Shown here: one piece after another, positions 1 to 64,000 of the stretch
Layout: each line of letters opens with the position of its first letter
Numbering within the stretch: the stretch's first letter is position 1
Origin: Pyrobaculum sp. WP30
GTDB taxonomy: Archaea > Thermoproteota > Thermoprotei > Thermoproteales > Thermoproteaceae
Assembly: GCA_001189275.1 (NCBI GenBank)
Contig: CP012158.1
Span: forward strand, 248,001 to 312,000
Length of the DNA stretch: 64,000 bases
Reading direction: 5' to 3'
Translations under genes and position numbers: made by a program
Notes under the pieces: generated by a model
Told to the model about the DNA's origin: nothing
The model's input: the letters and a program-made list of their open reading frames with translations, nothing else
The model's database searches: none

Positions 1-55
1 CCAGCTCCTTCCGGTCCTCAGCCTCCGTGATGTCGTAGAACGACCTCGGCTCCAT
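1..55 (-). CDS. N-terminal fragment of an unidentified gene
   Basis: An ATG on the minus strand at 55 opens a frame (MEPRSFYDITEAEDRKEL) that runs off the left edge, so only 18 residues are visible. A TATA-like box (actatatata on the minus strand, about 77-86) lies at the usual leaderless distance upstream, which supports a real start. Function cannot be judged from this fragment. Confidence 0.55.
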   Translation of the reverse strand, partial: MEPRSFYDITEAEDRKEL

Positions 56-85
56 GACGCTGGTGCTCCGGGAAGTATATATAGT

Positions 86-778
86 TTAGAGCTCCATGGC
101 GTATAGCACATGTGTCGCGTACCGTTCCTTGTAGCCGTCGGGGCTCAGCGAGGTGACGTCTACGCCGGGGTCCCCCACGGCCCCGCCGAAGGAGAATCTG
201 CCTAGGTAGAGGGCGCCGCCGGAGATACATGGGGTCCCCCTGCTCAGGATATCCCAGGGAGACACGGCCGTGCAGACCCAGGGCTCGTCGGGGAGGCAGG
301 CGTAGCCCCTGCTCCTCCCCAGGGCCTCCGCCACCGCCTCGTACGCCTCGAGGCCGGAGAGGCATCTTCCGCCGGCACCGCCGGCCGGCCTGCCGCCGTA
401 AATGCTGACCCGCTCCTTGAAGCCCACCTTCTTCACCAAGGCGCGGCTCGGGGCGTTCCACTCGGCCACGAGAAGCGTCGCGACCGCCGCCCCCCTCCTC
501 CGCGCCTCTTCCAACAAGAAGCGGGTCATGGCCTCACCGACCCCGCGGCCCCTCAGCTCCGGCCTAACCCTCAGCCCCTGGAGATACGCCGACCTCCCCA
601 CCTGCACCATCGCCGCCACGGCCGCAATGCGGTCCCCCCACACCGCCACGTAGGCCCTCCCCTCCTTTATCCACCTCCCGATTACGTGCGGGATGTAATC
701 GCCCCACTCCCATGTGTCCATGGTGAAGGACACTATCTCCGGTATGTCTCCCTCCTCCGCCTTGCGGAAAGTCAACAT
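86..778 (-). CDS. GNAT family N-acetyltransferase
   Basis: A 230-residue protein. The first ~130 residues have the GNAT plan: an N-terminal strand, then LQGLRVRPELRGRGVGEAM, which contains the acetyl-CoA pyrophosphate-binding R/QxxGxG/A motif (RGRGVG, about residues 76-81), then the WNAPSRALVKKVGF segment typical of motif B. The substrate cannot be deduced. The C-terminal ~90 residues match nothing I recognise and may be a substrate-side extension. It is transcribed divergently from truA from a shared 26 bp spacer. The ATG at 778 has an A/T box on the minus strand about 26 bp upstream. Confidence 0.85.
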   Translation of the reverse strand: MLTFRKAEEGDIPEIVSFTMDTWEWGDYIPHVIGRWIKEGRAYVAVWGDRIAAVAAMVQVGRSAYLQGLRVRPELRGRGVGEAMTRFLLEEARRRGAAVATLLVAEWNAPSRALVKKVGFKERVSIYGGRPAGGAGGRCLSGLEAYEAVAEALGRSRGYACLPDEPWVCTAVSPWDILSRGTPCISGGALYLGRFSFGGAVGDPGVDVTSLSPDGYKERYATHVLYAMEL

Positions 779-804
779 AAAAAGGGCTGTTGTCTTGCGT
801 TATT
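779..804. promoter_or_regulatory. Compact divergent promoter, GNAT gene / truA
   Basis: Only 26 bp separate the two start codons, so each TATA-like box overlaps the other gene's start. For truA the box is aacataaaaag (775-785), 25 bp before the ATG. For the acetyltransferase it is the complement of about 798-810. This implies leaderless transcripts and mutual interference between the promoters. Confidence 0.5.
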
Positions 805-1572
805 ATGCATTATCTCTACCGGGTGGCTTACGACGGGTCTCTCTTCTACGGCTTTACCGGCCACCCCAGCTCCGTGGAGTCTGCGTTGAGGCGTGTCTTC
901 GGCGAGGTGCTGGGCCGCGGTAGCAGGACGGACCCGGGGGTCTCGGCGGTGGCGAACGTGGTGATGACGCGGCAGAGGTTGCCCATTGGGTTTATCAACT
1001 CCCGACTGCCCCGGGGCCTCTGGGTCTGGGCGGTGGCGGAGGTGCCGGAGGGCTTCAACCCCCGGCGGGCCCGGCTGAGGCGGTATCTCTACGTGGCGCC
1101 GCACTGGGGCGAGGATCTAGACGTCATGCGGGAAGCCGCCGAGCTTCTGGCCGGGACGCACGACTACGCCTCTTTTATCCAGAGGCGGGGGGAGGAGGGC
1201 TCTACGGTGACCACGGTTTATGAAATAAAGGTGGAGGTCAGGCGGGATCTGGTGTATATCTACTACACGGGGCGGGGCTTTAGGAATAAGATGCTCCGCA
1301 AGTTGACGTGGGCTATCCTCGCCGCGGGCCGCGGCGTTTTGAGGCGGAGAGACATCGAGGAGCTTCTGGCAAGGCCCAGGCCGGGCGCCGTCCCGTCGGC
1401 CCCCGCCGAGGGGCTGGTGCTTCTGGACATAGACTACGGCGTTGAGTTCCAGGTGGATAAGGCCGCCTTGAGGAGTGCCTACACGTACTTCATGGCCAAA
1501 TACAGACACACGGCGGCGCACGCAACCGCGCTGAAGGCCGCGGGCGAGGCACTGGCCGGTTGGGATGAGTAA
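805..1572 (+). CDS. truA: tRNA pseudouridine synthase A (TruA)
   Basis: A 255-residue member of the TruA family, which isomerises uridines of the tRNA anticodon arm (positions 38-40 in bacteria). The opening YLYRVAYDGSLFYGF is typical. The catalytic motif is GSRTDPGVSA with Asp43 as nucleophile, followed by the GRGFRNKMLRKL segment of the second half. I chose ATG 805 rather than the upstream in-frame TTG at 790 because the TATA box at 775-785 is 25 bp before 805. Length is close to the family norm. Confidence 0.93.
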   Translation: MHYLYRVAYDGSLFYGFTGHPSSVESALRRVFGEVLGRGSRTDPGVSAVANVVMTRQRLPIGFINSRLPRGLWVWAVAEVPEGFNPRRARLRRYLYVAPHWGEDLDVMREAAELLAGTHDYASFIQRRGEEGSTVTTVYEIKVEVRRDLVYIYYTGRGFRNKMLRKLTWAILAAGRGVLRRRDIEELLARPRPGAVPSAPAEGLVLLDIDYGVEFQVDKAALRSAYTYFMAKYRHTAAHATALKAAGEALAGWDE

Positions 1573-1603
1573 AGTCTTTTAAATATGGAATTGGATAGTA
1601 GCC

Positions 1604-2251
1604 ATGAGTTATTACTGTGATTTTGACTCCGCGGCGGCGGCTATAGAGGGGATGCTGGGGGAGCTGGTCAGGGAGCAGTTCGGCGACATGCCCCGCGGCG
1701 AGCTGGATGCTATTAGGGAGTTTGTATTTAGAGACTTCATGCATTATTTAGCCACGCGGGCTGGTATATACTACTGGAGGAGGTTCTCGGAAAAGAAGGC
1801 AAGGCAGGTCCTCTGCGTATATATAGAGAAGATGTGGGGAAAGCTGTGGGACATGGCCGCCGAGTGGTTCGCCCTTTGGAAGATGAAGTGGAACCAGCGG
1901 GTGAGGCTTGTGTTTTCCGACGACGAATTTAAGCGTGCCACCCAGTCGGTCAAGTGGGCCAGCGGGCTGGAGGCAGTCATGAATAAAATCGACATGGGGG
2001 AGCTCCGCCTCTTCGTAATTGCAAACCTCATCAGAAACGGCGAGGTAGCCGGCGTGGAGCAGATAGCGGAGTACATAATAAGAGACGAGCTGAACTCCGC
2101 CGTGGAGAGGCTGGGGCCTGAGAAAACGCTGGAGGTGTATAAGTCCGGGCAACTCACGGCGAGGCTCCTCCAGAGGATAAGCTCGTTGAAGAACGTCACC
2201 GACCCGCTCCTCCTCCTTAAGTTCGACTTCGGGAGGACCCCGCCTCAGTAG
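1604..2251 (+). CDS. Conserved hypothetical protein
   Basis: A 215-residue, mostly helical, charged protein with no signal peptide or clear membrane segment and no motif I recognise. The frame is long, has normal codon use for the window, and is preceded by a good promoter (cttttaaatatgg, 1575-1587, about 24 bp before the ATG). It lies 31 bp after truA and ends exactly where the convergent gene at 2252 ends. It is likely a lineage-specific cytosolic protein; no function is proposed. Confidence 0.75.
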   Translation: MSYYCDFDSAAAAIEGMLGELVREQFGDMPRGELDAIREFVFRDFMHYLATRAGIYYWRRFSEKKARQVLCVYIEKMWGKLWDMAAEWFALWKMKWNQRVRLVFSDDEFKRATQSVKWASGLEAVMNKIDMGELRLFVIANLIRNGEVAGVEQIAEYIIRDELNSAVERLGPEKTLEVYKSGQLTARLLQRISSLKNVTDPLLLLKFDFGRTPPQ

Positions 2252-2731
2252 CTACCTCACGTGTATCCTCGTCTCCTTTGAGAGGTAGGCGGGCTCCCTG
2301 GGGGACACGGCCTTGACGACCAGCCGGACCCATCCCCCGTCTCCCGCCTGGAGGAACCCGGCGAAGTTGCTAAACACCGGCACCCTGTAGGCCACCATGA
2401 GGTTGAGCAAATGCATCAGCTTCTCCACGTCGATGGGCTTCGCGGTCTCCACGCCGACGGCCGCCTCCTCCGCCTCATACACCCGGGGGAGCCGCTTCAC
2501 GAGGAGGGTCCTGAAGCCGCTGACAGCCATGTAGGCGTCTACCGAAAGCAGTACGCCGGCTTTTACGTCGTCTCGTATCTCCACGACCCTCGCGGCGGAG
2601 AGACCGGTTTTGCTCTCCAGCCTGATGCCGTCGCCGAGCCTCACGCCGAGTGCAGCCGCTATGTCCCGGCTTACCCAAGCCCTGAAGCCCACCTCCTCCA
2701 CGTAGCCGCTGAGCCTTGCGACGGCGTACAT
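2252..2731 (-). CDS. Protein with CDC48-N-like (double-psi barrel-like) start
   Basis: A 159-residue protein. Its first ~75 residues resemble the substrate-binding N domain of CDC48/VAT ATPases by pattern: short strands, SRDIAAALGVRLGDGIRLES (small-molecule/protein barrel type), then VKAGVLLSVDAYMAVSG. No ATPase domain follows. The C-terminal half is unassigned. By inference it may be a free-standing adaptor or a barrel-domain regulator. It is divergent from dphB with a shared promoter, and convergent with the preceding gene with no spacer. Confidence 0.65.
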   Translation of the reverse strand: MYAVARLSGYVEEVGFRAWVSRDIAAALGVRLGDGIRLESKTGLSAARVVEIRDDVKAGVLLSVDAYMAVSGFRTLLVKRLPRVYEAEEAAVGVETAKPIDVEKLMHLLNLMVAYRVPVFSNFAGFLQAGDGGWVRLVVKAVSPREPAYLSKETRIHVR

Positions 2732-2776
2732 CTCGGCCCCTCCTCCACGGATTTATATAAAAGCTTTAGCTAAGCT
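2732..2776. promoter_or_regulatory. Divergent promoter before dphB
   Basis: A single A/T tract, gatttatataaaag (2751-2764), sits between the ATG of the minus-strand gene (2731) and that of dphB (2777). It lies 22-29 bp from the former. For dphB it lies only about 18 bp away, so the dphB transcript may begin slightly inside or right at the ATG. Confidence 0.5.
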
Positions 2777-3550
2777 ATGCTCTACATAGTCGGCCTTGGG
2801 CCTGGTCCCGGCTACGCCACGGAGGCCGCGCTGAGGGCGATACGGGAGGCCGACTGCGTCTTCTACGAGGACTACACAGGGCCGCTGGATCTGGAGACTC
2901 TGAGGAGGGCCGCCGTGGGGGAGCCCGTGAGGCTCGCCAGGAGGGATCTGGAGGAGGAGTCTGGCCGCAGGATTTTTGAGTGTCTGCGGGAGGGGAGGAG
3001 GGCCGTCCTCGTCACGGCGGGCGACCCGGCGCTTGCCACGTCTCACCACGCCTTGGTGGCGCTGGCGAGGGCTAGGGGCTTCCCCGTCCAGATCATACCC
3101 GGCGTTTCGATAATATGTGCGGCCTTCTCCGCGGCGTGCCTCTCCATATATAAACTGGGCGGGGTGGCCACAGTGACCTACCCCAGGGGAGGGATCTACT
3201 CCCGGCGCCCCTACGAGCTCGCTGAGCAGAACCTCCGGCGCGACATGCACACCCTCCTCCTCCTAGACGTTAGGGAAGACGGCTTCTTCATGCCGCCCCG
3301 CGACGCGGCCGAGATTCTGCTACGCCTTGAGGAGGAGGAGCAACGCGGCGTATTTACGCTGGATAGACACGTCGCGGTGGTGTATAGGCTGGGGTGGGGA
3401 GGGTCAACGCTTTACACACAGCTGAGGGACCTCTTGTCGCTGGAGGCGGAGGGCCCAGCCGTGATTATAGTACCGGCGAGGCTCAGCCCTGTCGAGAAGG
3501 AGTGTCTTGAGGTCGCCGCCGCGCGTCGTCCGGCCGGAAAGGCGCCGTAG
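2777..3550 (+). CDS. dphB: Diphthine synthase (DphB)
   Basis: A 257-residue SAM-dependent methyltransferase of the tetrapyrrole-methylase fold. It methylates the modified histidine of elongation factor aEF2 during diphthamide synthesis. Visible hallmarks are MLYIVGLGPGPGYATEAAL at the N-terminus, VLVTAGDPALATSHHALVALAR (SAM-loop region), and IIPGVSIICAAFSAACLSIYKLGG with the typical YPRGGIYSRRPY loop. The length is standard. It stands alone, 60 bp before the next gene. Confidence 0.93.
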   Translation: MLYIVGLGPGPGYATEAALRAIREADCVFYEDYTGPLDLETLRRAAVGEPVRLARRDLEEESGRRIFECLREGRRAVLVTAGDPALATSHHALVALARARGFPVQIIPGVSIICAAFSAACLSIYKLGGVATVTYPRGGIYSRRPYELAEQNLRRDMHTLLLLDVREDGFFMPPRDAAEILLRLEEEEQRGVFTLDRHVAVVYRLGWGGSTLYTQLRDLLSLEAEGPAVIIVPARLSPVEKECLEVAAARRPAGKAP

Positions 3551-3621
3551 AGGCGGAGGGCTGGCGGAGAATTCGGCGGATTAGTGCCGTCAAGAATTTT
3601 AAGACGTGGTGCGTGGCCCAT

Positions 3622-4176
3622 GTGGGCGAGGAGGTGGTTCCTGTATATGCCCAGGGGTTCTACGTGGTGAGCCCCGGCGTGGTCAACATGGTGATTATAT
3701 TCGACTACATGGACCGGGGCCAGCACTACGCCAAGTTGCTGAGGAGGGGAGGCGAGGAGCTGGAGAGGGAGGTATCCACCGTGTGGGAGAACATGCAGAG
3801 GTTCATGGACGAGGAGATAGTGAGGATAAACGGCCAGCGGGTGAGGCCTCTCATACACGACGTCTACATAGCGCTGAGGGGAAGCCCGACGCGGCCCTAC
3901 ATCACCTTCATAGGGAGCTTCCCAGCGCCGCTGAGGGAGGGCGATAACCTCTACGAAAACTACTACGAGGAGGAGGTTGCGGGGTACGACTACGAGGCTG
4001 TGTGGGTCCTCCCCGAGGGAGCCGAGGTCTTTGAGTGGCTTTTTGGAGGTGAGGTGGAGACGCCGGAGCCCAACATACTCAGGGCGGTAGTAGCGAAGGG
4101 GGCCCGCGTAGGGGGGAGGGAATACATAAGATTTAGGTGGAGGCCCGGCGGCGGAGCCGCCGAGCGGCGCGGGTAA
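3622..4176 (+). CDS. Conserved hypothetical protein
   Basis: A cytosolic-looking protein of about 184 residues, acidic and tyrosine-rich, with no recognised domain. Two GTG codons are possible starts, 3613 and 3622. The TATA-like box aattttaag (3594-3602) is 24-26 bp before 3622, so I prefer that one. The C-terminus is Gly/Arg-rich. It lies in the same direction as dphB and the following gene, but each has its own promoter. Confidence 0.7.
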   Translation: MGEEVVPVYAQGFYVVSPGVVNMVIIFDYMDRGQHYAKLLRRGGEELEREVSTVWENMQRFMDEEIVRINGQRVRPLIHDVYIALRGSPTRPYITFIGSFPAPLREGDNLYENYYEEEVAGYDYEAVWVLPEGAEVFEWLFGGEVETPEPNILRAVVAKGARVGGREYIRFRWRPGGGAAERRG

Positions 4177-4216
4177 TACCAAGGCAACGTTTTTAAAACT
4201 GGGAACCAGAGGGGCT

Positions 4217-4573
4217 GTGGAGCAGTTGATGAAGCTTCGCTACCTGTGGGCCTCCCTAACCTTTAGAAACAAGCCGGTGGTTAAGAAGATAAAGAGGGAG
4301 GAGAGGCTTGTGGAGGAGGTGGTTGCCCACTGCCCGCGGCCATATAGAATGATGTGTTACCTAGCCGCCAAGGATCTCAACCTCAGCCTCCCCGCCATAG
4401 CCGCCGCCGGCAGGGACGTCCCCACCGCGGTTGCCCTGGCCCTCGAAGACGCCACGACGGGCAACCCCCACCTACCCAGCTTCTGGCGGTACATAAAGAC
4501 GGGCGACCCGGGCCCCGACGCGCAGGCCGTGTTGGAGAAGTGGAGGAGGACCGCTAGGGCTGTCTACCGCTGA
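4217..4573 (+). CDS. Small conserved hypothetical protein
   Basis: A 118-residue basic protein with no recognised motif and mostly helical character. It starts at GTG 4217 with a TATA box (gtttttaaaact, 4189-4200) about 22-26 bp upstream; ATG 4229 is a weaker alternative. It converges on the KaiC-like gene, with 8 bp between stop codons. Confidence 0.65.
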   Translation: MEQLMKLRYLWASLTFRNKPVVKKIKREERLVEEVVAHCPRPYRMMCYLAAKDLNLSLPAIAAAGRDVPTAVALALEDATTGNPHLPSFWRYIKTGDPGPDAQAVLEKWRRTARAVYR

Positions 4574-4581
4574 GGCCGCGG

Positions 4582-5385
4582 CTATACGCTTTCTAGGACG
4601 ATGCCTCTCCCGGGCTCTATCTTCACCTTGAAGGCCCTTGTGGCGTGGTTAGTCATCCTCATCTTCTTTATGATGAGCCACCTCCTGATTTCTTTGACCG
4701 CCTCCACCTCGTCCATCCACATGTGGATGACGCCGTCGGCTATGTGCTCCAGGCCGAAGCCGTAGGCCTGCCTTGTCGTCGGCGCGTATTGGCTCGTCAG
4801 CATCGCGGTTACGTTTTCCCTGTGTGTCGCTATCTTCAGCTGGTATGAGTACTTCCTCGCCATGACCGGCCTGTCTACCCAGAAGGCCGACATGGAGTCG
4901 ATGACCAGCCGGACGTGGCGCTCTGGCGCCCCCCGCTCCTTAGCCACGGCCAAGATCTCGTAGGCCTCGTTTATGGCCTCTATCAACGTGTCGATGGAGA
5001 GCGCGGCGTAGCGCCGCACCTTCTCCGGGCTCTCCCCCCTAGCCTTCTCCGTCAGTTGCCTAGCCACCTTAAGCAGGCCGAATATGTCGATAACCACGAT
5101 CTCCGGGAGCTCCTCCGGCTCCTTTCGCCACGCGATGCTGTAGACCGAGAACTGGGAGAAGTCCATCCCCAGTTGCTTAGCCTGCTCCATCACGTCGCGG
5201 AACTCCTGCTCCGTAGTTACATACACCACGGGGTCGCCCGCCCTAAGCCCCGCGTAGGCGAAGTGGATACAGAGGATAGACTTCCCCACGCCGGGCTCCC
5301 CCGTCGCCACGACCCAAGACCCCTGGGGTATGCCGCCCTCAAGCGCCTTGTCCAGCGCCTCAATGCCCGTGGATATCCTCTTCAC
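4582..5385 (-). CDS. KaiC-like RecA-superfamily ATPase
   Basis: A 267-residue single-domain KaiC family protein. The N-terminus ISTGIEALDKALEGGIPQGS is the classical KaiC/RadA lead-in. Walker A is GEPGVGKS at residues 29-36, and the Walker B-like stretch is VRLVIDSMSAF at about 165-175. Single-domain archaeal members are proposed signalling or DNA/RNA-linked ATPases; their partners are unknown. It is divergent from the thiamine-binding family gene at 5429 with a 43 bp spacer. Confidence 0.88.
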   Translation of the reverse strand: MKRISTGIEALDKALEGGIPQGSWVVATGEPGVGKSILCIHFAYAGLRAGDPVVYVTTEQEFRDVMEQAKQLGMDFSQFSVYSIAWRKEPEELPEIVVIDIFGLLKVARQLTEKARGESPEKVRRYAALSIDTLIEAINEAYEILAVAKERGAPERHVRLVIDSMSAFWVDRPVMARKYSYQLKIATHRENVTAMLTSQYAPTTRQAYGFGLEHIADGVIHMWMDEVEAVKEIRRWLIIKKMRMTNHATRAFKVKIEPGRGIVLESV

Positions 5386-5428
5386 ATAGATGTTTCCGCA
5401 CTATTTAAAAACAGTTGTTGTTTCTCCC

Positions 5429-5731
5429 ATGGCCAAGATGGTTGTCAGCCTGTCGGTGGTGCCGCTGGGGACCGGCTCGCCCAGCCTCTCGAAATACGTC
5501 AAACGCGTTACCGAGGTCATAAGAGGGTCTGGGCTTAGGTACAAGACGGGGGCAGGCTTCACAGATATAGAGGTGGACACCTACGACCAGCTGGCGCAAC
5601 TCCTGGCCAAGATAGAGGCGGCGCTGGCGGAGATGGGGGCGCAGCGCATCTCCTACACCATAAAGATCGACCGGCGGATGGACAAGGAGGTTTTCATCGA
5701 GGAGAAGATCGCAAAAGCTGAAGGCATATAA
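5429..5731 (+). CDS. MTH1187-family thiamine-binding protein (UPF0045)
   Basis: A 100-residue protein of the MTH1187/UPF0045 (DUF77) family, a small ferredoxin-like fold that forms tetramers and has been linked to thiamine binding. Typical features are VSLSVVPLGTGSPSLSKYV near the start and the later YKTGAGFTDIEVD. I chose ATG 5429 (MAKMVV) because the TATA box ctatttaaaa at 5401-5410 is about 24 bp upstream; the longer in-frame start at 5390 lies before that box. thiC is about 52 kb away in this window, so there is no local thiamine context. Confidence 0.85.
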   Translation: MAKMVVSLSVVPLGTGSPSLSKYVKRVTEVIRGSGLRYKTGAGFTDIEVDTYDQLAQLLAKIEAALAEMGAQRISYTIKIDRRMDKEVFIEEKIAKAEGI

Positions 5732-5806
5732 AACCCGGCACATTTTTCTCCCGGCAGGATCAGCCCCGGAGTCGGCCCGGCGGGCCGCCCATGAGAGGGG
5801 CGCCGG

Positions 5807-6145
5807 CTAAAACCTCCTCTTATTTTTCTCGAGCTTCTGGAAGTAGGCCTTCTCCAAGTCAACGCCGAGGAGCCCGGCGATGGTCAGAAGATATATGAAT
5901 ACGTCTGTGACCTCCTCCACCAGTTGCTCCCGCACATCTTCAAGCCTCACGTCGCCTCTTCCGTACACCACGCCCCTCACCACCTTCTTCACCAAGTTAG
6001 CCGCCTCCCCCACCTCCCCCGCCAAGGCGTTGGTTAAATACTCCAGCCTGAGGGCGAGGTCACGACCGTCTCGTATCTCCCAAAACTGGGGAAACTTCTC
6101 CCGCGAAAACGCTATCTGCATCTCCACAAGCCTGTTGAGATCCAC
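5807..6145 (-). CDS. MazG-like nucleotide pyrophosphohydrolase
   Basis: A 112-residue all-alpha NTP pyrophosphohydrolase. The sequence contains EYLTNALAGEVGEAANLVKK followed by EEVTDVFIYLLTIAGLLGVD, the ExxE...ExxD metal-binding arrangement of MazG/dUTPase-type enzymes. The likely role is hydrolysis of non-canonical or surplus NTPs. It is short, a single domain. A 75 bp spacer containing the GC palindrome ggcccggcgggcc separates its end from the preceding convergent gene. Confidence 0.85.
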   Translation of the reverse strand: MDLNRLVEMQIAFSREKFPQFWEIRDGRDLALRLEYLTNALAGEVGEAANLVKKVVRGVVYGRGDVRLEDVREQLVEEVTDVFIYLLTIAGLLGVDLEKAYFQKLEKNKRRF

Positions 6146-6186
6146 ACCTCAACAACTGCGTGTATTATAAAAGAAACGATGAAAAC

Positions 6187-6379
6187 CACGCCCTTTAAGG
6201 CGGGGATGGATGTTTTAAAGGCATGAGTTCTGCATCTAAGCCCACTGTCGTGGGCGTATGACCGACGGTGCTGGCCCGGGTAGCCCCATGACTACGGCCA
6301 GAGGGGCCGCTGAAGGCCGGCCGGGGGCGCCTATGAACCGCCCAAGGGGCGGGAAGCCCCAGTGCGGGGTGGAGGTCAG
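6187..6379 (+). repeat. Solo IS605/TnpB-end element, omega-RNA-like (copy A)
   Basis: A non-coding block of ~193 bp between two genes. It opens with a small hairpin (CGCC 6189-6192 / GGCG 6199-6202) and closes with a hairpin (GCCCC 6356-6360 / GGGG 6366-6369) followed by ggaggtcag. It is clearly related to copy B at 29549-29712: both share the core cggtgctggcccggg (here 6266-6280), gggcgcct and the terminal ggaggtcag. Archaeal IS605-group tnpB elements commonly end like this, and the right end encodes the omega-RNA guiding TnpB. No tnpB is attached, so I infer a MITE-like remnant or stand-alone omega-RNA. The exact borders are uncertain. Confidence 0.6.
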
Positions 6380-6430
6380 AAAAGGCTAATGGCCACATAT
6401 TCGTGTAACAGGTTTGCTTGGGTGCGTTTG

Positions 6431-7510
6431 TTACAACGTCTTTAACACCCTGTGGAAGGTGTCTCTGAGCGCCGGCGTCTTCCCGGCTTCTCGGGCGATG
6501 GCGGCCAGCTCCTCTACCGTGGCGTTGTGTCTGGCGCCGGCGGAGGTCAAGACGGCCTCGTTGTACATGGTGCCCACGAGGTCGTTGGCACCTGCCAGGA
6601 GGAGGGTGGAGGCGAGCTTCCTGCCCACCGAGAGCCAGTAGGCAGCGACCTTGAGCTTGTCGAGGAGTATCAGCCTCGCCACCGCCACCACCTTGACGTC
6701 GTAGGTGGAGGGAGCCGGGGTCTTCACCACGCCCCTCGCGTGGAGCTCGGTGTTTTGCGGGTTGAACTTGACGGGGATGAAGAGGAGGAGTCCGCCGGTC
6801 TTCTCCTGGAGCTCCTTCACGCGGAAGATGTGGTCAACCACATGTTCATCCCGCTCCACGTGGCCGTAGAGCATCGTGGCGTTGCTGGGTATGCCCAGCC
6901 CGTGGGCTGTCTTGGCCACCTCCAGCCACTGCTCGCCCGAGATCTTGTGGGGGGCAACCACCTTCCTGACCTCCTCGGCGAATATCTCGGCGCCGCCGCC
7001 GGAGATGGCGTCTAGCCCGGCGTCTTTCCACCGGGACAGGACCTCCTTGACGCTCATGCGCCAGAGCTCCGCGTAGTAGGCGGCTTCGGCCATGGTGGGC
7101 CCCTTGATGACGACGTGGGGGGTCCTCCGCTTTACGGCGCGGAAGAGCTCGTCGAAGTACTCCGGCGTGAGGAAGGGGTTGAAGCCGCCGTTTATGTGGA
7201 GCTCCGTTACGCCGTATTTCGACGCGAAGAGCTCCACCATAGATGCCACCTCCTCCGGCTTCCTCAAGTAGCCCTCTCTGTGGCCTGGGAGGCGGTAGAA
7301 GGCGCAGATGGGGCACTTGGCCACGCAGATGTTGCTGTAGTTAATCACCACGTTGTTGACGAAGGTGACCACGCCTCCGAAGAACTTCTGCGTCAGCGCC
7401 TCGGCGGCTTGGGCTAGGGTGAATATGTCGGCTTCCCGCATGAGGTATAGGGCGTCTGAGCGGTCGAGCCCCCTCAACGCCATTTCCATGACCTCAAACG
7501 CGGAGACCAC
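6431..7510 (-). CDS. mqnE: Aminofutalosine synthase MqnE (radical SAM)
   Basis: A 359-residue radical SAM enzyme of the MqnE/MqnC/CofH group. The cluster-binding CX3CX2C is Cys62-Cys66-Cys69 (CVAKCPICAFYR). GGGAEIFAEEVRK and GIPSNATMLYGHVE, followed by the FIPVKFNPQNTEL segment, fit MqnE better than MqnC. It couples the mqnA product to SAM in the futalosine route to menaquinone. It is divergent from mqnC across 55 bp. CofH is the main alternative, but the adjacent mqnC and mqnA favour MqnE. Confidence 0.82.
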   Translation of the reverse strand: MVSAFEVMEMALRGLDRSDALYLMREADIFTLAQAAEALTQKFFGGVVTFVNNVVINYSNICVAKCPICAFYRLPGHREGYLRKPEEVASMVELFASKYGVTELHINGGFNPFLTPEYFDELFRAVKRRTPHVVIKGPTMAEAAYYAELWRMSVKEVLSRWKDAGLDAISGGGAEIFAEEVRKVVAPHKISGEQWLEVAKTAHGLGIPSNATMLYGHVERDEHVVDHIFRVKELQEKTGGLLLFIPVKFNPQNTELHARGVVKTPAPSTYDVKVVAVARLILLDKLKVAAYWLSVGRKLASTLLLAGANDLVGTMYNEAVLTSAGARHNATVEELAAIAREAGKTPALRDTFHRVLKTL

Positions 7511-7565
7511 AGAGACCAGCCGTTGGGTCTATAAAACAGTTAAATAGGCGCATCCGCACGAATAT
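7511..7565. promoter_or_regulatory. Divergent mqnE / mqnC promoter region
   Basis: The 55 bp spacer holds two A/T boxes, tctataaaac (7529-7538) and gttaaatagg (7539-7549). The right-hand box is about 22 bp before the mqnC GTG. On the minus strand the left-hand box is about 24 bp before the mqnE ATG. The two transcripts are therefore likely co-controlled. Confidence 0.5.
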
Positions 7566-8630
7566 GTGCAGATCGCCGAGGCGGCTGTGCCGAAGAGGGA
7601 GGAGATCGAGGAGCTTCTGAGAGAAGATCTCTGGGAGCTGGGGAGACGCGCCTTCGAGATCAGGCGGAGGATGTACGGCTACACCACCACGTTTATATCT
7701 AACATGATTTTGAACTATACCAACGTCTGCGTGGTTGGCTGTAGCTTCTGCGCCTTCCACCGGCCGCCGAGGCACTCCGAGGCGTATACGTACAGCGTGG
7801 AGGAGGCGGTGAAGAGAGTCCTCGCAGTCGACGCCCGCCACGGCATTAGGCAGGTGTTGATCCAGGGGGGAGTCAACCCTGAGATCGGCATAGAGTACTT
7901 CGAGGAGCTTTTCCGCGCCATAAAGAGCAAGGCGCCTCACATCGCAATACACGCCCTCTCCCCCCTCGAGGTGGAGTATCTGGCGAGGCGGGAGAGGATG
8001 AGCTATAGAGAGGTTTTGGAGAGGCTTAAGGCGGCTGGGCTGGAGTCTATGCCCGGCGGCGGTGGGGAGATCCTGGTGGACGAGGTGAGGAGGGTGATCT
8101 CGCCCAAGAAGATAGACAGCGACACCTGGCTCCGCATAATGGAGGAGGCGCATAAGGCGGGAATCCCCACCAGTGCTACGATGATGTACGGCCACGTGGA
8201 GACCCTCCGCGACGTGGCGGAGCATCTGCACAAGATCGCCCAGCTCCAGGCTAAGACGGGCGGCTTCATGGCATTTATTGCATGGAACTTCGAGCCTGGG
8301 ACTAGCGAGCTGGGGAGAAAGATCCCCTACCCAAAGACCTCCGCCACGCTTCTCCGGATGGTGGCCGTGGCGAGGATAGTCTTCGCCGGGTTGATCCCCC
8401 ACATCCAGACCGGCTGGCTCACCACAGGCCCCGAGACGGCTCAGGTGGCGATGTACTTCGGCGCCGACGACTTCGGCGGGACGCTTTACGAGGAGAAGGT
8501 TCTGGAGTGGGTGAGGGCTGAGGCGCCAGTGGACAGGCGGGAGGACGTCGTCGCCGTGATCAAGTCGCCGGGCTTCACGCCGGCGGAGCGGGACAACTTG
8601 TACAGAGTGGTGAAGGCTTACGGCGGATAG
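7566..8630 (+). CDS. mqnC: Dehypoxanthine futalosine cyclase MqnC (radical SAM)
   Basis: A 354-residue radical SAM protein with CX3CX2C at Cys55-Cys59-Cys62 (CVVGCSFCAFHR), the GGVNPEIGIEYFEELFRA loop, GGGGEILVDEVRR, and the MqnC-type ending IQTGWLTTGPETAQVAMYFGADDFGG. It cyclises dehypoxanthinyl futalosine in menaquinone synthesis. The start is GTG 7566, set by the promoter; the overlapping ATG at 7564 is out of frame. Only 3 bp separate it from mqnA, so the two are co-transcribed. Confidence 0.85.
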   Translation: MQIAEAAVPKREEIEELLREDLWELGRRAFEIRRRMYGYTTTFISNMILNYTNVCVVGCSFCAFHRPPRHSEAYTYSVEEAVKRVLAVDARHGIRQVLIQGGVNPEIGIEYFEELFRAIKSKAPHIAIHALSPLEVEYLARRERMSYREVLERLKAAGLESMPGGGGEILVDEVRRVISPKKIDSDTWLRIMEEAHKAGIPTSATMMYGHVETLRDVAEHLHKIAQLQAKTGGFMAFIAWNFEPGTSELGRKIPYPKTSATLLRMVAVARIVFAGLIPHIQTGWLTTGPETAQVAMYFGADDFGGTLYEEKVLEWVRAEAPVDRREDVVAVIKSPGFTPAERDNLYRVVKAYGG

Positions 8631-8633
8631 GCC

Positions 8634-9344
8634 GTGGCCCGGGTCGTCAGGATCAAATACGCCCACAGCGACCCCCTCTTCTGGAGGGCTAGGCTCGAGG
8701 TGGTGGAGGCGGGCAACATCGAGGCGGCTCGTCTTCTGGCCAACGGCGCCGCGGACATAGGCTTCGTGCCCATAACTCTGGCGGCTGAGCTGGACATGCC
8801 GATTGTGCCGAGGCTCGCCATATACAGCGTTGGGCCCATAATCAGCGCCAGGCTCTTCAGGGGGAGGGGCTCGGGGGACTGCGCCGTGGGCGAGACCACG
8901 GTCAGCGCCCGAGTGCTTTCGAGGCTTATGGGCCTCTCATTCCGCCGAGTGGAGGACCCCTGGGCTGCGCTTGAGGAGTGCGGCGCCGTGTTGGTAGTGG
9001 GCGACGAGGCGTTGAGAATGGCCGACAGAGGGATCCCCCACCTGGTGGACGTAGGCGAGCTCTGGCGCGAGAGGGTGGGCACGCCGCTCTTCTTCGCGGT
9101 GCTCGTGGCGAGGCCGGGCGCAGAGGGGCTGGAGGAGGCGGTGAGGGAGATGGAGAACTCCGTCGCCTACTTCTACGAAAACCCAGCGCCGGTGGTGGAG
9201 GCGGTGGCCAAGAGGCTGGGCGTCAGCAGGAGGCTGGTGGAGGAGTACTTCTCCAGGTCTCGGTACCTCGTGGCCAAGGAACAGACGAGGGACATGGAGA
9301 AGGAGGCGGAGATCCTGGGCCTCCCCAGGCTGAGGCTCCTCTAA
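8634..9344 (+). CDS. mqnA: Chorismate dehydratase MqnA
   Basis: A 236-residue periplasmic-binding-fold protein of the MqnA/MqnD family, starting at GTG 8634. It contains LLANGAADIGFVPITLAAEL, the ETTVSARVLSRLMG region, VVGDEALRM and the hallmark LVDVGELWRERVGTPLFFAVLV. MqnA removes water from chorismate, the first step of the futalosine menaquinone route. Its position directly after mqnC supports this over MqnD. mqnB and mqnD are not in the window. Its 3' end overlaps the convergent ABC gene by 4 bp. Confidence 0.85.
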   Translation: MARVVRIKYAHSDPLFWRARLEVVEAGNIEAARLLANGAADIGFVPITLAAELDMPIVPRLAIYSVGPIISARLFRGRGSGDCAVGETTVSARVLSRLMGLSFRRVEDPWAALEECGAVLVVGDEALRMADRGIPHLVDVGELWRERVGTPLFFAVLVARPGAEGLEEAVREMENSVAYFYENPAPVVEAVAKRLGVSRRLVEEYFSRSRYLVAKEQTRDMEKEAEILGLPRLRLL

Positions 9345-10051
9345 GCGTGGCGCCGGAGGGCCTTCACAAAGGCCTCTTCGAGGTCCGCGGCGCCGTAGCG
9401 CTGTAGGAGCTCCGCGGGCGTCCCGCTGTCGACGACCACACCTCTGTCTATGAAGTACACCCTGTCGCAGATGGTCTGCACCTCAAGCATGTTGTGGCTT
9501 GAATACATGACGGCGGCGCCCCTGCCCCTGGCGTATTCCTTCACGGCGCGGCGGATCTCCACGGCGTGGAGGACGTCTACGCCGGAGGTGGGCTCGTCGA
9601 GGAGGAGGACCCTCGCCCCCACGGTGAGGAGCGCCGCCACTACTAGCCGCCTCCTCATGCCCTTGGAGTATGTCTTTATCTTGTCGTCGACGTGGGGCCC
9701 CAGGCCGGACAGCTCCACGGCCTCCTTCATGTTGTCGACGCCGTAGAGGCCGTGGATGAACTCTATGAAGGCGCGTCCAGTGAGGTTGTCGTAGGGCATA
9801 ACTTCCTCTGGCAGATAGGCAAGCCACCTCTTCACCCTGCGGAACTCCGGCGAGTCCGTCCTGGCGCCGAGGACCTCCGCGTATCCGCCGCTGGGCTTCA
9901 GGAGCCCGGCGAGGACCCTCAAGGTGGTGGTCTTCCCCGCCCCGTTGGGCCCCACGAGCCCCACCACCTCCCCCTGGGCCGCCTGCAGAGAGACTCCGCG
10001 CAACGCCTCAAACCTGCCGAATCTCCTCTGGAGCTGAACCGCACGTATCAT
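9341..10051 (-). CDS. ABC exporter ATP-binding protein (ABC-2 type)
   Basis: A 236-residue ABC ATPase of the CcmA/NatA group. Walker A is GPNGAGKTT at about residues 34-42, the signature is YSKGMRRRL (an S-x-G-M variant usual in this group), and Walker B is VLLLDEPTSGVD with the switch histidine in SSHNM. It overlaps the upstream permease by 4 bp, so the two form one export system. The substrate is not predictable; drugs, sodium or lipids are known for relatives. Confidence 0.9.
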   Translation of the reverse strand: MIRAVQLQRRFGRFEALRGVSLQAAQGEVVGLVGPNGAGKTTTLRVLAGLLKPSGGYAEVLGARTDSPEFRRVKRWLAYLPEEVMPYDNLTGRAFIEFIHGLYGVDNMKEAVELSGLGPHVDDKIKTYSKGMRRRLVVAALLTVGARVLLLDEPTSGVDVLHAVEIRRAVKEYARGRGAAVMYSSHNMLEVQTICDRVYFIDRGVVVDSGTPAELLQRYGAADLEEAFVKALRRHA

Positions 10052-11190
10052 TGCCTCCTCCTTCCGCCGGCCACCAGATACTCAGCCGTCATGAGCCTAG
10101 AAACCGCGATAACAGCCGCCGCGGCCAGGGCCCAGTCCACGGCGAGGTAGAGATAGACCTTATCCCACCTGCCAAACACCGCGGCCGTGGCTATGGCAAG
10201 CGGATGGACGAAGGGATACTTCTCTAACGCGTCGACGGGCGCGAAGAGCGCGGCTAAGGCGGGCAGAAGCAGGGGCAACACCACCGACGGGACCACACTC
10301 TGGGCGGTTTTTACGTCCTCCGTCCTCGTGGCCACGAGAAGCGACAACGCCAACACGGCGATGGAGAGAGCCAGCGTGGAGAGGGCGATGGGCGCCAGGA
10401 GGCTGGGGGATAGAGAGATCGAGAGCGTAAACGGTTGAGCCGCCGTGGGCGAGGTCTTTATAACTACGACGTTGGAGAGATATATTACCATGCCCACCGC
10501 CATGACGGCGAATTGTATGAGGGCCAGTATCACTGAGCTCACGAGCTTCGCGGCGATCAGCGCGTTGGGCGTAGCCGGCGTCGACAAGATGAGCTCGAAG
10601 GTGCGCTTCTCCTTCTCAACCCCCATGGCCACAGCAGCCGTCGCGGCCACCAGGAGGGGGACAACAATCATGAAGGCCCACGATAGCATAAAGAGGGAGA
10701 AGAGGACTGAGACGTCTGCCTCGGTGAGCCTCGCCCCGTCTATATACACCCGAGTCGTCACGTTGAGTAGCCGAGGCGGTATGCCCACCTCCCTCGCCAC
10801 CTCAGCCGCCGCGGCGTTTAACGCAGAAGGCGCCGCCACAGACATAAGGCCTCTGTATCTGGCGTATACCTCCACGCGGGCGGGGAAGGTGAAGTTCTGC
10901 GGCACCACAACCACATAGCTGTACTGCCTGAGGAGGTCGGGCGAGAAGGAGGTGTAGAGCTCGCCGCCGTATAGCCTCAGCTTCTCGACGAACCGCATCC
11001 CCAGATCTGTGGTGTTGTTTACCACGACGGCGAATTTCTGCATGCCAGTTGCTGTCTCGCGTATAGACGCCCCCATCACGGCGCCTAGGGCCACTAGGGC
11101 TACGAACCCTCCCACCAGCGACACCAAGAAGTACCGCGAGGTGAGGATCTCACGCAGATCCTTAACAATCAAGGCGGACAAGACGCCCAT
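10048..11190 (-). CDS. ABC-2 type permease
   Basis: A 380-residue membrane protein. It has an N-terminal transmembrane helix preceded by VLSALIVKDLREILTSRYF, a large external domain rich in Thr/Asn, then a cluster of 5 hydrophobic segments toward the C-terminus, the usual NatB/ABC-2 plan. MGVEKEKRTFELILSTPATPNALIAAK is the conserved cytosolic loop before the last helices. I use ATG 11190; the longer in-frame TTG at 11220 would overlap the promoter. It is partner of the ATPase at 9341. Confidence 0.85.
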   Translation of the reverse strand: MGVLSALIVKDLREILTSRYFLVSLVGGFVALVALGAVMGASIRETATGMQKFAVVVNNTTDLGMRFVEKLRLYGGELYTSFSPDLLRQYSYVVVVPQNFTFPARVEVYARYRGLMSVAAPSALNAAAAEVAREVGIPPRLLNVTTRVYIDGARLTEADVSVLFSLFMLSWAFMIVVPLLVAATAAVAMGVEKEKRTFELILSTPATPNALIAAKLVSSVILALIQFAVMAVGMVIYLSNVVVIKTSPTAAQPFTLSISLSPSLLAPIALSTLALSIAVLALSLLVATRTEDVKTAQSVVPSVVLPLLLPALAALFAPVDALEKYPFVHPLAIATAAVFGRWDKVYLYLAVDWALAAAAVIAVSRLMTAEYLVAGGRRRQ

Positions 11191-11219
11191 ATTTTTTAAA
11201 AACCGATGTATATAAATCA
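11191..11219. promoter_or_regulatory. Overlapping divergent promoters
   Basis: The 29 bp spacer contains ttttttaaaaacc (11192-11204), which is at the right distance for the sugar isomerase-like gene (ATG 11220), and tatataaatc (11209-11218), whose complement is at the right distance for the permease (ATG 11190). Each TATA box lies nearly on the other gene's start. Confidence 0.5.
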
Positions 11220-12350
11220 ATGGCGTACCTCCTCGCGTCGGAGATACACAGCCCTCAACACGTTGCAGAGGTGGAGACCTACGTAAAGCCCTACGTAGGC
11301 GTGTTTAGAAACCCCCGGGCCCCGGCCCCCGAGAAGTTCCCCCTCGTGATCCACGCGACGGGCGGCACCACAGCCGCCGCGCTGGAGCTGGTCAGATCCG
11401 CGGGCGCCAGGGGGGCCGTGTTGGTGGGGTTCGGCGAAAACAACAGCTTCGCAAGCGCCCTACACACAAAGGCCGAGCTGGAGGCCATGGGCCTCCCCGT
11501 GGTCGCGTATCACTGCCCGTCTTACACAGAATGCGGCGACGTCTTGACAAAGGCGCGGAGGGTTGCCGAGGCGGCGTCTTCCCTCGTTGGCGTAAGGGCC
11601 GTGTTGATAGGGTCTGAGACCTACCAGGCTGAGCTCGTCAGGAGGAGGTTCGGATGGTCTGTTGAGGTGACCCCCCTCTCCGTCTTCGAGGAGGCGGTGG
11701 CAAACGCGGAGCCGGACCAGGAGGCCGAGGCGCTTTTCGGCGATGTCAAGGCGGCTAAGGTCGCCGCGGCGTTGCGCAAATTCGCCGAGGGGGCCGACCT
11801 CGTCGCAATACAGTGCTTCCCCTTCTTAATGAAGAGCCGCATCACGCCCTGCCTCGGCCTGGCCCTCCTCAACGCCAGGAGGCGCACGGTGGCCTGCGAG
11901 GGCGACCTCTCGGCCGGCCTCGCCATGTTGCTGGCGCGGCGCCTCACAGGCTACAGCGGCTGGATAGCCAACGCGGTATACGGCAGAGGAGACGAGGCCG
12001 TCTTCGCCCACTGCACGGTCTCCCTAGACATGGTGAAGACCTGGCGCCTCATGCCTCACTTCGAGTCCGGCCTCCCCCACGGCCTCGCCGGGGAGCTGGC
12101 CCACCAGCTATACACCGCGGTCTCCATCTCGCCTAGGTTCGACAAAGCCGCGGTGGGGAGGGCCCGGCTTGAGAGAGGCGGGAACTTCCTCCAGCACGCC
12201 TGCAGGACCCAAGCCGCCTTCCGCTTCGAGAGGGCGGTCAAGCTGGAGGCGGAGGCCCCCGCCAACCACCATGTCTTCATGCCGGGCGACGTAGCAGACG
12301 AGGCCGCCGACGTGTTTAGGCTCCTCGCCATGTCCGTCACGCGTTATTGA
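11220..12350 (+). CDS. L-fucose/arabinose isomerase-family protein
   Basis: A 376-residue protein resembling the COG2407 family (L-fucose isomerase and related proteins). Two Rossmann-like N-terminal domains (VLVGFGENNSFASALHTKAELEA; VRAVLIGSETY) precede a C-terminal barrel-like part with TPCLGLALLNARRRTVACEGDLSAGLAMLLARRLTG. Acidic and histidine residues suited to divalent metal are present, including CEGD and a late HHVFMPGD. The substrate is unknown. A 2-hydroxyacid dehydrogenase follows in the same direction, suggesting sugar or hydroxyacid catabolism. Confidence 0.7.
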   Translation: MAYLLASEIHSPQHVAEVETYVKPYVGVFRNPRAPAPEKFPLVIHATGGTTAAALELVRSAGARGAVLVGFGENNSFASALHTKAELEAMGLPVVAYHCPSYTECGDVLTKARRVAEAASSLVGVRAVLIGSETYQAELVRRRFGWSVEVTPLSVFEEAVANAEPDQEAEALFGDVKAAKVAAALRKFAEGADLVAIQCFPFLMKSRITPCLGLALLNARRRTVACEGDLSAGLAMLLARRLTGYSGWIANAVYGRGDEAVFAHCTVSLDMVKTWRLMPHFESGLPHGLAGELAHQLYTAVSISPRFDKAAVGRARLERGGNFLQHACRTQAAFRFERAVKLEAEAPANHHVFMPGDVADEAADVFRLLAMSVTRY

Positions 12351-12375
12351 TATAAGGATCTCATTGATTTCGGCC

Positions 12376-13284
12376 ATGGAGGTATACGTAAACTTCGACC
12401 TGCCCCCCGAGGCTGAGGCCGAGCTGAGGAGGCACTTCTCCGTGGTTAGGGGCGGGGATCTGAGCAACGTGGAGGCGGCGCTTGTTTCTAGGCTGACGCC
12501 TGACGAGCTGAGGAAGATGCCGAGGCTCAGGTTCATACAGGCGGTGACCGCCGGGCTCGACCACCTCCCCTGGGAGCACATCCCCCCGCACGTGGCGGTG
12601 GCGGGCAACGCCGGATCCAACGCAGACGCCGTCGCCGAATTCGCCCTCGCGCTTCTGCTGGCCCCCTACAAGAGGATTGTTCAATACAGCGAGAAGATGA
12701 GGAGGGGAGACTACCGCCGCGATGTCGCAATTCCGTTGCTGGCAGGCCGCAAGGCGGCTGTGCTGGGCCTGGGCGAGATAGGAACCCGCGTGGCGAAGGC
12801 GCTGGCGGTGCTGGGGGCGGAGGTGTGGGGTTTCTCGCGGGCCCCCAGGGAGGGCCCGTGGCGCTTCACCAACAGCCTGGAGGAGGCGTTGCGCGGCGTC
12901 TCAGCCGCCGTCTGCGCTTTGCCGCTGACGAAACACACGAAGGGGCTGGTGCGGTATGAACACCTCGCGCTTATGGCTCAAGACGCCGTGTTTGTAAACG
13001 TGGGGAGGGCGGAGGTGGTAGACAGAGAAGGAGTCCTGAGGATCCTCAAGGAGAGGCCCAGCTTCATCTTCGCCAGCGACGTCTGGTGGGGCCGCAACGA
13101 CTTCGACAGAGACGCGGAGTTCTTCGCCCTGCCCAACGTGGTGGCGACGCCTTGGGTGGCCGGGGGATACGGCAACGAGGAGGTGTGGCGCCGCATGGCC
13201 ATGGAGGCTGTGAAGAACTTAATAACCTGGGCCATGGGCGGCCAGCCGAGAAACGTGGCGAGGAGAGAAGACTATATAGTTTAA
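12376..13284 (+). CDS. D-isomer-specific 2-hydroxyacid dehydrogenase
   Basis: A 302-residue NAD(P)-dependent dehydrogenase. The nucleotide-binding motif is VLGLGEIGTRVAKALAVLGAEVWGFSR. The substrate/catalytic stretch VNVGRAEVVDREGVLRIL carries the usual Arg-x-x-x-(V)D pattern. The usual His of the catalytic dyad would lie in the following TPWVAGGYG segment, where I see no clear His, so the chemistry is uncertain. ATG 12376 is chosen because gatataagga lies about 25 bp upstream; an in-frame ATT/ATG stretch at 12364 is the alternative. Confidence 0.85.
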   Translation: MEVYVNFDLPPEAEAELRRHFSVVRGGDLSNVEAALVSRLTPDELRKMPRLRFIQAVTAGLDHLPWEHIPPHVAVAGNAGSNADAVAEFALALLLAPYKRIVQYSEKMRRGDYRRDVAIPLLAGRKAAVLGLGEIGTRVAKALAVLGAEVWGFSRAPREGPWRFTNSLEEALRGVSAAVCALPLTKHTKGLVRYEHLALMAQDAVFVNVGRAEVVDREGVLRILKERPSFIFASDVWWGRNDFDRDAEFFALPNVVATPWVAGGYGNEEVWRRMAMEAVKNLITWAMGGQPRNVARREDYIV

Positions 13285-13318
13285 GACGGCGGGGGAGGGG
13301 GTTTACAAAAAGGTTGGT

Positions 13319-13519
13319 TTAGAAGCGGTGTTTCGTCTGTCTCGTTAGAGCACCATCACGTATTCTTTCGCCGCAGTGGAGAATGCCAGCGACCCCTTTT
13401 GTCTGTGCGCTGTGCCGTTTCACGCAGTACCCCGGCCCCTTCTCAGTCAGTGCCTCTGCCAGCGCCGAAAGCCTCTCCGCGTCTACCGCCGGAGACGCCT
13501 GCCCCGGCGTAGGCGTAAC
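13319..13519 (-). pseudogene. Remnant reading frame in a gene-poor stretch
   Basis: The 508 bp from 13285 to 13792 hold no intact gene. On the minus strand an open stretch of 66 codons reads like protein (PAVDAERLSALAEALTEKG, then CVKRHSAQTKGV) and ends at TAA. Just upstream of it lie a TGA and another coding-like stretch in a different frame (around 13520-13600). I infer a decayed minus-strand gene of unknown identity. The rest of the interval shows nothing I can name apart from the promoter at 13760-13780. Confidence 0.3.
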
Positions 13520-13792
13520 TCACGGTTGCGTCGCCGGCTACACGTCTACCGAAGGCGATAGCATATTCACGCCTTGCGCCCTCCACCCCTGCCGTTCTCC
13601 TGCAACCCCCTCTTGGGCCCGGCCCCTATGCCTTCACGACGTATGTCCTGCCCTCTACCTTCTCCTCAAGGCCCACCAGCCCTAGACCTCCCCGCCCCCT
13701 CCACGGCTCTACCTCGTCTCTCAAACACTCCGGCGCTTGGCGAAGCTGAACACGCCGGCGAAAAATATATATATCTAAAAACACATGTATAC

Positions 13793-15259
13793 ATGTACCT
13801 CAACCAAACCCCACCGGCTCAGAAGGTAAAAATCCGCCGGGTGCGTGGCCTTGCGGCTTTTGGGGTTGCCGCGGCGGTTGTGGTCTTGGTGTTGCTTCTG
13901 GCGGTTTCGCAACCCGCCGCGGGGGCAGACGCCGGCGGGGCTTACCAGTACGCCAAGCTTCACGTGACGCTTTAAGGCAAGATGGCGGCGCTTTCTCACC
14001 ACGACGTTTTAAAGACCACGGAGCCGTTGACGTGTTCAGACGGCGTCCAAAACTTCACATGTCTGCTCTCCAAGACCGACGTAATGCCGGTTCTGGGGGA
14101 GCTGAGGAAGATCGACGTGGCGCCGGAGGTCTCGCCGGTTGCGCGTCGCTGGGTTCTCGTGCTTGACTTCAACTTCACAGAGGGATCTTGGCGCTGGCGC
14201 AACGTCACGGTCGTAAGAGGCTGGGAGCTGAAGTGGAACAACGAAACGACGTATGTATTCCAGGCGCAGATCAAGAAGTCGCTAGGCGAAATGGTGAAGA
14301 TGCAGAAAGAAGTAAGTTGGAGACTTCTCGTGAAGGAGGAGTTGAAAGGCGTTACTGGCGTCGGCGTCGTGCTGAGTAGAATCGTGGTAACCACCGAAAA
14401 CGCCACTGCGACGCAAAACACATACATATCACACCAGAAAAAAGCCGCGGACCCAGCCGCCGCTGAGAGAATCAAAAGATTCATCAAGTCAATAGACCCA
14501 GAGGTAGAGGTGGAGGTGTTACACGGCAAGCCCGAGCCAGCCCAAAGCCGTGAAGACAGATTCAGACCAGTAGTAGGCGGGATTAAAATCGAGCAAGTTG
14601 TTCGCATACCAGGTTATAATATCTTTTCCAACTGTACGCTTGGCTTCACAGGCGTTGATATCAACACGCCGGTGGTGTTGACGGCGTGGCACTGCATAGC
14701 GTGGACCGGAACTGATAGAACCATGGGGTCGGTAGAGATGTATCAGCCACACCGGGGAGATCAGATGAACTTAATTGCTAATTCTATATGGGCTACGTGT
14801 AGTTATCTTTGGGAGAATAACAAGTTGGTGACTTCTTGTGATATAGTTGCTATGAGATCTATGGTCACACGCGAGCCTAAGGTCTTTAAGCCTACTGAAT
14901 CCTCCACGCCGCTATACGGCCAAGTCGTCAGAAGGCTCCAGAAATATGACGTGGGTTTATTCTCGGAGCTCGTTAAGGCTGGTATAAAAACCGACGTAAC
15001 GCGCGGGTGGTTAGCATCTCACAACTATGACGTGACATATACCGGGCAAAGGTGGGGAGACTTTGACGTAGTCGTGTGTTGCAACGTTTTTGTAGCATTG
15101 ATGCGCACAGAGCGAGGCGACAGTGGTAGCCCCGTCTACAGATTCGAGGGCTCCAACGACAAACTAGGCGCATATGGGATAGTTAGTGGAGGAGACTGGC
15201 GAGGGGCAGTCGTCTCTAACATAGGCTACTTACCAGTATCTGTAGACCCAACTAGATGA
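13793..15259 (+). pseudogene. Secreted alpha-lytic-like serine protease interrupted by an in-frame TAA
   Basis: ATG 13793 has a TATA box (aaaatatatatatc, 13762-13775) at the right distance and opens a signal/anchor sequence (AAVVVLVLLLAVS). After 60 codons a TAA (13973-13975) stops it, yet the same frame continues at once and stays open for 425 codons from ATG 13982. That part has a ~190-residue pro-region, then a chymotrypsin-fold protease with triad His237 (TAWHC), Asp287 (SCDIVA) and Ser381 (GDSGSP), and a Cys218-Cys238 pair like alpha-lytic protease (numbering from 13982). With the stop, the catalytic part lacks its signal. It is recent inactivation, read-through, or a sequence variant. 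Confidence 0.75.
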
Positions 15260-15963
15260 AGATAAAGAAGCATCTGAAGCGTTTTTTGTTCTTTTTGTTT
15301 TTGTTAGTTCTTGTGTTTTTGGCTTTGCCTTTTCTCGCGGCGCCGTGGACTTGCCATATTGGGGGCGACATAGTCTGTTTCGGCGGCGCGGCCGTGGTGA
15401 CTGGTTCTGTGTGGGGGCCGTGTAACTACACCGGCGCAGTGGAGATAATCGACGGGCCGCCCATCGACTGGCGGTACAGCGGCAACTTTAAATGCATTAC
15501 GGCTGGACACGCAGGCGGGAAGACATACGCCGTATTTATAAGAGAGGTTGGGGCAGTCTACCCCACCTACGACCCGTTTAAAAGCGATGCAGAACGCGAC
15601 CTCTGCTTCTGCGCCAAAGAAAGGATCGTGCCCTGCATATTCGCCAAAACCCTCGCGTTGTGGAGACGCTCTGCCATCCTCGTGGTGGATGTGGAAGAGG
15701 GCGTGGGCTACCTCTCTATCGTCTACGGGTATCCATCTCCCCAGTGGCCTTTCAACTACAGCTACTTCATCTTCGGCAACGACGGCGTGTATCTCGTGGA
15801 TCTCGTGGACGGCTTAATGGCTGAAATGGGCGCCAAGCGGGAGATAATGGGCCCCCTCCTCAAGGGGTGCGCCTACCGCGTCAAAATCAGACTAGAGCCG
15901 GAAAAGCTCATAATCAGCCAACCCCTGTACAACGCCACCACAAGAGCCGTCAGGTTAGGGTAA
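15256..15963 (+). CDS. Membrane-anchored or secreted Cys-rich protein, unknown
   Basis: A 235-residue protein. A basic start (KIKKHLKR) and a ~20-residue hydrophobic stretch (FLFFLFLLVLVFLALPFLAA) form a signal anchor. The outside part has about nine cysteines (TCHIGGDIVC, GPC, KC, LCFCAK, PCIF, KGC), suggesting disulfides in an extracellular fold. Its ATG overlaps the protease stop (ATGA), so the two are translationally coupled and may work together, for example as substrate, inhibitor or chaperone. No family is recognised. Confidence 0.65.
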   Translation: MKIKKHLKRFLFFLFLLVLVFLALPFLAAPWTCHIGGDIVCFGGAAVVTGSVWGPCNYTGAVEIIDGPPIDWRYSGNFKCITAGHAGGKTYAVFIREVGAVYPTYDPFKSDAERDLCFCAKERIVPCIFAKTLALWRRSAILVVDVEEGVGYLSIVYGYPSPQWPFNYSYFIFGNDGVYLVDLVDGLMAEMGAKREIMGPLLKGCAYRVKIRLEPEKLIISQPLYNATTRAVRLG

Positions 15964-16035
15964 TGCGCACCTATATACCGGACACCAATCACTGCATTCC
16001 CATAGGGACAATTGTCGCCCCCATTGACTGGATAA

Positions 16036-16539
16036 ATGTTAAGGTCTCTATCTCTAGGTAGGTTTACAACAAGATATTTTTTAATCATAATAATATTTAT
16101 CTATTTCATAATTAGTTCTATTTTGTTTTCCTGTGAAATTTCTTGCGGTCGGTTGACAGACATGAATGAATTTGTTAATTACCTACTTGGGATCCTTATT
16201 TTTGTTGTCTTTAGCTCTCCTCCGTTGTTGTCTTTGTTTTTGTTGCGCCGCCCAAGCTTCTGGCGCGTCCTCCTCCACGTGGCGACCGCCTTCTACATGC
16301 TCTTAATAATCTATATAGTCTATCTTTTCACGTTATTGACCTCTTCTAATTTGTTGTGGGGGTACGTTGCATTTATCTTCTTGCTGGTGTATTCCGGCGG
16401 CGCTCTTGTGGCCGGGTTGCCTGAGGCGACGGCGGCTGGCAGGTGGGCGAGGCTAGTTTACTACGCTACGCTACTACTTTGGATTTGCTTCGTACTGTAT
16501 GTAATGAACTTGGCAGAGAGCCAGATCGCTTACGTCTAA
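16036..16539 (+). CDS. Polytopic membrane protein, unknown
   Basis: A 167-residue protein with four or five hydrophobic segments (IIIIFIYFIISSILFS; LLGILIFVVFSSPPLLSLFLL; FYMLLIIYIVYLFTLL; YVAFIFLLVYSGGALVAGL; YYATLLLWICFVLYV). The N-terminal part is much more A/T-rich than the surroundings, which suggests transfer. No good promoter is seen at the leaderless distance, so the start is uncertain. The last residues (MNLAESQ) are encoded by one copy of a direct repeat whose second copy starts the following pseudogene. Confidence 0.55.
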   Translation: MLRSLSLGRFTTRYFLIIIIFIYFIISSILFSCEISCGRLTDMNEFVNYLLGILIFVVFSSPPLLSLFLLRRPSFWRVLLHVATAFYMLLIIYIVYLFTLLTSSNLLWGYVAFIFLLVYSGGALVAGLPEATAAGRWARLVYYATLLLWICFVLYVMNLAESQIAYV

Positions 16540-17224
16540 TGAACTTGGCAGAGAACCTTGCGGGGAGGATCTTGGAGACGTATCGCTTTAACGCCACCTA
16601 TCTGGTCACGTTGGTTGAGCCGCAGGCCGCGGAGTTCCCGGCGCAATACGCGGTGGTGTGGAACAAAAGCTGTCTGAAGACATCGCTGGCGTCTGTCTCT
16701 ACGGCCTCTGCCAGCTTGAGCGGACCCTCTGGAGAGAAATGTTGCCCACGCCGGGGACAGAGGCGTGGTGGCGGGCCGCCGTCAGAGAGGCGGTATATGC
16801 TCCGCTAGGGGGACCGGCCCAGTACGTGCGGGAGACCGTCAACTGGACAGGTCTGCTGAAAAAAGGCCTAGGAGGCCTTCAGCTCCTCCAGCGGCTTGAT
16901 CCACCCCCCGGTCGAACCAAGATTAAGATTACGGCAGAGGTGGACGGCGTAAGGCGCGACTACAAAATTACATACGGCAGATACGGGAGCAGCGTGGCTA
17001 GGGGCTTCGCCTACGCCAGCGCCAGCGCGCCGGACGGCAGGTAGGCAGACGCCGAGAGGTTCGCCGCTGTGATAGAGACATTGACAGGAGTAAAGCCGAA
17101 GGCGCACCGCATGAAGAATGGCAAGATAATGATAGAGTGCGGCAGAGCGCATCTAGAAGGTTTCATGAGCTACGCCGAGCTGGCGGACATCATAGCGAGA
17201 TGGCTAGAAGAGAGGGGCCGATGA
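16539..17224 (+). pseudogene. Disrupted PaREP2-like gene
   Basis: Coding-like sequence in two frames. It starts at ATG 16539 (MNLAENLAGRILETYRFNAT), shifts frame near 16650 to DIAGVCLYGLCQLERTLWRE, runs on through TAEVDGVRRDYKITYGRYGS, meets a TAG at 17042-17044, and continues in the same frame (ADAERFAAVIETLTGVKP, then FMSYAELADIIARWLEERGR) to a TGA at 17224. So there is one frameshift and one stop. The sequence resembles the PaREP2 repeat-family proteins of Pyrobaculum from memory, whose function is unknown. The family name is tentative; the disruption is directly visible. Confidence 0.55.
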
Positions 17225-17270
17225 ACAAAACGACTTAGAATATTTTTAAATCTGTTTGACAGTTGAAGTC

Positions 17271-17420
17271 GTGAGTCTGAAGCATATGTCATCTGCCGTC
17301 AGTTCTTTGTTGGCGCGGGAGCTGGTGGATAGGGGGCTCAGCGTTGACGAGATGGCGCGGCTTCTAGGGTTGACGCAGACCGAAGACGGTGCGGGGCTAG
17401 GAGAGGAGGGGCAGACATGA
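17271..17420 (+). pseudogene. Truncated copy of the HTH-diiron regulator
   Basis: A GTG at 17271 (TATA tatttttaaatc about 25 bp upstream) opens SSLLARELVDRGLSVDEMAR followed by LLGLT, nearly identical to residues 11-36 of the intact regulator at 22112. The sequence then departs inside the helix-turn-helix (QTEDGAGLGEEGQT) and stops at 17420. The recognition helix and the whole diiron domain are missing. The stop overlaps the next ATG (ATGA). It is a recombination remnant, or possibly a leader that now drives the following small genes. Confidence 0.6.
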
Positions 17421-17752
17421 GCAAGGAGGTGATATACTTCCTCCTCCACTCCGAGGTTCTCAGACTGCTGGAGGGCTGGGGCCGCCGCGACCTAGCCCTG
17501 GAGGTGGAGAGGCGGGGCCAGAGCCACCCCATCTACGACTTCCTAGACAGAGCCCTCTCCCTCTACTACGCTGAATACGGCGGAACTAACTGCCGCTGGC
17601 TGAGAGACGCCATTAGGCAAGACTGGGACAAGGTGGTTAACGTGGTGTTGCCCAACCTCCTACGCCAGTACCTCGCAACGGCGACTCCCCGGAGGACCGA
17701 AGACGGCGTGGGGCGCGCCGCGAAAGAGGCGCGGCTATGGAGCCTGACGTAA
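17417..17752 (+). CDS. Small hypothetical protein of accessory island
   Basis: A 111-residue charged, helical protein (MSKEVIYFLLHSEVLRLLEG) with no recognised family. Its ATG overlaps the stop of the truncated HTH remnant. Its own 3' end overlaps the next gene by 16 bp, so a coupled string is likely. The C-terminal TEDGVGRAAKEARLW repeats the TEDGAG motif that ends the remnant upstream, and each copy sits just before the next start codon, pointing to module shuffling. Confidence 0.5.
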   Translation: MSKEVIYFLLHSEVLRLLEGWGRRDLALEVERRGQSHPIYDFLDRALSLYYAEYGGTNCRWLRDAIRQDWDKVVNVVLPNLLRQYLATATPRRTEDGVGRAAKEARLWSLT

Positions 17753-17970
17753 CCACCGCGATGCAGAAAAGAGTGGAGGAGCTCCAGAGGCTAGCAGACA
17801 GCATAGCGGAGCACCACCCCTACTGGCCCCTCCTCCACTTCACGCTCCAGCTACTGTCGCGGGTAGTGGAGAAGTGGCGCCAAGACCTCACGCCGGAAGA
17901 CCTCGACGAGATGGCTTGGCTAGCAGAAAAAATCCAAGAACAAATCCAGAGACTAAACAGCCGCGGCTAA
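17737..17970 (+). CDS. Small helical hypothetical protein
   Basis: A 77-residue, amphipathic, probably two- or three-helix protein (QKRVEELQRLADSIAEHHPYW; VVEKWRQDLTPEDLDEMAWL). It overlaps the preceding gene by 16 bp and is likely translated from the same message. No family is recognised. A two-gene module with a partner role, such as toxin-antitoxin, is possible, but nothing in the sequence proves it. Confidence 0.5.
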   Translation: MEPDVTTAMQKRVEELQRLADSIAEHHPYWPLLHFTLQLLSRVVEKWRQDLTPEDLDEMAWLAEKIQEQIQRLNSRG

Positions 17971-18496
17971 CACCTACGTTCTGGGCGCCCCCCGCCTAGC
18001 CCCCGGGTGGTCCACGGTTAGGTTCTTTTTGGTTGTTTCGGTCCGCCTTGGCTTCTCTTACCTGTGATGTATCTGGGGGTTTGGGCCGTGGGCCCTGGCT
18101 ATGATGTTCACGCCGGGGCTCGGCGTCATTGCGCAGGACGAGGTGTAGTGACCCGAGCTAAGGGACTTCGCCGCCTTCTTCGGCACTCACAGCCCTTTTC
18201 GCACCGCCTTCGGGGCTAGAAGCTGGCATAAGATATCTCCTAGCCTGCGCGTTGAACGTGCCGGCGGAGGAGGTGCCGAGGGACGTCGTAGACGCTGTCA
18301 TTATGCAGATTTGCCGGTTCCGCTTCTCATACCCTTTGTGATTATGGATATTTTTTGCGTTTGGCGAGGGGAATATGGATTTTTCTATATTTAGCACTTC
18401 TTACCGTTAACCAACCGCTACATGCATCCCTCCTGTTTGCCGTGCTCGTATTGCCTCAATCTCCGTTTGCAGGTTGACTCGTGTACCGCTGGGAGT
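17971..18496. other. Gene-poor stretch with coding remnants
   Basis: No intact gene. Around 18238-18342 on the plus strand the frame LACALNVPAEEVPRDVVDAV reads like the inside of a protein but has no start and soon stops. Nearby THSPFRTAFGARS (another frame) also looks coding. I infer decay of one or more genes between the small ORFs and PaREP1. The A/T-rich part at 18330-18400 shows no clear promoter for a neighbour. Confidence 0.4.
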
Positions 18497-19048
18497 CTAT
18501 CTTTTTGGTAGGGCCTTCTTTACCTCCTCTACCGCTTTTTCCAGCTCGTCGTTCCACTTGACGCGGCTCTTAAGCGCCTCCACGCGTTTCGCCACCTCGG
18601 CAACAAGCCTTACAATGTCTGCTGCCGCCTCTTCCCGTGTGGCGTATTTAGACAGCGCCGTGTCGGGGTCGGGGCCGTGGTACTGGTAGTCGTGGAGGTC
18701 CAGCGCGGCGGAGGTGGCAAAGGCGAGGCCTGCGTGTCCTATATCCTCCAGCATGTTTGAGAGGGTTTTCATCTTTGTGGTTGGGACTCGGGATATCGCA
18801 GTTGTTTCGAGCCATTTCTTTTCTTCCTCAGTTTTTGCCAGAGCCTTGAGGCTCTCTAACTCTAGGCGTAGCAACGCGGCCAGTAGCGCTTTCCAGGCCT
18901 GGAAGGCCTTTCCGGCGGCGTTTCTGGCAATTCCCTCCCGGAGAAACCTCAGCGCTAGGCGGGCCTCCACAAGCGCCTCCAGCAACCTGGCCTCCACGTA
19001 GCTTTCCTCAGAGGGCTTGGGTAGTGGCTTGTCCAAAACCTCAACCAC
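18497..19048 (-). CDS. PaREP1 family protein
   Basis: A 183-residue all-helical protein of the PaREP1 repeat family, first described as a multicopy family of Pyrobaculum aerophilum. Characteristic parts are SYVEARLLEALVEARLALRF, the NAAGKAFQAWKALLAALLR helix with the GKAFQAWKA motif, and LHDYQYHGPDPDTALSKY. The function of the family is unknown; HEPN-like nucleotide-transferase partners have been suggested by others. It starts at GTG 19048 with TATA (complement of cgtttaaatg, 19068-19078) 26 bp upstream. The 186 bp before malQ hold no gene. Confidence 0.85.
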   Translation of the reverse strand: MVEVLDKPLPKPSEESYVEARLLEALVEARLALRFLREGIARNAAGKAFQAWKALLAALLRLELESLKALAKTEEEKKWLETTAISRVPTTKMKTLSNMLEDIGHAGLAFATSAALDLHDYQYHGPDPDTALSKYATREEAAADIVRLVAEVAKRVEALKSRVKWNDELEKAVEEVKKALPKR

Positions 19049-19234
19049 AAAAAGCCAACACCCTCCGTTTAAATGCCTAACGGTACGGCGGGTTGCCGCG
19101 TCTGCTGAGGGATCTGCCGCTGATCGCCACTAGCCCCAGTGCCGTTGGCAGATGTAAGTCAGGCGGAGGTTTGTCTTCACGTTTCTGTTGCGGCACACCT
19201 CATCACGCGTGGTCCTCGCCCTGTCTTTATGTGT

Positions 19235-20671
19235 TTATCTCCCGTAGAGCTTCGCCAGGCGTCTGAGCCTTCTGGCGTAGGTGGGGGGCGGCTGGGCGTG
19301 GAGCCGCCATTTCCAGTTGCCGCGGGAGGTCGCGGGCTTGTTGATCCGGGCCTCGGCGCCGAGGCCCAACACGTCTTGTATAGGCACCACGGCGACGTCG
19401 GCCACGGTGGAGAAGAGGAGCCGTATGAAGCACCAGTTCACCGCGCCTCTGCACCCGCCCATGTAGGCCAGGGCCTCCCGCCTGGCGCGCGGGGGTGCCT
19501 CATCCCGCCACCAGCCCACCACCGTGTTGTTGTCGTGGGTGCCAGTGTAGGCGACTAGGTTGCGTTCGTAGTTGTGGGGTTTGTGCTCGTTGGCTGGGTT
19601 CCCGTCCCAGGCGAACTGGAGCACCCTCATGCCGGGTATCCCCAGCCGTCTCCTAAGCTCGACTACGTCTGGCGTGATGAGGCCGAGGTCCTCCGCGATG
19701 AGCCGTTGCAAGGCGTCCTCCACGGCTTTGAACAGCTCCTCGCCTGGCCCCGGGGCCCACCTGCCCCTCACGGCCGTCTCCTCGCCGTGGGGCACCTCCC
19801 AATATGCAACGTAGCCGCGGAAGTGGTCAAGGCGTATGTAGTCGAAGGCCTCCAGCATCCGCCTCAGCCTCCGGGCCCACCAGGCGTAGCGGTCCCGCCT
19901 CACGGCGTCCCAATCGTAGACCGGGGTCCCCCAGAGCTGTCCCGTGGGGGAGAAGTAGTCAGGCGGCACGCCCGAGACGTAGAGGGGGGCCCCGTCTGGC
20001 GCCAGCTTGAAGTATCTGCGGCCGTCCCAGACGTCTGCGCTGTCGTGGGCTGGGTATATGGGGAGGTCCCCTATGATGAAGATGCCGAGGTTGTTGACGT
20101 GGCGTCTCAGCTCCAGCCACTGGCTCCAGAAGACGTATTGGACGTACTGGTAGAACTGGGCCCTGCGCCTCAGCTCCTCCGGCAGATCTACCCCTTCTCT
20201 CAGCTCCTTGGGCCACCGGGTCCAGGGGGCACTGTAGGCCTCCCGGAGGGCCATGTATACGCCGTATGGCTCCAGCCACCAGCTGTTTCTTGCGGCGAAC
20301 TCCTCGAACTCCCCCCAGCCGCGTCTCTTCTCGAAGGCCTCCTCCAGGTGCCGCCTCTTAATCTGCCACGCCGCTTCGTAGTCCGCCTTGTCTGTAGGCT
20401 GGCATCGGGGCGGGGCCCGCGTGAGTATGCCGTCGCGCGTTGCCTTGTCTAGGCTTATGAGGGGTGGGTTGCCCGCCAGCATGGAGAGGGCGCTGTAGGG
20501 GGAGTCGTCGTATTCCGGCGCGGTGTGGCCCAGGGGCAGGACCTGCCAGTACGTGGCCTCGGCGTCGGCGAGGAACTCCGCAAATTTATACGCCTCGGGC
20601 CCCATGTCGCCTACGTGGCATCCGCCGGGGAGGCTGAAGACGGGGAGCAATACTCCGAAGCCTCTTAACAC
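19235..20671 (-). CDS. malQ: 4-alpha-glucanotransferase (amylomaltase, MalQ)
   Basis: A 478-residue GH77 enzyme that transfers maltooligosyl units between glucans, for starch or glycogen use. Landmarks are LPGGCHVGDMGPEAYKFAEF, the DDSPYSALSMLAGNP loop, IGDLPIYPAHDSADVW, the nucleophile region FDYIRLDHFRG (Asp within DHFR), AEDLGLITPDVVELR with the acid/base Glu-Asp, and VAYTGTHDNNTVVGW. Length is as usual for archaeal or Thermus-like forms. The start is GTG 20671, supported by the gttaaataaat box at 20690-20700 (minus strand). Confidence 0.93.
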   Translation of the reverse strand: MLRGFGVLLPVFSLPGGCHVGDMGPEAYKFAEFLADAEATYWQVLPLGHTAPEYDDSPYSALSMLAGNPPLISLDKATRDGILTRAPPRCQPTDKADYEAAWQIKRRHLEEAFEKRRGWGEFEEFAARNSWWLEPYGVYMALREAYSAPWTRWPKELREGVDLPEELRRRAQFYQYVQYVFWSQWLELRRHVNNLGIFIIGDLPIYPAHDSADVWDGRRYFKLAPDGAPLYVSGVPPDYFSPTGQLWGTPVYDWDAVRRDRYAWWARRLRRMLEAFDYIRLDHFRGYVAYWEVPHGEETAVRGRWAPGPGEELFKAVEDALQRLIAEDLGLITPDVVELRRRLGIPGMRVLQFAWDGNPANEHKPHNYERNLVAYTGTHDNNTVVGWWRDEAPPRARREALAYMGGCRGAVNWCFIRLLFSTVADVAVVPIQDVLGLGAEARINKPATSRGNWKWRLHAQPPPTYARRLRRLAKLYGR

Positions 20672-20701
20672 GAGTTAAAATCTGGGCCATTTATTTAACT
20701 C
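20672..20701. promoter_or_regulatory. Overlapping divergent promoters, malQ / repair-type gene
   Basis: Thirty bp between two GTG starts contain gagttaaaatc (20671-20681), 26 bp before the plus-strand start at 20702, and atttatttaac (20690-20700), whose complement is about 24 bp before malQ. The boxes are interleaved with the start codons. Confidence 0.5.
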
Positions 20702-21256
20702 GTGCAGGTGTTCCGGCCCTACGTAGACCATGGAAGGAGCGCCGCCTTTCTAGACGACAGGAGGCTTGGGAAGCAGAGGGTGGAGCTTAAACAAGTCCTC
20801 TTGGCGATCCTCCGGCGACGCGGCGTCCTGAGGGACGGCCGCCGGGGCTGGCTGAGCCACCCCATCGTGTTGATGTACGACGCGGGTCCCTACGTGGAGG
20901 ACTTGGTGCGGTACTTCTACGCCGCCATAGACGAGTGGACGCGTCGGGGGTTTAGAAACAGCATATCTCTAGATGACGTAGAGCCGCTGTTGAAGCAGAT
21001 AGAGGGCGTCCCGGGGAGCCCCGTCACCGAGGACCTGGCGCGGGAGTACAGGAGAGTCCTCCTCTTGAAGGAGCCTTGTTTCTACTACCGCCGACTCACC
21101 GCCGAGGAGTTGGCAGAGCTTCTGTCGATACCGCCGAGGCCGTACAACGGCGTAAACCTCTGGCTCTTCGACATGTTGGAGGTCTACGAGACGTTTATGA
21201 ATAGGCTGGCCGCCGGAGAGGTAGACTGCGCCGGGGTCTTCCCCCGCCGCCGCTGA
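20702..21256 (+). CDS. Pyrimidine-dimer-glycosylase-like (MSMEG_6728 type) protein
   Basis: A 184-residue protein whose start, FRPYVDHGRSAAFLDDRRLG then KQRVELKQVL, and later SHPIVLMYDAGPYVEDLVRY with EWTRRGFRN match the small-protein family often annotated as pyrimidine dimer DNA glycosylase/endonuclease V-like. The annotation of that family rests on weak similarity, so a DNA repair role is an inference. The C-terminus (about 90 residues) seems specific to this lineage. Its 3' end overlaps the convergent gene by 62 bp. Confidence 0.6.
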   Translation: MQVFRPYVDHGRSAAFLDDRRLGKQRVELKQVLLAILRRRGVLRDGRRGWLSHPIVLMYDAGPYVEDLVRYFYAAIDEWTRRGFRNSISLDDVEPLLKQIEGVPGSPVTEDLAREYRRVLLLKEPCFYYRRLTAEELAELLSIPPRPYNGVNLWLFDMLEVYETFMNRLAAGEVDCAGVFPRRR

Positions 21257-21566
21257 GGGCTTCGCGTATCTTTTTGGCAAGTTCCTCTGGCTCCCCGACG
21301 GGGCCAGCGTGCACGAGCCTCCCCCCTACGATCACCAGGGGAAGCCTCCCGGTGCCGTGGCGTATCATGAGGTAGAGCCCCCTCAAGGTGAAGGGGGAGG
21401 TGAAGCGCACCGGCGCATCCACCTCCTCGAGGGCCTGCATCAACGCAGAGAGGTCTACGTCCCAGGTCTCTTCGCGTAGCTGAATCCTAAAGGCGTCTGT
21501 CAAATCGCATACTCTACAAACGCCGACTTTGGTGGGCAGATACGTAACCACCTCAATTTGAGCCAT
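21195..21566 (-). CDS. Thioredoxin/glutaredoxin-like small protein
   Basis: A 123-residue protein with an early Cys pair (GVCRVCD, CxxC type), a predicted beta-alpha-beta order, and LPLVIVGGRLVHAGPVG near the C-terminal third, which looks like the cis-Pro region of thioredoxin-fold proteins. It could be a redox protein, but the motif is at an unusual place, so this is tentative. Its last 62 bp lie inside the 3' end of the convergent gene; the Arg-rich tail is encoded there and may be recent run-on. Confidence 0.6.
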   Translation of the reverse strand: MAQIEVVTYLPTKVGVCRVCDLTDAFRIQLREETWDVDLSALMQALEEVDAPVRFTSPFTLRGLYLMIRHGTGRLPLVIVGGRLVHAGPVGEPEELAKKIREALSGGGGRPRRSLPLRRPAYS

Positions 21567-21608
21567 TGTTCATAGTCGTTGGGAGTTTATAGGGTTTTAG
21601 AGGGGGCG

Positions 21609-22040
21609 TCAGAGGCTGAACTCCACCATTCCGCTTGTGGTCGACTCCGCGAGTACTTGTTCGTCTATTTCTATGTAGTACTGGACGTCGGCGGTGTAGA
21701 CGTAGTTGTTGCCCTCCTCGCCGGTGGGGGTCTTGGGTATGGCGGCCTCCATGACAGACCTGCCCTTGGGCTCCCCGCCCTTTAGGAGGGGTATCTCCAG
21801 CCTCACCCTTACGGTGTCGCCCTCGCTCTTGATGTCCCACTTCTTCTCGCCTACCTCTAGGCCGTAGTCTGCGGCGTATATCTGCACAAGCTTGCCGAAG
21901 TTTGAGCCTGACTCGTCCAGCACCACGGTTGTGCCGGCTTCCCGGGGCCACCTCTCCAGCTTCTTAAGCCTGGCTTGCTCGTCGGCGCCCTTCGAGATTC
22001 TGATGGGTATCTGCATCCTTCTCTCATATACCCGGTACAT
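21609..22040 (-). CDS. Hypothetical protein
   Basis: A 143-residue protein with alternating hydrophobic/charged strands (RVRLEIPLLKGGEP; YVYTADVQYYIEIDEQVL), probably a beta-rich domain. No signal peptide. ATG 22040 is supported by a TATA box (complement of gattttataac, 22058-22068). An internal ATG at 22016 is possible. It is divergent from the HTH-diiron regulator across 71 bp, so it is a candidate target of that regulator. Confidence 0.6.
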   Translation of the reverse strand: MYRVYERRMQIPIRISKGADEQARLKKLERWPREAGTTVVLDESGSNFGKLVQIYAADYGLEVGEKKWDIKSEGDTVRVRLEIPLLKGGEPKGRSVMEAAIPKTPTGEEGNNYVYTADVQYYIEIDEQVLAESTTSGMVEFSL

Positions 22041-22111
22041 GGACCCGCATCTAGGTCGATTTTATAACTGTTAATTGAGGAACCTTTTTAATCTGCCTAC
22101 GGTTTAACGTC

Positions 22112-22804
22112 ATGAGCCTGGAGCGCATTTTGTCCGCCGTCAGGTCTCTGCTGGCGCGGGAGCTGGTGGATAGGGGGCTCAGCGTTAACGAGACGGCGCG
22201 GCTTCTCGGCTTGACGCCCGCCGCGGTGTCTATGTACCTCTCAGGTAAGAGGGGGGGCGAGTACGTGCAGGAGTTGGCGCGGGATGACCGGGTCATGGCG
22301 CTTGTCAAAAGCCACGCCGACCTCTTCGTCGACGCGGCGAAGAAAGGCGTTAGGGGGCCTATCGACATTACTGAGCTTGCGAAGGTGGTGGCTAACATCT
22401 TGGCTCAGAGGGGGTCTTCGGCGGGGCTGGAGGAGGTTATCAAAGAGCGGATCCGGCTTGAGCAGGAGACGGCCACCAGGGCTATGGCCTACTCCTACAA
22501 GGTCAGGAATCCGCTGGTGCGTTCTCTCTTTATGCAGATCGCCGCCGACAGTCTGAGACACGCAGAGATACTCACCATGATCCTAGACTACCTGGGGGGC
22601 CGGCTGAAGGCGGAAGACGTCGACGTAGCTGGGGAGGAGCTTGAGCTGCTGGCGCAGGAGGAGTCGGCCATGCGGGAGAGCATCGCCGACCTCTACAAGC
22701 TGGGGGACCCCGTGTTGAGGGCCCTTATCCTCTCCATCGAGCTCGACGAGCAGAAACACTACCAGCTAGTTAAAACGCTTCAGCTGGCCTCTCGCCGCGG
22801 TTAA
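22112..22804 (+). CDS. HTH regulator fused to a ferritin-like diiron domain
   Basis: A 230-residue protein. Residues ~22-47 are a helix-turn-helix (LSVNETARLLGLTPAAVSMYL). Residues ~110-228 form a four-helix ferritin/rubrerythrin-like domain with two Glu and two ExxH-like ligand sets: EQETATRAMAY, LRHAEILTMI, EESAMRESIADLY and LDEQKHYQLV. That combination suggests a transcription factor sensing iron, oxygen or peroxide through a diiron centre; this is inference. The promoter is aaccttttta (22081-22090), 24 bp upstream. A truncated relative lies at 17271. Its end overlaps coaBC by 39 bp (convergent). Confidence 0.75.
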   Translation: MSLERILSAVRSLLARELVDRGLSVNETARLLGLTPAAVSMYLSGKRGGEYVQELARDDRVMALVKSHADLFVDAAKKGVRGPIDITELAKVVANILAQRGSSAGLEEVIKERIRLEQETATRAMAYSYKVRNPLVRSLFMQIAADSLRHAEILTMILDYLGGRLKAEDVDVAGEELELLAQEESAMRESIADLYKLGDPVLRALILSIELDEQKHYQLVKTLQLASRRG

Positions 22805-23974
22805 CACGACCCTTGCCAGCTCCCGCTTGTGGGCGGGGCCCAGCACCTCGGTCCTCTCTCTGGTGACTAAGGCGTATTGGTCTTTGAGGGTGCCGAAGCC
22901 CATCTTAGCCACGTCGTGGGCCAGCGCCATGTCCCACCCGCCGTCTTCCATCCTGCGCCTGGTCTTCTCCAGAAGCTCCGCCTCGTCGACGTTGTGTTCC
23001 GCCTTGAAGCCTATTACGAAGGCGTTGGGGTTGTGCTTCTTGACGTCTTGCGCTATCTTGGGTGCCTGCCTCAGCGTCACTTGGTACTGGGGTAGGGAGC
23101 TGTCGATCTTCCCGCCGACTCTCTTCTCTACGTAGAAGTCCAGGGGAGCGGCTGCGAAGATGAAGACGTCGTGTTGCTTCGCCCTCTCGGCGACGGCTTG
23201 GTACATCTCGAGGACCGACGTGACTTTAACAACGGCGACGTTGCCGGGAGGCCTTAAGTCGGTGGGTCCGGTCACGAGGGTTACCTCGGCGCCTCTTGCC
23301 GCGGCCTCTCTGGCGAAGTAGTGGCCGGTTAAGCCGCTGCTGGGCGTGGTGAGGTACTTCACGTCGTCCAGATATTCCCGGGTGGGTCCCGCCGTCACCA
23401 ATACCCGTAGCCCCTCGTAATCCCTCGGCGCCGTGGCGTCTATGACGTACTCCGCCACGTCCTCGGGCGGGGGGTACTTGGCCTTGTCTTCCTCCACCAG
23501 GGGCGGCACCACGAGGGCCTCTTTGCCGAGCCGCCTTACGGCCTCCTGGACCTGGGGCGTGTTCCACATGGCTAGGTTCATGGCGGGGACTACTACCTTC
23601 TTGGCGCCGCCGGCGGCCAGGGCGCAGGTCAACGCGGCGTTGTCTGCAATGCCGAGGGATAGCTTGATTAGTGTATTGGCGGTGGCTGGGGCCACCAGCA
23701 ACACGTCTGCCTTTCCACATATCTCTATGTGTTCCGTGGCGCCGGTCAGCCTCACCACCGGCTTGTTGCCGGTGGCCCACCAGAAGAGGTGCGGCGAGAC
23801 CAGCCTGGCGGCCTTGGGCGTCATGAAGACGTGGACGTCGGCGCCGTGTCTTATGAGGAGGCGGGCGGTGTCGATCGACTTATACAGCGAGATGCCGGAG
23901 GAGACCACCAGAGCTATCTTCGCCCCGCGGAGCAAGTTGCTGTATGTGCCGCGGATCGCCTCTACTTCAGACAC
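22766..23974 (-). CDS. coaBC: Bifunctional phosphopantothenoylcysteine decarboxylase / ligase (CoaBC)
   Basis: A 402-residue fusion for two coenzyme A steps. The N-terminal flavoprotein decarboxylase has IALVVSSGISLYKSID, DVHVFMTPKA, ICGKADVLLVAPATANTL and VVPAMNLAMWN. The C-terminal ligase starts near residue 190 with RVLVTAGPTREYLDDVKYLT followed by PSSG, and contains FIFAAAPLDFYVEKRVGGKI. Archaeal members use 4'-phosphopantothenate and CTP or ATP. The start overlaps the end of the aminopropyltransferase gene by 8 bp, so the two are in one operon. Confidence 0.93.
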   Translation of the reverse strand: MSEVEAIRGTYSNLLRGAKIALVVSSGISLYKSIDTARLLIRHGADVHVFMTPKAARLVSPHLFWWATGNKPVVRLTGATEHIEICGKADVLLVAPATANTLIKLSLGIADNAALTCALAAGGAKKVVVPAMNLAMWNTPQVQEAVRRLGKEALVVPPLVEEDKAKYPPPEDVAEYVIDATAPRDYEGLRVLVTAGPTREYLDDVKYLTTPSSGLTGHYFAREAAARGAEVTLVTGPTDLRPPGNVAVVKVTSVLEMYQAVAERAKQHDVFIFAAAPLDFYVEKRVGGKIDSSLPQYQVTLRQAPKIAQDVKKHNPNAFVIGFKAEHNVDEAELLEKTRRRMEDGGWDMALAHDVAKMGFGTLKDQYALVTRERTEVLGPAHKRELARVVLTAARGQLKRFN

Positions 23975-24839
23975 GGCGCTTCCTGTGGATGGGTAGGTTC
24001 ATGAGGCCTATGTGGGTCCTGCCGGAGTAAAACGCCGTGGATACGCCTCTCTCCTTCAGTCTCTTGTCCACCTCGTCTGCCGTAAGCGCGGCTGGGTTGT
24101 GTCTGAGGGAGCCCAGGATGTAGTTCACGGCGTAGCCGAAGGAGGGGATCCACACCTCGTACTCTGCGACGATGGGGAAGACGGACCTCACGCCGTTAAG
24201 CACCATGTCGTAGGCGGCGGGGAAGAAGAAGCTGTTGCCTGCTTGCGTCACGACGACTCCGTCGTCTCTTAAGATTTTCCGGATCTTCTGGAAGAACTCC
24301 GGGGCGTAGAGCTGTTTGGCGATGTCGGAGCTGTAGGGGTCTGTCAGATCCATTATCACGACGTCGTATTTATCGCCGGTCTTCAAGGCGTTCTCCACGT
24401 AGACGAAGCCGTCTTCTATCACCACCCTAGCCCGGGGGTCGTCGAAGGAGCCTTGATGCATCTCTGGGAGGTACCGCCGCGACAGCTCCACCACGTCGCC
24501 GTCTATGTCCACCATCACGGCTCTCTGGACCGTCTTGTGCTTTAGTACCTCTCGCAATGTGGCGCCCTCGCCTCCGCCTAGTATCAACACGTCGTGGGGG
24601 GCCGGGTGGGTGACCATGGCTGGGTGGACGAGGCTTTCGTGGTAGAAGTGTTCGTCTTGGTAAGATGACTGGATGTAGTCGTCAAGGATTAGGGCGCGGT
24701 CGTAGTCCTCGGTGTCTGCGATGATTATCGTCTGGTATTTTGACCGCTTCACGGCGTGTATTGCCTTTATCCTTATCAAGAGCGTGGTGTTGCCGCTCAG
24801 CGGCTCGATCAAGACTACGGGGCCTGGGGGCTTGGCCAT
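23967..24839 (-). CDS. speE: Polyamine aminopropyltransferase (spermidine/thermospermine synthase family)
   Basis: A 290-residue member of the SpeE family. It has the gate loop ILDDYIQSSYQDEHFYHESL, the decarboxylated-SAM/nucleotide motif VLILGGGEGATLREVLKH, and the acidic DLTDPYSS loop. It transfers an aminopropyl group to a polyamine. Characterised crenarchaeal relatives from Pyrobaculum make thermospermine-type polyamines, so the product may be that rather than spermidine; sequence alone does not decide. The TATA box is 27 bp upstream of ATG 24839. It precedes and overlaps coaBC. Confidence 0.9.
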   Translation of the reverse strand: MAKPPGPVVLIEPLSGNTTLLIRIKAIHAVKRSKYQTIIIADTEDYDRALILDDYIQSSYQDEHFYHESLVHPAMVTHPAPHDVLILGGGEGATLREVLKHKTVQRAVMVDIDGDVVELSRRYLPEMHQGSFDDPRARVVIEDGFVYVENALKTGDKYDVVIMDLTDPYSSDIAKQLYAPEFFQKIRKILRDDGVVVTQAGNSFFFPAAYDMVLNGVRSVFPIVAEYEVWIPSFGYAVNYILGSLRHNPAALTADEVDKRLKERGVSTAFYSGRTHIGLMNLPIHRKRRV

Positions 24840-24875
24840 ATCCTCTTCTGCACAGCCGCTTTTTTAATATTGCGG

Positions 24876-26600
24876 CTAGTGTTGCGAGGCCTCTAGGTGC
24901 TGACGTATGAACCTCACCACCTCGGTGTAGATCTTGATGCGGTTTTCCACCTTGGAGATTGTGTGTCCCTCGTCGGGGAGGATGATCACCTCCACCCGTC
25001 TTCCCAGCTCCTTTAGGCGTTGGGCTAGTTGCTCCGCCTCGTAGACGGGCACCCTTATGTCGTTGGCACCGTGGATTATCATCAACGGCGCCTCTATTTT
25101 CTCCACATGCGTCGCCGGGCTTAATTGCGTTAAGACGTCTCTGTGTTTGTCTAGGTAGCCGTATTCAGCCTCTCTGTATTTCCTCCGCCACGGCGCCGTC
25201 CTCTCGAGGAATGTGACGAGGTTGAAGATGCCGACTATCTCCACTCCGCAGGCCCAGAGGTGGGGGGCGGCGGCGAGGGCCATCAGGGTGAGGTAGCCGC
25301 CGTAGGAGCCGCCCATGATGCACGGCTTCTTCGCGGCTATGCCTTGTTCCGTCAGCCATTTGGCGAAGGTCTCCACGTCTTTAACGGCGTCCCATCGCCT
25401 CTCCACGTCGTCTAGGTGGACGAAGGTTTTGCCGTAGCCGGTGCTTCCTCTGTAGTTAGGCGCCGCCACTATGTAGCCCGCCATGAGGAGGGCCGCGACG
25501 AGGGGCTTGAACTCGGGCCGGTCCTGGCTCTCCGGGCCTCCGTGGAGGTAAACCACGGCGCCTTTTGCCTCCCCAGGTGGTTTGTATATGTTGGCGTGTA
25601 TCCGCCTTCCGTCGAAGCTTTCGTACCAGGCCGACTCGGGGTCGGGGATCCGCTCAAGCTCCACGCCGAACCTCGGCGAATACGTCAGCCTCCTGACTGC
25701 ACCTGCCTGGTATGTGTAGATCTCGTGGCCGCGGTTGATGCCTGAGAGCGAGAGGAGGACCCTGCCGTCTCTGAACTGCAAGGAGGTCACGACGCCTGGG
25801 GGCAGGGCGATTTTGTGAGTGAGGCCTGACGGGATGTGCATATAGTAGAGGCCGGAGGCGTCTCCCTCGTTGAGCGCGAAGACGAGGTAGTCCCTCCAAA
25901 CGTCAAACAGCTCCACGTCTCTGTCCAGCTGTACGACGTATTTCCAGTTGCCGGTGGAGAGGTCCATCTGGGCTATCCCAACGTATTCGCTGTCCATATT
26001 TGTTAGGTACAGGAGCCTCCCGTCCCCCACGTATTTGGGTGAGTGGTTAAGCGCCTCACCTGCGTGTTTGGTCAGCTCCCGCACCTCCCCCTCCCTAACC
26101 CAGTAGATCGTGCTGTCGAGGTTCGTCTCGTAATGCGTGACGAAGATGCCCACCTCGGACCACTCCTCCGCCGCGTTTATCCCGGGCAACTCCGCCGCCT
26201 TCGTCACTGCTCCGCTGACCTTGTCGTATAGGTAGAGGTGGAAGTTCTGCCCGTCGTCTCTGGTGGAGGTGAAGGCCAGCCTCTGGGAGTCGGGGGACCA
26301 GGCCCCCAGGTTGTTCACGCCTTCTGTGGAGACGGGGGTGATGTCTCCGTCGACAATATAGATGCGCCACTTCTCGTCTCCACCCACGTCAGTCGCCACG
26401 GCCACTGCGCCGTCTCCGGCGACGCGGAAATCGCCCACTCTCCCCTCCCAAGGCACAACCACGTCGTGTACAACTCCGTCGAACCTCCACAGTTGCATTA
26501 CGCCAGTTACGTCGCTTAGGTAGTACACGGCCCCGCGCGGCCCCGCCCTCGGGGAGGTTGCCGAGCGGATAGAGAGCGTCCTCTTGATCAAGAGCTCCAT
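24876..26600 (-). CDS. S9 family peptidase (acylaminoacyl-peptidase-like)
   Basis: A 574-residue serine peptidase. The first ~320 residues form a beta-propeller of WD/TolB-like repeats (for example GAWSPDSQRLAFTSTRDDGQ, LTYSPRFGVEL). The C-terminal alpha/beta hydrolase has Ser432 (GGSYGG), Asp514 (HGANDIRVP) and His546 (DEGHTIS). It cleaves short peptides or removes acylated N-terminal residues in the cytosol. No signal peptide. The TATA box (complement of gttatatca, 26620-26628) is 24-25 bp before ATG 26600. Confidence 0.92.
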   Translation of the reverse strand: MELLIKRTLSIRSATSPRAGPRGAVYYLSDVTGVMQLWRFDGVVHDVVVPWEGRVGDFRVAGDGAVAVATDVGGDEKWRIYIVDGDITPVSTEGVNNLGAWSPDSQRLAFTSTRDDGQNFHLYLYDKVSGAVTKAAELPGINAAEEWSEVGIFVTHYETNLDSTIYWVREGEVRELTKHAGEALNHSPKYVGDGRLLYLTNMDSEYVGIAQMDLSTGNWKYVVQLDRDVELFDVWRDYLVFALNEGDASGLYYMHIPSGLTHKIALPPGVVTSLQFRDGRVLLSLSGINRGHEIYTYQAGAVRRLTYSPRFGVELERIPDPESAWYESFDGRRIHANIYKPPGEAKGAVVYLHGGPESQDRPEFKPLVAALLMAGYIVAAPNYRGSTGYGKTFVHLDDVERRWDAVKDVETFAKWLTEQGIAAKKPCIMGGSYGGYLTLMALAAAPHLWACGVEIVGIFNLVTFLERTAPWRRKYREAEYGYLDKHRDVLTQLSPATHVEKIEAPLMIIHGANDIRVPVYEAEQLAQRLKELGRRVEVIILPDEGHTISKVENRIKIYTEVVRFIRQHLEASQH

Positions 26601-26665
26601 AGGGGCGATGAATGGGGGAGTTATATCAATTAGCCTTCAGTAATTTTTTAAGTTGCCGTATTATC

Positions 26666-26917
26666 GTGAAGGCGGAACAACATCTACCTGCCCTGATTTG
26701 GTACCTCCAGAGGCGTGGGAGGAGCGACCGGGGGGTGGTAATCGCCGTGCGGACCCGCGAGATCTGTGGAGTAGATAGACGATGCGGGTGGGCGCTCCGC
26801 CGCCTGATGATGTCTCTGGTGGCCCAGGGCCTGGCTAAGCGCCATAAACAAGGGGTCTACCTCATAGAGAGGGAATCCCTAGGTAGAGTCCTTTCAGTTC
26901 TGCAGAAACTGATTTAA
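26666..26917 (+). CDS. Small winged-helix-like protein
   Basis: About 83 residues: AEQHLPALIWYLQRRGRSD, then VAVRTREICGVDRRCGWALR and LMMSLVAQGLAKRHKQGVYLIE, an arrangement of three helices and a beta wing as in archaeal winged-helix DNA-binding proteins. GTG 26666 is preferred over the upstream ATG 26612 because the box taatttttta (26641-26650) lies before it at about 20 bp. It may act as a local transcription regulator; the target is not known. Confidence 0.6.
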   Translation: MKAEQHLPALIWYLQRRGRSDRGVVIAVRTREICGVDRRCGWALRRLMMSLVAQGLAKRHKQGVYLIERESLGRVLSVLQKLI

Positions 26918-26937
26918 AGCTGGCATTCGGCTCATCC

Positions 26938-27543
26938 GTGCATGATCCAGAGCTGAGGAGGCGGGAGCTGATGGATATCGTAATCTCTCTAGTGGTGCTT
27001 TCTTTGGGCTTCTCGATTTCGATGGCCGGACGGGGCATCGTCGGCGGGATACGCTGGAACCTCGTTGTTGCGTATCTGCCCCTCACCGCCTTCGTCCTCC
27101 TCTTCGCGTTCATAGGCCACGAGCTGGCCCACCGCCAAGTCGCCAGGAGGCTTGGGTACATAGCCATGTACCAGGCTGACTACAACCTCCTGCCGCTCGC
27201 CGTGATTTTCCCACTGCTGTTCGGCTTCGTGTTCGCCGCGCCCGGCGCCGTGGTGATCTCGCCCTTCAGACTCCACGGACACGGCGACGAGAGACGCGAC
27301 AGGTTCTTTATATCAGCCGCCGGGCCTTTGACAAACATAGCATTCGCCGCGGCCGGCGCCGCGTTGATGACGGCGTTGCAGTCAGAAATCTGGTGGTTTT
27401 TCGCGTACATAAACGCGTGGCTGGCGCTCTTCAACCTCCTCCCCATACCGCCTCTCGACGGGTCGAAGATGATACGCGCAAACCCTGCCCTGTGGCTTCC
27501 AATAATAGCAGTGGCGGCGCTTCTCGTTCTGTGGCTCTGGTAA
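26938..27543 (+). CDS. M50-type (site-2 protease-like) membrane metalloprotease
   Basis: A 201-residue membrane protein. The zinc motif HELAH is at residues 61-65 in a transmembrane helix, and the third ligand is Asp174 in NLLPIPPLDGSKM, the hallmark of family M50. About five or six membrane segments are seen. No PDZ or CBS domain. Relatives cleave membrane-spanning substrates such as anti-sigma factors in bacteria; archaeal targets are largely unknown. The galK start overlaps its last 13 bp. Confidence 0.85.
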   Translation: MHDPELRRRELMDIVISLVVLSLGFSISMAGRGIVGGIRWNLVVAYLPLTAFVLLFAFIGHELAHRQVARRLGYIAMYQADYNLLPLAVIFPLLFGFVFAAPGAVVISPFRLHGHGDERRDRFFISAAGPLTNIAFAAAGAALMTALQSEIWWFFAYINAWLALFNLLPIPPLDGSKMIRANPALWLPIIAVAALLVLWLW

Positions 27544-28616
27544 AGACATCTGCACCCGGCAGGCTCGACTTCCTAAACACACACCAAGACTACAAGGGCC
27601 TGCCGGTGGTGTCCGTGGCGGTCGACCTACGTACCCGCGTCGCCGTGGAGGAGGCGGCCATGTGCGAAATCACGTCGCAAAACACCGGGGAGCACTGCGT
27701 CTTCAGCCCCGGCGAGCCGCCGAGCGGCCGCGCCTTCTGCGACTACGTGAAAGCCGCAGTCGTGGCGCTGAGGAGAGCAGGCGTTGAGCTCCGCGGGTTC
27801 CGAGGCGTGTTGAGCTCAGACGTGCCCATAGGAGCCGGCATGGCCAGCAGCGCGGCGTTGCTTGTGGCACTGACAGGCGCCTTGTTGCGGCTCGCAGGCC
27901 GAGACGCCGACCTCTACGCGGTGGCTGAGCTGGCCTACGCGGCGGAGCGGGAGGTGCTGGGCGTCCCATGCGGCAGGCTCGACCAGTACGGCTCCGCCTT
28001 CGGCCGCGTATCCCTCATACACACAAGACCGCCGGTGAAGGTCCAACAGCTGGACCTGCCGGGAGGAGTCTTCGTGGTTCTCGACAGCGGGATCCGCCAC
28101 AGCACCGCCGAGGTCCACACAAAGAGGCAGGAGGAGCTCAGCAAAGCCGTGGAGATGCTTAAACAAACCCTAGGCGTGAGATGCGAGGGGTTCTGGGACT
28201 TTCCGTGGCACCTCCTCCACGGCAGAGAAGACGCCGTGGAGCAGTTGCCGGAGCCCATGAGGAGCAGAGTTGTGTTTACCCTGGAAATGCAGAAATCCAC
28301 AGAAAGAGCACTGGAGCTCCTGCGGAGCCCCCTCGCCCCCCCGGGGGAGGTCCTCAAGGCTGTGGGGAGGGAGATGACGCTACAACACAAACTACTGGCC
28401 GAGCTCTACGAGGTGTCTCTGCCGCGGCTGGACAAGCTGGTGGAGGAGGCCATAGGAGCAGGCGCATACGGCGCGAAGCTCTCAGGCGCAGGTCTGGGCG
28501 GGGTCGTGATAGCCCTAGCCCCCGACAGAGAAACCGCGGAGAAGATAGGCCGCAGATCAAGCGCGGAGAGGTGGTGGGCTGTCCAGGTCGACGAGGGGCT
28601 ACGGTATGGAGATTAG
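27531..28616 (+). CDS. galK: Galactokinase (GHMP kinase)
   Basis: A 361-residue GHMP family kinase. The N-terminal sugar motif is SAPGRLDFLNTHQDYKGLPV, a GRVNLIGEHTDY-like motif in which N-T-H-Q-D replaces the usual G-E-H-x-D, as in crenarchaeal forms. Motif 2 is DVPIGAGMASSAALLVAL and motif 3 is AKLSGAGLGGVVIAL. It phosphorylates galactose for the Leloir pathway. GTG 27531 lies inside the M50 gene's end; galT starts before its stop (11 bp overlap), so galK and galT are one operon. Confidence 0.87.
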   Translation: MALVKTSAPGRLDFLNTHQDYKGLPVVSVAVDLRTRVAVEEAAMCEITSQNTGEHCVFSPGEPPSGRAFCDYVKAAVVALRRAGVELRGFRGVLSSDVPIGAGMASSAALLVALTGALLRLAGRDADLYAVAELAYAAEREVLGVPCGRLDQYGSAFGRVSLIHTRPPVKVQQLDLPGGVFVVLDSGIRHSTAEVHTKRQEELSKAVEMLKQTLGVRCEGFWDFPWHLLHGREDAVEQLPEPMRSRVVFTLEMQKSTERALELLRSPLAPPGEVLKAVGREMTLQHKLLAELYEVSLPRLDKLVEEAIGAGAYGAKLSGAGLGGVVIALAPDRETAEKIGRRSSAERWWAVQVDEGLRYGD

Positions 28617-29586
28617 GCGGAACCCCTTCACGGGGGAACGCGTCCTAGTCTCGCCGCACCGCCTCTCGAGGCCCTGGCAACCAGAGGGCTTCTGCCCCTT
28701 CTGCCCAGGAGGCCCCGAGACAGGCCAGGGGTGGGAGTTACTTCTGCTCCCCAACCGCTACCCAGTGGTGACGAGGAACCCCCCAACCCCCACGCAGGAG
28801 GAGCTCTTCCAGGCCGAGGAGGCCTACGGACAGGCATACGTGTTGGTGGAGACGCCGCAACACGACTTAGACGACCTAAGCGACCTGCCGCCAAGCCAGA
28901 TAGAAAAGGTGCTGAGGCTGGTGATGAAGGCTCAGAAAGAGGCCGAGGAGGACCCCAAAGCGCTCTACTTCCTCTTCTTTAGAAACAAGGGGAAGGAAAT
29001 CGGGGTCTCCCTGACGCATCCCCACTCCCAGATATACATCCTCCCCGTCGTGCCTCCACGCGTCGAGACGGAGCTAAGGGCCTCAGAGGAGTGGTATAGA
29101 CAGAGGGGAACTTGTCTACACTGCCTAATCACAACGCGAGAAGAGAAACGCATCGTCTACCAAAACGCCAGCTGGAAAAGCTTCGTGCCCTACTACGCCA
29201 GGTGGCCCCACGAGGTACACATATACCCCAAGAGACACGTCAGCCACTTCACAGCCCTCAGAGAAGACGAAGTCAGAGACCTCGCCGACATGCTGAGAAA
29301 AACCCTATGCGCCTTCAAGACAGCATTAGGCAAACCCATGCCCTACATAATGGTGCTACACCAAGCCCCCCTGAGGGTGGAAACCCCCCACTACCACCTC
29401 CACTTCGAGATATATGGGATGTATAGACCTGATGGGAAGCTTAAATACGCCGCCGGAGCAGAGCTAGGCGCCTCGCTATACACGCTAGACACAACGCCCG
29501 AGGAAACCGCAGAAAGGCTGAGGAAAGCGCTCGCCAACTGCGTTACAAATCCCCGCCCATTTAGGGCGGGGATGGGAAAAGTCTAA
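28606..29586 (+). CDS. galT: Galactose-1-phosphate uridylyltransferase
   Basis: A 326-residue HIT-superfamily enzyme. It has a CPFCPGG zinc-type pair near residue 30, the HCLI second site, NRYPVVTRNP, and the active-site motif SLTHPHSQIY (HPH, with catalytic His). It exchanges UMP between UDP-glucose and galactose-1-phosphate. It is coupled to galK. The last ~12 codons (NPRPFRAGMGKV) are not native-looking: they are encoded by the left hairpin of the omega-RNA-like element at 29549, so the original C-terminus was replaced or extended by an insertion. Confidence 0.9.
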   Translation: MEIRRNPFTGERVLVSPHRLSRPWQPEGFCPFCPGGPETGQGWELLLLPNRYPVVTRNPPTPTQEELFQAEEAYGQAYVLVETPQHDLDDLSDLPPSQIEKVLRLVMKAQKEAEEDPKALYFLFFRNKGKEIGVSLTHPHSQIYILPVVPPRVETELRASEEWYRQRGTCLHCLITTREEKRIVYQNASWKSFVPYYARWPHEVHIYPKRHVSHFTALREDEVRDLADMLRKTLCAFKTALGKPMPYIMVLHQAPLRVETPHYHLHFEIYGMYRPDGKLKYAAGAELGASLYTLDTTPEETAERLRKALANCVTNPRPFRAGMGKV

Positions 29587-29712
29587 AATGTGGGTGTTGC
29601 TTATCCTAGGCCCGCGGTTGCGGGCGGATGGCCCGCGGTGCTGGCCCGGGCGAGGGCGCCTGTGAGTTGCCCTGGAGGGAACCCCTGCCCCTTAGGGCGG
29701 GGAGGAGGTCAG
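29549..29712 (+). repeat. Solo IS605/TnpB-end element, omega-RNA-like (copy B)
   Basis: About 164 bp. The left hairpin is CCCCGCCC (29551-29558) / GGGCGGGG (29564-29571). Inner parts are the cggtgctggcccggg core (29636-29650) and gggcgcct. The right hairpin is CCCCTGCCC / GGGCGGGG (29682-29702), then aggaggtcag. Layout and sequence match copy A (6187), with a ~37 bp deletion after the core. No tnpB is present. The left end supplies the galT stop and last codons, and the right end reaches the rpl30 stop codon (29709-29711). It may be transcribed with galKT and yield a stand-alone omega-RNA-like transcript whose guide would be the DNA after 29712. Confidence 0.62.
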
Positions 29713-30245
29713 AGCATCCGGCGGATCAAGTCGTTAATAAGCGGACCCCTGTAGCCTAAGTCGCCGCCGACAGAGAAGTGGAGCTTGACGCTGTTTAGCC
29801 CGCCCCGAGGCGGATGTAGCCTGAAGAACGGCTTGAGATACGGTATGCAGGGCGGTCTCTGGCCGTCCTTAAACCTCGCCCTTTTGCCGCACGAAAGGCG
29901 GTTTATCTCCCCCGCGACATATGCCAAGGCCACCTCCTCAAACGACTGCCACCCCCACTTCTGGAGATACTCAAGCGTCAGCGGCTTGTCGCCCGCGATT
30001 CTCCCCCTCCTCCTCAACACCTCCGCGAGGGTGTCGGCGTCTATCTCGCCCCAGGTAATCCAGTCGTTTGCCCTTTCGATCATGCCCATGACGTCGGGGG
30101 TGCCGGGGACCACCACCATGGTGAACTTCCTCCTTAGCCGCAGAAGATTCAAGGCGGTTGCTATGTCCCTGGGGGTTGTGGGTATGCCCCTAATCCTTAT
30201 GACGGCGTAGCGCGGATAGATCATCCTCTGCACTGCCTCCGTCAT
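29709..30245 (-). CDS. rpl30: Ribosomal protein L30 (uL30), archaeal type
   Basis: A 178-residue archaeal/eukaryotic-type L30, longer than bacterial L30. Typical stretches are [56 protein letters not shown], and a C-terminal [14 protein letters not shown]. It follows rps5 with a 4 bp overlap, the S5-L30 order of archaeal spc-type operons, although the rest of that operon is absent here and rnhB precedes it. Its stop codon falls within the right end of the omega-RNA-like element. Confidence 0.93.
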
Positions 30246-30850
30246 ATCCTGAAGTAGTAGGTGTTCCTCAATGCGTTGTACACAGCTAGGGCGAAGTTCA
30301 AAGTGGTTCTGGTCTCCCCGCGCGTTCGGGTCCAGACGTCTTTAACGCCGGCCAGCCGCAGAACCGCCTTTGCCACGTCCCCAGCCACAAGCCCGACTCC
30401 CTTCGGCGCAGGTATCAAGGTCACCTCCACGGTGCCTGACCTCCCCCTCACCACAAACGGCACGCTGTGCGGCTCATCGCAGGAACACTTCCAAGAGCCG
30501 CAACCGCGTCTCACCGGCACCAAGTTAAGCTTGGCCTCCCTAGTCGCCTTCTCAATGGCCTGCCTAACCTGCCTCGCCTTCCCTATCCCCACCCCCACGT
30601 ATCCATCCTCGTTGCCCAACGCAACGACGGCTTGGAACTGGTTGCGCTCGCCTGCATGCGTCTGGCGCTGCACCAGGTTCACGTTAAGAAGCTCCTGCCT
30701 CAGACCCGGCAGAAGGACGTCGACGATCTCAGGCTCCTTTATTATGTGGTTGTTCGCAAAAACCTCGTCGATGGTTCTGATTTTCCCCTCCTTCACCAGT
30801 CGCCCAAGCTCAGTCCTCGGCTCCCAAAGACTCATATCGACGACGCTCAC
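30242..30850 (-). CDS. rps5: Ribosomal protein S5 (uS5), archaeal type
   Basis: About 202 residues. Archaeal N-terminus [20 protein letters not shown], then the S5 core [19 protein letters not shown] and [17 protein letters not shown], a Cys-containing loop [14 protein letters not shown], and [22 protein letters not shown] chose GTG 30850 because the TATA box (complement of cctttaaataatt, 30869-30881) is about 25 bp upstream; ATG 30835 is possible. A much longer frame continues upstream inside rnhB but is unlikely. Confidence 0.93.
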
Positions 30851-30881
30851 GTACGAGGCAGACAGGACCCCTTTAAATAAT

Positions 30882-31469
30882 TTATCCGCGGACCGTACGC
30901 CAACTCCACCGCACGCACTCAGCCGGAAACCTGCCCGTCCGCAGAGCCTCAACCGTCTTGGGATCGGAGGGGTAGCCGGTCCCAGCACCACCTGCCTCCT
31001 GCGCGACCAACTCCATGAGGCGGTCCCTCACCACCTTAGCCACTATGCTAGCCGCCGCCACCTGCGGCACCTCCTCGCCCCGGTGAAGCGCCACGAACCT
31101 GCGCCCCGTCAGAAACGACAGCGCGGCCCCGTACCGCTCCGGCTTGACGTCTGGCGAATCCACGTAGTAGAGATCGGCGGGGCACGCCTCCACGAGCCTC
31201 GCCGTGAAGTCCAGCTCCAACGCGTTCAAGCCGCCCCGCTGTACGTACAGATCGACGACATGAGGCTCCACCACCACGTAGTTAACGCAGTCAGCCGCCT
31301 TCAGCACCTCGTCGAACAGCCGCCTCCTCGCCGCCGGGCTCAGACGCTTCGAGTCCCTAACTCCAAGCCGCCGCAGCGCCTCCCCGTCCCCCACCACCAC
31401 GGCGATGACCATGGGCCCGACCACAGGCCCCCGCCCCGCCTCGTCGATCCCCCCAATCACAACACACAT
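30882..31469 (-). CDS. rnhB: Ribonuclease HII
   Basis: A 195-residue RNase H type 2 that removes ribonucleotides and RNA primers from DNA. The first catalytic Asp-Glu is in GGIDEAGRGPVVGPMV, RDSKRLSPAARRRLFDEV is the standard second motif, YYVDSPDVKPERY holds the next Asp, and AAASIVAKVVRDRLM follows. ATG 31469 is the first start; GTG 31460 would suit the TATA box taaataag (31481-31488) better. It heads rnhB-rps5-rpl30. Confidence 0.92.
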   Translation of the reverse strand: MCVVIGGIDEAGRGPVVGPMVIAVVVGDGEALRRLGVRDSKRLSPAARRRLFDEVLKAADCVNYVVVEPHVVDLYVQRGGLNALELDFTARLVEACPADLYYVDSPDVKPERYGAALSFLTGRRFVALHRGEEVPQVAAASIVAKVVRDRLMELVAQEAGGAGTGYPSDPKTVEALRTGRFPAECVRWSWRTVRG

Positions 31470-31492
31470 AAACCCACCCCTAAATAAGCCCG

Positions 31493-31666
31493 ATGGAGAT
31501 CCCGCAGGAGCTCGCCAACCACCTAAAGGTTGAGGTAGATCAGTGGGACGTGGCGCATATCGTCTGCCTAAGGTGCAGGAAGAAGTTCTTCACGCTGAAA
31601 GACGCCGCGCTTCATCTGTATTACGTCCACGGCGTAAAAACCGCGCAGAAATACGCCGAGACTTAA
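31493..31666 (+). CDS. 57-residue C2H2 zinc-finger mini-protein
   Basis: A short plus-strand gene between rnhB and padR. The frame MEIPQELANHLKVEV is followed by CLRCRKKFFTLKDAALHLYY and VHG, a textbook C-x2-C-x12-H-x4-H zinc finger, then a short tail and TAA at 31664-31666, which overlaps the padR stop by 4 bp. Archaeal single-finger mini-proteins are known and thought to bind nucleic acid or partner proteins. The TATA-like acataaac (31465-31472) is about 24 bp before the ATG. Confidence 0.75.
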   Translation: MEIPQELANHLKVEVDQWDVAHIVCLRCRKKFFTLKDAALHLYYVHGVKTAQKYAET

Positions 31667-32142
31667 CGCGCCCCCCGCAACTGTGCAAGACGCGCAGACA
31701 CCTTCTCCTCCAGCCTCCTAAGAAGCATCAAAACCTCCTCCAGAAGCGCCTCGTCCTCCCCCTCCACCTCGTCAAACACCTCGTCTATATACACAAGCTC
31801 ATCCCTAATAGCCGCCAGGAAATCGCCAGCGGCGGCCCCGCTTTCTAACATCTGTACGAGACCCCTAAACTCCTCAACCTCCATAAGCCTATCCAGTTGC
31901 TCCTCGCCCTGCGGTGTGAGTTCATATATCTTCTTCCTGCGCCGCCCCACGTAGATCTCCCGCGCCGTGATGAGCCCCTCAGATTCCAAATACGCAAGTA
32001 GGGGGTACAGGGTGCCTGGCGACGGGACAAACCTGCCGGCGGTGAGCCTGCTCAGCTCCTTCAACATCTCGTACCCACTCATGGGCCTCTTCCTCAGCAC
32101 ATAGAGGACAACCCCCTTGAAGACCCCCCGACGCCTAAACAT
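31663..32142 (-). CDS. PadR family transcriptional regulator
   Basis: A 159-residue regulator. The winged-helix part (FKGVVLYVLRKRPMSGYEML; FVPSPGTLYPLLAYLESEGLI; RRKKIYELTPQGEEQL) is typical PadR, followed by a C-terminal helical dimerisation region rich in Glu. It overlaps nadE by 8 bp, so nadE and padR are co-transcribed. PadR proteins usually respond to small hydrophobic molecules or control efflux genes; no obvious target is adjacent. Confidence 0.88.
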   Translation of the reverse strand: MFRRRGVFKGVVLYVLRKRPMSGYEMLKELSRLTAGRFVPSPGTLYPLLAYLESEGLITAREIYVGRRRKKIYELTPQGEEQLDRLMEVEEFRGLVQMLESGAAAGDFLAAIRDELVYIDEVFDEVEGEDEALLEEVLMLLRRLEEKVSARLAQLRGAR

Positions 32143-32938
32143 CCCTCCTTGCCGGCGACAAGTCAGGAACAGGAGGAGGCTTGAGCTTATGCGCGTTAGC
32201 CCTCACGCGGCTTATCACCAACTCAGCCACGCCGCCGAACCTAGCCCTAACCTCCTCCAGCGGCATCTTCCTCTCAAACAAGGCGTAGAGGACTGCGTCG
32301 ATAACCTCGTAGGGAGCCCCCAGCTCCCCCTCCGCCGTGTGCCCCCGCCACAGCCTAGGGCTACTGGGCTTCTCGGTGATCCAGCCGAAGCCAAGCCGCC
32401 TAGCCATCTCCCTGACCTGTACCTTGTAGAGACCGCCGATGGGCAGAAGGTCCACCCCGCCGTCGCCGTATTTCGTGAAGTAGCCCAGCAGAAGCTCGCT
32501 CCTGTCGCCGCCACCCAGCACCAACAGGTTGTGCCTATTTGCGTAGTAGTACAGAATCGTCATTCTCACCCTCGGCAGTATGTTCCCCGCCGCGATCCTG
32601 TCATCCGGCGAATAGCCAGGAAGCGCCTTGGCGAAGGTCTCGGCGATGGGCGTCACGTCCACCCGCAGAACTTCAATCCCAAGCCGCCTAGCAACCTCGT
32701 AGGCATCCCGCTCATCCTCGGGGGGCGTATATACAGAGGGCATAAACACGCCTAACACCCTCCCGCGTCCCAAGGCCTCCACAGCCAAGGCGGCCGCCAC
32801 GGTGGAGTCCACACCGCCGCTCAGCCCAACCACGACACCCCGGGAGCCGGCACCTGCCACGTATTCCCTCACAAAGGAGGCGATGATCTCCCTGGCCTTG
32901 TCGTAATCTACAGCCTCAACCACAATGCGGTGATCCAC
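32135..32938 (-). CDS. nadE: NH3-dependent NAD+ synthetase
   Basis: A 267-residue ATP-pyrophosphatase that amidates deamido-NAD with ammonia. The PP-loop is GLSGGVDSTVAAALA (about residues 38-52), then GNILPRVRMTILYYYANRHN and LVLGGGDRSELLLGYFTKYGD and GGVDLLPIGGLYKVQVREMA, all NadE hallmarks. No glutaminase domain, so it relies on free ammonia. GTG 32938 has a TATA box (complement of ggttaaataagtt, 32958-32970) 26 bp upstream. It overlaps padR. Confidence 0.93.
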   Translation of the reverse strand: MDHRIVVEAVDYDKAREIIASFVREYVAGAGSRGVVVGLSGGVDSTVAAALAVEALGRGRVLGVFMPSVYTPPEDERDAYEVARRLGIEVLRVDVTPIAETFAKALPGYSPDDRIAAGNILPRVRMTILYYYANRHNLLVLGGGDRSELLLGYFTKYGDGGVDLLPIGGLYKVQVREMARRLGFGWITEKPSSPRLWRGHTAEGELGAPYEVIDAVLYALFERKMPLEEVRARFGGVAELVISRVRANAHKLKPPPVPDLSPARRDV

Positions 32939-32959
32939 CGCCTGGTAAAAAGAAGTTGG

Positions 32960-34144
32960 TTAAATAAGTTCCACCGCCAGGGCAGTGGCGCCGCCGGTGC
33001 CGTGGCATAACGCCGCGATGCCCCTCCTCCCCCCCATCTTCTTCAACACGGAGATCAAGGTGGTTACTATGCGAGCGCCTGAAGCCCCCAGCGGATGCCC
33101 CAGCGCGATGGCGCCGCCGAAGACGTTCAGCCGCTCATAGGGAACACCAAGCACCTTGTGGACGAGGGCGTTCACCACGGCAAAAGCCTCGTTGGCCTCC
33201 ACGTAGTCAAAGTAGTCCAGGCCCACGCCCAGCCTCCGCAAAAGCTTCTGGACGGCGTAGACGGGGGCCTCGGTGAAGCGCCAAGGCTCCGTCATGTGCC
33301 AGCTGTAGCCCAATATGCGGGCCACCGGCTTCACGCCAAGCTCCTTCGCCTTCTCCTCAGACATGAGGAGGAGCGCCGCCGCCCCGTCTGACAGCTGGCT
33401 GGAGTTGCCAGCGGTCAAGACCCCGTCGGGCCTAAAGGCCGGCCTCAGCTTAGCCAGCTTCTCCAGCGAGGTATCGGGTCTAATGCCCTCGTCCTTATCC
33501 AGCTTCACCCTCGCCCCGCCAAGCTCCTCGTCGATAGGCTCCAAGTCGTCAAACCACCTATTCTCCGTGGCCCGCCAAGCTCTCATGTGGCTCTCGTAAG
33601 CGATCCAGTCCAGCTCCTCCCGCGTCAACTTATGCTCCCTAGCCACCATCTCCGCCTCCTCCCCCATGATGAGGCCGTTGGTGGGGTCTACCAATCCGTC
33701 GTACACCATGAGGTCGATCAGCTCCGCCCGCCTCCCTATGAAGTGCCGCATGCCCCACCTGGCGTCTTGTGGGAGGCATATAGGCGCCGCGGACATGGAG
33801 TCGGCGCCGCCGGCTACGACCACCGACGCGTCACCCAGCGCGATTTCCCTATAAGCCTCAATTACGGCCTGCATACCTGAGGAGCAAACTCTGTTGACTG
33901 TGTAGGCGCTCACCTCGACGGGGAGGCCGGCGAGGAGGGCGGCGTACCGGGAGAGGTTCTGCCCCATGCCCCCCTGCAGGGTGGAGCCAAACACCACCTC
34001 CTCCACGAGCTTCCCCTCCAGCCCCACCCGCTCCAGAAGCTTCTTGATGGTGAAAGCCGCAAGGTGGGGGGTCTTCACGTCTTTCAAGGCGCCGCCGAAC
34101 TTCCCGACGGGGGTTCGGACGTACCCAACAACTACAACTCCCAT
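32960..34144 (-). CDS. Thiolase (acetyl-CoA C-acetyltransferase family)
   Basis: A 394-residue thiolase. The acyl-accepting nucleophile is Cys87 in VNRVCSSGMQAVIEAY. The second motif is EANEAFAVVNALVHK, the catalytic His is in GGAIALGHPLGASGARIV, and the last Cys in ALCHGTGGATALAVEL (the usual CxGGG appears as CHGTGG). It could work in acetoacetyl-CoA synthesis or in fatty acid/4-hydroxybutyrate metabolism. No neighbour settles which. The TATA box is 23 bp before ATG 34144. Confidence 0.92.
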   Translation of the reverse strand: MGVVVVGYVRTPVGKFGGALKDVKTPHLAAFTIKKLLERVGLEGKLVEEVVFGSTLQGGMGQNLSRYAALLAGLPVEVSAYTVNRVCSSGMQAVIEAYREIALGDASVVVAGGADSMSAAPICLPQDARWGMRHFIGRRAELIDLMVYDGLVDPTNGLIMGEEAEMVAREHKLTREELDWIAYESHMRAWRATENRWFDDLEPIDEELGGARVKLDKDEGIRPDTSLEKLAKLRPAFRPDGVLTAGNSSQLSDGAAALLLMSEEKAKELGVKPVARILGYSWHMTEPWRFTEAPVYAVQKLLRRLGVGLDYFDYVEANEAFAVVNALVHKVLGVPYERLNVFGGAIALGHPLGASGARIVTTLISVLKKMGGRRGIAALCHGTGGATALAVELI

Positions 34145-34248
34145 GACCGCTCCTAAACACCTGTTTAAAACGTTGTTTTGGCTAAAAGATATCCAGCCCT
34201 ACGCCTATGGGCCACCACGGCAATTATAATTAACAACGCCCAGCGGGG

Positions 34249-35319
34249 TCAGCCGACTCTAACCCCGTCGCGGAAGAGCTTAACCCCCTCCCTCCTCAAG
34301 AAAACCCGGGCCAGATCGCCTTCTTTTAGCTTGCTGTACATAAGCGCCCTCAGCTCCGTCTGCTCCCACGCCACCACCGCCACCGGGGTAAAGCCGAGGT
34401 ACTCCACCAGCTTTATCCTGCCCCGCGGGAGCTCTATGTCGCCCTGCGAGAGGGGCGCATCGGCTATGTATATGTCTGTGGGCCTAACCCCCACCTGGAG
34501 TTTGCCCTCAGGCGCCGGCACGGGCAACTTGACGTCGCCTAGATCCACGTGGTCCCTCCTGCCGACGCCATCTACCAAGTTTATCGGCGGATCGCCGAAG
34601 AACTGCGCCACGAATACGTTTGCCGGGTTGTTCAAAATCTCGTCTGTGGCGCCGATCTGTTGCACCGCGCCGTTGTTGATGATCATGATGCGGTCGGCGA
34701 GGGCGTAGGCGTCGTGCTGGTCGTGAGTCACCAAAATAGTCGTGATCCCCAGCCTCCTCTGCAGACTCTTCACAAACTCACGCGCCGAAACCCTCAGACG
34801 GGCGTCTAGGTTAGAAAACGGCTCGTCCATCAGCAGAACCTGCGGCGCCTTCACGAGAGCCCGCGCTATGGCAACCCTCTGTTGCTGGCCGCCCGACAGC
34901 TGCCGCGGGTAGCGGTCGAGCAGATGCCCAATCTCAAGCGCCTCAGCCACCTCCTTAACCCTCTTCTCGATTTCATGCCTCGGCAACTTCCTGATCTTAA
35001 GCGGAAACGCGATGTTGTCAAACACCTTCATGTGTGGGTACAAGGCCCAGTTCTGAAACACCATCCCCACATTCCTCTTGGCAGGCGGCACGTTGACGCC
35101 TCGCTCAACATCCACAACAGGCCTATCGCCGAAGAGTATCCGCCCCCTCGTCGGCGCCTCCAAACCGGCAACGCACCTAATAAAAGTAGTCTTCCCAGAC
35201 CCCGACGGCCCCAGCACCACGAGGAACTCCCCGTCTCTGATCTCCACAGAGACATCTCTCAGCGCGTAGACGTTGGGAGGAAACACCTTCTCCAAGTTCG
35301 AAACAGACACAGAAACCAC
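34249..35319 (-). CDS. MalK/UgpC-type ABC transporter ATPase
   Basis: About 356 residues. Walker A is LGPSGSGKTTFIRC, the signature is LSGGQQQRVAIARAL, Walker B is VLLMDEPFSNLD, and the switch His is in VTHDQHDAY. A C-terminal ~120-residue TOBE/OB domain follows, as in sugar importers of the MalK group. GTG 35319 agrees with a TATA box (complement of aaatttaaatg) about 25 bp upstream; the longer ATG at 35358 lies beyond that box. No permease or binding protein is adjacent, so it may be shared by sugar transporters elsewhere. Confidence 0.88.
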   Translation of the reverse strand: MVSVSVSNLEKVFPPNVYALRDVSVEIRDGEFLVVLGPSGSGKTTFIRCVAGLEAPTRGRILFGDRPVVDVERGVNVPPAKRNVGMVFQNWALYPHMKVFDNIAFPLKIRKLPRHEIEKRVKEVAEALEIGHLLDRYPRQLSGGQQQRVAIARALVKAPQVLLMDEPFSNLDARLRVSAREFVKSLQRRLGITTILVTHDQHDAYALADRIMIINNGAVQQIGATDEILNNPANVFVAQFFGDPPINLVDGVGRRDHVDLGDVKLPVPAPEGKLQVGVRPTDIYIADAPLSQGDIELPRGRIKLVEYLGFTPVAVVAWEQTELRALMYSKLKEGDLARVFLRREGVKLFRDGVRVG

Positions 35320-35382
35320 GACATCTACAAAAGACGAAAATTTAAATGTTAAAACCATATAAGCCAGCAGAAATAGTTGCTT

Positions 35383-36513
35383 GTGACTTGGCTAGACGAC
35401 GTCCAGAAGGCCGCTACCATAATCAGAGGGGGAAGATACGCCGCAGTTACACACGGCGGGGTCGCCCACATGGACGACACCCTAGCCGCAGCTCTCCTCC
35501 ACAGACACGGCGCCGAGGCCATATACCGCCACAACGCCGCCGAGGAGGTGCTGGCCGTGGAGGGGTACGTGGTGGTGTTTGACATCGGCGACTCATTCCG
35601 CGACAAGTTGCCGGATAGATACGCCGTGTTGGACCACCACGGCGTGGCCGACCCGGCGGAGGAGCCGTCAAGCGTTGTACAAGTGGCGCTGGCGGTAGGC
35701 GCCAAGCTGAGGCCTCTGCAGGCCCACCTCATACACCACGTCGACCTCTTCGACCGCTACGGCCCCGCGGTGAAGAGGTGGGCAGGCCCCTACGGCAACT
35801 CCCTCAACAACGGCGTCGCCAAGTACTTCGGCGACTTGGCCCCGACAGGAATGGTGAAGGACGCGAAGTTCCTAGACCTCCTCGCCGACGCCGTATATTC
35901 CGCCTTCGAGGCCGACCTCCCCGCCTTCGCAGAGGCGTTTAAACTGGCCGAGAAGCTCCCCTACGCAGACCTGGCGCAGAAGTTCCCCCGCACCTTCCAC
36001 ACCATGAAGCTGATGCTGGAGGCGGCAAAGGACCCAGTCTCAGTCTCCATGAGCAGAGACGCGCTTGAGGCGGGCTTCGGCATAGACTTCGCCTGCTACG
36101 CCGTCTTGGCTGTCCCCGAGCTAGAGCCCTACGTGCTTAAAGGCCTTGAGAGGCATTACGCCGAGGCTAAGAAAGCCGCCGAGGCCGCGGCCGCCGGTCA
36201 ATACGCCGTAATAAAGGGCCCAGTCACCGCCGTCGCCGCCGAGGACCACGTACCCCCAGGCCCCCTCTGGAACGCCCTCCAAGATCTAGGCATCCTCACA
36301 GCCGCCGAACCCGCCTTCGTCGTAGTTAAAGACAGGAGAAACCCCGGCGCCTACACCCTCTGGCGCCCCGACAGACACGCCAACGCCGTAGACTTCAGAA
36401 GGCTCCAAGGCCCAGAGGTGATCTTCAAACACGCCACAGGCTTCCTCGCAGTTGTGAAGGCTGAAAGCGCCGAAGCCGCCGCCAGACAAGCCCTAGCCCA
36501 GCTCCATGCATGA
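35383..36513 (+). CDS. MYG1-like / DHH-type metal-dependent hydrolase
   Basis: A 376-residue protein with THGGVAHMDDTLAAALLHRHG (metal-binding H-x-D type) near residue 25, VVVFDIGDSF and YAVLDHHGVADP around residues 65-90, and HHVDLFDRYGP later. This matches the MYG1 (UPF0160) family, proposed 3'-5' exonucleases, in the wider DHH fold. GTG 35383 is favoured by the box ccatataag (35357-35365). The C-terminal ~120 residues look like the MYG1 second domain. The last 8 bp overlap the methyltransferase start. Confidence 0.75.
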   Translation: MTWLDDVQKAATIIRGGRYAAVTHGGVAHMDDTLAAALLHRHGAEAIYRHNAAEEVLAVEGYVVVFDIGDSFRDKLPDRYAVLDHHGVADPAEEPSSVVQVALAVGAKLRPLQAHLIHHVDLFDRYGPAVKRWAGPYGNSLNNGVAKYFGDLAPTGMVKDAKFLDLLADAVYSAFEADLPAFAEAFKLAEKLPYADLAQKFPRTFHTMKLMLEAAKDPVSVSMSRDALEAGFGIDFACYAVLAVPELEPYVLKGLERHYAEAKKAAEAAAAGQYAVIKGPVTAVAAEDHVPPGPLWNALQDLGILTAAEPAFVVVKDRRNPGAYTLWRPDRHANAVDFRRLQGPEVIFKHATGFLAVVKAESAEAAARQALAQLHA

Positions 36514-37003
36514 CGAGATATTCGCCGACCTAGCCGGCCTAGACCTCGGCGAAGCCGTTGCCGAAATAGGCGCAGGATACGGCACAACCACCCACTGGCT
36601 CCTCGCCCGCGGCCACAGGGTATGCGCCATAGACATAGATCCAGCCGCCGTGGCCCACCTAAAAACCGCCTTCAGACACTTCGTAGAGGCCGGGCTCCTC
36701 AAGGTGATACACGCCCCCGCCGAGGCGCTTTCGCTGGGCGACGGCGAATGCGACTCCGCCGTGTCGGTGGCCGCCCTCCACCACATACGCCACGTGGAAC
36801 AAGCCCTCCGCGAGATGGAGCGCGTCGCCAAGAGGCTTGTGGCCATATACGACTGGACCCCCGAGTCGGCTGGCTACACGAACCCTCACAGCCCCCGGGA
36901 GCTGGAGGCAAAAATGCAGACAGCCCTAGCAACCGCTCAGCGGCTCGGCTACCAAGCCGTCCGGCGGAGGCTGTGGTACCGCCTCCTAAAGAAAAAACAG
37001 TAA
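36506..37003 (+). CDS. Class I SAM-dependent methyltransferase
   Basis: A 165-residue Rossmann-fold methyltransferase. Motif I is VAEIGAGYGTTTHWLLARG, motif II is VCAIDIDPAAVAHLK, and the later DSAVSVAALHHIRHVEQALRE is the motif IV/post-IV part. The substrate is unknown. It is translationally coupled (8 bp overlap) to the MYG1-like gene, hinting at a nucleic-acid role. It is convergent with htpX, abutting with no spacer. Confidence 0.85.
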   Translation: MHDEIFADLAGLDLGEAVAEIGAGYGTTTHWLLARGHRVCAIDIDPAAVAHLKTAFRHFVEAGLLKVIHAPAEALSLGDGECDSAVSVAALHHIRHVEQALREMERVAKRLVAIYDWTPESAGYTNPHSPRELEAKMQTALATAQRLGYQAVRRRLWYRLLKKKQ

Positions 37004-38005
37004 CTACAGCCGTCGGTAATACCTCTCTACGACGTAGTAACGGGCCTCGGTAGAGGGGTGGCTAGACAGCGGCTTGGTCAAGAAGAGGTAGCTCACGAAG
37101 CCGAACAGCTCGCCGTAGGCCATGGGGAGTATGTACAACATCTTTCTTGCGTCTGGCTTGACGGCTCTACGCCGCTCTACGCCCAACACCTCCAGCGCCG
37201 CCTCCATCTTGACAAGCGCCTCGGCGATTTTTGTACTCCTCGTGACCTTCACAGAGAAGAGATCAGCCAGGTGCTCTCGCATACGTAAGAAGCCCAACAC
37301 GCCTACGTTTACGAGAAACGACAACAGCAACAAGACACCTCCAAAGACAGTCAAGCCAATTCCAGGCAGGGGGTTATCGTCTTCTTCAAAGGCTACTTTT
37401 AGCCACGTCACGCCGAATAAAAAGGCGCCGAAACCCACTACGTAGGTCATATAGGGCGCCATAGAGGCCGCGATGGCGTACGTATTGTCTCTATGGACGA
37501 TGTGTCCCAGCTCGTGGGCAAGTATTGCCTTGACATCCTCCTTATCCAGCACCCCGGCGTCTACAAGCTTCAGCAATCCTTCGTTCACCACCACCGCCCT
37601 CCTAAAGGCGTTGCTGACCGCAAAGGCATTGGGAAAGGGGTCCCTCGCAATGTACAGCTCGACCCGCTTGTTGAAGCCCGCGTCCTGTTTCACCTCTCTA
37701 AACGTCTCGACCAGCCAAGCCTCATCCCACGTGGGAAGCCTCACGTAGCTCCGGTTAAGCACAAGACGAGGCCCCATGAGGTATTGAAACAGGAAGAACC
37801 CCACCAACGCCGCCGTCGCCCAGAACCACCCAAGAGCCCACGCAATGAGGAGCACCAAGCCCGCCAACGGGAACAACATAAGCGCCGCGGAGGCGGCGGT
37901 GGCGAAAGTAAACGTCTTAGATACGGCGGCGCCACGCCCAACCAGCCAGTAGGCCACAGCCTCAACCAACACAACCCCCAGCCCCACAAAAAACAGCCAC
38001 CACAT
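37004..38005 (-). CDS. htpX: HtpX-like membrane zinc protease (M48)
   Basis: A 333-residue membrane protease for quality control of membrane proteins. It has two N-terminal helices, two more near residues 40-80, and the zinc motif AILAHELGHIVHRD (HELGH at 164-168). A third ligand Glu should lie after the following helices, near LRMREHLADLFSV. The start is ATG 38005, 25 bp downstream of the minus-strand box (complement of ataagataaataaa, 38018-38032); ATG 38014 and a longer start at 38065 are alternatives. Confidence 0.87.
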   Translation of the reverse strand: MWWLFFVGLGVVLVEAVAYWLVGRGAAVSKTFTFATAASAALMLFPLAGLVLLIAWALGWFWATAALVGFFLFQYLMGPRLVLNRSYVRLPTWDEAWLVETFREVKQDAGFNKRVELYIARDPFPNAFAVSNAFRRAVVVNEGLLKLVDAGVLDKEDVKAILAHELGHIVHRDNTYAIAASMAPYMTYVVGFGAFLFGVTWLKVAFEEDDNPLPGIGLTVFGGVLLLLSFLVNVGVLGFLRMREHLADLFSVKVTRSTKIAEALVKMEAALEVLGVERRRAVKPDARKMLYILPMAYGELFGFVSYLFLTKPLSSHPSTEARYYVVERYYRRL

Positions 38006-38093
38006 ATTTCCCATATAATAAGATAAATAAAAGCTTTTCGTCCTATATAGACATAAATAAAACAATATTATTAAGAGTATCTATTGACGCAGT

Positions 38094-38430
38094 ATGCGGC
38101 GGTTACTTTTGATATTTTTACTAACAGCCACAGCCTTTTCCTACGTCATAGAGTACAGCGGACCTGTAGATGTGTACTACAGATGTGGCGCATACGTCAC
38201 GGAGTTCGGTATTTGCTACGGGGACTGCTTCGGCTTTTTTGCGGCTATCGGAGACACTCCGGATAGGCCGCCTGTCCGCGTCTACGTCGGCGATGTAAAT
38301 GCTGAGGTGAACTACACCAAGTATCAAGAGGACGACTCCTATCAGCCCAGACGCCGCGTGGACGGCCTACATCTTCTCTTTCGTCCTAGTCTACGGCCCC
38401 TCGGCATACGTCAGAGCAAGGGAACTCTAG
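38094..38430 (+). pseudogene. Small secreted/anchored protein with a +1 frameshift
   Basis: ATG 38094 has a good box (caatattattaag, 38063-38075). A signal peptide (RRLLLIFLLTATAFS) is followed by a Cys-containing external part up to about residue 80 (YTKYQEDD). In the starting frame the sequence then becomes unlike protein. One base further on, the frame reads TPISPDAAWTAYIFSFVLVY with a short basic tail RARE(L) and TAG at 38428-38430, a typical C-terminal membrane anchor. Skipping one base near 38334 restores a ~112-residue type I protein. It is either a real lesion or a sequence error. Confidence 0.6.
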
Positions 38431-38479
38431 CGGCTAGAGAGAGACATTACTTTTTTAAGTTGCTACTGTGGGGACGTCT

Positions 38480-39544
38480 ATGCGGGTGGTGTTAGGCTTG
38501 TTGCTGGTAGCTGTTTTACTCTCTGCGGCTTCGCCGATCCGTCTCGAGGTTGCTGGCGTCTTGGTCTCGCCTGTAAACATCACAAAGATTGTGGACTACG
38601 TCAAGTCGGCTAAGAAGGCTGTGTACATGGAGGTGTATGTCCTCACGTATAAGCCTCTGGCGGATGCGCTTGTGGATGCGGCTAGGCGGGGGGTGGACGT
38701 CTACGTGGTTCTGTCGGCTAAGGTCTACGGCGGGGTTCCCCAGCAGGCCGGAGACATAGCGAAGTATCTCGAGAACAACGGGGTGAAGGTGAGGTGGAAC
38801 GGGGATTTCCCCAACGTCCACACGAAGCTGTACGTCATCGACAACGAGACGGTGATCATCGGCAACATAAATCCAACCACCTCCGGCTTCAGGAGCAACA
38901 AAGGCGTTATGCTGGTGATTAGAAACGCAACGCTGGCGCGCCAGCTGGCGGCAATAGTGCTGAACGACTTCCACGGGCGGTACCCCCGCTACAACTTCCC
39001 CGGCGTCTTGGTATCCCCCATAAATTCCCAGGAGGGGCTGGAGTGGATCCTCACGCAGAAAGGCGACCTCTACGTCGCCATGGAGCAGATCTACATGGAC
39101 TCGGGCCTAGTGCCGCTCATCCTCCAGCACCCTAGGTACTTCGCCGTGGTTGCCAGGACAGACGCCGACATAAAAGCCGCAGTTGACCAGGACTTGGTGG
39201 CGAAGATCATCGTGGTGGGGCCCTACGTCTACGTTGGCTCCATCAACATCGGCTACTACTCCATACAGCGCAACAGGGAGGTAGGCCTCCTGATATACAA
39301 CCCGCAGCTGGCCGACCGCCTAAGGGCGCTGATCCTCCGGTGGTACACGGAGGCAGGCGGCGAGGCGCCGACGCAGACCACGGCCACATCGCCGGCTCAG
39401 CCCGCGGCCACCACGGCGGCTGGGGGGGTCACTGTAGCCAAATCGGGGGGAGGCGGGATACCCCTCTGGCACGTCTTGGCTTGGCTGGTGGTGATCATCC
39501 TCGCTGCGTTGTTCGTCATCTGGATGAACAGGAGGCGGCCTTAA
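38480..39544 (+). CDS. Surface-anchored phospholipase-D-like protein
   Basis: A 354-residue PLD-superfamily protein with a signal peptide (VVLGLLLVAVLLSAAS). The first repeat has a full H-x-K-x4-D motif (VHTKLYVIDN), followed by VIIGNINPTTSGFRSNKG. The second repeat (VVGPYVYVGSINIGYYSI, then RNREVGLLIY) lacks the His and Lys. Then come a Thr/Ala/Gln-rich stalk and a C-terminal helix (VLAWLVVIILAALFVIWM) with a basic tail. So it is a surface enzyme with one intact half-site. ATG 38480 fits a TATA box (ttactttttta, about 38452-38461). Confidence 0.83.
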   Translation: MRVVLGLLLVAVLLSAASPIRLEVAGVLVSPVNITKIVDYVKSAKKAVYMEVYVLTYKPLADALVDAARRGVDVYVVLSAKVYGGVPQQAGDIAKYLENNGVKVRWNGDFPNVHTKLYVIDNETVIIGNINPTTSGFRSNKGVMLVIRNATLARQLAAIVLNDFHGRYPRYNFPGVLVSPINSQEGLEWILTQKGDLYVAMEQIYMDSGLVPLILQHPRYFAVVARTDADIKAAVDQDLVAKIIVVGPYVYVGSINIGYYSIQRNREVGLLIYNPQLADRLRALILRWYTEAGGEAPTQTTATSPAQPAATTAAGGVTVAKSGGGGIPLWHVLAWLVVIILAALFVIWMNRRRP

Positions 39545-39583
39545 ACACCACATATTTTTTTAAGGCGGTGCGCCACTGGTCTT

Positions 39584-39976
39584 GTGAAGATGGAGCATTA
39601 CCTGGTGCTGGAGGCTATTGATGCCGGTGAGGCGCCTGAGGAAATCGCGCGGCTCCTGGACCTGGAGCCCCACGACGTCTACGCCGTGATTCAGCTTCTG
39701 GAGGAGAAGAGGCTCGTGGAGAGGAGACCCACCTTCTTCGGGGAGCGATACGTCTTGACCGAGGCGGGGCGGAGGCAACTGGAGGAATGGCGCCGGGAGG
39801 TGTTGGGGAGGGCAGAGGAGGCCGCGCGGCTCAGAAGAGAGGGAAGGGAGCACGAGGCGCAGAGCCTCATAGACCAGCTCCTCCCAGCGCTACCCGTCTT
39901 GGTGGCCCTAGGCGTGTTGTCCCTCGCCCTATGGAAGCTCCTAACTAGCCACCTACCTGTGGGCGAAGACAAGTAG
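39584..39976 (+). CDS. Membrane-anchored winged-helix protein
   Basis: A 130-residue protein. Residues 1-65 form a winged helix (EAIDAGEAPEEIARLLDLEP; VYAVIQLLEEKRLVERRPTF; RYVLTEAGRRQLEEW). Residues ~66-95 form a charged helix. The end holds a hydrophobic helix (LLPALPVLVALGVLSLALWKLL) and a short tail. This looks like a DNA-binding protein tethered to the membrane. GTG 39584 has a box tattttttaagg (39552-39563) about 26 bp upstream. It sits just after the PLD-like surface protein, a candidate target. Confidence 0.75.
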   Translation: MKMEHYLVLEAIDAGEAPEEIARLLDLEPHDVYAVIQLLEEKRLVERRPTFFGERYVLTEAGRRQLEEWRREVLGRAEEAARLRREGREHEAQSLIDQLLPALPVLVALGVLSLALWKLLTSHLPVGEDK

Positions 39977-40001
39977 ACCGCGCCACGCCGGCGGCGACAG
40001 A

Positions 40002-40682
40002 TCAAAGCAACGCCTCCGGCGTTGAGGTGCCGAGCCTCAACCTGGCTGGGTCCTCTCCAAACCCCACCGCCTCTATTAAGGCGCGGGCCTGTTCCTTGGT
40101 CCTTATCCCACCTGCCATCTTGACGCCCAGTTTGTAGCCCCTCTCCCTTACGTATCTGGCGATGGCGGCGGCGCGCTCCGGCGTGGAGTGCACAGGGTTG
40201 CCTAGTTGCCTCGCGTAGGCCTCCTCGGCGAAGCCCGTGGAGCTCTTTATGAAGTGGGCCCCCGACTCAGCCACGAGGTCGTACAACCTGTGCCGCTCCT
40301 CGTCGGTAAGGTAGGGCTCCTCCACTATGACCTTCACCAACCTGCCGCTGGCGGCCCCCACCACGCTGATTAGATCACGCCGCACCTCCGCCCACCTCCT
40401 AGACTTGACGAGGCCTATGGGCGCCACCACGTCCAGCTCCTCGGCCCAGTCGGCAACCCAACTCACAAACTTGACCCGGAGGGGAGTCGGCATGGCGCCG
40501 AAGGGGAAGTCCACCACCGCGCACAGCTTAACCCGCCGCAGTAAGTCTCGCACGTACGGGACGTAGACGGGGTTTACGCAGAAAGAAGCCACACCGAGTT
40601 TCTCCGCCTTCTCTGCGCCTAGTCTCACCTCCTCCAGAGTTAGATACGGCTTTAGGAGGGCGTAGTCCACGAGGTGAAGCAT
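40002..40682 (-). CDS. deoC: Deoxyribose-phosphate aldolase
   Basis: A 226-residue TIM-barrel aldolase that cleaves 2-deoxyribose-5-phosphate. Landmarks are HLVDYALLKPYLTLEEVR at the start, ASFCVNPVYVPYVRDLL, VVDFPFGAMPT, the Schiff-base lysine in AHFIKSSTGFAEEAY, and GVKMAGGIRTKEQARALI. ATG 40682 is chosen; a frame continues upstream over the acylphosphatase start but carries no homology. It is divergent from acylphosphatase and shares its promoter. Confidence 0.92.
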   Translation of the reverse strand: MLHLVDYALLKPYLTLEEVRLGAEKAEKLGVASFCVNPVYVPYVRDLLRRVKLCAVVDFPFGAMPTPLRVKFVSWVADWAEELDVVAPIGLVKSRRWAEVRRDLISVVGAASGRLVKVIVEEPYLTDEERHRLYDLVAESGAHFIKSSTGFAEEAYARQLGNPVHSTPERAAAIARYVRERGYKLGVKMAGGIRTKEQARALIEAVGFGEDPARLRLGTSTPEALL

Positions 40683-40722
40683 AGAGAGAGTTAGTGATAT
40701 AAAAAAGTGTGTTGTCTCCGGT
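40683..40722. promoter_or_regulatory. Bidirectional promoter deoC / acylphosphatase
   Basis: The 40 bp spacer has one A/T box, gtgatataaaaaagtgtg (40693-40710). Its left part is about 24 bp before the acylphosphatase ATG (40723), and the complement of its right part is about 22-25 bp before the deoC ATG (40682). Confidence 0.5.
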
Positions 40723-41010
40723 ATGGAGCGCGTAAGGGCCCACCTCTTCGTTAGGGGGAAGGTGCAGGGGGTCTTCTTCCGCCGCGCCATGAAAGACGTG
40801 GCTACACACTACGGCGTCGCGGGGTGGGTCCGCAACAGGTCAGACGGGAGGACCGTAGAGGCCGTGCTCGAAGGTCCTCGCGACGCCGTGGAGAAGGTGA
40901 TAGAGTGGGCGAAGGTGGGGCCCCCTGGCGCGAGAGTGGAGGCTGTGGAGGTCCAGTGGGAGGAGTACAGAGGCGAGTTCCAAGACTTCCGCATTCTGCC
41001 CACGGAGTGA
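40723..41010 (+). CDS. acyP: Acylphosphatase
   Basis: A 95-residue enzyme that hydrolyses carboxyl-phosphate bonds. The phosphate loop with catalytic Arg is VRGKVQGVFFRRAMKD, and the Asn is in GWVRNRSDGRTVEAVLEGP. The length is the family norm. It stands alone. Confidence 0.93.
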   Translation: MERVRAHLFVRGKVQGVFFRRAMKDVATHYGVAGWVRNRSDGRTVEAVLEGPRDAVEKVIEWAKVGPPGARVEAVEVQWEEYRGEFQDFRILPTE

Positions 41011-41066
41011 CGAAGCCCGCCGTCTGCCGCAGAAACCGGCGCCACGCCGCGCGCTGAGAAGCGGCC

Positions 41067-42035
41067 CTAGGGAGAGCGGCAAGGCCTCCCGGAGGCGGCG
41101 ACTTCTTCTAAATGTAGCCTAAGCGCCGTGGGGGTTTCGCGGTAGTAGACCCCGGTCTCTATGTTCCTAAGGAGGCTGGTCTTGACTAGATTCGCGCTGG
41201 TGACGACGGCCGAGGTCCCCGCCACGGCTTTTGTGTGTAGCTTGTCGTAGCACAGAACCTCTCCGCGTTGCGCCAACAGTTCCAACGCCTTGGCGTGCCG
41301 CGTCTCTCTAGGCGGCCTCGACACCATCACCGCCTTGTCTCTGAGGAGGTGCGTCAACGCCCCCGCGACCTCTCTATCTATCCATGGAGACACCAGGTAG
41401 ACCATGCCGCCGGAGGCCGCCGCGGCGGCCACGGCCGCGAGCACCACGGGGCTGTTGGGGCCGGTCCTCACCACCTCCACAGACTCCGTCTCTAGCAACT
41501 CCTCCGCTAGCTCCGTTAAAGCCATTGTCCTCCTGTCGTCTTTGAGAAGTCCCGTCTCGGAGCCGAGCCTAAGCAGAACGGCTTCTACGACGTGTCTATT
41601 GTAAGGCTTCTTGACGGGCCTCCGTAGTCCCGCCAGCCTCAACGCCGGGAGGTACCTCTTGGTCACCTCCAGCATCCTGCCTCCCAGCCTCTCCTCCACC
41701 TCATCGAGAAAGGCCTCCCCGCCTTTGTCGGCTAGGAAGCGGAGGAGCAACCTCATGGGGGTCCACCGGGCCAGCCGGACGGCGAGTAGAGAGACGTCGC
41801 CATCTGCCACGCGGCGGAGCTGAGGAGTAGCGCGGTACGTCAAACCTTTCTCTAGAGACGCCACGGCGAGCCCCAGGTGCCACAGAAGATCCGCAGTCCG
41901 CCTCTCTTCCTCGGCCATCTCCGCCCGCGGCACGCCTCTGCTTATCTTCTCAGCCGTCTGCCTGACTAGGCGGAAGTGGGCGTATGCGACGTTCCGCGCC
42001 TCTACGTAGGCGCGGAGAAACTCAAAATCAGACAC
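41067..42035 (-). CDS. PLD-like protein, cytosolic
   Basis: A 322-residue protein. The C-terminal ~130 residues form one PLD-like half: VYLVSPWIDREVAGALTHLL, the motif KLHTKAVAGTSAVVTSANLV (H-x-K, no later Asp in the normal place), then RNIETGVYY. The first ~190 residues are helical and unassigned. It has no signal peptide. Relatives with one HKD half often act on nucleic acids as dimers, which is an inference here. A TATA box (complement of gcttaaaaaat, 42055-42065) is about 24 bp upstream. Confidence 0.72.
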   Translation of the reverse strand: MSDFEFLRAYVEARNVAYAHFRLVRQTAEKISRGVPRAEMAEEERRTADLLWHLGLAVASLEKGLTYRATPQLRRVADGDVSLLAVRLARWTPMRLLLRFLADKGGEAFLDEVEERLGGRMLEVTKRYLPALRLAGLRRPVKKPYNRHVVEAVLLRLGSETGLLKDDRRTMALTELAEELLETESVEVVRTGPNSPVVLAAVAAAAASGGMVYLVSPWIDREVAGALTHLLRDKAVMVSRPPRETRHAKALELLAQRGEVLCYDKLHTKAVAGTSAVVTSANLVKTSLLRNIETGVYYRETPTALRLHLEEVAASGRPCRSP

Positions 42036-42113
42036 GCCCCCCTCGCTTCAGTTGCTTAAAAAATATTCGACGCCGCTACGGAACATTTTTTAAAATGGAT
42101 GTACGGCGTACAC

Positions 42114-42278
42114 ATGGCTGCGGTGATCCAAATCCTGGGCCCCCATGCCCACTACCTCAGGAGATACGGGGTTAACCCGGAGGAGGACGCATCCACAGCA
42201 GTCGACAAGCTCAACGCCAATGCGCCGCACCTAGCGGCGCTCCTAAGAGAGATAGCACAGATCGCCTCGTTGCAGTAA
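42114..42278 (+). CDS. 54-residue conserved-looking mini-protein
   Basis: ATG 42114 with a strong TATA box (catttttta, 42084-42092) 25 bp upstream opens AAVIQILGPHAHYLRRYGVN, then DASTAVDKLNANAPHLAALL and IAQIASLQ, ending at TAA 42276-42278. It is a helical, soluble peptide with no recognised family. The promoter, codon use and clean boundaries argue it is a real gene. Confidence 0.6.
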   Translation: MAAVIQILGPHAHYLRRYGVNPEEDASTAVDKLNANAPHLAALLREIAQIASLQ

Positions 42279-42387
42279 TAAACAGTTTTTGAACAAGCCC
42301 CTCCGCGTCTAGCCGCGGCGGCTGGGATGGCGCCCGCGGCTCCTCTTGATTACACAGCGGTTGCTGAGCAACTTTTATAAATGTGGG

Positions 42388-42460
42388 AGGTGTAGATGCT
42401 GGGCTCGACGGCCGTGTCTGCGGCAGAATGAAGGGCCCGCCCGCGGCCGAGTCTACACCT
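42388..42460 (+). ncRNA. Candidate structured RNA
   Basis: The tract AGGTGTAGA (42388-42396) pairs perfectly with TCTACACCT (42452-42460). Inside it, CTCG(AC)GGCCG at 42404-42414 pairs with CGGCCGAG at 42444-42451, around a ~30-nt G/C-rich loop. The TATA-like cttttataaatg (42372-42383) lies just upstream, at the distance that would start a transcript near 42400. An ACA occurs near the 3' end (42455-42457), as in archaeal H/ACA guide RNAs. It could also be a terminator-like hairpin of the convergent gene. Strand is assumed from the promoter. Confidence 0.35.
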
Positions 42461-42887
42461 TCTCCGCCTGTAGCTTCATCCCGCCTTCCAGCCAGCCCTC
42501 TGGGAAGTACCAGTCCTTAACGATGCGGAAGCCGCACAGCGTGAGCAACCTGCCGAGTCTAGTCTCGCGCGGCAGGACGCCGCGGCGGAGAGCGGCGAAG
42601 GTGTCCGGGTCATCCACGTACTCCACATACAGCGTGTCGCCGGGCTCCATGAAGCGGTGCAAGACGCAGTATACGTGCCCCTCCCAGGGGCCCCCCATGA
42701 AGCTGGGGCTCAAGTTGAAGACCTCAGCCCAGGGCTTGTAGTAAGGCGGCCTCCCGGTGAAGATCTTTATGTGGCAGAGGTGGACGCCGCCCAGCTTGAC
42801 CTCGACGTTGAACTCCTCTTTAAACCTGCCCCTTTTAAAAACCGCCTCCAGCGGGGCGAATGCCTGCGGGGTCAGCTGGCTAAGCAC
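42453..42887 (-). CDS. DUF1122 family protein
   Basis: A 144-residue protein of the archaeal DUF1122 family. FTGRPPYYKPWAEVFNLSPS, EGHVYCVLHRFMEPGDTLYV, EYVDDPDTFAALRRGVLPRE, TRLGRLLTLCGF and KDWYFPEGWLEGGMKLQAEK are close to the family pattern as I recall it. The function is unknown. Its start overlaps the preceding small gene by 8 bp, so the two are co-translated. Confidence 0.82.
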   Translation of the reverse strand: MLSQLTPQAFAPLEAVFKRGRFKEEFNVEVKLGGVHLCHIKIFTGRPPYYKPWAEVFNLSPSFMGGPWEGHVYCVLHRFMEPGDTLYVEYVDDPDTFAALRRGVLPRETRLGRLLTLCGFRIVKDWYFPEGWLEGGMKLQAEKV

Positions 42888-43098
42888 TTACGGCGACGAG
42901 CTTCTTCTTGCCTTGCTTAACCTCTAGGTACATCTCGTAGAGGACCTCGGCGATGTGGGGGCCGGCGGCCTCGGCCACCACCTGCATCGCCTCCTCCTCC
43001 TCGACGTTGTCAAGGGTGAGGCCCAGCCTCTTTAGGCTGTACTGGAGGTAAAACTTGAGGGGGTCGTCGAGGCTGTTTAGGAAGTCCTTAAACCTCAT
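42880..43098 (-). CDS. Small helical protein coupled to the DUF1122 gene
   Basis: A 72-residue helical protein (MRFKDFLNSLDDPLKFYLQY; EEEEAMQVVAEAAGPHIAEV). No recognised family. It is the first gene of a two-gene operon with DUF1122 (8 bp overlap). Its promoter is the complement of tattaatatatta (43120-43132), about 26 bp before ATG 43098. Confidence 0.65.
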   Translation of the reverse strand: MRFKDFLNSLDDPLKFYLQYSLKRLGLTLDNVEEEEAMQVVAEAAGPHIAEVLYEMYLEVKQGKKKLVAVSA

Positions 43099-43159
43099 GG
43101 GGGTATTGAAGGCGCTGTTATTAATATATTACCGCTGAAATGCGGCGGGTTCCCCGAAA

Positions 43160-43351
43160 CTATTCGCTGGTGAACCGCCTGATGAGGATGGGGGCGAGGA
43201 CTCCTAGGGCTATGGCCAGCACCGAGGTCACCAGATCCCTCGCTAATATGACCGGGTCTTGGGAGGGGGCGGAGATGGTGCTTATGAGAAAGAGGAGGCC
43301 CAGAACAACGGCGACTGCGCTGAGGCCGTATACCAGCGGCTTAGTGTTCAT
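43160..43351 (-). CDS. Two-helix small membrane protein (paralog 1)
   Basis: 63 residues with two hydrophobic helices (LVYGLSAVAVVLGLLFLIST; LVTSVLAIALGVLAPILI) joined by a short loop SAPSQDPVILARD and a basic end. It shares plan and several residues (PS-D--ILARDL and RRFTSE/RKFTSDEE) with the next gene, so the two arose by tandem duplication. It has its own TATA box (complement of tatttaatt, 43371-43379). Function unknown. Confidence 0.68.
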   Translation of the reverse strand: MNTKPLVYGLSAVAVVLGLLFLISTISAPSQDPVILARDLVTSVLAIALGVLAPILIRRFTSE

Positions 43352-43373
43352 GAATGGGGAAAAGTGGAGGTAT

Positions 43374-43583
43374 TTAATTATTCGCCGCCTCCTCCTCGTC
43401 GCTGGTGAACTTCCTGTGGAGGAGAGGTGCCGCCACGCCGGTGGAGACGGCGGCCAGCGAGAGGCCTAGGTCTCTGGCTAGTATCCACAAGTCCAGCGAC
43501 GGGTTGCTGAGGGTCGAGACGAGGAAGAGGCCGCCTAGGGCTAGCGCCAGAAAGCTGAGGGCGAGGACAACACCTGTCTTCAT
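43374..43583 (-). CDS. Two-helix small membrane protein (paralog 2)
   Basis: 69 residues, same two-helix layout as the gene at 43160 (VVLALSFLALALGGLFLVST; LGLSLAAVSTGVAAPLL), loop NPSLDLWILARD, and an acidic C-terminus DEEEAANN. It has its own TATA box (complement of tgtatatataaga, 43599-43611), about 23 bp before ATG 43583. Confidence 0.68.
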   Translation of the reverse strand: MKTGVVLALSFLALALGGLFLVSTLSNPSLDLWILARDLGLSLAAVSTGVAAPLLHRKFTSDEEEAANN

Positions 43584-43672
43584 GTGGTAAGCATGTGCTG
43601 TATATATAAGAGCTGTGGGCAGTATTTAAGTATTAGGAAATAGATTTATAAAGAGGGCTGTTCCGTGTGGCG

Positions 43673-44502
43673 ATGGGGAAATCGACTTCGTCTACGACGT
43701 CGCCCGGCTTGACGAGAAGCTTCTCCTACACGCACTGAGGGAGCTGGGGGCCTCTGTCCGTCTCGTAAATGCGGAGGAGCTCGTCGCCCCGGAGGGCCTC
43801 GGCCGCGTCGGCGTCATAAGGCTGGCGGCGAGATCCCGCGTGGTGCCGGCGGCGTATAGCTACGAGGCCAACGGCGGCTTGTCGATAAACAGCGCCCAGT
43901 CGCTGGTGCTGAGCCACGACAAGTACCTAACCTACCTAAAGCTCAGAGAAGCCGGCGTCCCAACCCCCCGGTCCTTCCTAGTCTTCGGCCTGGAGGCAGC
44001 AAGGGCCGTTGCGGAGAGGCTGACGTACCCCGTCATCGTGAAGCCCACGGACGGATCCTGGGGCAGATTCGTCAGCCTCGTCAAGTCGCCGGAGGATCTG
44101 GAGATCCTCATCGCCCATAGGCAGGCCATGGAGAGCGACATGCACATCTACCTCGTCCAGGAATACATAAACAAGCCGGGCCGCGATATCCGCGTCACGG
44201 TGGTGGGCGACCGGGCCGTGGCGGCCATATACCGCATCAGCCCCGACGACTGGCGCACCAACACGGCCCGCGGCGGGAGGGCAGAGCCTGTGAAGATAGA
44301 CCCCGAGCTCGAGGAGGTCGCCGTAAAAGCCAGCAAGGCCGTGGGGACCCACTACTCCGGCGTCGACGTGGCGGAGTCCGACAGGGGCTACGTCGTCATA
44401 GAGGTCAACGGGGTGCCGGAGTTTAAAAACGTCCAGAGAGTCACCGGGGTAAACGTAGCCGCGGAAATCGCCAAGCTCATTATAGAACTCGCCAAGAGGT
44501 AA
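43673..44502 (+). pseudogene. LysX/RimK-like ATP-grasp ligase with a frameshift at codon 3
   Basis: The ATP-grasp protein reads in frame from 43681 (IDFVYDVARLDEKLLLHALR) to 44502. It includes LSINSAQSLVLSHDKYLTYL, VIVKPTDGSWGRFVSLV and VVIEVNGVPEFKNVQRVTGV, as in LysX, which ligates the amino group of alpha-aminoadipate (or glutamate) to LysW. No in-frame start precedes 43681. The promoter (gatttataaag, 43643-43653) points to ATG 43673, which is out of frame by one base: an extra A in the AAA at 43678-43680 would give MGKIDFVYD. The alternative GTG 43840 would lose ~53 residues of the N-terminal domain. Confidence 0.72.
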
Positions 44503-45162
44503 TATCAAAGCGCCTAATCACGACGACAAAATAACTCCTCACGGCCACAAACTGACAGCCGAGCCCCAGGCGCATTCTACTATGGAGGAACAGCCAGCAC
44601 ATCGGCGGCACTTCCAGTTAAAGAAATTAGAGACTTAGGGGATCACCCTCTGTTGATTGCACCCTGGCCGTTTTCGACTGCGGCGTAAAACTCAATTACC
44701 CACGTGGAGAACGGAATTTCAGACAAGCTACCTGAGGTCCAGGCTACGTGCTTAGGGCGGCTTGGGGGCTGTCAGTCGTAGGAGGACCTGCTGGGCCGCT
44801 TGGATCTTCGAGGGCGCCGCTCCGTGGGACGTAGCACAGCTCGGCGCTTCAAACTCACGAGAGCCGCACATACGTCTACCACTTACCGCAACCGTGATTA
44901 CCGGACCGACCGCCCCGTCTCTGGTTGCGCCGTCAAGCCAGTGACATAGCCTATACGAGGGTGCGGGGTGCGGCTTGCTGGTCCTAACGGCGAAAGGGAA
45001 GACCGAGAAGAGGGAACCAAGCGCTCTAAACTCCGCCATCGTTGGTATCAGAGGACATAACCACCCTCCCATCTGCCGGGAGTTAAATTGGTGAACGGCA
45101 ACGATGTGATCCATGGTCCGTGGCGCGGCATGCTCGTAGTAGAGGATTTTGTGGTGTTGGCT
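44503..45162. other. Gene-poor, degraded-looking stretch
   Basis: No intact gene in 660 bp. Short protein-like pieces occur in different plus-strand frames (for example LPVKEIRDLGDHPLLIAPWP near 44600, LPLTATVITGPTAPSLVAPS near 44890, SALNSAIVGIRGHNHPPICR near 45030), separated by stops. A minus-strand frame of 120 codons (44752-45114) has no supporting feature. I infer decayed genes downstream of the broken LysX-like gene. I see no tRNA, array or promoter for the neighbours. Confidence 0.4.
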
Positions 45163-45501
45163 TTATTCTGGGAATACGTCGGGGGTTATCCTTCTCCTCC
45201 CTCTGAAGCCTTCGGGGCCGTGGTAGAACGCCACCTCGGGCTCGTCTATTTTCCAGCAGAGGAACACCACCTCGCCGTCTTTTGTACGTGCTGGGAAGTC
45301 TACGATCCCGTTTACGAAGTCGCGGATTATGAAGCCGTTTTCCGCCGCCGCCCTGAGGAGCCATTCTGCCTGTCTCTCCATCTCTTCCATCTCCTCGGGC
45401 GTTAGGGAGTCCCAGCGCCGGGCCGCCTCCACCACGGGGAGGAGCAGAGGCTTCAGCTCCCTAATTACCTCGTTGGCCTCCCTAACTGTGAAGAGCCTCA
45501 C
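45163..45501 (-). CDS. DUF2203 family protein
   Basis: A 112-residue protein of the DUF2203 family: FTVREANEVIRELKPLLLPV at the start, then RDFVNGIVDFPARTKDGEVV, FLCWKIDEPEVAFYHGPEGF and RGRRRI. The function is unknown. The family is small and soluble. Its start touches the SWIM gene's stop (1 bp overlap), so they are likely co-expressed. Confidence 0.82.
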   Translation of the reverse strand: MRLFTVREANEVIRELKPLLLPVVEAARRWDSLTPEEMEEMERQAEWLLRAAAENGFIIRDFVNGIVDFPARTKDGEVVFLCWKIDEPEVAFYHGPEGFRGRRRITPDVFPE

Positions 45502-45791
45502 TACCTGGTTTGTTTTGCCATCTTTAAATATTCCCGCAATGCTACCTTGGCCTTCACGATGTGTTTACAGGGGCCGCCTCTGTATTTGTAGTCGGGGCAC
45601 TCGCAACGGCCGACGAAATACCGCGTGCCGGGTCTCAGCTTGAGCACCACCTGGTAGCAAACCTCCTTCTCGGTCTGAGACCTGACATAGGCCACCGCCA
45701 CGAGCCAGAGGCCTCGCCTCTCTACGCTAAGTATGTAAGCCTCCTCGTCTAGTCTATATACGGCGCTTCTGGAGACCTCTCTACACTGCAC
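45501..45791 (-). CDS. SWIM zinc-finger protein
   Basis: A 96-residue protein. YFVGRCECPDYKYRGGPCKH followed by IVKAKVAL is the SWIM motif (C-x-C-x(n)-C-x-H), a zinc module found in DNA recombination and transposase-type proteins. No other domain is present. A TATA box (complement of aaaaatttttttaacc) is about 28 bp before ATG 45791. It is first gene of the pair with DUF2203; its partner is not known. Confidence 0.85.
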   Translation of the reverse strand: MQCREVSRSAVYRLDEEAYILSVERRGLWLVAVAYVRSQTEKEVCYQVVLKLRPGTRYFVGRCECPDYKYRGGPCKHIVKAKVALREYLKMAKQTR

Positions 45792-45807
45792 GACAACCCC
45801 GGCGTCT

Positions 45808-46587
45808 CTAGATAAAAATTTTTTTAACCACAGAACTAAAGACGGCGCGGGGTTGCACCTCCCTTAAGACCCCCAAGTCGGTAACGGCTAAGTCCACGAG
45901 GCCCGGCGGCATCCTGTCGAAGAGGGGGACATCCACCCTCCTCCCGGCGATCTCCACCTCCACGAGGGGCGGCCTAGGCGCGGGGAGGGGCACCGCCTTG
46001 TAGCTCTCGAACACCGCCACCGTCTTCGCCCCCAGGGCCTTGGCGGCGGCGAACAGCGGAAGAGTGCCCACCTTGTTGACGGCGTAGTCCAGATACCGGC
46101 CGTCCAGCCCCGCCACCGCCACGTCGTAGTCGTAGGCCCCCACCGCCGAGTCTGGAATAGGCACTGTCTCCACCAGCCGGGAATACGTGGCGTAGGCCTC
46201 CGAGAGTTCACGCCCCGGCCTGCTCTCGGCCAGATACACCCTCTCCGTGGATCCTCTACACCTCTCCAGGAGGCGCGTGACGGCTCTGCTGAAGCTGATC
46301 GTAACCGCCCGACGGGGGCACTCCACATCGGCTAAAACCGCGTCGAGCCTCCTCTTGGCCTCCTCCACATACGTCGACACCCTCCGAGCCGCCTCCGCCG
46401 CCTCGACGCCTCGGGCGGCCGCCTCCTTGACCACTAGGTATAGAAAGTCGAGGGAGGCCATGCCGGGCCTTACCTGCCTAAGCTTCTCCGCGGCGGAGAG
46501 GGGGTCGGCGGACGAGGCCACCACATCAACCGCCTTCACTAGATACCACGTGGCGCCTCTGACCCACTCTCCTTCTAACGCATCCAT
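45808..46587 (-). CDS. eIF2B-alpha / ribose-1,5-bisphosphate isomerase-like protein
   Basis: A 259-residue protein of the initiation factor 2B-alpha/isomerase superfamily. A helical N-terminal domain (to ~85) is followed by a Rossmann-like part with ISFSRAVTRLLERC, VYLAESRPGRELSEAYATYS, VAVAGLDGRYLDYAVNKVGT, and TLPLFAAAKALGAKTVAVFE. Archaeal relatives act as AMP-pathway isomerases or regulate translation. The sequence is short and divergent, so the exact role is undecided. It is alone in its strand direction. Confidence 0.78.
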   Translation of the reverse strand: MDALEGEWVRGATWYLVKAVDVVASSADPLSAAEKLRQVRPGMASLDFLYLVVKEAAARGVEAAEAARRVSTYVEEAKRRLDAVLADVECPRRAVTISFSRAVTRLLERCRGSTERVYLAESRPGRELSEAYATYSRLVETVPIPDSAVGAYDYDVAVAGLDGRYLDYAVNKVGTLPLFAAAKALGAKTVAVFESYKAVPLPAPRPPLVEVEIAGRRVDVPLFDRMPPGLVDLAVTDLGVLREVQPRAVFSSVVKKIFI

Positions 46588-46689
46588 AGAAGACGCAGTA
46601 GAGAGGTTTTAAAACTGTGCACGGCGCAGCCGAATCTCCCACGGACCTCTCACGGCTGTGTGCATATAAATACAGGTCAACGCGTCGAC

Positions 46690-47421
46690 GTGTCTCTTGT
46701 GGTGAAGAACCTCTGGGTCTTCCGGGGAGGAAGGGCGGTGTTGGAAGACGTCTCCTTCTCCGCAGGCCGCGAATTTGTGCTCGTGGCCGGCCCCAACGGG
46801 GCTGGAAAAACCACCTTGTTTCTGGCGATACTCGGCCAGGTGCCTCACCGCGGCGAGATATGCGTCGAGGGGCTCTGCGGAGAGGAGCGCGCCGCAAAGG
46901 TGGGGTACGTGCCTCAGCACGTGCGCATAGAGGCGGAGGCCACGGTGTGGGAATACGTCTACCTCCCCGCCAGGTTTAGAAAAATCAAGGCGGCGGAGAA
47001 GGCGGCTGAGGAGGCCCTCAAAGCCGTTGAGCTGTACGCCCTCAGAGACAAGCCAGTCACCACGCTTTCAGGCGGCCAGAGGCAGAGGGCGGCCATAGCC
47101 AGGGCCTTGGCCACGGGGGGCGACGTGCTTCTGCTAGACGAGCCCATGGCAAACGTAGACCCCCAAGGCCGCGTGGAGTTGATGACTCTCCTCCGCGAGT
47201 TGAAGAAAGACAGGACCATACTCATGACGTCTCACGAGTTGACGTTCCCCTCCGACCTGGCGGACAAGGTGTTGTTGCTGAACAAGAGGGTCGTCGCCTA
47301 CGGCCCCCCCGACGCCGTGTTTAGAGAGGAGGTCCTCATGAAGATTTATCGATACGTCCGCATCGCCAAGACGCCCACCGGCTTTATCTGCGTCACAGAG
47401 GACTATGCTCATCCTCATTGA
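46690..47421 (+). CDS. Metal ABC transporter ATPase (ZnuC-like)
   Basis: About 243 residues. Walker A is [17 protein letters not shown], the signature is LSGGQRQRAAIARAL, Walker B is VLLLDEPMANVDPQ, and the switch His is in MTSHEL. Adjacent to an ABC-3 permease, it fits the zinc/manganese importer group. GTG 46690 is chosen because the TATA box tgcatataaatac (46662-46674) is about 24 bp upstream; longer in-frame starts lie in the promoter. The likely binding protein is at 58020. Confidence 0.85.
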   Translation: MSLVVKNLWVFRGGRAVLEDVSFSAGREFVLVAGPNGAGKTTLFLAILGQVPHRGEICVEGLCGEERAAKVGYVPQHVRIEAEATVWEYVYLPARFRKIKAAEKAAEEALKAVELYALRDKPVTTLSGGQRQRAAIARALATGGDVLLLDEPMANVDPQGRVELMTLLRELKKDRTILMTSHELTFPSDLADKVLLLNKRVVAYGPPDAVFREEVLMKIYRYVRIAKTPTGFICVTEDYAHPH

Positions 47422-48289
47422 GGCCCTCGCGGCGGCGTCGGCGGCGGCCGCCTTTGTCCATGCCTATCTCTACGCGCCGTTGTTGTTCTGGCCTTTGGTC
47501 TCTCTAGTCCTCTCGGCGGCGGTGCTGGCCGCGTTGAGCCCCCTCGCGGTGAGCAGAAGGATGACCTTCCTGGCACACGCCCAGGGCCACAGCATACTCA
47601 CCGCCGCCCTCGCCGCGGCCATACCGGCGGCCGCGGTTGCGCAAAGCCTCGCCTCTCCCCTTTTCTACCTCGCCACCCTCCTGTTCATAATCGTGCTGAA
47701 TCTGCTGGTCCTCTTCACGGAGAGGCTTGGGTTTAGGAAAGACGTCGCCACCGGCGTTGTGATGTCTTTTCAGCTCACCGCTACGGTGGTTCTGCTGTAC
47801 GTAATTAGGTATCTCTACGCCACGGCCCTAGACCCCCTCTCCCTAATAACTGGGGAGTATGTATTAATCACATCCCAAGACGTCTTGATCCAGGCGCCGC
47901 TTCTCTTCGCCTCGGCGCTTTTCCCCCTCTTCTACGGCGTCAAGTACCTCTACGCGGCGGTAGACGAGGCCTTCGCCCAGGCCGTCGGGATAAATCCAAA
48001 ACTGCTCGACAGGCTTTTTGTAGTGGCTATGTCGCTGGCGGTGGCGGCCAGCGTATACGCGCTGGGGTCGTTGATGCCGGCCGTGCTTCTGGTGTTGCCC
48101 GGCGCCGCGGCCTCTAGATACAGCCACAGGCTTACGGAGCAGATGCCGCTTTCGGTGTCGCTGGCGGTCCTCTCGGCCGCCGCGGCCCACTTCCTATGCA
48201 CGATCATGCCTTGGCTGTGGCCCAGCGCGGCCTTGGGCCTCGCCTTGCTGGTCCTTCTGGTCGCGGCGCATCCGCCGAGAAACAAATAA
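47405..48289 (+). CDS. Metal ABC transporter permease (ABC-3 / ZnuB-like)
   Basis: A 294-residue membrane protein with eight or so hydrophobic helices and the ABC-3 pattern: MTFLAHAQGHSILTAALAAA (ATPase-contact loop), GVVMSFQLTATVVLLYVI, AFAQAVGINPKLLDRLFVVA (EAA-like loop), LPGAAASRYSHRLTEQMPLS. It overlaps the ATPase gene by 17 bp. Metal identity is not fixed by sequence, but the His-rich binding protein elsewhere favours zinc. Confidence 0.85.
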   Translation: MLILIEALAAASAAAAFVHAYLYAPLLFWPLVSLVLSAAVLAALSPLAVSRRMTFLAHAQGHSILTAALAAAIPAAAVAQSLASPLFYLATLLFIIVLNLLVLFTERLGFRKDVATGVVMSFQLTATVVLLYVIRYLYATALDPLSLITGEYVLITSQDVLIQAPLLFASALFPLFYGVKYLYAAVDEAFAQAVGINPKLLDRLFVVAMSLAVAASVYALGSLMPAVLLVLPGAAASRYSHRLTEQMPLSVSLAVLSAAAAHFLCTIMPWLWPSAALGLALLVLLVAAHPPRNK

Positions 48290-48312
48290 ATATGCGTCAC
48301 GTAAAATAGCTC

Positions 48313-49491
48313 ATGCGGTGGCTTCTGGCGCTCCTGGCGGCGGTGTTCGTCGCCGCCGGGACGTTGACAGACCACTTCACCTCGCCGCCGGTGGAGGTCT
48401 TGGTCATAAGGACGGACCAGTGGCTCTTCTGCCAAGACTACGGCGTGACCATCCAAATCAAGGCCCTCGACCCCGTCACAGTAAAAGAGGTAAGAGTCAC
48501 AGCCAAGTTCTACCCCGAGGGCACGTGGAATCCACAAGTCCAGCCGCCCAAGACCTTCGGCGGCTTCTCCCTACAGAAAGGCGAAATTAAGCAGCTGGTC
48601 GTCTCCTTCAACTACTGCCCCCAGAGGCAGATCGACCCCCTCATCCTGCTTGAGATCCAGATAGCCCTGCCCAACTACACGCTTTCGTACAACTACTACA
48701 TAGGCCGGGTGTTGCCCACTACCTACGAAGACTTGGCCCGCTACGCCGCCTCGCTGGAGCAGAGGGTCAAGGAGCTTACGGCGTTGGTGGACCAGCTGAA
48801 GAAGCAGGTTGCCGACCTGCAGGCGCGGGTGGCCAACCTAACCGCTCTCCTAGCCGCGGCGAGGATGGACAACGAGAAGCTCTCCGCAGTCCTTGCGCAG
48901 GTGAGGGTCGAGCGAGACGCCTTGAGGGCCCAGCTGGATCAGCTTCAAGCTCAGCTGTCGGCGGTGAGCCAGGCCAAGGCGGCGGTGGAGGCCCAGCTGG
49001 CCGACGCCAGGAGGCAGCTGGAGCAACTGAAGACCTCCTACGATAAGCTCTCGGGCCAGTACACAGATGCCCAGAGGACCATCGCCGACTTGCAGGCCAG
49101 GCTCTCCGAACTACAGCGGCGCTACGACGAGCTTCAGAAGGCAGAGCAACAGCTCAGAGAGAGCTACTTCAGCCTGTCTGCGAAATACAGCGAGCTCAGC
49201 GGCCGCTACGACGAGTTAAGCAAGTCTTATCAACAAGCCCAGCAGGATAAGGCGCTGCTCCAGAGCCGCTACTCCGAGCTCAACACCGGCTTCACATGGG
49301 CCGTCAACATGGCCACGGCGCTCGGCGTGGCGCTCCTATTCGTAATTGCGTTGTTCCTCACCAGGAAGAGATACGCGGCGCCGCCGCCCTCCGCCCCCCA
49401 GACGCCCCCGGCCGCGGTGAAGACGGCAGTAGTCCTCCAGCAACAGGAGCCCAAGGAGGTGTTGATTAAATGGCCCGCCACATCCGAGTAA
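48313..49491 (+). CDS. Surface protein with long coiled coil and C-terminal anchor
   Basis: A 392-residue protein. Signal peptide (WLLALLAAVFVAAGT), then a ~115-residue beta-rich domain (TIQIKALDPVTVKEVRVTAK; Cys at 40 and ~102). Residues ~140-320 form heptads (QRVKELTALVDQLKKQVADL and onward), a long coiled coil. A transmembrane helix (TALGVALLFVIALFL) follows, then a short Pro-rich cytosolic tail. It looks like a stalk or S-layer-linked protein. Own promoter: caaataaatatgc (48282-48294). Not part of the metal transporter. Confidence 0.8.
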   Translation: MRWLLALLAAVFVAAGTLTDHFTSPPVEVLVIRTDQWLFCQDYGVTIQIKALDPVTVKEVRVTAKFYPEGTWNPQVQPPKTFGGFSLQKGEIKQLVVSFNYCPQRQIDPLILLEIQIALPNYTLSYNYYIGRVLPTTYEDLARYAASLEQRVKELTALVDQLKKQVADLQARVANLTALLAAARMDNEKLSAVLAQVRVERDALRAQLDQLQAQLSAVSQAKAAVEAQLADARRQLEQLKTSYDKLSGQYTDAQRTIADLQARLSELQRRYDELQKAEQQLRESYFSLSAKYSELSGRYDELSKSYQQAQQDKALLQSRYSELNTGFTWAVNMATALGVALLFVIALFLTRKRYAAPPPSAPQTPPAAVKTAVVLQQQEPKEVLIKWPATSE

Positions 49492-50781
49492 TCACCCCCC
49501 GTTTTTTCGAAAGATGTCCTCTACGGTGATCACGCGGGGGTTTTTAGGCCCCCTCCTGACCGCCACGTAGTAATCTCCCCCCTCCCGGCCGAGCTTCCTC
49601 CTCACGTCGCGGAGCACCTCCTCCACCTTCCCCTCGTCTAGGTCGCTCCACTTCACCTCCACCGCCGTGACGTGCCCCTCCTCTACACACACGATGTCCA
49701 CCTCCACATCCCTCTCCCAATAACGGCCGCAGCGGCCCAGCCTCTTCACCCGGCCTGCCTTATGTAGGTGAGGCAGGGCGCGGCGCACCACCTCTTCGTA
49801 GGCTGAGGCCATGTAGCTGTTTACATCCACCCGCGGGGCGTTGCCGAGCTCGATCCAGTCTCTCTGTGGGTACACGAAACGCGCCCAGAACTTTATGTAG
49901 AGGTCAGACACCACGTAGATAGGCCTTGCCTTCCCCAGCACCGGGACCTCCCGCCTCACCACCTCCAGCTTCTCCAAGACGTGGAGGTACTTGGCCAAGG
50001 TCTGCGGGCTGATCCGGGCCTTGTCGGCTATCTCGGAATAAGTAGTGGCGCCCTCCTCCACGGCCCTCACGATGTTGAGATAGACGTGGGGCTCCCGCAC
50101 CTCGTGGCGGAGGAGGTTCTCGGCCTCCTCGTACAGAGGGCCCCACCGCGAGAAGAGAAACGCCATGTTCTCCTCAAGCCCCCTCCCCCCGTTGAACAAG
50201 GCGAGGTAGTGAGGCACGCCGTTGGAGACGGCGTAGGCCACCGCCAGCTCGGAGGCTCTGTAGCTCGGCAAGAAGTCGGCGGCGTAGCGCGGCGCCAAGG
50301 GGCCAAGCCGAATCTGCGCCGTCCTCCTGCCGAAGAGACCTCCGCCGTAGGCCACGGCCCTCTCGGCCACGGCGTGGGCCGAGGTGAGGAGGATAAGAAA
50401 CACTTGGCTGTCCGCCAAATACTCGTCCCAGCCTCTTTGAAGAATTGAAAGGACGCCGGGGTCTACGTCGATCCAGTGGCCGAACTCGTCTACGGCGAGC
50501 ACGAAGCGGCCGGCGTCTCTCAAAGCGGCGAAGACGGAGTCCCACTGCGGCTTCACGTAGCGGCCCAGCGCCTCGCTGAGGGCCTCCGCGAGGCGGGCAA
50601 GCTCGTCGGCCAGCGGACGTCTCTGGGCGTAGAAGTACAGCCCCCTCCTCCCCTCTAGAAACCTCTTCACCAGCCACGTCTTGCCCACCCTCCTCCGGCC
50701 GTATATCAAAACCAGCTGAGGCCTCCCCGAGACATACAGCTTATCGAGGAGGGAAAGCTCCTCCTCCCTATCCACAAACAC
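49492..50781 (-). CDS. Archaeal AAA/STAND-type ATPase with nuclease-like C-terminal domain
   Basis: A 429-residue protein of the archaeal ATPase / DUF234 group. Walker A is IYGRRRVGKTWLVKRFLEG, Walker B-like FVLAVDEFGHWID, with an Arg-type sensor in the SAHAVAERAVAYGG stretch. A winged helix (TYSEIADKARISPQTLAKYL) is at about residues 250-275. The C-terminal ~100 residues (ERDVEVDIVCVEEGHVTAVE followed by VKWSD) match a PD-(D/E)xK-like fold with D...ExK. These are numerous in archaea; functions are mostly unknown. A palindrome straddles its promoter. Confidence 0.85.
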   Translation of the reverse strand: MFVDREEELSLLDKLYVSGRPQLVLIYGRRRVGKTWLVKRFLEGRRGLYFYAQRRPLADELARLAEALSEALGRYVKPQWDSVFAALRDAGRFVLAVDEFGHWIDVDPGVLSILQRGWDEYLADSQVFLILLTSAHAVAERAVAYGGGLFGRRTAQIRLGPLAPRYAADFLPSYRASELAVAYAVSNGVPHYLALFNGGRGLEENMAFLFSRWGPLYEEAENLLRHEVREPHVYLNIVRAVEEGATTYSEIADKARISPQTLAKYLHVLEKLEVVRREVPVLGKARPIYVVSDLYIKFWARFVYPQRDWIELGNAPRVDVNSYMASAYEEVVRRALPHLHKAGRVKRLGRCGRYWERDVEVDIVCVEEGHVTAVEVKWSDLDEGKVEEVLRDVRRKLGREGGDYYVAVRRGPKNPRVITVEDIFRKNGG

Positions 50782-50792
50782 AGAAGATCACA

Positions 50793-50818
50793 ATCTGCAG
50801 TATTTTAATCTTGCAGAT
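50793..50818. promoter_or_regulatory. Palindromic operator around a TATA box
   Basis: ATCTGCA (50793-50799) and TGCAGAT (50812-50818) form a perfect 7-bp inverted repeat with a 12-bp spacer that contains the TATA-like tattttaat (50801-50809). The box is 24 bp before the ATPase start (50781, minus strand). Binding there would block TBP, so it is a likely repressor site. The ATPase's own winged helix is a candidate. The radical SAM gene starting at 50855 lies 37 bp to the right. Confidence 0.6.
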
Positions 50819-50854
50819 CAAGTTCTTCAAAACAACGCCTTTAAGGTTGCACAT

Positions 50855-51997
50855 ATGGGGGCGGCCTGGGCCGCCGAGTGGCTGGTTGCCGACGGGCTTT
50901 TTAAAAGAGGAATCGGATGCTCAGTGCTCTGGTTTCTGCTGACCACGGGGGCTTGCAACTTGTCTTGTAGCTACTGCGGCGGCTCCTTCAGCCCAGCCCA
51001 CTCCCCCTGGAGGCCCGCCGTCGAGGCGGGAGACGTGGCTAGGTTCATCGCGGCGAGAGACCCCGCGCCGACTGTCTTCTTCTACGGCGGTGAGCCGCTT
51101 CTAAACCCTCAGTACATCGAGGCGGTGATGAAGGCGATGCCGCACGCCCGCTTCGGCATCCAGACCAACGGCACCCTAGCCAGGCGGCTACCGCCCGAGA
51201 CGTGGCGACGGTTCTCCACAGTCCTGCTGTCTATAGACGGACCCCCCGAGGTGACGGACAGCTACAGAGGCCCCGGCGTCTACAAAAAGGTGGCGGAAGC
51301 GTTGCGGTGGCTCAAGGAGGAGGTGAAATGCGGCTGTAAGATAATCGCCAGGATGGCGGTGTCGCGGCGCTCCAGCATATACAGAGATGTCACCCACCTC
51401 CTATCCCTCGGCTTCGACGCCGTCCACTGGCAACTCAACGTGATCTGGACCAAGGAGTGGGGGCCCAGCGACTTCCTCAGCTGGGCCGAGGCGGAGTACC
51501 TCCCCGGCGTCGTCAAGCTGAGAGACCTATTCCTGGCGGAGGCCGAGAGAGGGAGGGTGCTGGGCATTGTGCCCATACTCGGCATATACAGGGCGCTTCT
51601 CGTGAAGCCATACGAATGGGTGCCATGCGGCGCAGGCAAGTACAGCTTCGCCATAAACACCGACGGGAGGGTGCTCCACTGCCCCATAGCCGTCTCCGAG
51701 AAGTGGGCCACGGCGGGACACATAAAGATCGGCCTCAACGGCGGCACCCCCAGGCTGAAGGATAAGTGCCTCCGATGCGAGTACAGACACGTCTGCGGCG
51801 GCCGTTGCCTCTACACGCACTACGAAGACTACTGGGGCGAGGAGGGCTTCGACGCTGTGTGCTCAGTTACCAAGAAGACGATAAGGCTTCTAGAGGAGGC
51901 GGCGCCAAGACTAAAAAACCTCATAGACACCGGCAGGCTCGCCAGAGATGCGCTAAACTACGACCCTCTGCTGGACTCCACCGAGGTAATTCCATAA
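50855..51997 (+). CDS. Radical SAM protein with SPASM-type C-terminus
   Basis: A 380-residue radical SAM enzyme. Three cysteines CNLSCSYC (C-x3-C-x2-C) at about 34-41 bind the 4Fe-4S cluster with SAM, and the GGEP motif follows in FFYGGEPLLN. A C-terminal set of Cys (VPCGAGKYS; LHCPIAV; KCLRCEYRHVCGGRC; AVCSV) matches SPASM auxiliary-cluster binding, as in peptide-modifying enzymes such as AnSME and sactisynthases. GTG 50923 is a possible later start. A tiny ORF follows at 52057, making a peptide-modification system conceivable but unproven. Confidence 0.82.
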   Translation: MGAAWAAEWLVADGLFKRGIGCSVLWFLLTTGACNLSCSYCGGSFSPAHSPWRPAVEAGDVARFIAARDPAPTVFFYGGEPLLNPQYIEAVMKAMPHARFGIQTNGTLARRLPPETWRRFSTVLLSIDGPPEVTDSYRGPGVYKKVAEALRWLKEEVKCGCKIIARMAVSRRSSIYRDVTHLLSLGFDAVHWQLNVIWTKEWGPSDFLSWAEAEYLPGVVKLRDLFLAEAERGRVLGIVPILGIYRALLVKPYEWVPCGAGKYSFAINTDGRVLHCPIAVSEKWATAGHIKIGLNGGTPRLKDKCLRCEYRHVCGGRCLYTHYEDYWGEEGFDAVCSVTKKTIRLLEEAAPRLKNLIDTGRLARDALNYDPLLDSTEVIP

Positions 51998-52056
51998 CAT
52001 TCACATATAAGCCCACCGTCAAAGACACAGCTATAAAAAGAGAGGCTGAGATATAT

Positions 52057-52101
52057 ATGCCCTGTAAAAAGAAGAAAAGCGCAAAAGAGGAAAAGGCGTA
52101 A
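52057..52101 (+). CDS. Possible 14-residue Lys-rich peptide ORF
   Basis: ATG 52057 opens MPCKKKKSAKEEKA and ends at TAA 52101. The TATA-like gctataaaaagag (52030-52042) is 24 bp upstream, exactly the leaderless distance used by most genes here, with no other gene nearby to explain it. The peptide has one Cys and is otherwise charged. It lies 60 bp after a radical SAM/SPASM gene. Whether it is expressed or is a substrate is unknown; it may be chance. Confidence 0.35.
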   Translation: MPCKKKKSAKEEKA

Positions 52102-52240
52102 GCCCGCCGGAGTTCCTCGCGTCTTTTGTTGCGTAAATTTCCAGGTTTTTGTTAACTATATATTGATTTAGACAATTATAATTTACTGCAATTATCGATA
52201 ATAATGCTAAAGATTTATTTAGGCCTAGGAGATGGGCTCT
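52102..52240. promoter_or_regulatory. A/T-rich control region before the liv operon
   Basis: 139 bp, much richer in A/T than the rest of the window. Features: a repeated CAATTAT (52173-52179 and 52189-52195), a perfect palindrome ATTATCGATAAT (52191-52202), and a TATA box gatttattta (52212-52221) that is about 24 bp before the livK start at 52241. The palindrome lies upstream of the TATA box, where it could serve as an activator or BRE-overlapping site. Confidence 0.5.
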
Positions 52241-53557
52241 ATGGCGTCTAGAAGAGATCTGTTGAAGATGGGCGTCTCCTTTGTGGTTGGTCTCGGCGTG
52301 GGGGCCGGGCTTACCTCTTTGTTGCGGCCTCAGGTGGCCCAAGTGTCACCCACCGGGACGACCACATTGGAGACGCCTAAGCCGACTACCACCGCGGCGG
52401 GGAGGAAAAGGGATGTGTTTAAGCTAGGCGTTGTGACTTTTCAGACGGGCGCCGCCTCTATATTCGGCGTGCCAGCTCTCAATGCGGCGCAGCTCTTGGT
52501 GGAACAGATAAACCAAGCTGGCGGCATACTGGGCGCCAAGGTGGAGCTCGTGGTTAGAGACGAAAGCGGAGGCTCCGACAAGATGATAGCTGTATACAGA
52601 GAGTTGACGCAACAAGCTGGCGTAGACGCCTATATAGGCCTTATATCGAGCGCAGACTGCCTAGCCGTGGCGCCCGTGGCTGAGGAGCTCGGTACCACCC
52701 TCACGGTCTTTTTCGACTGCGCCACGAAGCAGCTAGTGGACAAGGACATGATGAAGAAGGTGACTTTTAGGACAGGCGGCACCACCGTCACAGACGGCGT
52801 CTCGCTGGCCAGATACGTGCTGGAGGTCATGCCGGATGTCAAAACCGTGGTGGGGCTGAATCAAGACTACGCGTATGGACGCGACGAGTGGTCAGACTTC
52901 AAAAACGCCCTGCTGACCCTGAAGCCGGACGTCAAGGTCCTCGACGAGCTCTTCACGCCGCTCTTCTCCACGGACTACTCGGCTCAGATATCTAAAATCC
53001 TCGACTTAAAACCAGACCTGGTACACACCTCCTTCTGGGGCCCTGACCTGGTGAACTTCATAAAACAAGCCTCCGCACGTGGCCTCTTTCAACAGACACG
53101 GGTTGCCTTCGCCAGGGGCGAGTTCGGCCTCTACGAGGGGATGCCGGACGGCCAAATCGTGGAGGGCCCCCACTACCACGGCTTCCCCGACCCAAAGGCC
53201 TACAGCATAAATCGCGACTTCGTCAATGCATACACCTCCCGCTTCGGCTCCCCGCCGCCCTATCCGGCGTACCACATGGCCAACGCGATCCTCGGCGTTA
53301 AGTACGCCTTCGAGGTCGCCGCCGCGGCGGAAAACGTTGGGTGGCCGGACCTATCCGCAGTGGTCAAGGTCTTTAAGCGCCTCGCCTACCCGGCGCCCGG
53401 CGACTACATCATCATGACGCCTAACCACAACGCCATGAGGGGGGCCGTCGTGGGCGTCTCCAAGGGCGGCAGGCTTACTTCGCTTAAATACATGCACCCT
53501 GCCGAGGTCAACCCGCCGGTGGGAGTTGTCAGCGACCAGTGGATCAAATCGCTCTAG
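52241..53557 (+). CDS. Branched-chain amino-acid-type ABC binding protein (LivK-like)
   Basis: A 438-residue type I solute-binding protein. The start MASRRDLLKMGVSFVVGLGVG is a twin-arginine signal (SRRDLLK), so it is exported folded. A Thr/Pro-rich linker follows, then a two-lobe Leu/Ile/Val-binding core (FKLGVVTFQTGAASIFGVPA; YIGLISSADCLAVAPVAEEL; GLNQDYAYGRDEWSDF; YPAYHMANAILGVKYAFEVA). ATG 52241 fits the TATA box. The ligand could be amino acids, urea or amides; it is not fixed by sequence. First gene of livKHMGF. Confidence 0.87.
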   Translation: MASRRDLLKMGVSFVVGLGVGAGLTSLLRPQVAQVSPTGTTTLETPKPTTTAAGRKRDVFKLGVVTFQTGAASIFGVPALNAAQLLVEQINQAGGILGAKVELVVRDESGGSDKMIAVYRELTQQAGVDAYIGLISSADCLAVAPVAEELGTTLTVFFDCATKQLVDKDMMKKVTFRTGGTTVTDGVSLARYVLEVMPDVKTVVGLNQDYAYGRDEWSDFKNALLTLKPDVKVLDELFTPLFSTDYSAQISKILDLKPDLVHTSFWGPDLVNFIKQASARGLFQQTRVAFARGEFGLYEGMPDGQIVEGPHYHGFPDPKAYSINRDFVNAYTSRFGSPPPYPAYHMANAILGVKYAFEVAAAAENVGWPDLSAVVKVFKRLAYPAPGDYIIMTPNHNAMRGAVVGVSKGGRLTSLKYMHPAEVNPPVGVVSDQWIKSL

Positions 53558-53560
53558 GCA

Positions 53561-54409
53561 ATGATAAACATCTTGGTGGCACTCTACGCCTTTTTTCTCA
53601 ACTTACTCGCCGTCTCAATAGGCATGGCCTTTATCTACAGCGTCGCCCGAGTGCTAAACCTAGCCCACGGCGCTTTCTTTGTGCTGGGGGGCTACCTAGC
53701 CACCGCGTTGATCACCAGCCTTGGCCCGGTCCCCGGCGCCTTGGCTACCGCCGCCATCCTCGCCGCGCTGCCGCCTCTCCTCTACCTCTATGTCAGATTC
53801 GCCCGTGACGAGCTTGAGCAGCTCTTCGTCACCTACGCCCTTCTCCTCCTGATGGAGGGGCTCTTCAAGCTGGTCTTCGGCTACGGCAACTACACCTTGG
53901 CGGACCTCGCCGCGGGACTCGGCGCGGTATTTATAGAAGGCCAGCGGATACCCAACGCCTACCTCCTCGGCGGGGCCGCGGTGGCTGGGCTCATGGCCGT
54001 GCTTTACATACTGCTCTACAAAACCCGGCTCGGGCTCTACATGAGGGCTGTGTCAGACGACAGTGAAATGGCGGCGGCCCTGGGCGTGAAGTCGCCGCTG
54101 GTTCAACACCTCTCCATCTTCCTAGGCGTCTTCACCACGTCTCTACTCGGCGCTGTGGCCGCGACGTGGCAGGCATACACCCTCGGGCTCTCCGCAGAGG
54201 TGTTGATATACGCCTTCGCCGCCTTAGTCATAGGCGGCCTAGGCAACCTCTGGGGAGTCGCCGCCGCCTCGGCGCTGGTAGCCGCCGTGAGGACCGCCAC
54301 GGTTATGGTGTACCCTGAGCTGGAGCTCCTCGCGATATACCTCGTGGTTATAGCCGTGTTGCTAGTTAGGCCGGGCGGCATCTTTACGAGACATGCGCGG
54401 GTGGCTTAG
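53561..54409 (+). CDS. livH: Branched-chain amino-acid-type ABC permease (LivH-like)
   Basis: A 282-residue inner permease with about eight hydrophobic helices: AFIYSVARVLNLAHGAFFVL (the ALNLA-HGAFF motif of LivH), YFTALLLLMEGLFKLVFGYG-like central part, and an EAA-type loop DDSEMAAALGVKSPLVQHL. Begins 3 bp after livK and overlaps livM by 17 bp. Operon position and motif make the call firm; the transported compound is unknown. Confidence 0.87.
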   Translation: MINILVALYAFFLNLLAVSIGMAFIYSVARVLNLAHGAFFVLGGYLATALITSLGPVPGALATAAILAALPPLLYLYVRFARDELEQLFVTYALLLLMEGLFKLVFGYGNYTLADLAAGLGAVFIEGQRIPNAYLLGGAAVAGLMAVLYILLYKTRLGLYMRAVSDDSEMAAALGVKSPLVQHLSIFLGVFTTSLLGAVAATWQAYTLGLSAEVLIYAFAALVIGGLGNLWGVAAASALVAAVRTATVMVYPELELLAIYLVVIAVLLVRPGGIFTRHARVA

Positions 54410-55280
54410 CATTGTGATGTTGGCCGCCGCAGCCGCCGCGGCGTATGTGGCGGGGAATCAATACGTTAGATTCGTCACAGCCTACATAATGGCGTGGAGC
54501 CTCGCCGTGTGGGGCGCGCAACTCCTCCTTAGATACGGCCTCGTAAACTTCGGCATAGGTGCCGCCTACGCCATAGGTGCATACTCGGCGGGCCTCCTAT
54601 ACCGCCATTTCGGCGTCACAGATCTGACGATACACATGTTAGCCGCCGCAGCCGCGGGCGGCCTCTGGGGCCTCCTCAGCGGCCTCGTGTCGACGCGTGT
54701 CAGAGGCGTCCAATACGCGTTGCTGAACCTCGCCCTCTCCATGGTGCTGTACGGGATGCTTCTCAAGTTCTACTGGGCCACCGGCGGAAGCGACGGCCTA
54801 TACGTGCCGACGCCCAGACTCTTCGGGACGCCGCTTGGAGAACTCGGAACCTACCTCCTAGCGTTACTCCTCGCGGCGGCGTGGGCGGCGCTGGGGCTGG
54901 TCTACACCCAAAGCGCCGCGGCGCGGCTCGCCGACGGCTTAAGAATAAACGAGCTCCGCACCTCCGCATTGGGGGCCCACGTGGGGCTGCAGATAGCCGC
55001 GGCTTCAGCCCTTGCCTCCGCCTCGGCCAGCTTGGGAGGCCTCGGCGTCGCCTACGTCACGGGCCACGTCTCTCCGCAGTACGCCCACTGGTCCACGTCG
55101 GGCGAGCTGGTGGTGGCGGCTCTGCTCTCCAGCTTCCTGCCCCAGCCCTGGGGCTTCGCGGCAGGCGCCTCAGTGTATCAAGCAGTGCGGCTTCTCTCGC
55201 TTCAGTTCACAACCCCCGAACTCTTCGTAGGAGCGACTCTGTTAGCCGCCTTGGGTCTATGGCGATACTTTCGGCGGTAG
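54393..55280 (+). CDS. livM: Branched-chain amino-acid-type ABC permease (LivM-like)
   Basis: A 295-residue permease with about eight helices. LLLRYGLVNFGIGAAYAIGA and YSAGLL fit the LivM start motif (LGYxGxxSxGhxAFxxIGAY). Later ALGAHVGLQIAAASALASAS is the permease-ATPase contact loop. Overlaps livH by 17 bp and livG by 22 bp, consistent with strict co-translation. Confidence 0.85.
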   Translation: MRGWLSIVMLAAAAAAAYVAGNQYVRFVTAYIMAWSLAVWGAQLLLRYGLVNFGIGAAYAIGAYSAGLLYRHFGVTDLTIHMLAAAAAGGLWGLLSGLVSTRVRGVQYALLNLALSMVLYGMLLKFYWATGGSDGLYVPTPRLFGTPLGELGTYLLALLLAAAWAALGLVYTQSAAARLADGLRINELRTSALGAHVGLQIAAASALASASASLGGLGVAYVTGHVSPQYAHWSTSGELVVAALLSSFLPQPWGFAAGASVYQAVRLLSLQFTTPELFVGATLLAALGLWRYFRR

Positions 55281-55948
55281 ACCTACATAAATCCTTCGGC
55301 GGCGTCAAGGCGGTGGACGGCGTGACTCTGGAGGTGAAAGAAGGCGAGAAGCTGGCGGTGGTGGGGCCAAACGGCTCCGGCAAAACCACCTTGATCAACC
55401 TCCTCTCAGGTCTTTACCCGCCGGACAGAGGCCGCGTGTTCCTCCAGACGCTAGACGTGACTAAGACCCCCATACACGTCAGGGTGAAGCTCGGCATTGC
55501 CAGATCCTTCCAGCTTCCCCAGCTCTTCCCCGAGCTGACTGTATACGAAAACGTGGCCATCGCCGTCGCCGCCCTCCGCGGCTTCTCGCTGAAGGCGGTG
55601 CACCTGGAAGAGGTCAGGTCCATCCTCGAGCTCTTCGAGCTTTGGGACAAGCGGTCGGTAAAGGCGGCCTCTTTGTCCGAGGGCGAGAAGAAGATCCTCG
55701 ACGTGGCTCTCGCATACGTCTCGCGGCCAAAGGTGCTCCTCCTCGACGAGCCCACAAGCTCCGTCGCCGAAGAGGACAAGATACCGCTCATGGAGCGGTT
55801 GCTGGAGCGGCTCAGGAGCATATCCATAGTCATGGTGGAACACGACCTCGACGTCGTGGAGAGGTTCGCAGAGAGAGTTGTGGCTATGCGGGCAGGCAAG
55901 GTTGTGGCCGTGGCGAGACCCTCCGACGTGAAGACACTGGAAATATGA
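55259..55948 (+). CDS. livG: Branched-chain amino-acid-type ABC ATPase (LivG-like)
   Basis: A 229-residue ATPase. Walker A is VGPNGSGKTTLINLLSGLY, the LivG-type lead-in SFGGVKAVDGVTLEV, Q-loop SFQLPQLFPELTVYENVAI, signature LSEGEKKILDVALA, Walker B VLLLDEPTSSVAEED and switch MVEHDLDVVERFAERVV. The signature is LSEG, a variant of LSGGQ found in LivG/F. ATG 55259 lies within livM; the stop overlaps livF (ATGA). Confidence 0.88.
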   Translation: MAILSAVDLHKSFGGVKAVDGVTLEVKEGEKLAVVGPNGSGKTTLINLLSGLYPPDRGRVFLQTLDVTKTPIHVRVKLGIARSFQLPQLFPELTVYENVAIAVAALRGFSLKAVHLEEVRSILELFELWDKRSVKAASLSEGEKKILDVALAYVSRPKVLLLDEPTSSVAEEDKIPLMERLLERLRSISIVMVEHDLDVVERFAERVVAMRAGKVVAVARPSDVKTLEI

Positions 55949-56595
55949 TAAAGACAGAGAGGCTCTCGGTCTCTATAGGAGGCTCCGCGATACTGCGCGA
56001 CGTCACCATAGAGGCCCCACCAGCCGCCGCCACCGCGCTCGTGGGGCCCAACGGCGCGGGGAAGACCACCACATTAAAGGCAATCATGGGGCTGATACGC
56101 CACGGCGGCCGCGTCTACATAGCCGGACAAGAGGCGACGCACATCCCGGCGCACGGCAGAGCGGCGCTGGGCGTCGGCTACAGCCCGGAGGATAGAAGGC
56201 TATTCCCCTCTCTAACCGTGGAGGAGAACTTGAAGGTCGCCGTCTACGCCCTAGGGTTGCCCCAGGACAGACTAGAGCTGGTGTACAGCCTGCTCCCCCA
56301 GATAAAGCCCCTCCTCGGCCGCAAGGCCGCCGCCCTCTCCGGCGGACAGCAGAAGCTCGTCGCGTTGGCTAGGGCGCTCCTAATCGGCCGCAGAGCGGTT
56401 CTCCTCGACGAGGTGTTCGAGGGAATGTCCCCCAAGATGAGGGACGACACCGCGTTAGTGATACGGGAATACATAAACACCACAGGCGCCGCCGTGCTCG
56501 TCGCCGAGTCAAACCCAGAATATGTAAAATTCGCCACTTACGTATACAGAATACACAGAGGGGTGGCGGCCCCCCTTGAAAAAACTAAAGCTTAA
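55945..56595 (+). CDS. livF: Branched-chain amino-acid-type ABC ATPase (LivF-like)
   Basis: A 216-residue ATPase. Walker [39 protein letters not shown] (typical LivF PEGR-like segment), signature [16 protein letters not shown], Walker [16 protein letters not shown] (the usual DEP is DEV), switch VAESN in place of the usual His. The altered switch and Walker B may lower ATPase activity, with livG carrying out hydrolysis. Overlaps thiC by 4 bp (convergent). Confidence 0.88.
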
Positions 56596-57881
56596 ACCAC
56601 CACCTTCTTTGCCTGCTCCCGGACCCACATCATTGGGCAATAGCCTCCACACATGGTGCAGGCGTTGGTCTTGGGGACGCCATACTGCGTGTAGATCCGC
56701 CAAGCCGCCTCGGGGTCGATAAGTCGGCTTATCATCTCCCTCCACTGGAGCCTGCCGCGGAGTATGCTGACCTCTCTATCCCACTGGGTAGCCCGCCTGC
56801 CCAGCTTCACTATGTCGCCGATGTGGGCGGCGACGCGGTAGGCCTTGGCCCCCGCCTCTACCTGCTCCACCGTGGGCAGGGCTAGGTGTTCGGCGGGCGT
56901 GATGTAACACAACAAGTCGGCGCCCGCCGCGGCGGCCAACGCGGCGCCCACGGCTGAGGCTATGTGGTCGTAGGGCGCGGCGACGTCCGTCGGCAAGGGG
57001 CCGAGGACGTAGTACGGAATGCCACCGGTCAGCCGCTTCTCCAGCTTGATGCTCCACACGATGTCGTTAAGCGGCACGTGGCCAGGCCCCTCGATCATGA
57101 CTTGGACCCCCTTCTTCACAGCCCTCTTCGCCAGCCGAGCCGCCTCCACAAGCTCCGCCACGTGAAACTCGTCGTGGGCATCTGCAATTGCGCCAGGCCT
57201 GAGGGCGTCGCCGATGGATATCACGGCGTCGTACTCGGCGAAGAGCTCCAGGAGGTAGTCCCAGTTCTTCAGGTAGGGGTTCTCCGCCTTGTTGTGGATC
57301 ATCCACCCAATCAACATGTCGCCGCCCCGCGACACCACCGGGATCACTCTGTCGCTCCGCAAGACCTTCACCGCCAAGTCGTACGTCACCGCGGCGTGGA
57401 TGGTCATAAACGCCACGCCGTCTTTCAGATGCTTCTCTACAGTCTTGAAGAGGTTCTCCTCGGTGAAATAAGCTCCGCCTCCCCGCCTGGCGAAAGACTC
57501 GATGAAGGCTTGGTAAACCGGCACAGTGCCCACCGGAATCTCGCTGGCGTCCAACACGGCGCGTCTCACGGCGTCCAGGTCGCCGCCCACGCTGAGGTCC
57601 ATAAGCGAGTCACCCCACCGATTCGCCACAGCCACCTTCTTAAGCTCTGCATCCAAATCAACCACCTCGCCTGAGGTGCCCAAATTCACGTTAATCTTCG
57701 TCGATATCCCCCTCCCGATGACGGTCACCCGCCTGGGAGGCCTCTTCACGTTCCTAATAACGACGATCTGCCCCCTCGCCACCCTATCCCTAAACTTCTC
57801 CGGCGAAACGCCCTCCAGCTTGGCCAACTCCCTCAACGCCTCCGTCGAGCCGGCTCTCGCCAGCTCAATAACCGTTTTCAT
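56592..57881 (-). CDS. thiC: Phosphomethylpyrimidine synthase (ThiC)
   Basis: A 429-residue radical SAM-like enzyme that turns AIR into HMP-phosphate, the pyrimidine part of thiamine. The C-terminal cluster motif is [13 protein letters not shown] (C-x2-C-x4-C). Other hallmarks are [66 protein letters not shown] and [23 protein letters not shown] 57881 is chosen; the TATA box (complement of ccatataaaaata, 57900-57912) is about 25 bp upstream. A longer start at 57917 lies over the box. I see no thiamine riboswitch. Confidence 0.95.
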
Positions 57882-57936
57882 AAACCCATTATAGATTCCA
57901 TATAAAAATATTATCAACTAGTCCCCCGCCTTATCG

Positions 57937-57992
57937 CGCCGTGCACAGAACGCTGTTAAGCTCCCGTACGTGACGGAACGCCGTGCACAACG
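57937..57992. promoter_or_regulatory. Direct repeat upstream of the metal-binding protein gene
   Basis: cgccgtgcacagaacg (57937-57952) recurs as cgccgtgcacaacg (57979-57992); the starts are 42 bp apart, four helical turns. Each has a GTGCAC palindrome at its centre. The second copy adjoins the TATA box gtttaaaaatag (57992-58003) of the gene at 58020. This layout suits a cooperative regulator, such as a metal-dependent repressor, but its identity is unknown. Confidence 0.5.
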
Positions 57993-58019
57993 TTTAAAAA
58001 TAGAAAACATCAAACGTCC

Positions 58020-59066
58020 ATGCACAAAAGAGAGGTCTGGACAATAACGGCCTTGTTGTTGCTGGCCGTCTTCGCCTCGGCGCAGAAAATCGTCGTCAGC
58101 TTCCCAGCATACAACATAGTGCTCAAAGAGGCGTTCCCCAACGCCGACGTTATACTCCTGACGAAAGGCGTCTCAGACCCCCACGAGTACCAGCTAACCC
58201 CCCAAGACCTCCAGATGCTTAAGGCGCTGACTGAGAGAGACGTGATTATATCCTCTATGCATGCGCCGTTTGAGCTGAAGATCGCCGAGATGGCCAAAAA
58301 CGGAGAGATAAAAGCCAAGCTGATAGACTTAACCAAGATACAGTGGTACCTCACATGGGATGGCGAGTTGGTCAAAGGAGCCAAACATGACCATGATGCG
58401 CATAAGCACGACCACGGCGGCGTGAATTTACACGATCACGGCGTCTACCCGCCCAACGTGTTTATATTAATTGAAGAGGTTTCCAAAGCCACAGGTCTAA
58501 AGCCAGATCAAAACTTCATACAGAAGCTAAAACAACTCAACGCCACATATGCAAATAAGTTCTCAGGCAAGGCAATAGCCATAACGCCAGCGGCCCAGTA
58601 CGTATTGTACTGGCTCGGCTACAGAGACATCGCGCTCTTCATCAAAGAGCCCGGCGTGCCGCCTTCGCCGGCGGATCTACAGAAAGTAGTTCAATACGCC
58701 AAGGAAGGCGCGCCGGCACTCGCAGTTGTGGTCAGAGGCGAGGCCCTCAGAATAGTCGACAACTTTAGAAACAAGATGAACGAACTCGGCGCCCAGCCAA
58801 AGATAGTCACCGCAGACTTCTCAAAAAACTACCTCTCCACACTTGAAAACTTGACGAAACAAATAGCCGCGGCCGCAAAGCCGACGGAGGCCACCCAGCA
58901 GACCACCGCCCAACAACCCTCCACCACCCAGCAGAGCCAGCCGGTAGCTCAAACTCCAAATACCTCCGGCGGCCTAGACGTTGCTGTTTGGGTAGCGTTG
59001 GTGGCTGTGGTGGTGGTCGCGGCGGCTACAGTGGCCGTAGCTTTGAGGAGAAAACCAAAACGGTAA
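58020..59066 (+). CDS. Metal ABC transporter substrate-binding protein (ZnuA-like)
   Basis: A 348-residue cluster A-I binding protein with a signal peptide (ALLLLAVFASAQ). FPAYNIVLKEAFPNADVILL and SDPHEYQLTPQDLQMLKALT hold the first metal His (HEY). A His/Asp-rich loop, residues 123-140 (KHDHDAHKHDHGG), is typical of zinc carriers. A Gln/Thr-rich stalk and a membrane helix (VAVWVALVAVVVVAAATVAV) anchor it outside. Its ATPase and permease are probably those at 46690-48289. Repeats at 57937 may control it. Confidence 0.85.
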   Translation: MHKREVWTITALLLLAVFASAQKIVVSFPAYNIVLKEAFPNADVILLTKGVSDPHEYQLTPQDLQMLKALTERDVIISSMHAPFELKIAEMAKNGEIKAKLIDLTKIQWYLTWDGELVKGAKHDHDAHKHDHGGVNLHDHGVYPPNVFILIEEVSKATGLKPDQNFIQKLKQLNATYANKFSGKAIAITPAAQYVLYWLGYRDIALFIKEPGVPPSPADLQKVVQYAKEGAPALAVVVRGEALRIVDNFRNKMNELGAQPKIVTADFSKNYLSTLENLTKQIAAAAKPTEATQQTTAQQPSTTQQSQPVAQTPNTSGGLDVAVWVALVAVVVVAAATVAVALRRKPKR

Positions 59067-59657
59067 ATCCCCTTTTTCCGATTTCACCTTAACCAAGTCC
59101 CTTCAAGTCCCTCTTAACGGCATCTCTGCGAGTCGGCATCTGCCACACCACATCTCTGCCCGCGCCCAGCTCCAGGCCGCGTTCCGGCGGGGCCGGCCTA
59201 TCCAAACCTCGATGTTCTGCCGCACAAGCCGTAGACGACCAAGTTTCTCTCCTCCTACGCCTATATCAACCCAAAGCGCTTTAAGGCTCCACGAGACGTC
59301 TGGGTCCTCCGCCGCCTCCTCAAGACAGCCACGCCGCTTAGCGACAAAGCCCGGCGCTAGACACTTCTCAAGACTACCACGTCGGCACCTGCCACTCGCC
59401 TTGTAAAGCTTTTTCCTTCGCCGGGTTTCCGCCGGCAAGCCGCTACACCTCCTCAGAAAGAGGGATTGGGGCCGTGGCTCTTAAAGTCGTTGAGAACCAT
59501 CCTTAGACGTGTGGGCGTTAATACCCTGCGCCTCCCAACTTCCCACCCCCATATCACCACCGGCGTCGATGTTTTCATATCCGAGGTTCGGGCGCTCGCC
59601 TGGACGACTTTACGCACTCCAGAAGCCTTATGCGGCGCCGAGGGGGATAGCTTTAAT
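59067..59657. other. Gene-poor stretch after the metal-binding protein gene
   Basis: 591 bp with no confident gene. One plus-strand frame stays coding-like for ~400 bp but has TAGs at 59232 and 59358 (FLSSYAYINPKRFKAPRDVW between them, VFISEVRALAWTTLRTPEAL later). A minus-strand frame of 111 codons (59103-59438) is open too, with no promoter or motif. I infer decay of an unknown gene. No RNA gene or repeat is seen. Confidence 0.4.
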
Positions 59658-60137
59658 TTACCAATCCAGCCCCTTTACCCCGGTTGCCTTTGGGTAGTAG
59701 TGCTTTACGGCGCGTATCTCTGAGATCAAGTCGGCGGCATCCGCCAGCTCCGGCCAGAGGTGGTTCCCAGTCACCACCACATGCGGCTTGACGCCTCTCA
59801 GCCGGAGGATCTCGCCAGGGGCGATGAAGCCCTGTCTCACGGCGTAGTTGAACTCGTCTAGGAGGACCAAGTCGTAGCTGTCTAGCACCTCCAAGACGCT
59901 TTCCCACATGGCCTGGGGGTTGCCGAACTCCTCGAGGGTCACCACGTCGATGCCGAGACGCCTCAGCGCCTTGTACTCCCCCACCTCCTCCCCCATGTAC
60001 AAGGGCGTCTTCATCATGAAGGCAACCAGCACTCTGTAGCCGTGGCCCCACGCCCGCAGAGCCACGCCGAGACCCGCCGTGGTCTTCCCCTTGCCGCCGC
60101 CCACATACGCAAGGAGCACTGAACGGTCCCCCTCCAT
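59658..60137 (-). CDS. cobA: Cob(I)alamin adenosyltransferase (CobA/BtuR type)
   Basis: A 159-residue corrinoid adenosyltransferase. Walker A-like GGGKGKTTAGLGVALRAWGH and VLLDEFNYAV are characteristic of the CobA/CobO family. It makes the Co-C bond of adenosylcobalamin. It is shorter than bacterial CobA (~196) because the N-terminal extension is absent. It is divergent from the cobY fusion across 26 bp; both belong to corrinoid metabolism. Confidence 0.9.
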   Translation of the reverse strand: MEGDRSVLLAYVGGGKGKTTAGLGVALRAWGHGYRVLVAFMMKTPLYMGEEVGEYKALRRLGIDVVTLEEFGNPQAMWESVLEVLDSYDLVLLDEFNYAVRQGFIAPGEILRLRGVKPHVVVTGNHLWPELADAADLISEIRAVKHYYPKATGVKGLDW

Positions 60138-60163
60138 ATATAAATCAGCCGTGTTTATCCACT

Positions 60164-61024
60164 GTGATAACCGGCATAATACTGGCTGGCGGCAGAGGCG
60201 AGAGGTTCGGCGACCCGGAGAAGTGCTTGGCGCCGGTCTGCGGCGTCCCGCTTCTCTTCCGCGTGGCGGGCGCTTTAGCGCAGGTCGTGGATAAGCTGTA
60301 CGTGGCCACTACGACTAGACACAAAAGAGTGGCCGAGGCGGCGGCGAGGTGGGGCATCGACGTGATCCACACCCCCGGCCTCGGCTACGAACAAGACTTC
60401 GCCAGGCTGGCGGCCTACGCCCCAGCCGTCGTGACTGCCTGCGACATAGCGGACCTAACGCCCAGCCACGTGCTCAAGCTGACGGCGGAGGAGGTCTTCG
60501 CCACGGCCACCTCGGGCGGCGAATACGTCGGCCTCTCCTACCTCCCCACCCCCGACCTCTCGAGGTGGGTGGATGTGGAGGTGGGCCTCCTCCGCGACGT
60601 GGACACGCGGGGGGACTTGGAGGAGGCGGAGCGGCTCTGCCCTGTGGCCTACCCCCTCTACGTGGACCCTGCCGCGTTGAAGCCGCATGAGGAGGTCCTC
60701 GAGGAGAGGAGCTACGCAGTGGTGCACCCCATAGCTGTAGATTACAAAACCGCCGTGGTGCTCGACGGCCACCACAGGCTACGCTTCCTACTCCGCGTCG
60801 GCCTCCCGGCGCCGGTCCTCCTCCTCGACTACGACGTGGTCGACGTCAACGTGGACAAGGGCGAGGTGGTGAGACGCGCCTATGCTGGCGACCTCTTCCC
60901 GCCGAAGACCACGTGGCACACCTACAGAGGGCGGCACGTCTCAGAGATACCGGCGGCGCCAGCGGAGGTGGAGGAGCTACGCCGCAGGCCCCGCCTAAAG
61001 CCGCGGCGGCTATGGAGCCCGTAG
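60164..61024 (+). CDS. cobY: CobY fused to a SerK/ParB-like kinase domain
   Basis: A 286-residue fusion. Residues 1-~165 form the nucleotidyltransferase: GIILAGGRGERFGDPEKCLA, VVTACDIADLTP. This fits CobY, the archaeal adenosylcobinamide-phosphate guanylyltransferase. Residues ~165-250 read LKPHEEVLEERSYAVVHPIA followed by VVLDGHHRLRFLLRVGLPAP, with DGHHR at 201-205, as in ParB-fold kinases related to SerK. In cobamide nucleotide-loop assembly a free amino acid such as threonine must be phosphorylated, so the second domain may be that kinase (inference). It overlaps the next gene by 13 bp. Confidence 0.75.
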   Translation: MITGIILAGGRGERFGDPEKCLAPVCGVPLLFRVAGALAQVVDKLYVATTTRHKRVAEAAARWGIDVIHTPGLGYEQDFARLAAYAPAVVTACDIADLTPSHVLKLTAEEVFATATSGGEYVGLSYLPTPDLSRWVDVEVGLLRDVDTRGDLEEAERLCPVAYPLYVDPAALKPHEEVLEERSYAVVHPIAVDYKTAVVLDGHHRLRFLLRVGLPAPVLLLDYDVVDVNVDKGEVVRRAYAGDLFPPKTTWHTYRGRHVSEIPAAPAEVEELRRRPRLKPRRLWSP

Positions 61025-62001
61025 CTAAGCTGGAGGAGGGCAGGCTCTGGGTCAAGGCGAGGGGGCTTGCGCTGTCGTCCACCGTGGACGGCGGCGTGAG
61101 GGAGGTAGAAGGCGCCGTGTTCGTCCAGCTGAGGGGCCACAAGACCTGCGCGGAGATGGAGAGAGAGGCGGTGCCGGGGCACCTCACCTTCTACACCGCC
61201 GTCGACGTGGCTCGGCACCACGCGGTTCTCCGCGGCGGGGGCGTCCTCGTGGCGGCCACGGCGGGGCTTAGAAACACCATCAACGTCCTGGCTGTGCTGG
61301 CGGTGGAGCCGGACCTCCGGGCTTTGGCAGACGCCTTTAGGCTGGCCGTTGAGGCCAAGGCGGCCGCCGCCGCGGACCTAGGCCTTAGGAGAGGAGGGAG
61401 GAGGGTGGGCGGAGACGTGTCAGATGCCGTTGCGGTCGTTGCGGCGGGCGGCGAGAGGAGGAGGTACGTGGGCCTTGAGACTGAGGTGGGCGACGAGCTG
61501 TTCCGGCTTGTGCACGACGCAGTGTTGAAGGCACTGGGCGGCCTCGACGTGGACCAGGAGCTTCGGCTAAGCCTAGGGCTGGGCTACGGCGATCTGCTGA
61601 GCCTCATACTGCAGGCCTACGCCCAGGCCCCGGTGCCGGGGGCGCAGAACGCCGAGGAGGAGGCCCGCAGACTTCTCGACGCCGTGTTGAGAGACCCCAA
61701 CGTCTGGGCCTTCATCTACGCCGCCGGGGAGCTGGACGCCAAGGCCGCCGCCGGGGCCTACCGCGGCCTGACGCCGGAGGAACACGCGGCGGACAGCAAA
61801 AAGATAGTGGCAGACGAGTCTTTGGCGGTGGCTCTGGCGGAGTACATCGGCGGCTTCAAGGCCGTACTTACGTTGTACTGGCTGGATAGACAGAAACCAG
61901 GCCCCCTGGCCGGGCTCCCCATGTTCGCCGACGACGTGGCGGCGGCGCTGGCCGCAGGCGTGTTGACAAAGCTTTACGACAGGTTGATACACGGCGTCTG
62001 A
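61012..62001 (+). CDS. CbiZ amidohydrolase fused to a CobZ/PgpA-like phosphatase
   Basis: A 329-residue fusion starting at ATG 61012. Residues 1-~170 match CbiZ, which cuts the aminopropanol side chain from adenosylcobinamide so that corrinoids can be re-used: LALSSTVDGGVREVEGAVFV, GGGVLVAATAGLRNTINVLA, VEAKAAAAADLGLRR and SDAVAVVA. Residues ~175-329 match PgpA-like/CobZ proteins (archaeal alpha-ribazole-phosphate phosphatase), with KKIVADESLAVALAEYIGGF (DE motif). Both activities belong to cobamide remodelling. The domain calls are from sequence pattern only. It is translationally coupled to cobY. Confidence 0.72.
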   Translation: MEPVAKLEEGRLWVKARGLALSSTVDGGVREVEGAVFVQLRGHKTCAEMEREAVPGHLTFYTAVDVARHHAVLRGGGVLVAATAGLRNTINVLAVLAVEPDLRALADAFRLAVEAKAAAAADLGLRRGGRRVGGDVSDAVAVVAAGGERRRYVGLETEVGDELFRLVHDAVLKALGGLDVDQELRLSLGLGYGDLLSLILQAYAQAPVPGAQNAEEEARRLLDAVLRDPNVWAFIYAAGELDAKAAAGAYRGLTPEEHAADSKKIVADESLAVALAEYIGGFKAVLTLYWLDRQKPGPLAGLPMFADDVAAALAAGVLTKLYDRLIHGV

Positions 62002-62073
62002 CCGGCCTCTTAAGGCGTAGGCTTGAGATGTGCGTCTTCAACAGATATATATATGGGTCCTATCGCTCTATTT

Positions 62074-63351
62074 ATGTTTCGTAGCGACATGAGAATTGTG
62101 GTGACCGCCTCCACGGCGGGCACGTTAATCGAGTGGTACGAGTTTTTCTCATACGCCTCTCTCTCGCCCTTCATCTCCCGCCTCTTCTTCCCCCAAGACG
62201 ACCCCATAGCCGCCTCTCTCTTGACTTGGCTTATCTTCGCCACAGGCTTCGTGGTGAGGCCCGTCGGCGCCGCCCTCTTCGGCCACCTCGGCGACAAGAT
62301 AGGCCGGAAGACCACCTTCATAACCACCCTCCTCCTCATGGGCGTGGCGACGTTTCTCATGGGCCTCCTCCCCACCTACGCAGAGATAGGCCTTGCGGCC
62401 CCCGTCCTCTTGACTATCCTCAGAATTCTACAAGGCGTCTCGCTAGGCGGCGAATACGGCGGCGCGGTGACCTACGTGCTTGAACACGCTGCCTCCCGCG
62501 CCAGGGCCTTCTACGCAGGCTTCGTCGCGGTGACTCCGCCCCTTGGCCTAGCCCTCGCCTCCCTCACTCTAGTAACGGCCTCGAAGCTCCTCTCTCCGCA
62601 GGACTTCGCCGCGTACGGCTGGCGTGTGCCCTTCCTCCTCTCCATAATACTCACGGCGATAGGCCTCGTCTTCCGTATAAAACTCCTCGAGACGCCTCTC
62701 TTCGAAGAGGCCAAGCGTAGAGGCGACGTCGCCAAGATACCGCTTGTGGAAGCCTTCGCCAGATACCCCCGCTACATGCTCGTCGGCATAGCCATAGCAG
62801 CCGGCCACGCCGTCTTGGCCTACACCGCCACAGGCTACATATTCACCTACCTCACCAACGTCACCAAGCTAGACCCCATCACCGCCAACCTAGCCGTAGG
62901 CGTCGCCGGCCTCTTCCAACTCCCCTTCTACATCTTCAACGCATGGCTCTCCGACAAAGTCGGCAGAAGACGCATATACATGACCGGCCTCCTCTTCGCC
63001 ATAGCCACCTACTACCCCGTGTATCTGTGGCTCGCCGGCGTCAAAGACGTCGCCCTAGTCTCCCTCGGCGTATTCGTCCTAATCCTCGCCACCGCCTTCA
63101 CCTTCAGCATCCTAGGCACCACGTTGGCGGAGCTCTTCCCCACCAGAGTCCGCTACACCGCCATGTCCATGGCCTTCAACCTAGGCATAGGCTTCTTCGG
63201 CGGCTTCACGCCATTCATAATACAGTCGATAGGTCTCTGGCTAAAAAACCCACTCGCCGGCGTCATCTTATACACCTACGTAGTGGCGGCAGTTGCCCTC
63301 ATCACCGCCCTCCTACTACTGCCCGAGACCAAGGACAAGGCGCTGGATTGA
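62074..63351 (+). CDS. MFS transporter, metabolite:H+ symporter (MHS) type
   Basis: A 425-residue membrane protein with 12 hydrophobic helices. TLIEWYEFFSYASLSPFISR (an IEWYDF-type start of MHS) is followed by FGHLGDKIGRKTTFITTLLL, the GDRxGRK loop. Then come LRILQGVSLGGEYGGAVTYV, and the second loop AWLSDKVGRRRIYM. Relatives carry carboxylates, proline or betaine. ATG 62074 (TATA agatatatatatg 62043-62055, about 25 bp) is chosen over the longer start at 62023. It lies inside the corrinoid cluster; a link to corrinoid use is only positional. Confidence 0.88.
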   Translation: MFRSDMRIVVTASTAGTLIEWYEFFSYASLSPFISRLFFPQDDPIAASLLTWLIFATGFVVRPVGAALFGHLGDKIGRKTTFITTLLLMGVATFLMGLLPTYAEIGLAAPVLLTILRILQGVSLGGEYGGAVTYVLEHAASRARAFYAGFVAVTPPLGLALASLTLVTASKLLSPQDFAAYGWRVPFLLSIILTAIGLVFRIKLLETPLFEEAKRRGDVAKIPLVEAFARYPRYMLVGIAIAAGHAVLAYTATGYIFTYLTNVTKLDPITANLAVGVAGLFQLPFYIFNAWLSDKVGRRRIYMTGLLFAIATYYPVYLWLAGVKDVALVSLGVFVLILATAFTFSILGTTLAELFPTRVRYTAMSMAFNLGIGFFGGFTPFIIQSIGLWLKNPLAGVILYTYVVAAVALITALLLLPETKDKALD

Positions 63352-63379
63352 TTTTAAACCACGTCCAGCAGACGTAGAG

Positions 63380-64000
63380 GTGGGTTATCCACAGGTGTTT
63401 CTCCACGGCGGCTCCACCTGGGCCGAGGAGGCTTCGCTGGACTTCTCAGACAACTCAAACCCCCTCGGCCCGCCTCCCCAGGTGGAGGAGGCCCTCAGCC
63501 ACGCCGCGGAGCTGGGCGTCTATAGGCGCTTCCCGGCACACCTCGCCGAGGAGACGTTGAGGGAGTACGAAGGCGTGGAGGTGACGGTCTTCAACGGAGC
63601 CACCGAGGCCCTCCTATACGCCCTGCTAGACCTAAAGCCGAGGCGAATCGCGGTGCCGTGGCCCTCCTACGGCGACTACCTGCGTATAGCCCAGCTCCTC
63701 GGCGTAGAGACGGTGAGGTTCCCGCCTTGGCGGCTGGAGGTCCTCAAGCCCGGCGACGTGGTGGTGCTTGCCAACCCCAACAACCCCCTCGGCTACCACT
63801 GGCCGCGCGACGTCGTTCTGGACTACGCCGACCAGGTCAGGCGTAGAGGCGCCAGGTTGCTGGTGGATGAGTCTTTTCTAGACTTCGTCAGAGGCGAGAC
63901 CGCGGCGCCCGACCTGCCCGTGGTTAAGTCCTACGGCAAGTTCCTCGCCGCGCCGGGCCTCAGGCTTGGGGCACTCCTCTACCGACACAAGGCGCCGCCG
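63380..64000 (+). CDS. cobD: Threonine-phosphate decarboxylase-like (CobD), 3' end cut by window
   Basis: An open frame of 207 codons starting at GTG 63380, running to the right edge without a stop. Its box gattttaaacc (63351-63361) is about 24 bp upstream. VFLHGGSTWAEEA, LDFSDNSNPLGPPPQVEEAL and VYRRFPAHLAEETLREYEGV match the HisC/CobD family start. VLANPNNPLGYHWPRDVVLD is the PLP-site Asn region, and VVKSYGKFLAAPGLRLGALL holds the PLP lysine. CobD decarboxylates threonine-phosphate to (R)-1-amino-2-propanol phosphate for the nucleotide loop. A histidinol-phosphate aminotransferase is the alternative; the neighbours favour CobD. Confidence 0.82.
   Translation, partial: MGYPQVFLHGGSTWAEEASLDFSDNSNPLGPPPQVEEALSHAAELGVYRRFPAHLAEETLREYEGVEVTVFNGATEALLYALLDLKPRRIAVPWPSYGDYLRIAQLLGVETVRFPPWRLEVLKPGDVVVLANPNNPLGYHWPRDVVLDYADQVRRRGARLLVDESFLDFVRGETAAPDLPVVKSYGKFLAAPGLRLGALLYRHKAPP

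Follow-up and report, generated by a model that had tools for sequence, protein, structure and literature searches.

Protein-free derivatives of IS605 elements are already known. In Haloquadratum and Halanaerobium they have been described as PATEs, or palindrome-associated transposable elements, which carry subterminal palindromes, make no target duplication and occur as many diverged copies (PMC3119063, PMC7290912). The Halanaerobium PATE keeps 28 nt of the left end, 58 nt of the tnpB end and the right end in full (PMC3119063, PMC7290912), and hairpin-only forms with fused ends also occur (PMC3119063). The IS1341-type tnpB elements carry at their right end an omega-RNA, or sotRNA (RF02656, RF02657), which overlaps the 3′ end of tnpB and takes its guide from the flank (PMC12558985). 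In ISDra2, positions -6 to -2 of this RNA form a pseudoknot with an upstream segment and the guide again comes from the flank (PMC8612924, PMC10097598). In that element, insertion and cleavage share one target motif, and cleavage of the element-free allele has been proposed to favour element-bearing copies (PMC8612924). The TTAC target is known from IS608 (PMC8612924).

The window analysed here is a 64,000-nucleotide stretch of Pyrobaculum sp. WP30 that contains two related non-coding blocks, elements A and B, which we call solos. Stand-alone omega-RNAs of IscB with no adjacent nuclease gene were reportedly described in Ktedonobacter by Altae-Tran in 2021; the solos likewise have no nuclease gene beside them, but are related to TnpB rather than IscB. 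They share with PATEs their protein-free, IS605-derived make-up, subterminal palindromes, lack of target duplication, many diverged copies and hairpin-only forms. However, the solo interior is a conserved omega-RNA with its own putative promoter and a solo-specific 5′ hairpin, present in several species, while the portions of the PATE reports consulted (PMC3119063, PMC7290912) describe no guide-RNA unit. As in IS1341-type elements, the omega-RNA is predicted at the right end with its guide in the flank, but tnpB is lacking. The possible pseudoknot of -6 to -2, the predicted flank-derived guide and a target motif shared by insertion and predicted cleavage recall ISDra2, although the solo RNA is encoded apart from TnpB, the target is TTAC (as in IS608) rather than TTGAT, and the pseudoknot partner lies at -117 to -121 in A versus -102 to -106 in ISDra2 (PMC10097598).

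We consider it likely, at about two chances in three, that element A is a PATE-like non-autonomous IS200/IS605 (IS1341-type) element whose stand-alone omega-RNA serves a resident TnpB in trans. At the level of sequence, the comparisons below establish its family membership, the homology of its RNA to tnpB omega-RNAs, TTAC-specific insertion without duplication, and the presence of intact TnpB genes at other places in the genome. The preliminary description had offered a MITE-like family and stand-alone omega-RNAs as alternatives, and both descriptions fit: the family is mobile, of PATE type, and carries a stand-alone omega-RNA. We did not find in the open-licence literature a multi-copy lineage that combines a promoter-like signal with guide-RNA architecture in a family without detectable TnpA.

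Anatomy of elements A and B

The features of the two elements are as follows.

6174..6379, plus strand: element A, a solo omega-RNA element of about 206 bp (eight-solo alignment, blastn family); left boundary approximate, TTAC not preserved
6187..6209, plus strand: left-end hairpin CACGCCCTTTAAGGCGGGGATGG of A, with homologues at the left ends of tnpB elements
6213..6219, plus strand: TATA-like box TTTTAAA, putative omega-RNA promoter of A (A/T run in 8 of 9 solos)
6240..6255, plus strand: solo-specific 5′ hairpin GCCCAC/GTGGGC of A, near the predicted transcription start (compensatory changes, helix 1)
6259..6263, plus strand: TGACC, 5′ strand of the pseudoknot in A (-121 to -117), pairing with GGTCA at 6374-6378 (paired in 9 of 9 copies)
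6266..6378, plus strand: omega-RNA scaffold core of A, common to tnpB-associated omega-RNAs (alignments, RNA-model matches at tnpB loci)
6283..6307, plus strand: GCCCC/GGGGC helix of A, 100% of cells paired in the alignment
6371..6379, plus strand: right end GGAGGTCAG of A, carrying GGTCA, the 3′ strand of the pseudoknot (-6 to -2)
6380..6399, plus strand: predicted guide aaaaggctaatggccacata of A in flanking DNA, length assumed by analogy with ISDra2 (PMC10097598)
29543..29546, plus strand: TTAC target and predicted TAM directly left of B; the orthologous site in genome G003 has no element
29547..29712, plus strand: element B, a shorter solo without the central pseudoknot domain (41 alignment columns)
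29582..29589, plus strand: TATA-like box TCTAAAAT of B
29709..29711, minus strand: TGA at the end of B, stop codon of the right-hand minus-strand gene (...RRML stop)
29713..29732, plus strand: predicted guide of B, antisense to the final codons of the gene next to it

A block at 6187-6379, bounded by GC hairpins, ending in GGAGGTCAG and akin to a block at 29549, had been described beforehand. The hairpins at both ends and the terminal motif are present, and the kinship is borne out by an alignment of A and B over their full length with 73% mean column identity, a 41-column gap in B, and both the core CGGTGCTGGCCCGGG and the terminal GGAGGTCAG in common. Of the limits given there, the right end at 6379 stands, but A most likely starts near 6174, upstream of the hairpin, and B spans 29547-29712. 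Within A, the helix at 6283-6307 crosses a second one (CGGCC 6295-6299 with GGCCG 6315-6319), creating an internal pseudoknot. Element A is more eroded than most solos, with its TTAC context lost and its terminal hairpin shifted, and keeps 28 of 34 pairs, including a compensatory A-U in helix 1. A alone folds no better than its shuffles (z -1.04); the support for structure comes from the alignment. Element B keeps 22 of 22 remaining pairs despite the missing central domain, and its folding z against shuffles is -2.28.

The block could also be a host non-coding RNA, repeated by chance and unrelated to transposons. Pyrobaculum has many small RNAs, one of which, the H/ACA-type PyrR209, lies nearby at 5753-5818, but this origin is scarcely credible given the homology of the block to tnpB 3′ ends, its family's precise insertion sites and the absence of an Rfam match, and it is contradicted by the exact empty sites described below. 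A match to a known non-transposon RNA family, which the preliminary description had set as a refuting outcome, did not emerge: Rfam gave nothing above chance at A at gathering or relaxed thresholds, and its sot families (RF02656, RF02657) did not match the solo. The H/ACA-type RNAs that Rfam does place in the window are PyrR209 and, at 42400-42457, PyrR210.

Copies, insertion sites and guides

The genome, a single 1.99 Mb contig, holds eight near-complete copies without tnpB versus four tnpB elements with the same ends, which supplies the genome-wide count proposed earlier. A blastn search of the whole genome with A returned 11 further clear copies (E 1e-42 to 1e-7), well past what chance would give. 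Seven other near-complete solos lie at C1:1700696, 761341, 1251016 (minus strand), 984418, 1334689, 1880698 and, as B, at 277547, and four partial matches correspond to the 3′ ends of tnpB genes. Close relatives near tnpB, whose absence was the other refuting outcome set beforehand, are found at tnpB 3′ ends in this genome, and in related genomes as well. Two further solo copies are clearly decayed. At least three copies (L013, L117, L120) are reduced to hairpins of about 48 bp, and L118 is a more diverged example; in each of these the hairpin of the left end runs straight into the right end. The window itself had been said to lack tnpB, and all five matches to PF07282 in the genome indeed fall outside 248001-312000. 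An exact-motif scan of genome contigs, from which near records were possibly left out, gave only scattered, chance-like bacterial matches, and the viral contigs searched held no match to the family.

The resemblance of the ends to those of IS605-group tnpB elements, noted at the outset, holds in alignment with the four tnpB elements. Both kinds of element begin with TTAC-AAATAATGGAAAGCC followed by the hairpin TCGCCCTTTAGGGCGGGG, and both end in GGAGGTCAG, which is identical across the eight solos of this genome; the subterminal hairpins at both ends are likewise shared with the coding relatives. Empty sites in related genomes show where such ends are inserted. In G008, TTTTAC|GGCTTTCTCC (also read TTTTAC|GGCTTTCTCCACC) stands at the site of solo L005 and ATTAC|CCGCTAGG at that of tnpB element L027, with TTAC joined directly to the guide in each case. 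The orthologous site of B in G003, TTAC|AACATCCGG, also has no element, and is a looser empty site than the two in G008. Insertion 3′ of TTAC without target duplication is thus seen at two exact sites and one looser one, support that covers L005, L027 and B rather than A itself, whose orthologous intergenic region differs in relatives. Judged from these junctions, the mode of insertion is that of IS200/IS605 elements. Solo L005 (C1:984418) interrupts a reading frame, MLVIDASALAALLMPE..., that is continuous in G008 and looks like a VapC-type PIN protein.

The guides bear on a regulatory alternative, in which solo omega-RNAs have been domesticated and are kept to direct TnpB to host genes, as with TldR. 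Element A lies about 30 bp upstream of a MazG-like gene, and in several copies the guide runs antisense to the 3′ end of a host gene. We regard this reading as very improbable, however, since the D/E/D motifs are intact in the four full-length TnpBs, with no nuclease-dead homologue among them, the solos are missing at those orthologous sites that could be read, and no convincing second guide target was found in the genome. Here, the guide of A matches at full length only at its own place, and the guides in general gave only self matches and short, chance-like ones.

Some insertions also touch stop codons. The CTGACC end of L004, L007, L009, B and L013 carries an in-frame TGA where orthologues have their stop codon, or close by, and 5 of about 18 element ends give TGA where orthologues have a GTAA-type stop. 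Orthologues of the gene to the right of B end ATG TTG TAA or TAG at the same codon. Such sites exceed only the random TTAC expectation (P 0.004, with rough gene calls), and a preference for stop codons was rejected, as there is no excess over neutral TTAC sites (P 0.63, again with rough gene calls).

Structure and ancestry of the omega-RNA

Several genomes of the genus have tnpB loci whose omega-RNAs align with the 3′ part of the solos. A covariance model recovers the solos and the tnpB-associated omega-RNAs alike, including matches in a second genus. Homology of the scaffold to the 3′ end of tnpB loci appears in alignments, trees and the RNA model. A structure with crossing helices pairs 90.8% of cells versus at most 53.5% when slid, a figure that leans in its favour because the structure was drawn by hand on the same sequences. 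In 500 shuffles its covariation score was reached once, and the helices hold compensatory changes, although covariation is modest, with only 9 sequences and GC-rich helices. In 9 of 9 copies, GGUCA (-6 to -2) can pair with UGACC to form a 3′-terminal pseudoknot, whose mostly invariant pairs lend it little covariation support. The layout of the DNA fits an RNA that ends at the right end and continues into the flank as guide.

Ahead of this scaffold, 8 of 9 solos carry a TATA-like A/T run of at least 6 between the left hairpin and the core (chance about 1e-9 on the window background), some 20-25 nt ahead of the 5′ hairpin. At the same place the tnpB elements have the tnpB leader and then the gene, without the solo TATA-like box and 5′ hairpin.

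In the first tree, one branch splits the solos from the tnpB-associated omega-RNAs (94/93; 96% of bootstrap trees). In a larger tree, which adds A, the decayed copies, a solo of G012 and sequences of the other genus, the changes needed by the solo label rise from 1 to 2, versus 9.1 when shuffled; across trees the label needs 1-2 changes versus 6.8-9.1. The tnpB omega-RNAs of this genome, G008 and G012 group in a clade of their own (97/98), which means that the solos did not arise as fresh deletions of the present tnpB copies. A different coding constraint in the tnpB copies could exaggerate the split.

These comparisons speak to the possibility that the solos are passive PATEs, relics of tnpB elements after internal deletion, moved in trans through their ends and carrying omega-RNA sequence without a role. 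Core-deleted IS605 elements and PATEs are known (PMC3119063, PMC7290912), and the hairpin-only copies and decayed solos found here would suit such an origin. We nevertheless think it rather unlikely, since the solos are not nested among tnpB copies of the same genome, share before their 5′ hairpin a TATA-like box that is absent from tnpB elements, and keep their helices with compensatory changes.

Candidate partner TnpB proteins and a possible route to persistence

The four TnpBs of about 490-520 aa keep AFDVNEN, TEELGK/TEELSK and DRDxxAVLN (RuvC D194, E309 and D398), the catalytic residues having been matched by motif rather than superposition. One of the tnpB genes lies at about C1:1763053-1764591. 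Because phmmer of TnpB against the PDB gave no match, the fold was searched instead. The TnpB model (pLDDT 68.7, moderately confident) matches Cas12f and TnpB structures, among them ISDra2 TnpB (8h1j, 3.5e-9). Neither this genome nor 19 genomes of the family gave a match to PF01797, the Pfam model for the Y1 (HUH) transposase TnpA and the only model used, whereas control genomes did; a diverged or external enzyme is possible. As tnpB-only IS1341-type elements of the superfamily are without TnpA by definition, this result limits the claim of movement, not that of membership.

In the stand-alone omega-RNA reading, the solo would form a complete unit of left hairpin, TATA-like box, 5′ hairpin, pseudoknotted scaffold, right end and flank-derived guide. 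The omega-RNA may be transcribed from the solo's own promoter and loaded in trans by the resident TnpBs, and the loaded TnpB would cut the element-free allele at TTAC plus guide. Because the guide is the DNA to the right of the element, that allele would be the only good target, and the exact empty sites in G008 show that element-free alleles exist in a related species. The cut might be repaired by copying the element back, or the element-free DNA lost, and in either case the element would persist. Mobilisation would probably be due to a transposase encoded outside the solos. More tentatively, the lineage may be long-lived, its guide-RNA genes hijacking resident TnpB for retention, and may have spread in an archaeal family without detectable TnpA, its persistence or spread being supported by some other enzyme, possibly through breakage induced by TnpB and its repair. 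If the main reading holds, an omega-RNA would be able to leave tnpB behind and propagate as a guide-only selfish element, comparable to a CRISPR RNA, which is encoded apart from its effector. The movement and persistence of tnpB-only and guide-only elements would then become testable in Thermoproteaceae, where no Y1 enzyme is detected, and the solos would offer naturally occurring trans guides for one archaeal TnpB group.

Other TnpB-like genes were also observed. A fifth tnpB-type element (L116, C1:966478 onward) has a run of about 14 G near the start of its coding sequence, possibly a frameshift or slippage site. The relative G004 has unusually many tnpB genes and fragments, with 57 PF07282 matches. 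A short TnpB-like reading frame of about 245-278 aa with a Cas12f1-like TNB domain occurs in nearly every genome of the genus (in this one at L031 1021-1770, C1:198484), a distribution that suggests a domesticated derivative. The middle one of its RuvC motifs appears altered.

Follow-up and report, generated by a model that had tools for sequence, protein, structure and literature searches.

Downstream of the gene for a radical SAM/SPASM enzyme in Pyrobaculum sp. WP30, on the same strand, is an open reading frame of only 14 codons with a TATA box in front of it. Does this frame belong with the enzyme, as one half of an enzyme-peptide modification unit, is it a gene in its own right, or is it no gene at all? 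The initial annotation of the locus proposed the first and allowed for the last. The comparisons described here, made from a 64,000 nt stretch of contig CP012158.1 (the window, to which all coordinates refer), argue for the second.

The frame runs from the ATG at 52057 to the TAA at 52101 (+ strand; 52057–52101 with the stop included) and specifies MPCKKKKSAKEEKA, as first reported. The TATA box noted before the ATG was also found, as TATAAAAA (52032–52039, + strand), and occupies positions -25 to -18, within the distance of about 20–27 nt before the start that is expected of leaderless genes, and so fits a leaderless transcript. On the 3' side, a T5 run at 52146–52150 (+ strand) is a candidate terminator, and a T4 run is present at 52124–52127. 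Chance alone could place a TATA-like box ahead of a mini-ORF, such boxes preceding 12 of the 259 ATG ORFs of 10–25 codons counted in the 64 kb window. The frame at 52057–52101 is probably more than chance because it is conserved in other genomes, 19 of which carry similar ORFs. This conservation settles the initial doubt about the peptide as far as the gene is concerned, but it does not rescue the modification unit.

The neighbouring enzyme gene (50924–51997, + strand) lies outside the unit considered here. Its identification as a radical SAM/SPASM gene was sound: the product scores 63 bits against Pfam Radical_SAM and 528.1 bits against TIGR04084 (rSAM_AF0577; cut-off 225), and is a full member of the latter family, for which no paper using the name TIGR04084 or AF0577 was found among the literature matches listed. 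The start originally given, ATG 50855, is probably too early, and the enzyme most likely begins at a leaderless GTG at 50924 (VLWFLLTTGACNL), which is favoured by comparison of orthologs. The corresponding codon is GTG or ATG in all 14 orthologs examined, an AT-rich box lies about 20–26 nt 5' of it in most of them, and in-frame stops close the frame upstream in some (G003, G009 and G014). In the window, the enzyme gene probably has TTTTTAAAAG (50898–50907, + strand) as its TATA box. A CxxxCxxC triad and seven further cysteines are invariant across the 14 aligned orthologs (columns 11, 15 and 18, and 235, 253, 282, 285, 291, 295 and 313), and we take the triad and the seven SPASM cysteines to be the motif of this enzyme class. 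The P. oguniense enzyme is 76% identical to that of the window, and orthologs are present in 16 of the 19 genomes of the archaeal family, the exceptions being G007, G008 and G010.

A search for conserved mini-ORFs beside these orthologs found the 14-codon type adjoining only 3 of the 16 (G000, G004 and G005), and the proposed modification unit did not survive this comparison. The ORF is located elsewhere in five relatives (G001, G002, G006, G012 and G016), and eight genomes, some of them incomplete, have the enzyme gene but yielded no ORF (G003, G009, G011, G013, G014, G015, G017 and G018). The G004 copy of the enzyme gene is broken: an insertion that carries a Cas12f1/TnpB-like ORF divides it, and there are stops in the 3' piece (L019, L038), yet the mini-ORF next to it is intact. 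Among more distant archaea that carry the ORF, TIGR04084 exceeded its cut-off in none of the eight genomes searched (G045, G046, G047, G238, G243, G282, G395 and G081; G044, G414, G415 and G479 were left out). Apart from the 14-codon ORF, nothing was shared among the 234 mini-ORFs that lie no more than 600 bp from one of the 14 orthologs compared, beyond what neighbouring genes or sister genomes account for. Those that scored best were shared by sister genomes (G017/G018, G003/G009) or apparently lay in, or antisense to, neighbouring genes, and the sole pair beginning MPCK was that of G000 and G005.

It might still be argued that the downstream peptide is a substrate of the SPASM enzyme, with its Cys or Lys residues as the sites of modification, at least within the Pyrobaculum clade. 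The adjacency in three genomes and the full set of conserved cysteines in the enzyme would suit this, and a lineage-specific link is conceivable since the enzyme gene is present, if broken in one case, in all eight genomes of the archaeal family that carry the ORF. Set against these points are the 13 orthologs with no adjoining ORF, the distant carriers with no enzyme over the cut-off, the survival of the ORF next to the broken gene of G004, and enzyme flanks that share no other short ORF once neighbouring genes and sister genomes are set aside, and we consider such a pair very improbable. Since the mini-ORF does not travel with the enzyme, the two probably adjoin only by chance, and the mini-ORF is in all likelihood independent of its neighbour.

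Other proteins are encoded beside the enzyme in some relatives. In the six genomes of genus g2, the gene 3' of the enzyme gene is for a small protein, apparently secreted or membrane-bound, with an Ala-Pro-Tyr stretch in common (judged by eye; L011–L015, L018), and this protein could be a better candidate for a partner of the enzyme than the mini-ORF. G002, G003 and G009 share a different downstream gene (L005, L007, L008), for a membrane protein that is presumably a LysE-type exporter.

If the ORF does not depend on the enzyme, its relatives have to be sought by their own sequence. Two were recognized by position behind the enzyme gene, ahead of any pattern search: MPCKKKKAEAKNEAK in G005 and MPCKKKKSENKGETK in G004. 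The pattern MPCKKKK has exactly one match in each of 6 of the 19 genomes of the archaeal family and its reversal has none, and the further members found in this way are MPCKKKKSGEKSTN (G001), MPCKKKKNNEKSSK (G006) and MPCKKKKNVANAKTS (G002). Wider pattern searches of 81, 398, 15 and 229 genomes (overlapping sets) added peptides of 13–23 residues beginning MPCKRK, MPCKSK or MPCKK(K/R), of which two are from genus g2, four from g29, three from g111, one each from g102, g148 and g31, and two from g171. Altogether, ORFs of 13–23 codons that start (M/V)-P-C-K-x-(K/R) and in most cases continue into a Lys/Glu-rich tail were found in 20 genomes of 8 genera and 5 families of Thermoproteota. They are best read as an undescribed family of 13–23 residue peptides, defined by the (M/V)PCKx(K/R) start and a hydrophilic, mostly Lys/Glu-rich tail, with a patchy distribution in that phylum.

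The reversed-pattern controls set the weight of each search. No control match was obtained with the 81 genomes; with the 398, 26 genomes matched, of which 16 hold convincing members, against 3 for the control; and with the 229, the 21 matches contributed 3 more members, against 7 for the control. A loose pattern applied to 15 genomes gave as many forward as control matches, and only that of G044 was kept; one family member, from this search, has a GTG start. Matches were dropped by eye where the tail was not Lys/Glu-rich, where the frame was very short or very long, or where it lay inside genes. Those removed are the G014 match of the 81-genome search (tail not Lys/Glu-rich), 10 of the 26 genomes of the 398-genome search (G256, G352, G101, G108, G248, G348, G315, G037, G345 and G404), 14 of the 15 loose-pattern matches and 14 of the 21 from the 229 genomes; G415, G479 and G081 were retained despite weaker tails or promoters. 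By eye, a peroxiredoxin-like protein of G556 and G558 also starts with MPCKSKLKEG, like some of the microproteins (L097, L098; position 1501, reverse strand).

No member was found in G003, G007–G010 or most other genomes, a count to be read with the reservation that diverged copies would escape the patterns. Allowing two mismatches in G003 and G007–G010 gave nothing convincing, and the MqnA-like flank of G003 and G009 holds no mini-ORF. Profile searches of Pfam and NCBIfam returned no match for five members of 20–23 residues, queries so short that these searches have little power. Neither MPCKKKK nor five other member starts were found as text in the literature, and among the literature matches listed for small proteins and for small RNAs of Pyrobaculum, no title or opening of an abstract describes such a peptide. 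The available part of PMC11364881 indicates that ORFs were predicted there from 30 bp upward, and family ORFs could be present, unlabelled, in that catalogue.

A set of short Lys-rich ORFs with similar beginnings might nevertheless arise by chance, and the sequence is simple, TATA-like boxes are common before the mini-ORFs of the window, and more than a third of the genomes matched in the 398-genome search had to be discarded. The signals around the 20 members, summed over the family, differ from this expectation. Their A+T content peaks at -27 to -20, reaching 0.81 in the best 8-base stretch, and a TATA-like box lies at -30 to -17 in 13 of the 20, compared with a background of 5% and with 6, 2 and 2 members for three zones elsewhere. 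In 16 of the 20, T5 follows the stop by no more than 60 nt (background, 7%). Eighteen of the 20 have a tail that is Lys/Glu-rich and non-hydrophobic. In a length-matched background of 1123 other mini-ORFs, from which those beginning MPCK are excluded, only 3 do, one of them being a longer reading of the G479 member (the figure was 28 of 1243 when the background still held family copies). Net charge is also steady, at +3 to +6 in 18 of 20, the exceptions being G479 (+10) and G081 (+8). With tails, promoter position and T-runs all set apart from background, and a single copy in each of six Pyrobaculum-group genomes where the control pattern has none, chance appears most unlikely as an explanation.

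The pattern of substitution points the same way. Over the first seven codons of G000, G004 and G005, the four columns that vary all fall at third positions (p = 0.006 under random variation of columns), and this trio is the unbiased case, G004 and G005 having been found by position. Third-position counts in the first codons of pairs found by pattern prove little, because the patterns themselves permit mostly synonymous change. Synonymous change is common in such pairs, the numbers of synonymous and non-synonymous codons being 6/0 (G238/G243), 6/2 (G414/G415), 5/4 (G001/G006) and 6/6 (G045/G047), counts that include the first codons as well as the tails, which are free of the pattern constraint. 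These data also bear on whether the unit acts as a small RNA in which the ORF is incidental. A promoter and a T-run are present and the expected transcript would indeed be short, but the substitutions are coding-like, the flanks are apparently unconserved on both sides except for the AT-rich box, and Rfam gives no match at the mini-ORF at gathering scores, including none to C/D or H/ACA RNAs. A small RNA is, in our estimate, very improbable. The only two Rfam matches in the window lie elsewhere and are the Pyrobaculum H/ACA RNAs PyrR209 and PyrR210 (5753–5818 and 42400–42457).

The position of the mini-ORF looks stable within groups of genomes and different between them (Pfam searches were run on one genome per group, and the others were compared by eye). 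It lies between a methyltransferase gene and a menaquinone-type (VitK2_biosynth) gene in G001 and G006. In g111 its neighbours are a DNA polymerase B gene on one side and a ThermoDBP-related gene on the other, and in g29 (G045, G047) it is flanked by a gene with a tRNA-binding domain and one with alanyl-tRNA-synthetase-type domains; in G016 it adjoins a HIT gene. In the three g111 loci (L067, L068 and L069; Pfam on L069 only), the microprotein gene is directly 3' of the ThermoDBP-related gene and in the same direction.

By comparison of genomes, then, the frame at 52057–52101 is conserved, its promoter and T-run are consistently placed, its substitutions are of the coding type and it is independent of the enzyme, and it is very probably a real gene. 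We favour, with somewhat less assurance, a fuller reading: a self-standing leaderless microprotein gene with its own promoter and a probable terminator, which is not a partner of the enzyme and would specify a charged peptide acting on nucleic acid or ribonucleoprotein.

From these features we infer that the gene is transcribed and translated. Proline in the second position favours removal of the initiator methionine, and since Pro follows Met here, the methionine would be removed to leave a disordered peptide of the form Pro-Cys-Lys-x-Lys. This peptide would be soluble and would carry a net charge that hardly varies (about +4 to +5), and it may bind nucleic acid or ribonucleoprotein electrostatically, as suggested by the short invariant motif, the hydrophilic tail and the steady positive charge; we put forward such binding tentatively, as a prediction from composition. 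The single invariant cysteine might serve in metal binding, in redox chemistry or in a disulfide, for example in a dimer with doubled charge. Taken to its full extent, the proposal would be that independently transcribed protein genes of 13–23 codons, among the smallest in archaea and each equipped with promoter, leaderless start and terminator, specify Pro-Cys-Lys-x-(Lys/Arg) peptides of nearly fixed net charge that serve as polycations on nucleic acid or ribonucleoprotein, switched by redox state or metal, and this extended form we regard as doubtful.

The main rival reading places the peptide in a large assembly (chromatin, the ribosome or RNA polymerase) as a small accessory subunit that was missed for being below annotation size. 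Its size, charge and invariant N-terminal motif would suit a docking peptide, and crenarchaeal ribosomes are described, in the available parts of PMC11698992 and PMC10516650, as having several recently found extra proteins. A patchy distribution would be odd for a core subunit, however, and one 23-residue member matched no PDB chain of 20 or more residues (the collection has no shorter chains, and so short a query gives little power). Of those extra proteins, aS33 and aS34 are given as absent from Thermoproteales in the accessible part of PMC11698992, and an accessory subunit seems unlikely, if less so than the other alternatives.

ORFs this short are commonly ignored in genome annotation, and if the extended proposal holds, a functional class of genes lies below the usual thresholds. 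A single-copy gene of 14 codons that has its own promoter and is found in several genera and in varied neighbourhoods would demonstrate that an archaeal gene can be complete at this size. In cultured Pyrobaculum species, the mini-ORF gives RNA-end mapping and peptide mass spectrometry something definite to look for.

Several known systems resemble the locus in part. The enzyme belongs fully to the TIGR04084 (rSAM_AF0577) family, with which no peptide partner was seen to track. A SPASM enzyme beside a short, Cys-containing ORF recalls the radical SAM/SPASM RiPP maturases and their precursor peptides, but the locus differs from these in how seldom the two adjoin and in their lack of co-occurrence in the eight distant carriers searched. 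The crenarchaeal ribosomal extras (aS33, aS34 and aL45–aL47) are likewise overlooked small proteins of Thermoproteota. According to the available portion of PMC11698992, one of aS33 and aS34 has about 80 residues and two zinc motifs, and an identity of the microprotein with either was set aside on description and on their reported absence from Thermoproteales.

A likeness at the N-terminus is also found in viruses. The pattern MPCKKKK also matches 13 viral contigs, several of which have very basic ORFs of 11–15 residues (MPCKKKKRKPRY, MPCKKKKSKNKRKKK). One begins at position 648 of L104 (+ strand), directly before a terminase gene, another lies among the head genes of L106 (3258–3278, - strand), and a third is in L111. 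Short basic starts may recur independently, phages having MPCKKKK too, and for this reason the distant archaeal members may not all share an ancestor. The first seven residues of the phage ORFs (e.g., those of L104 and L106) are identical to those of the archaeal ORF and the peptides are very basic, but their tails are rich in Lys and Arg with no Glu, and in some a GGAGG-like site precedes the ATG. Since both tails and start signals differ, the resemblance between the phage and archaeal ORFs is probably the result of convergence.
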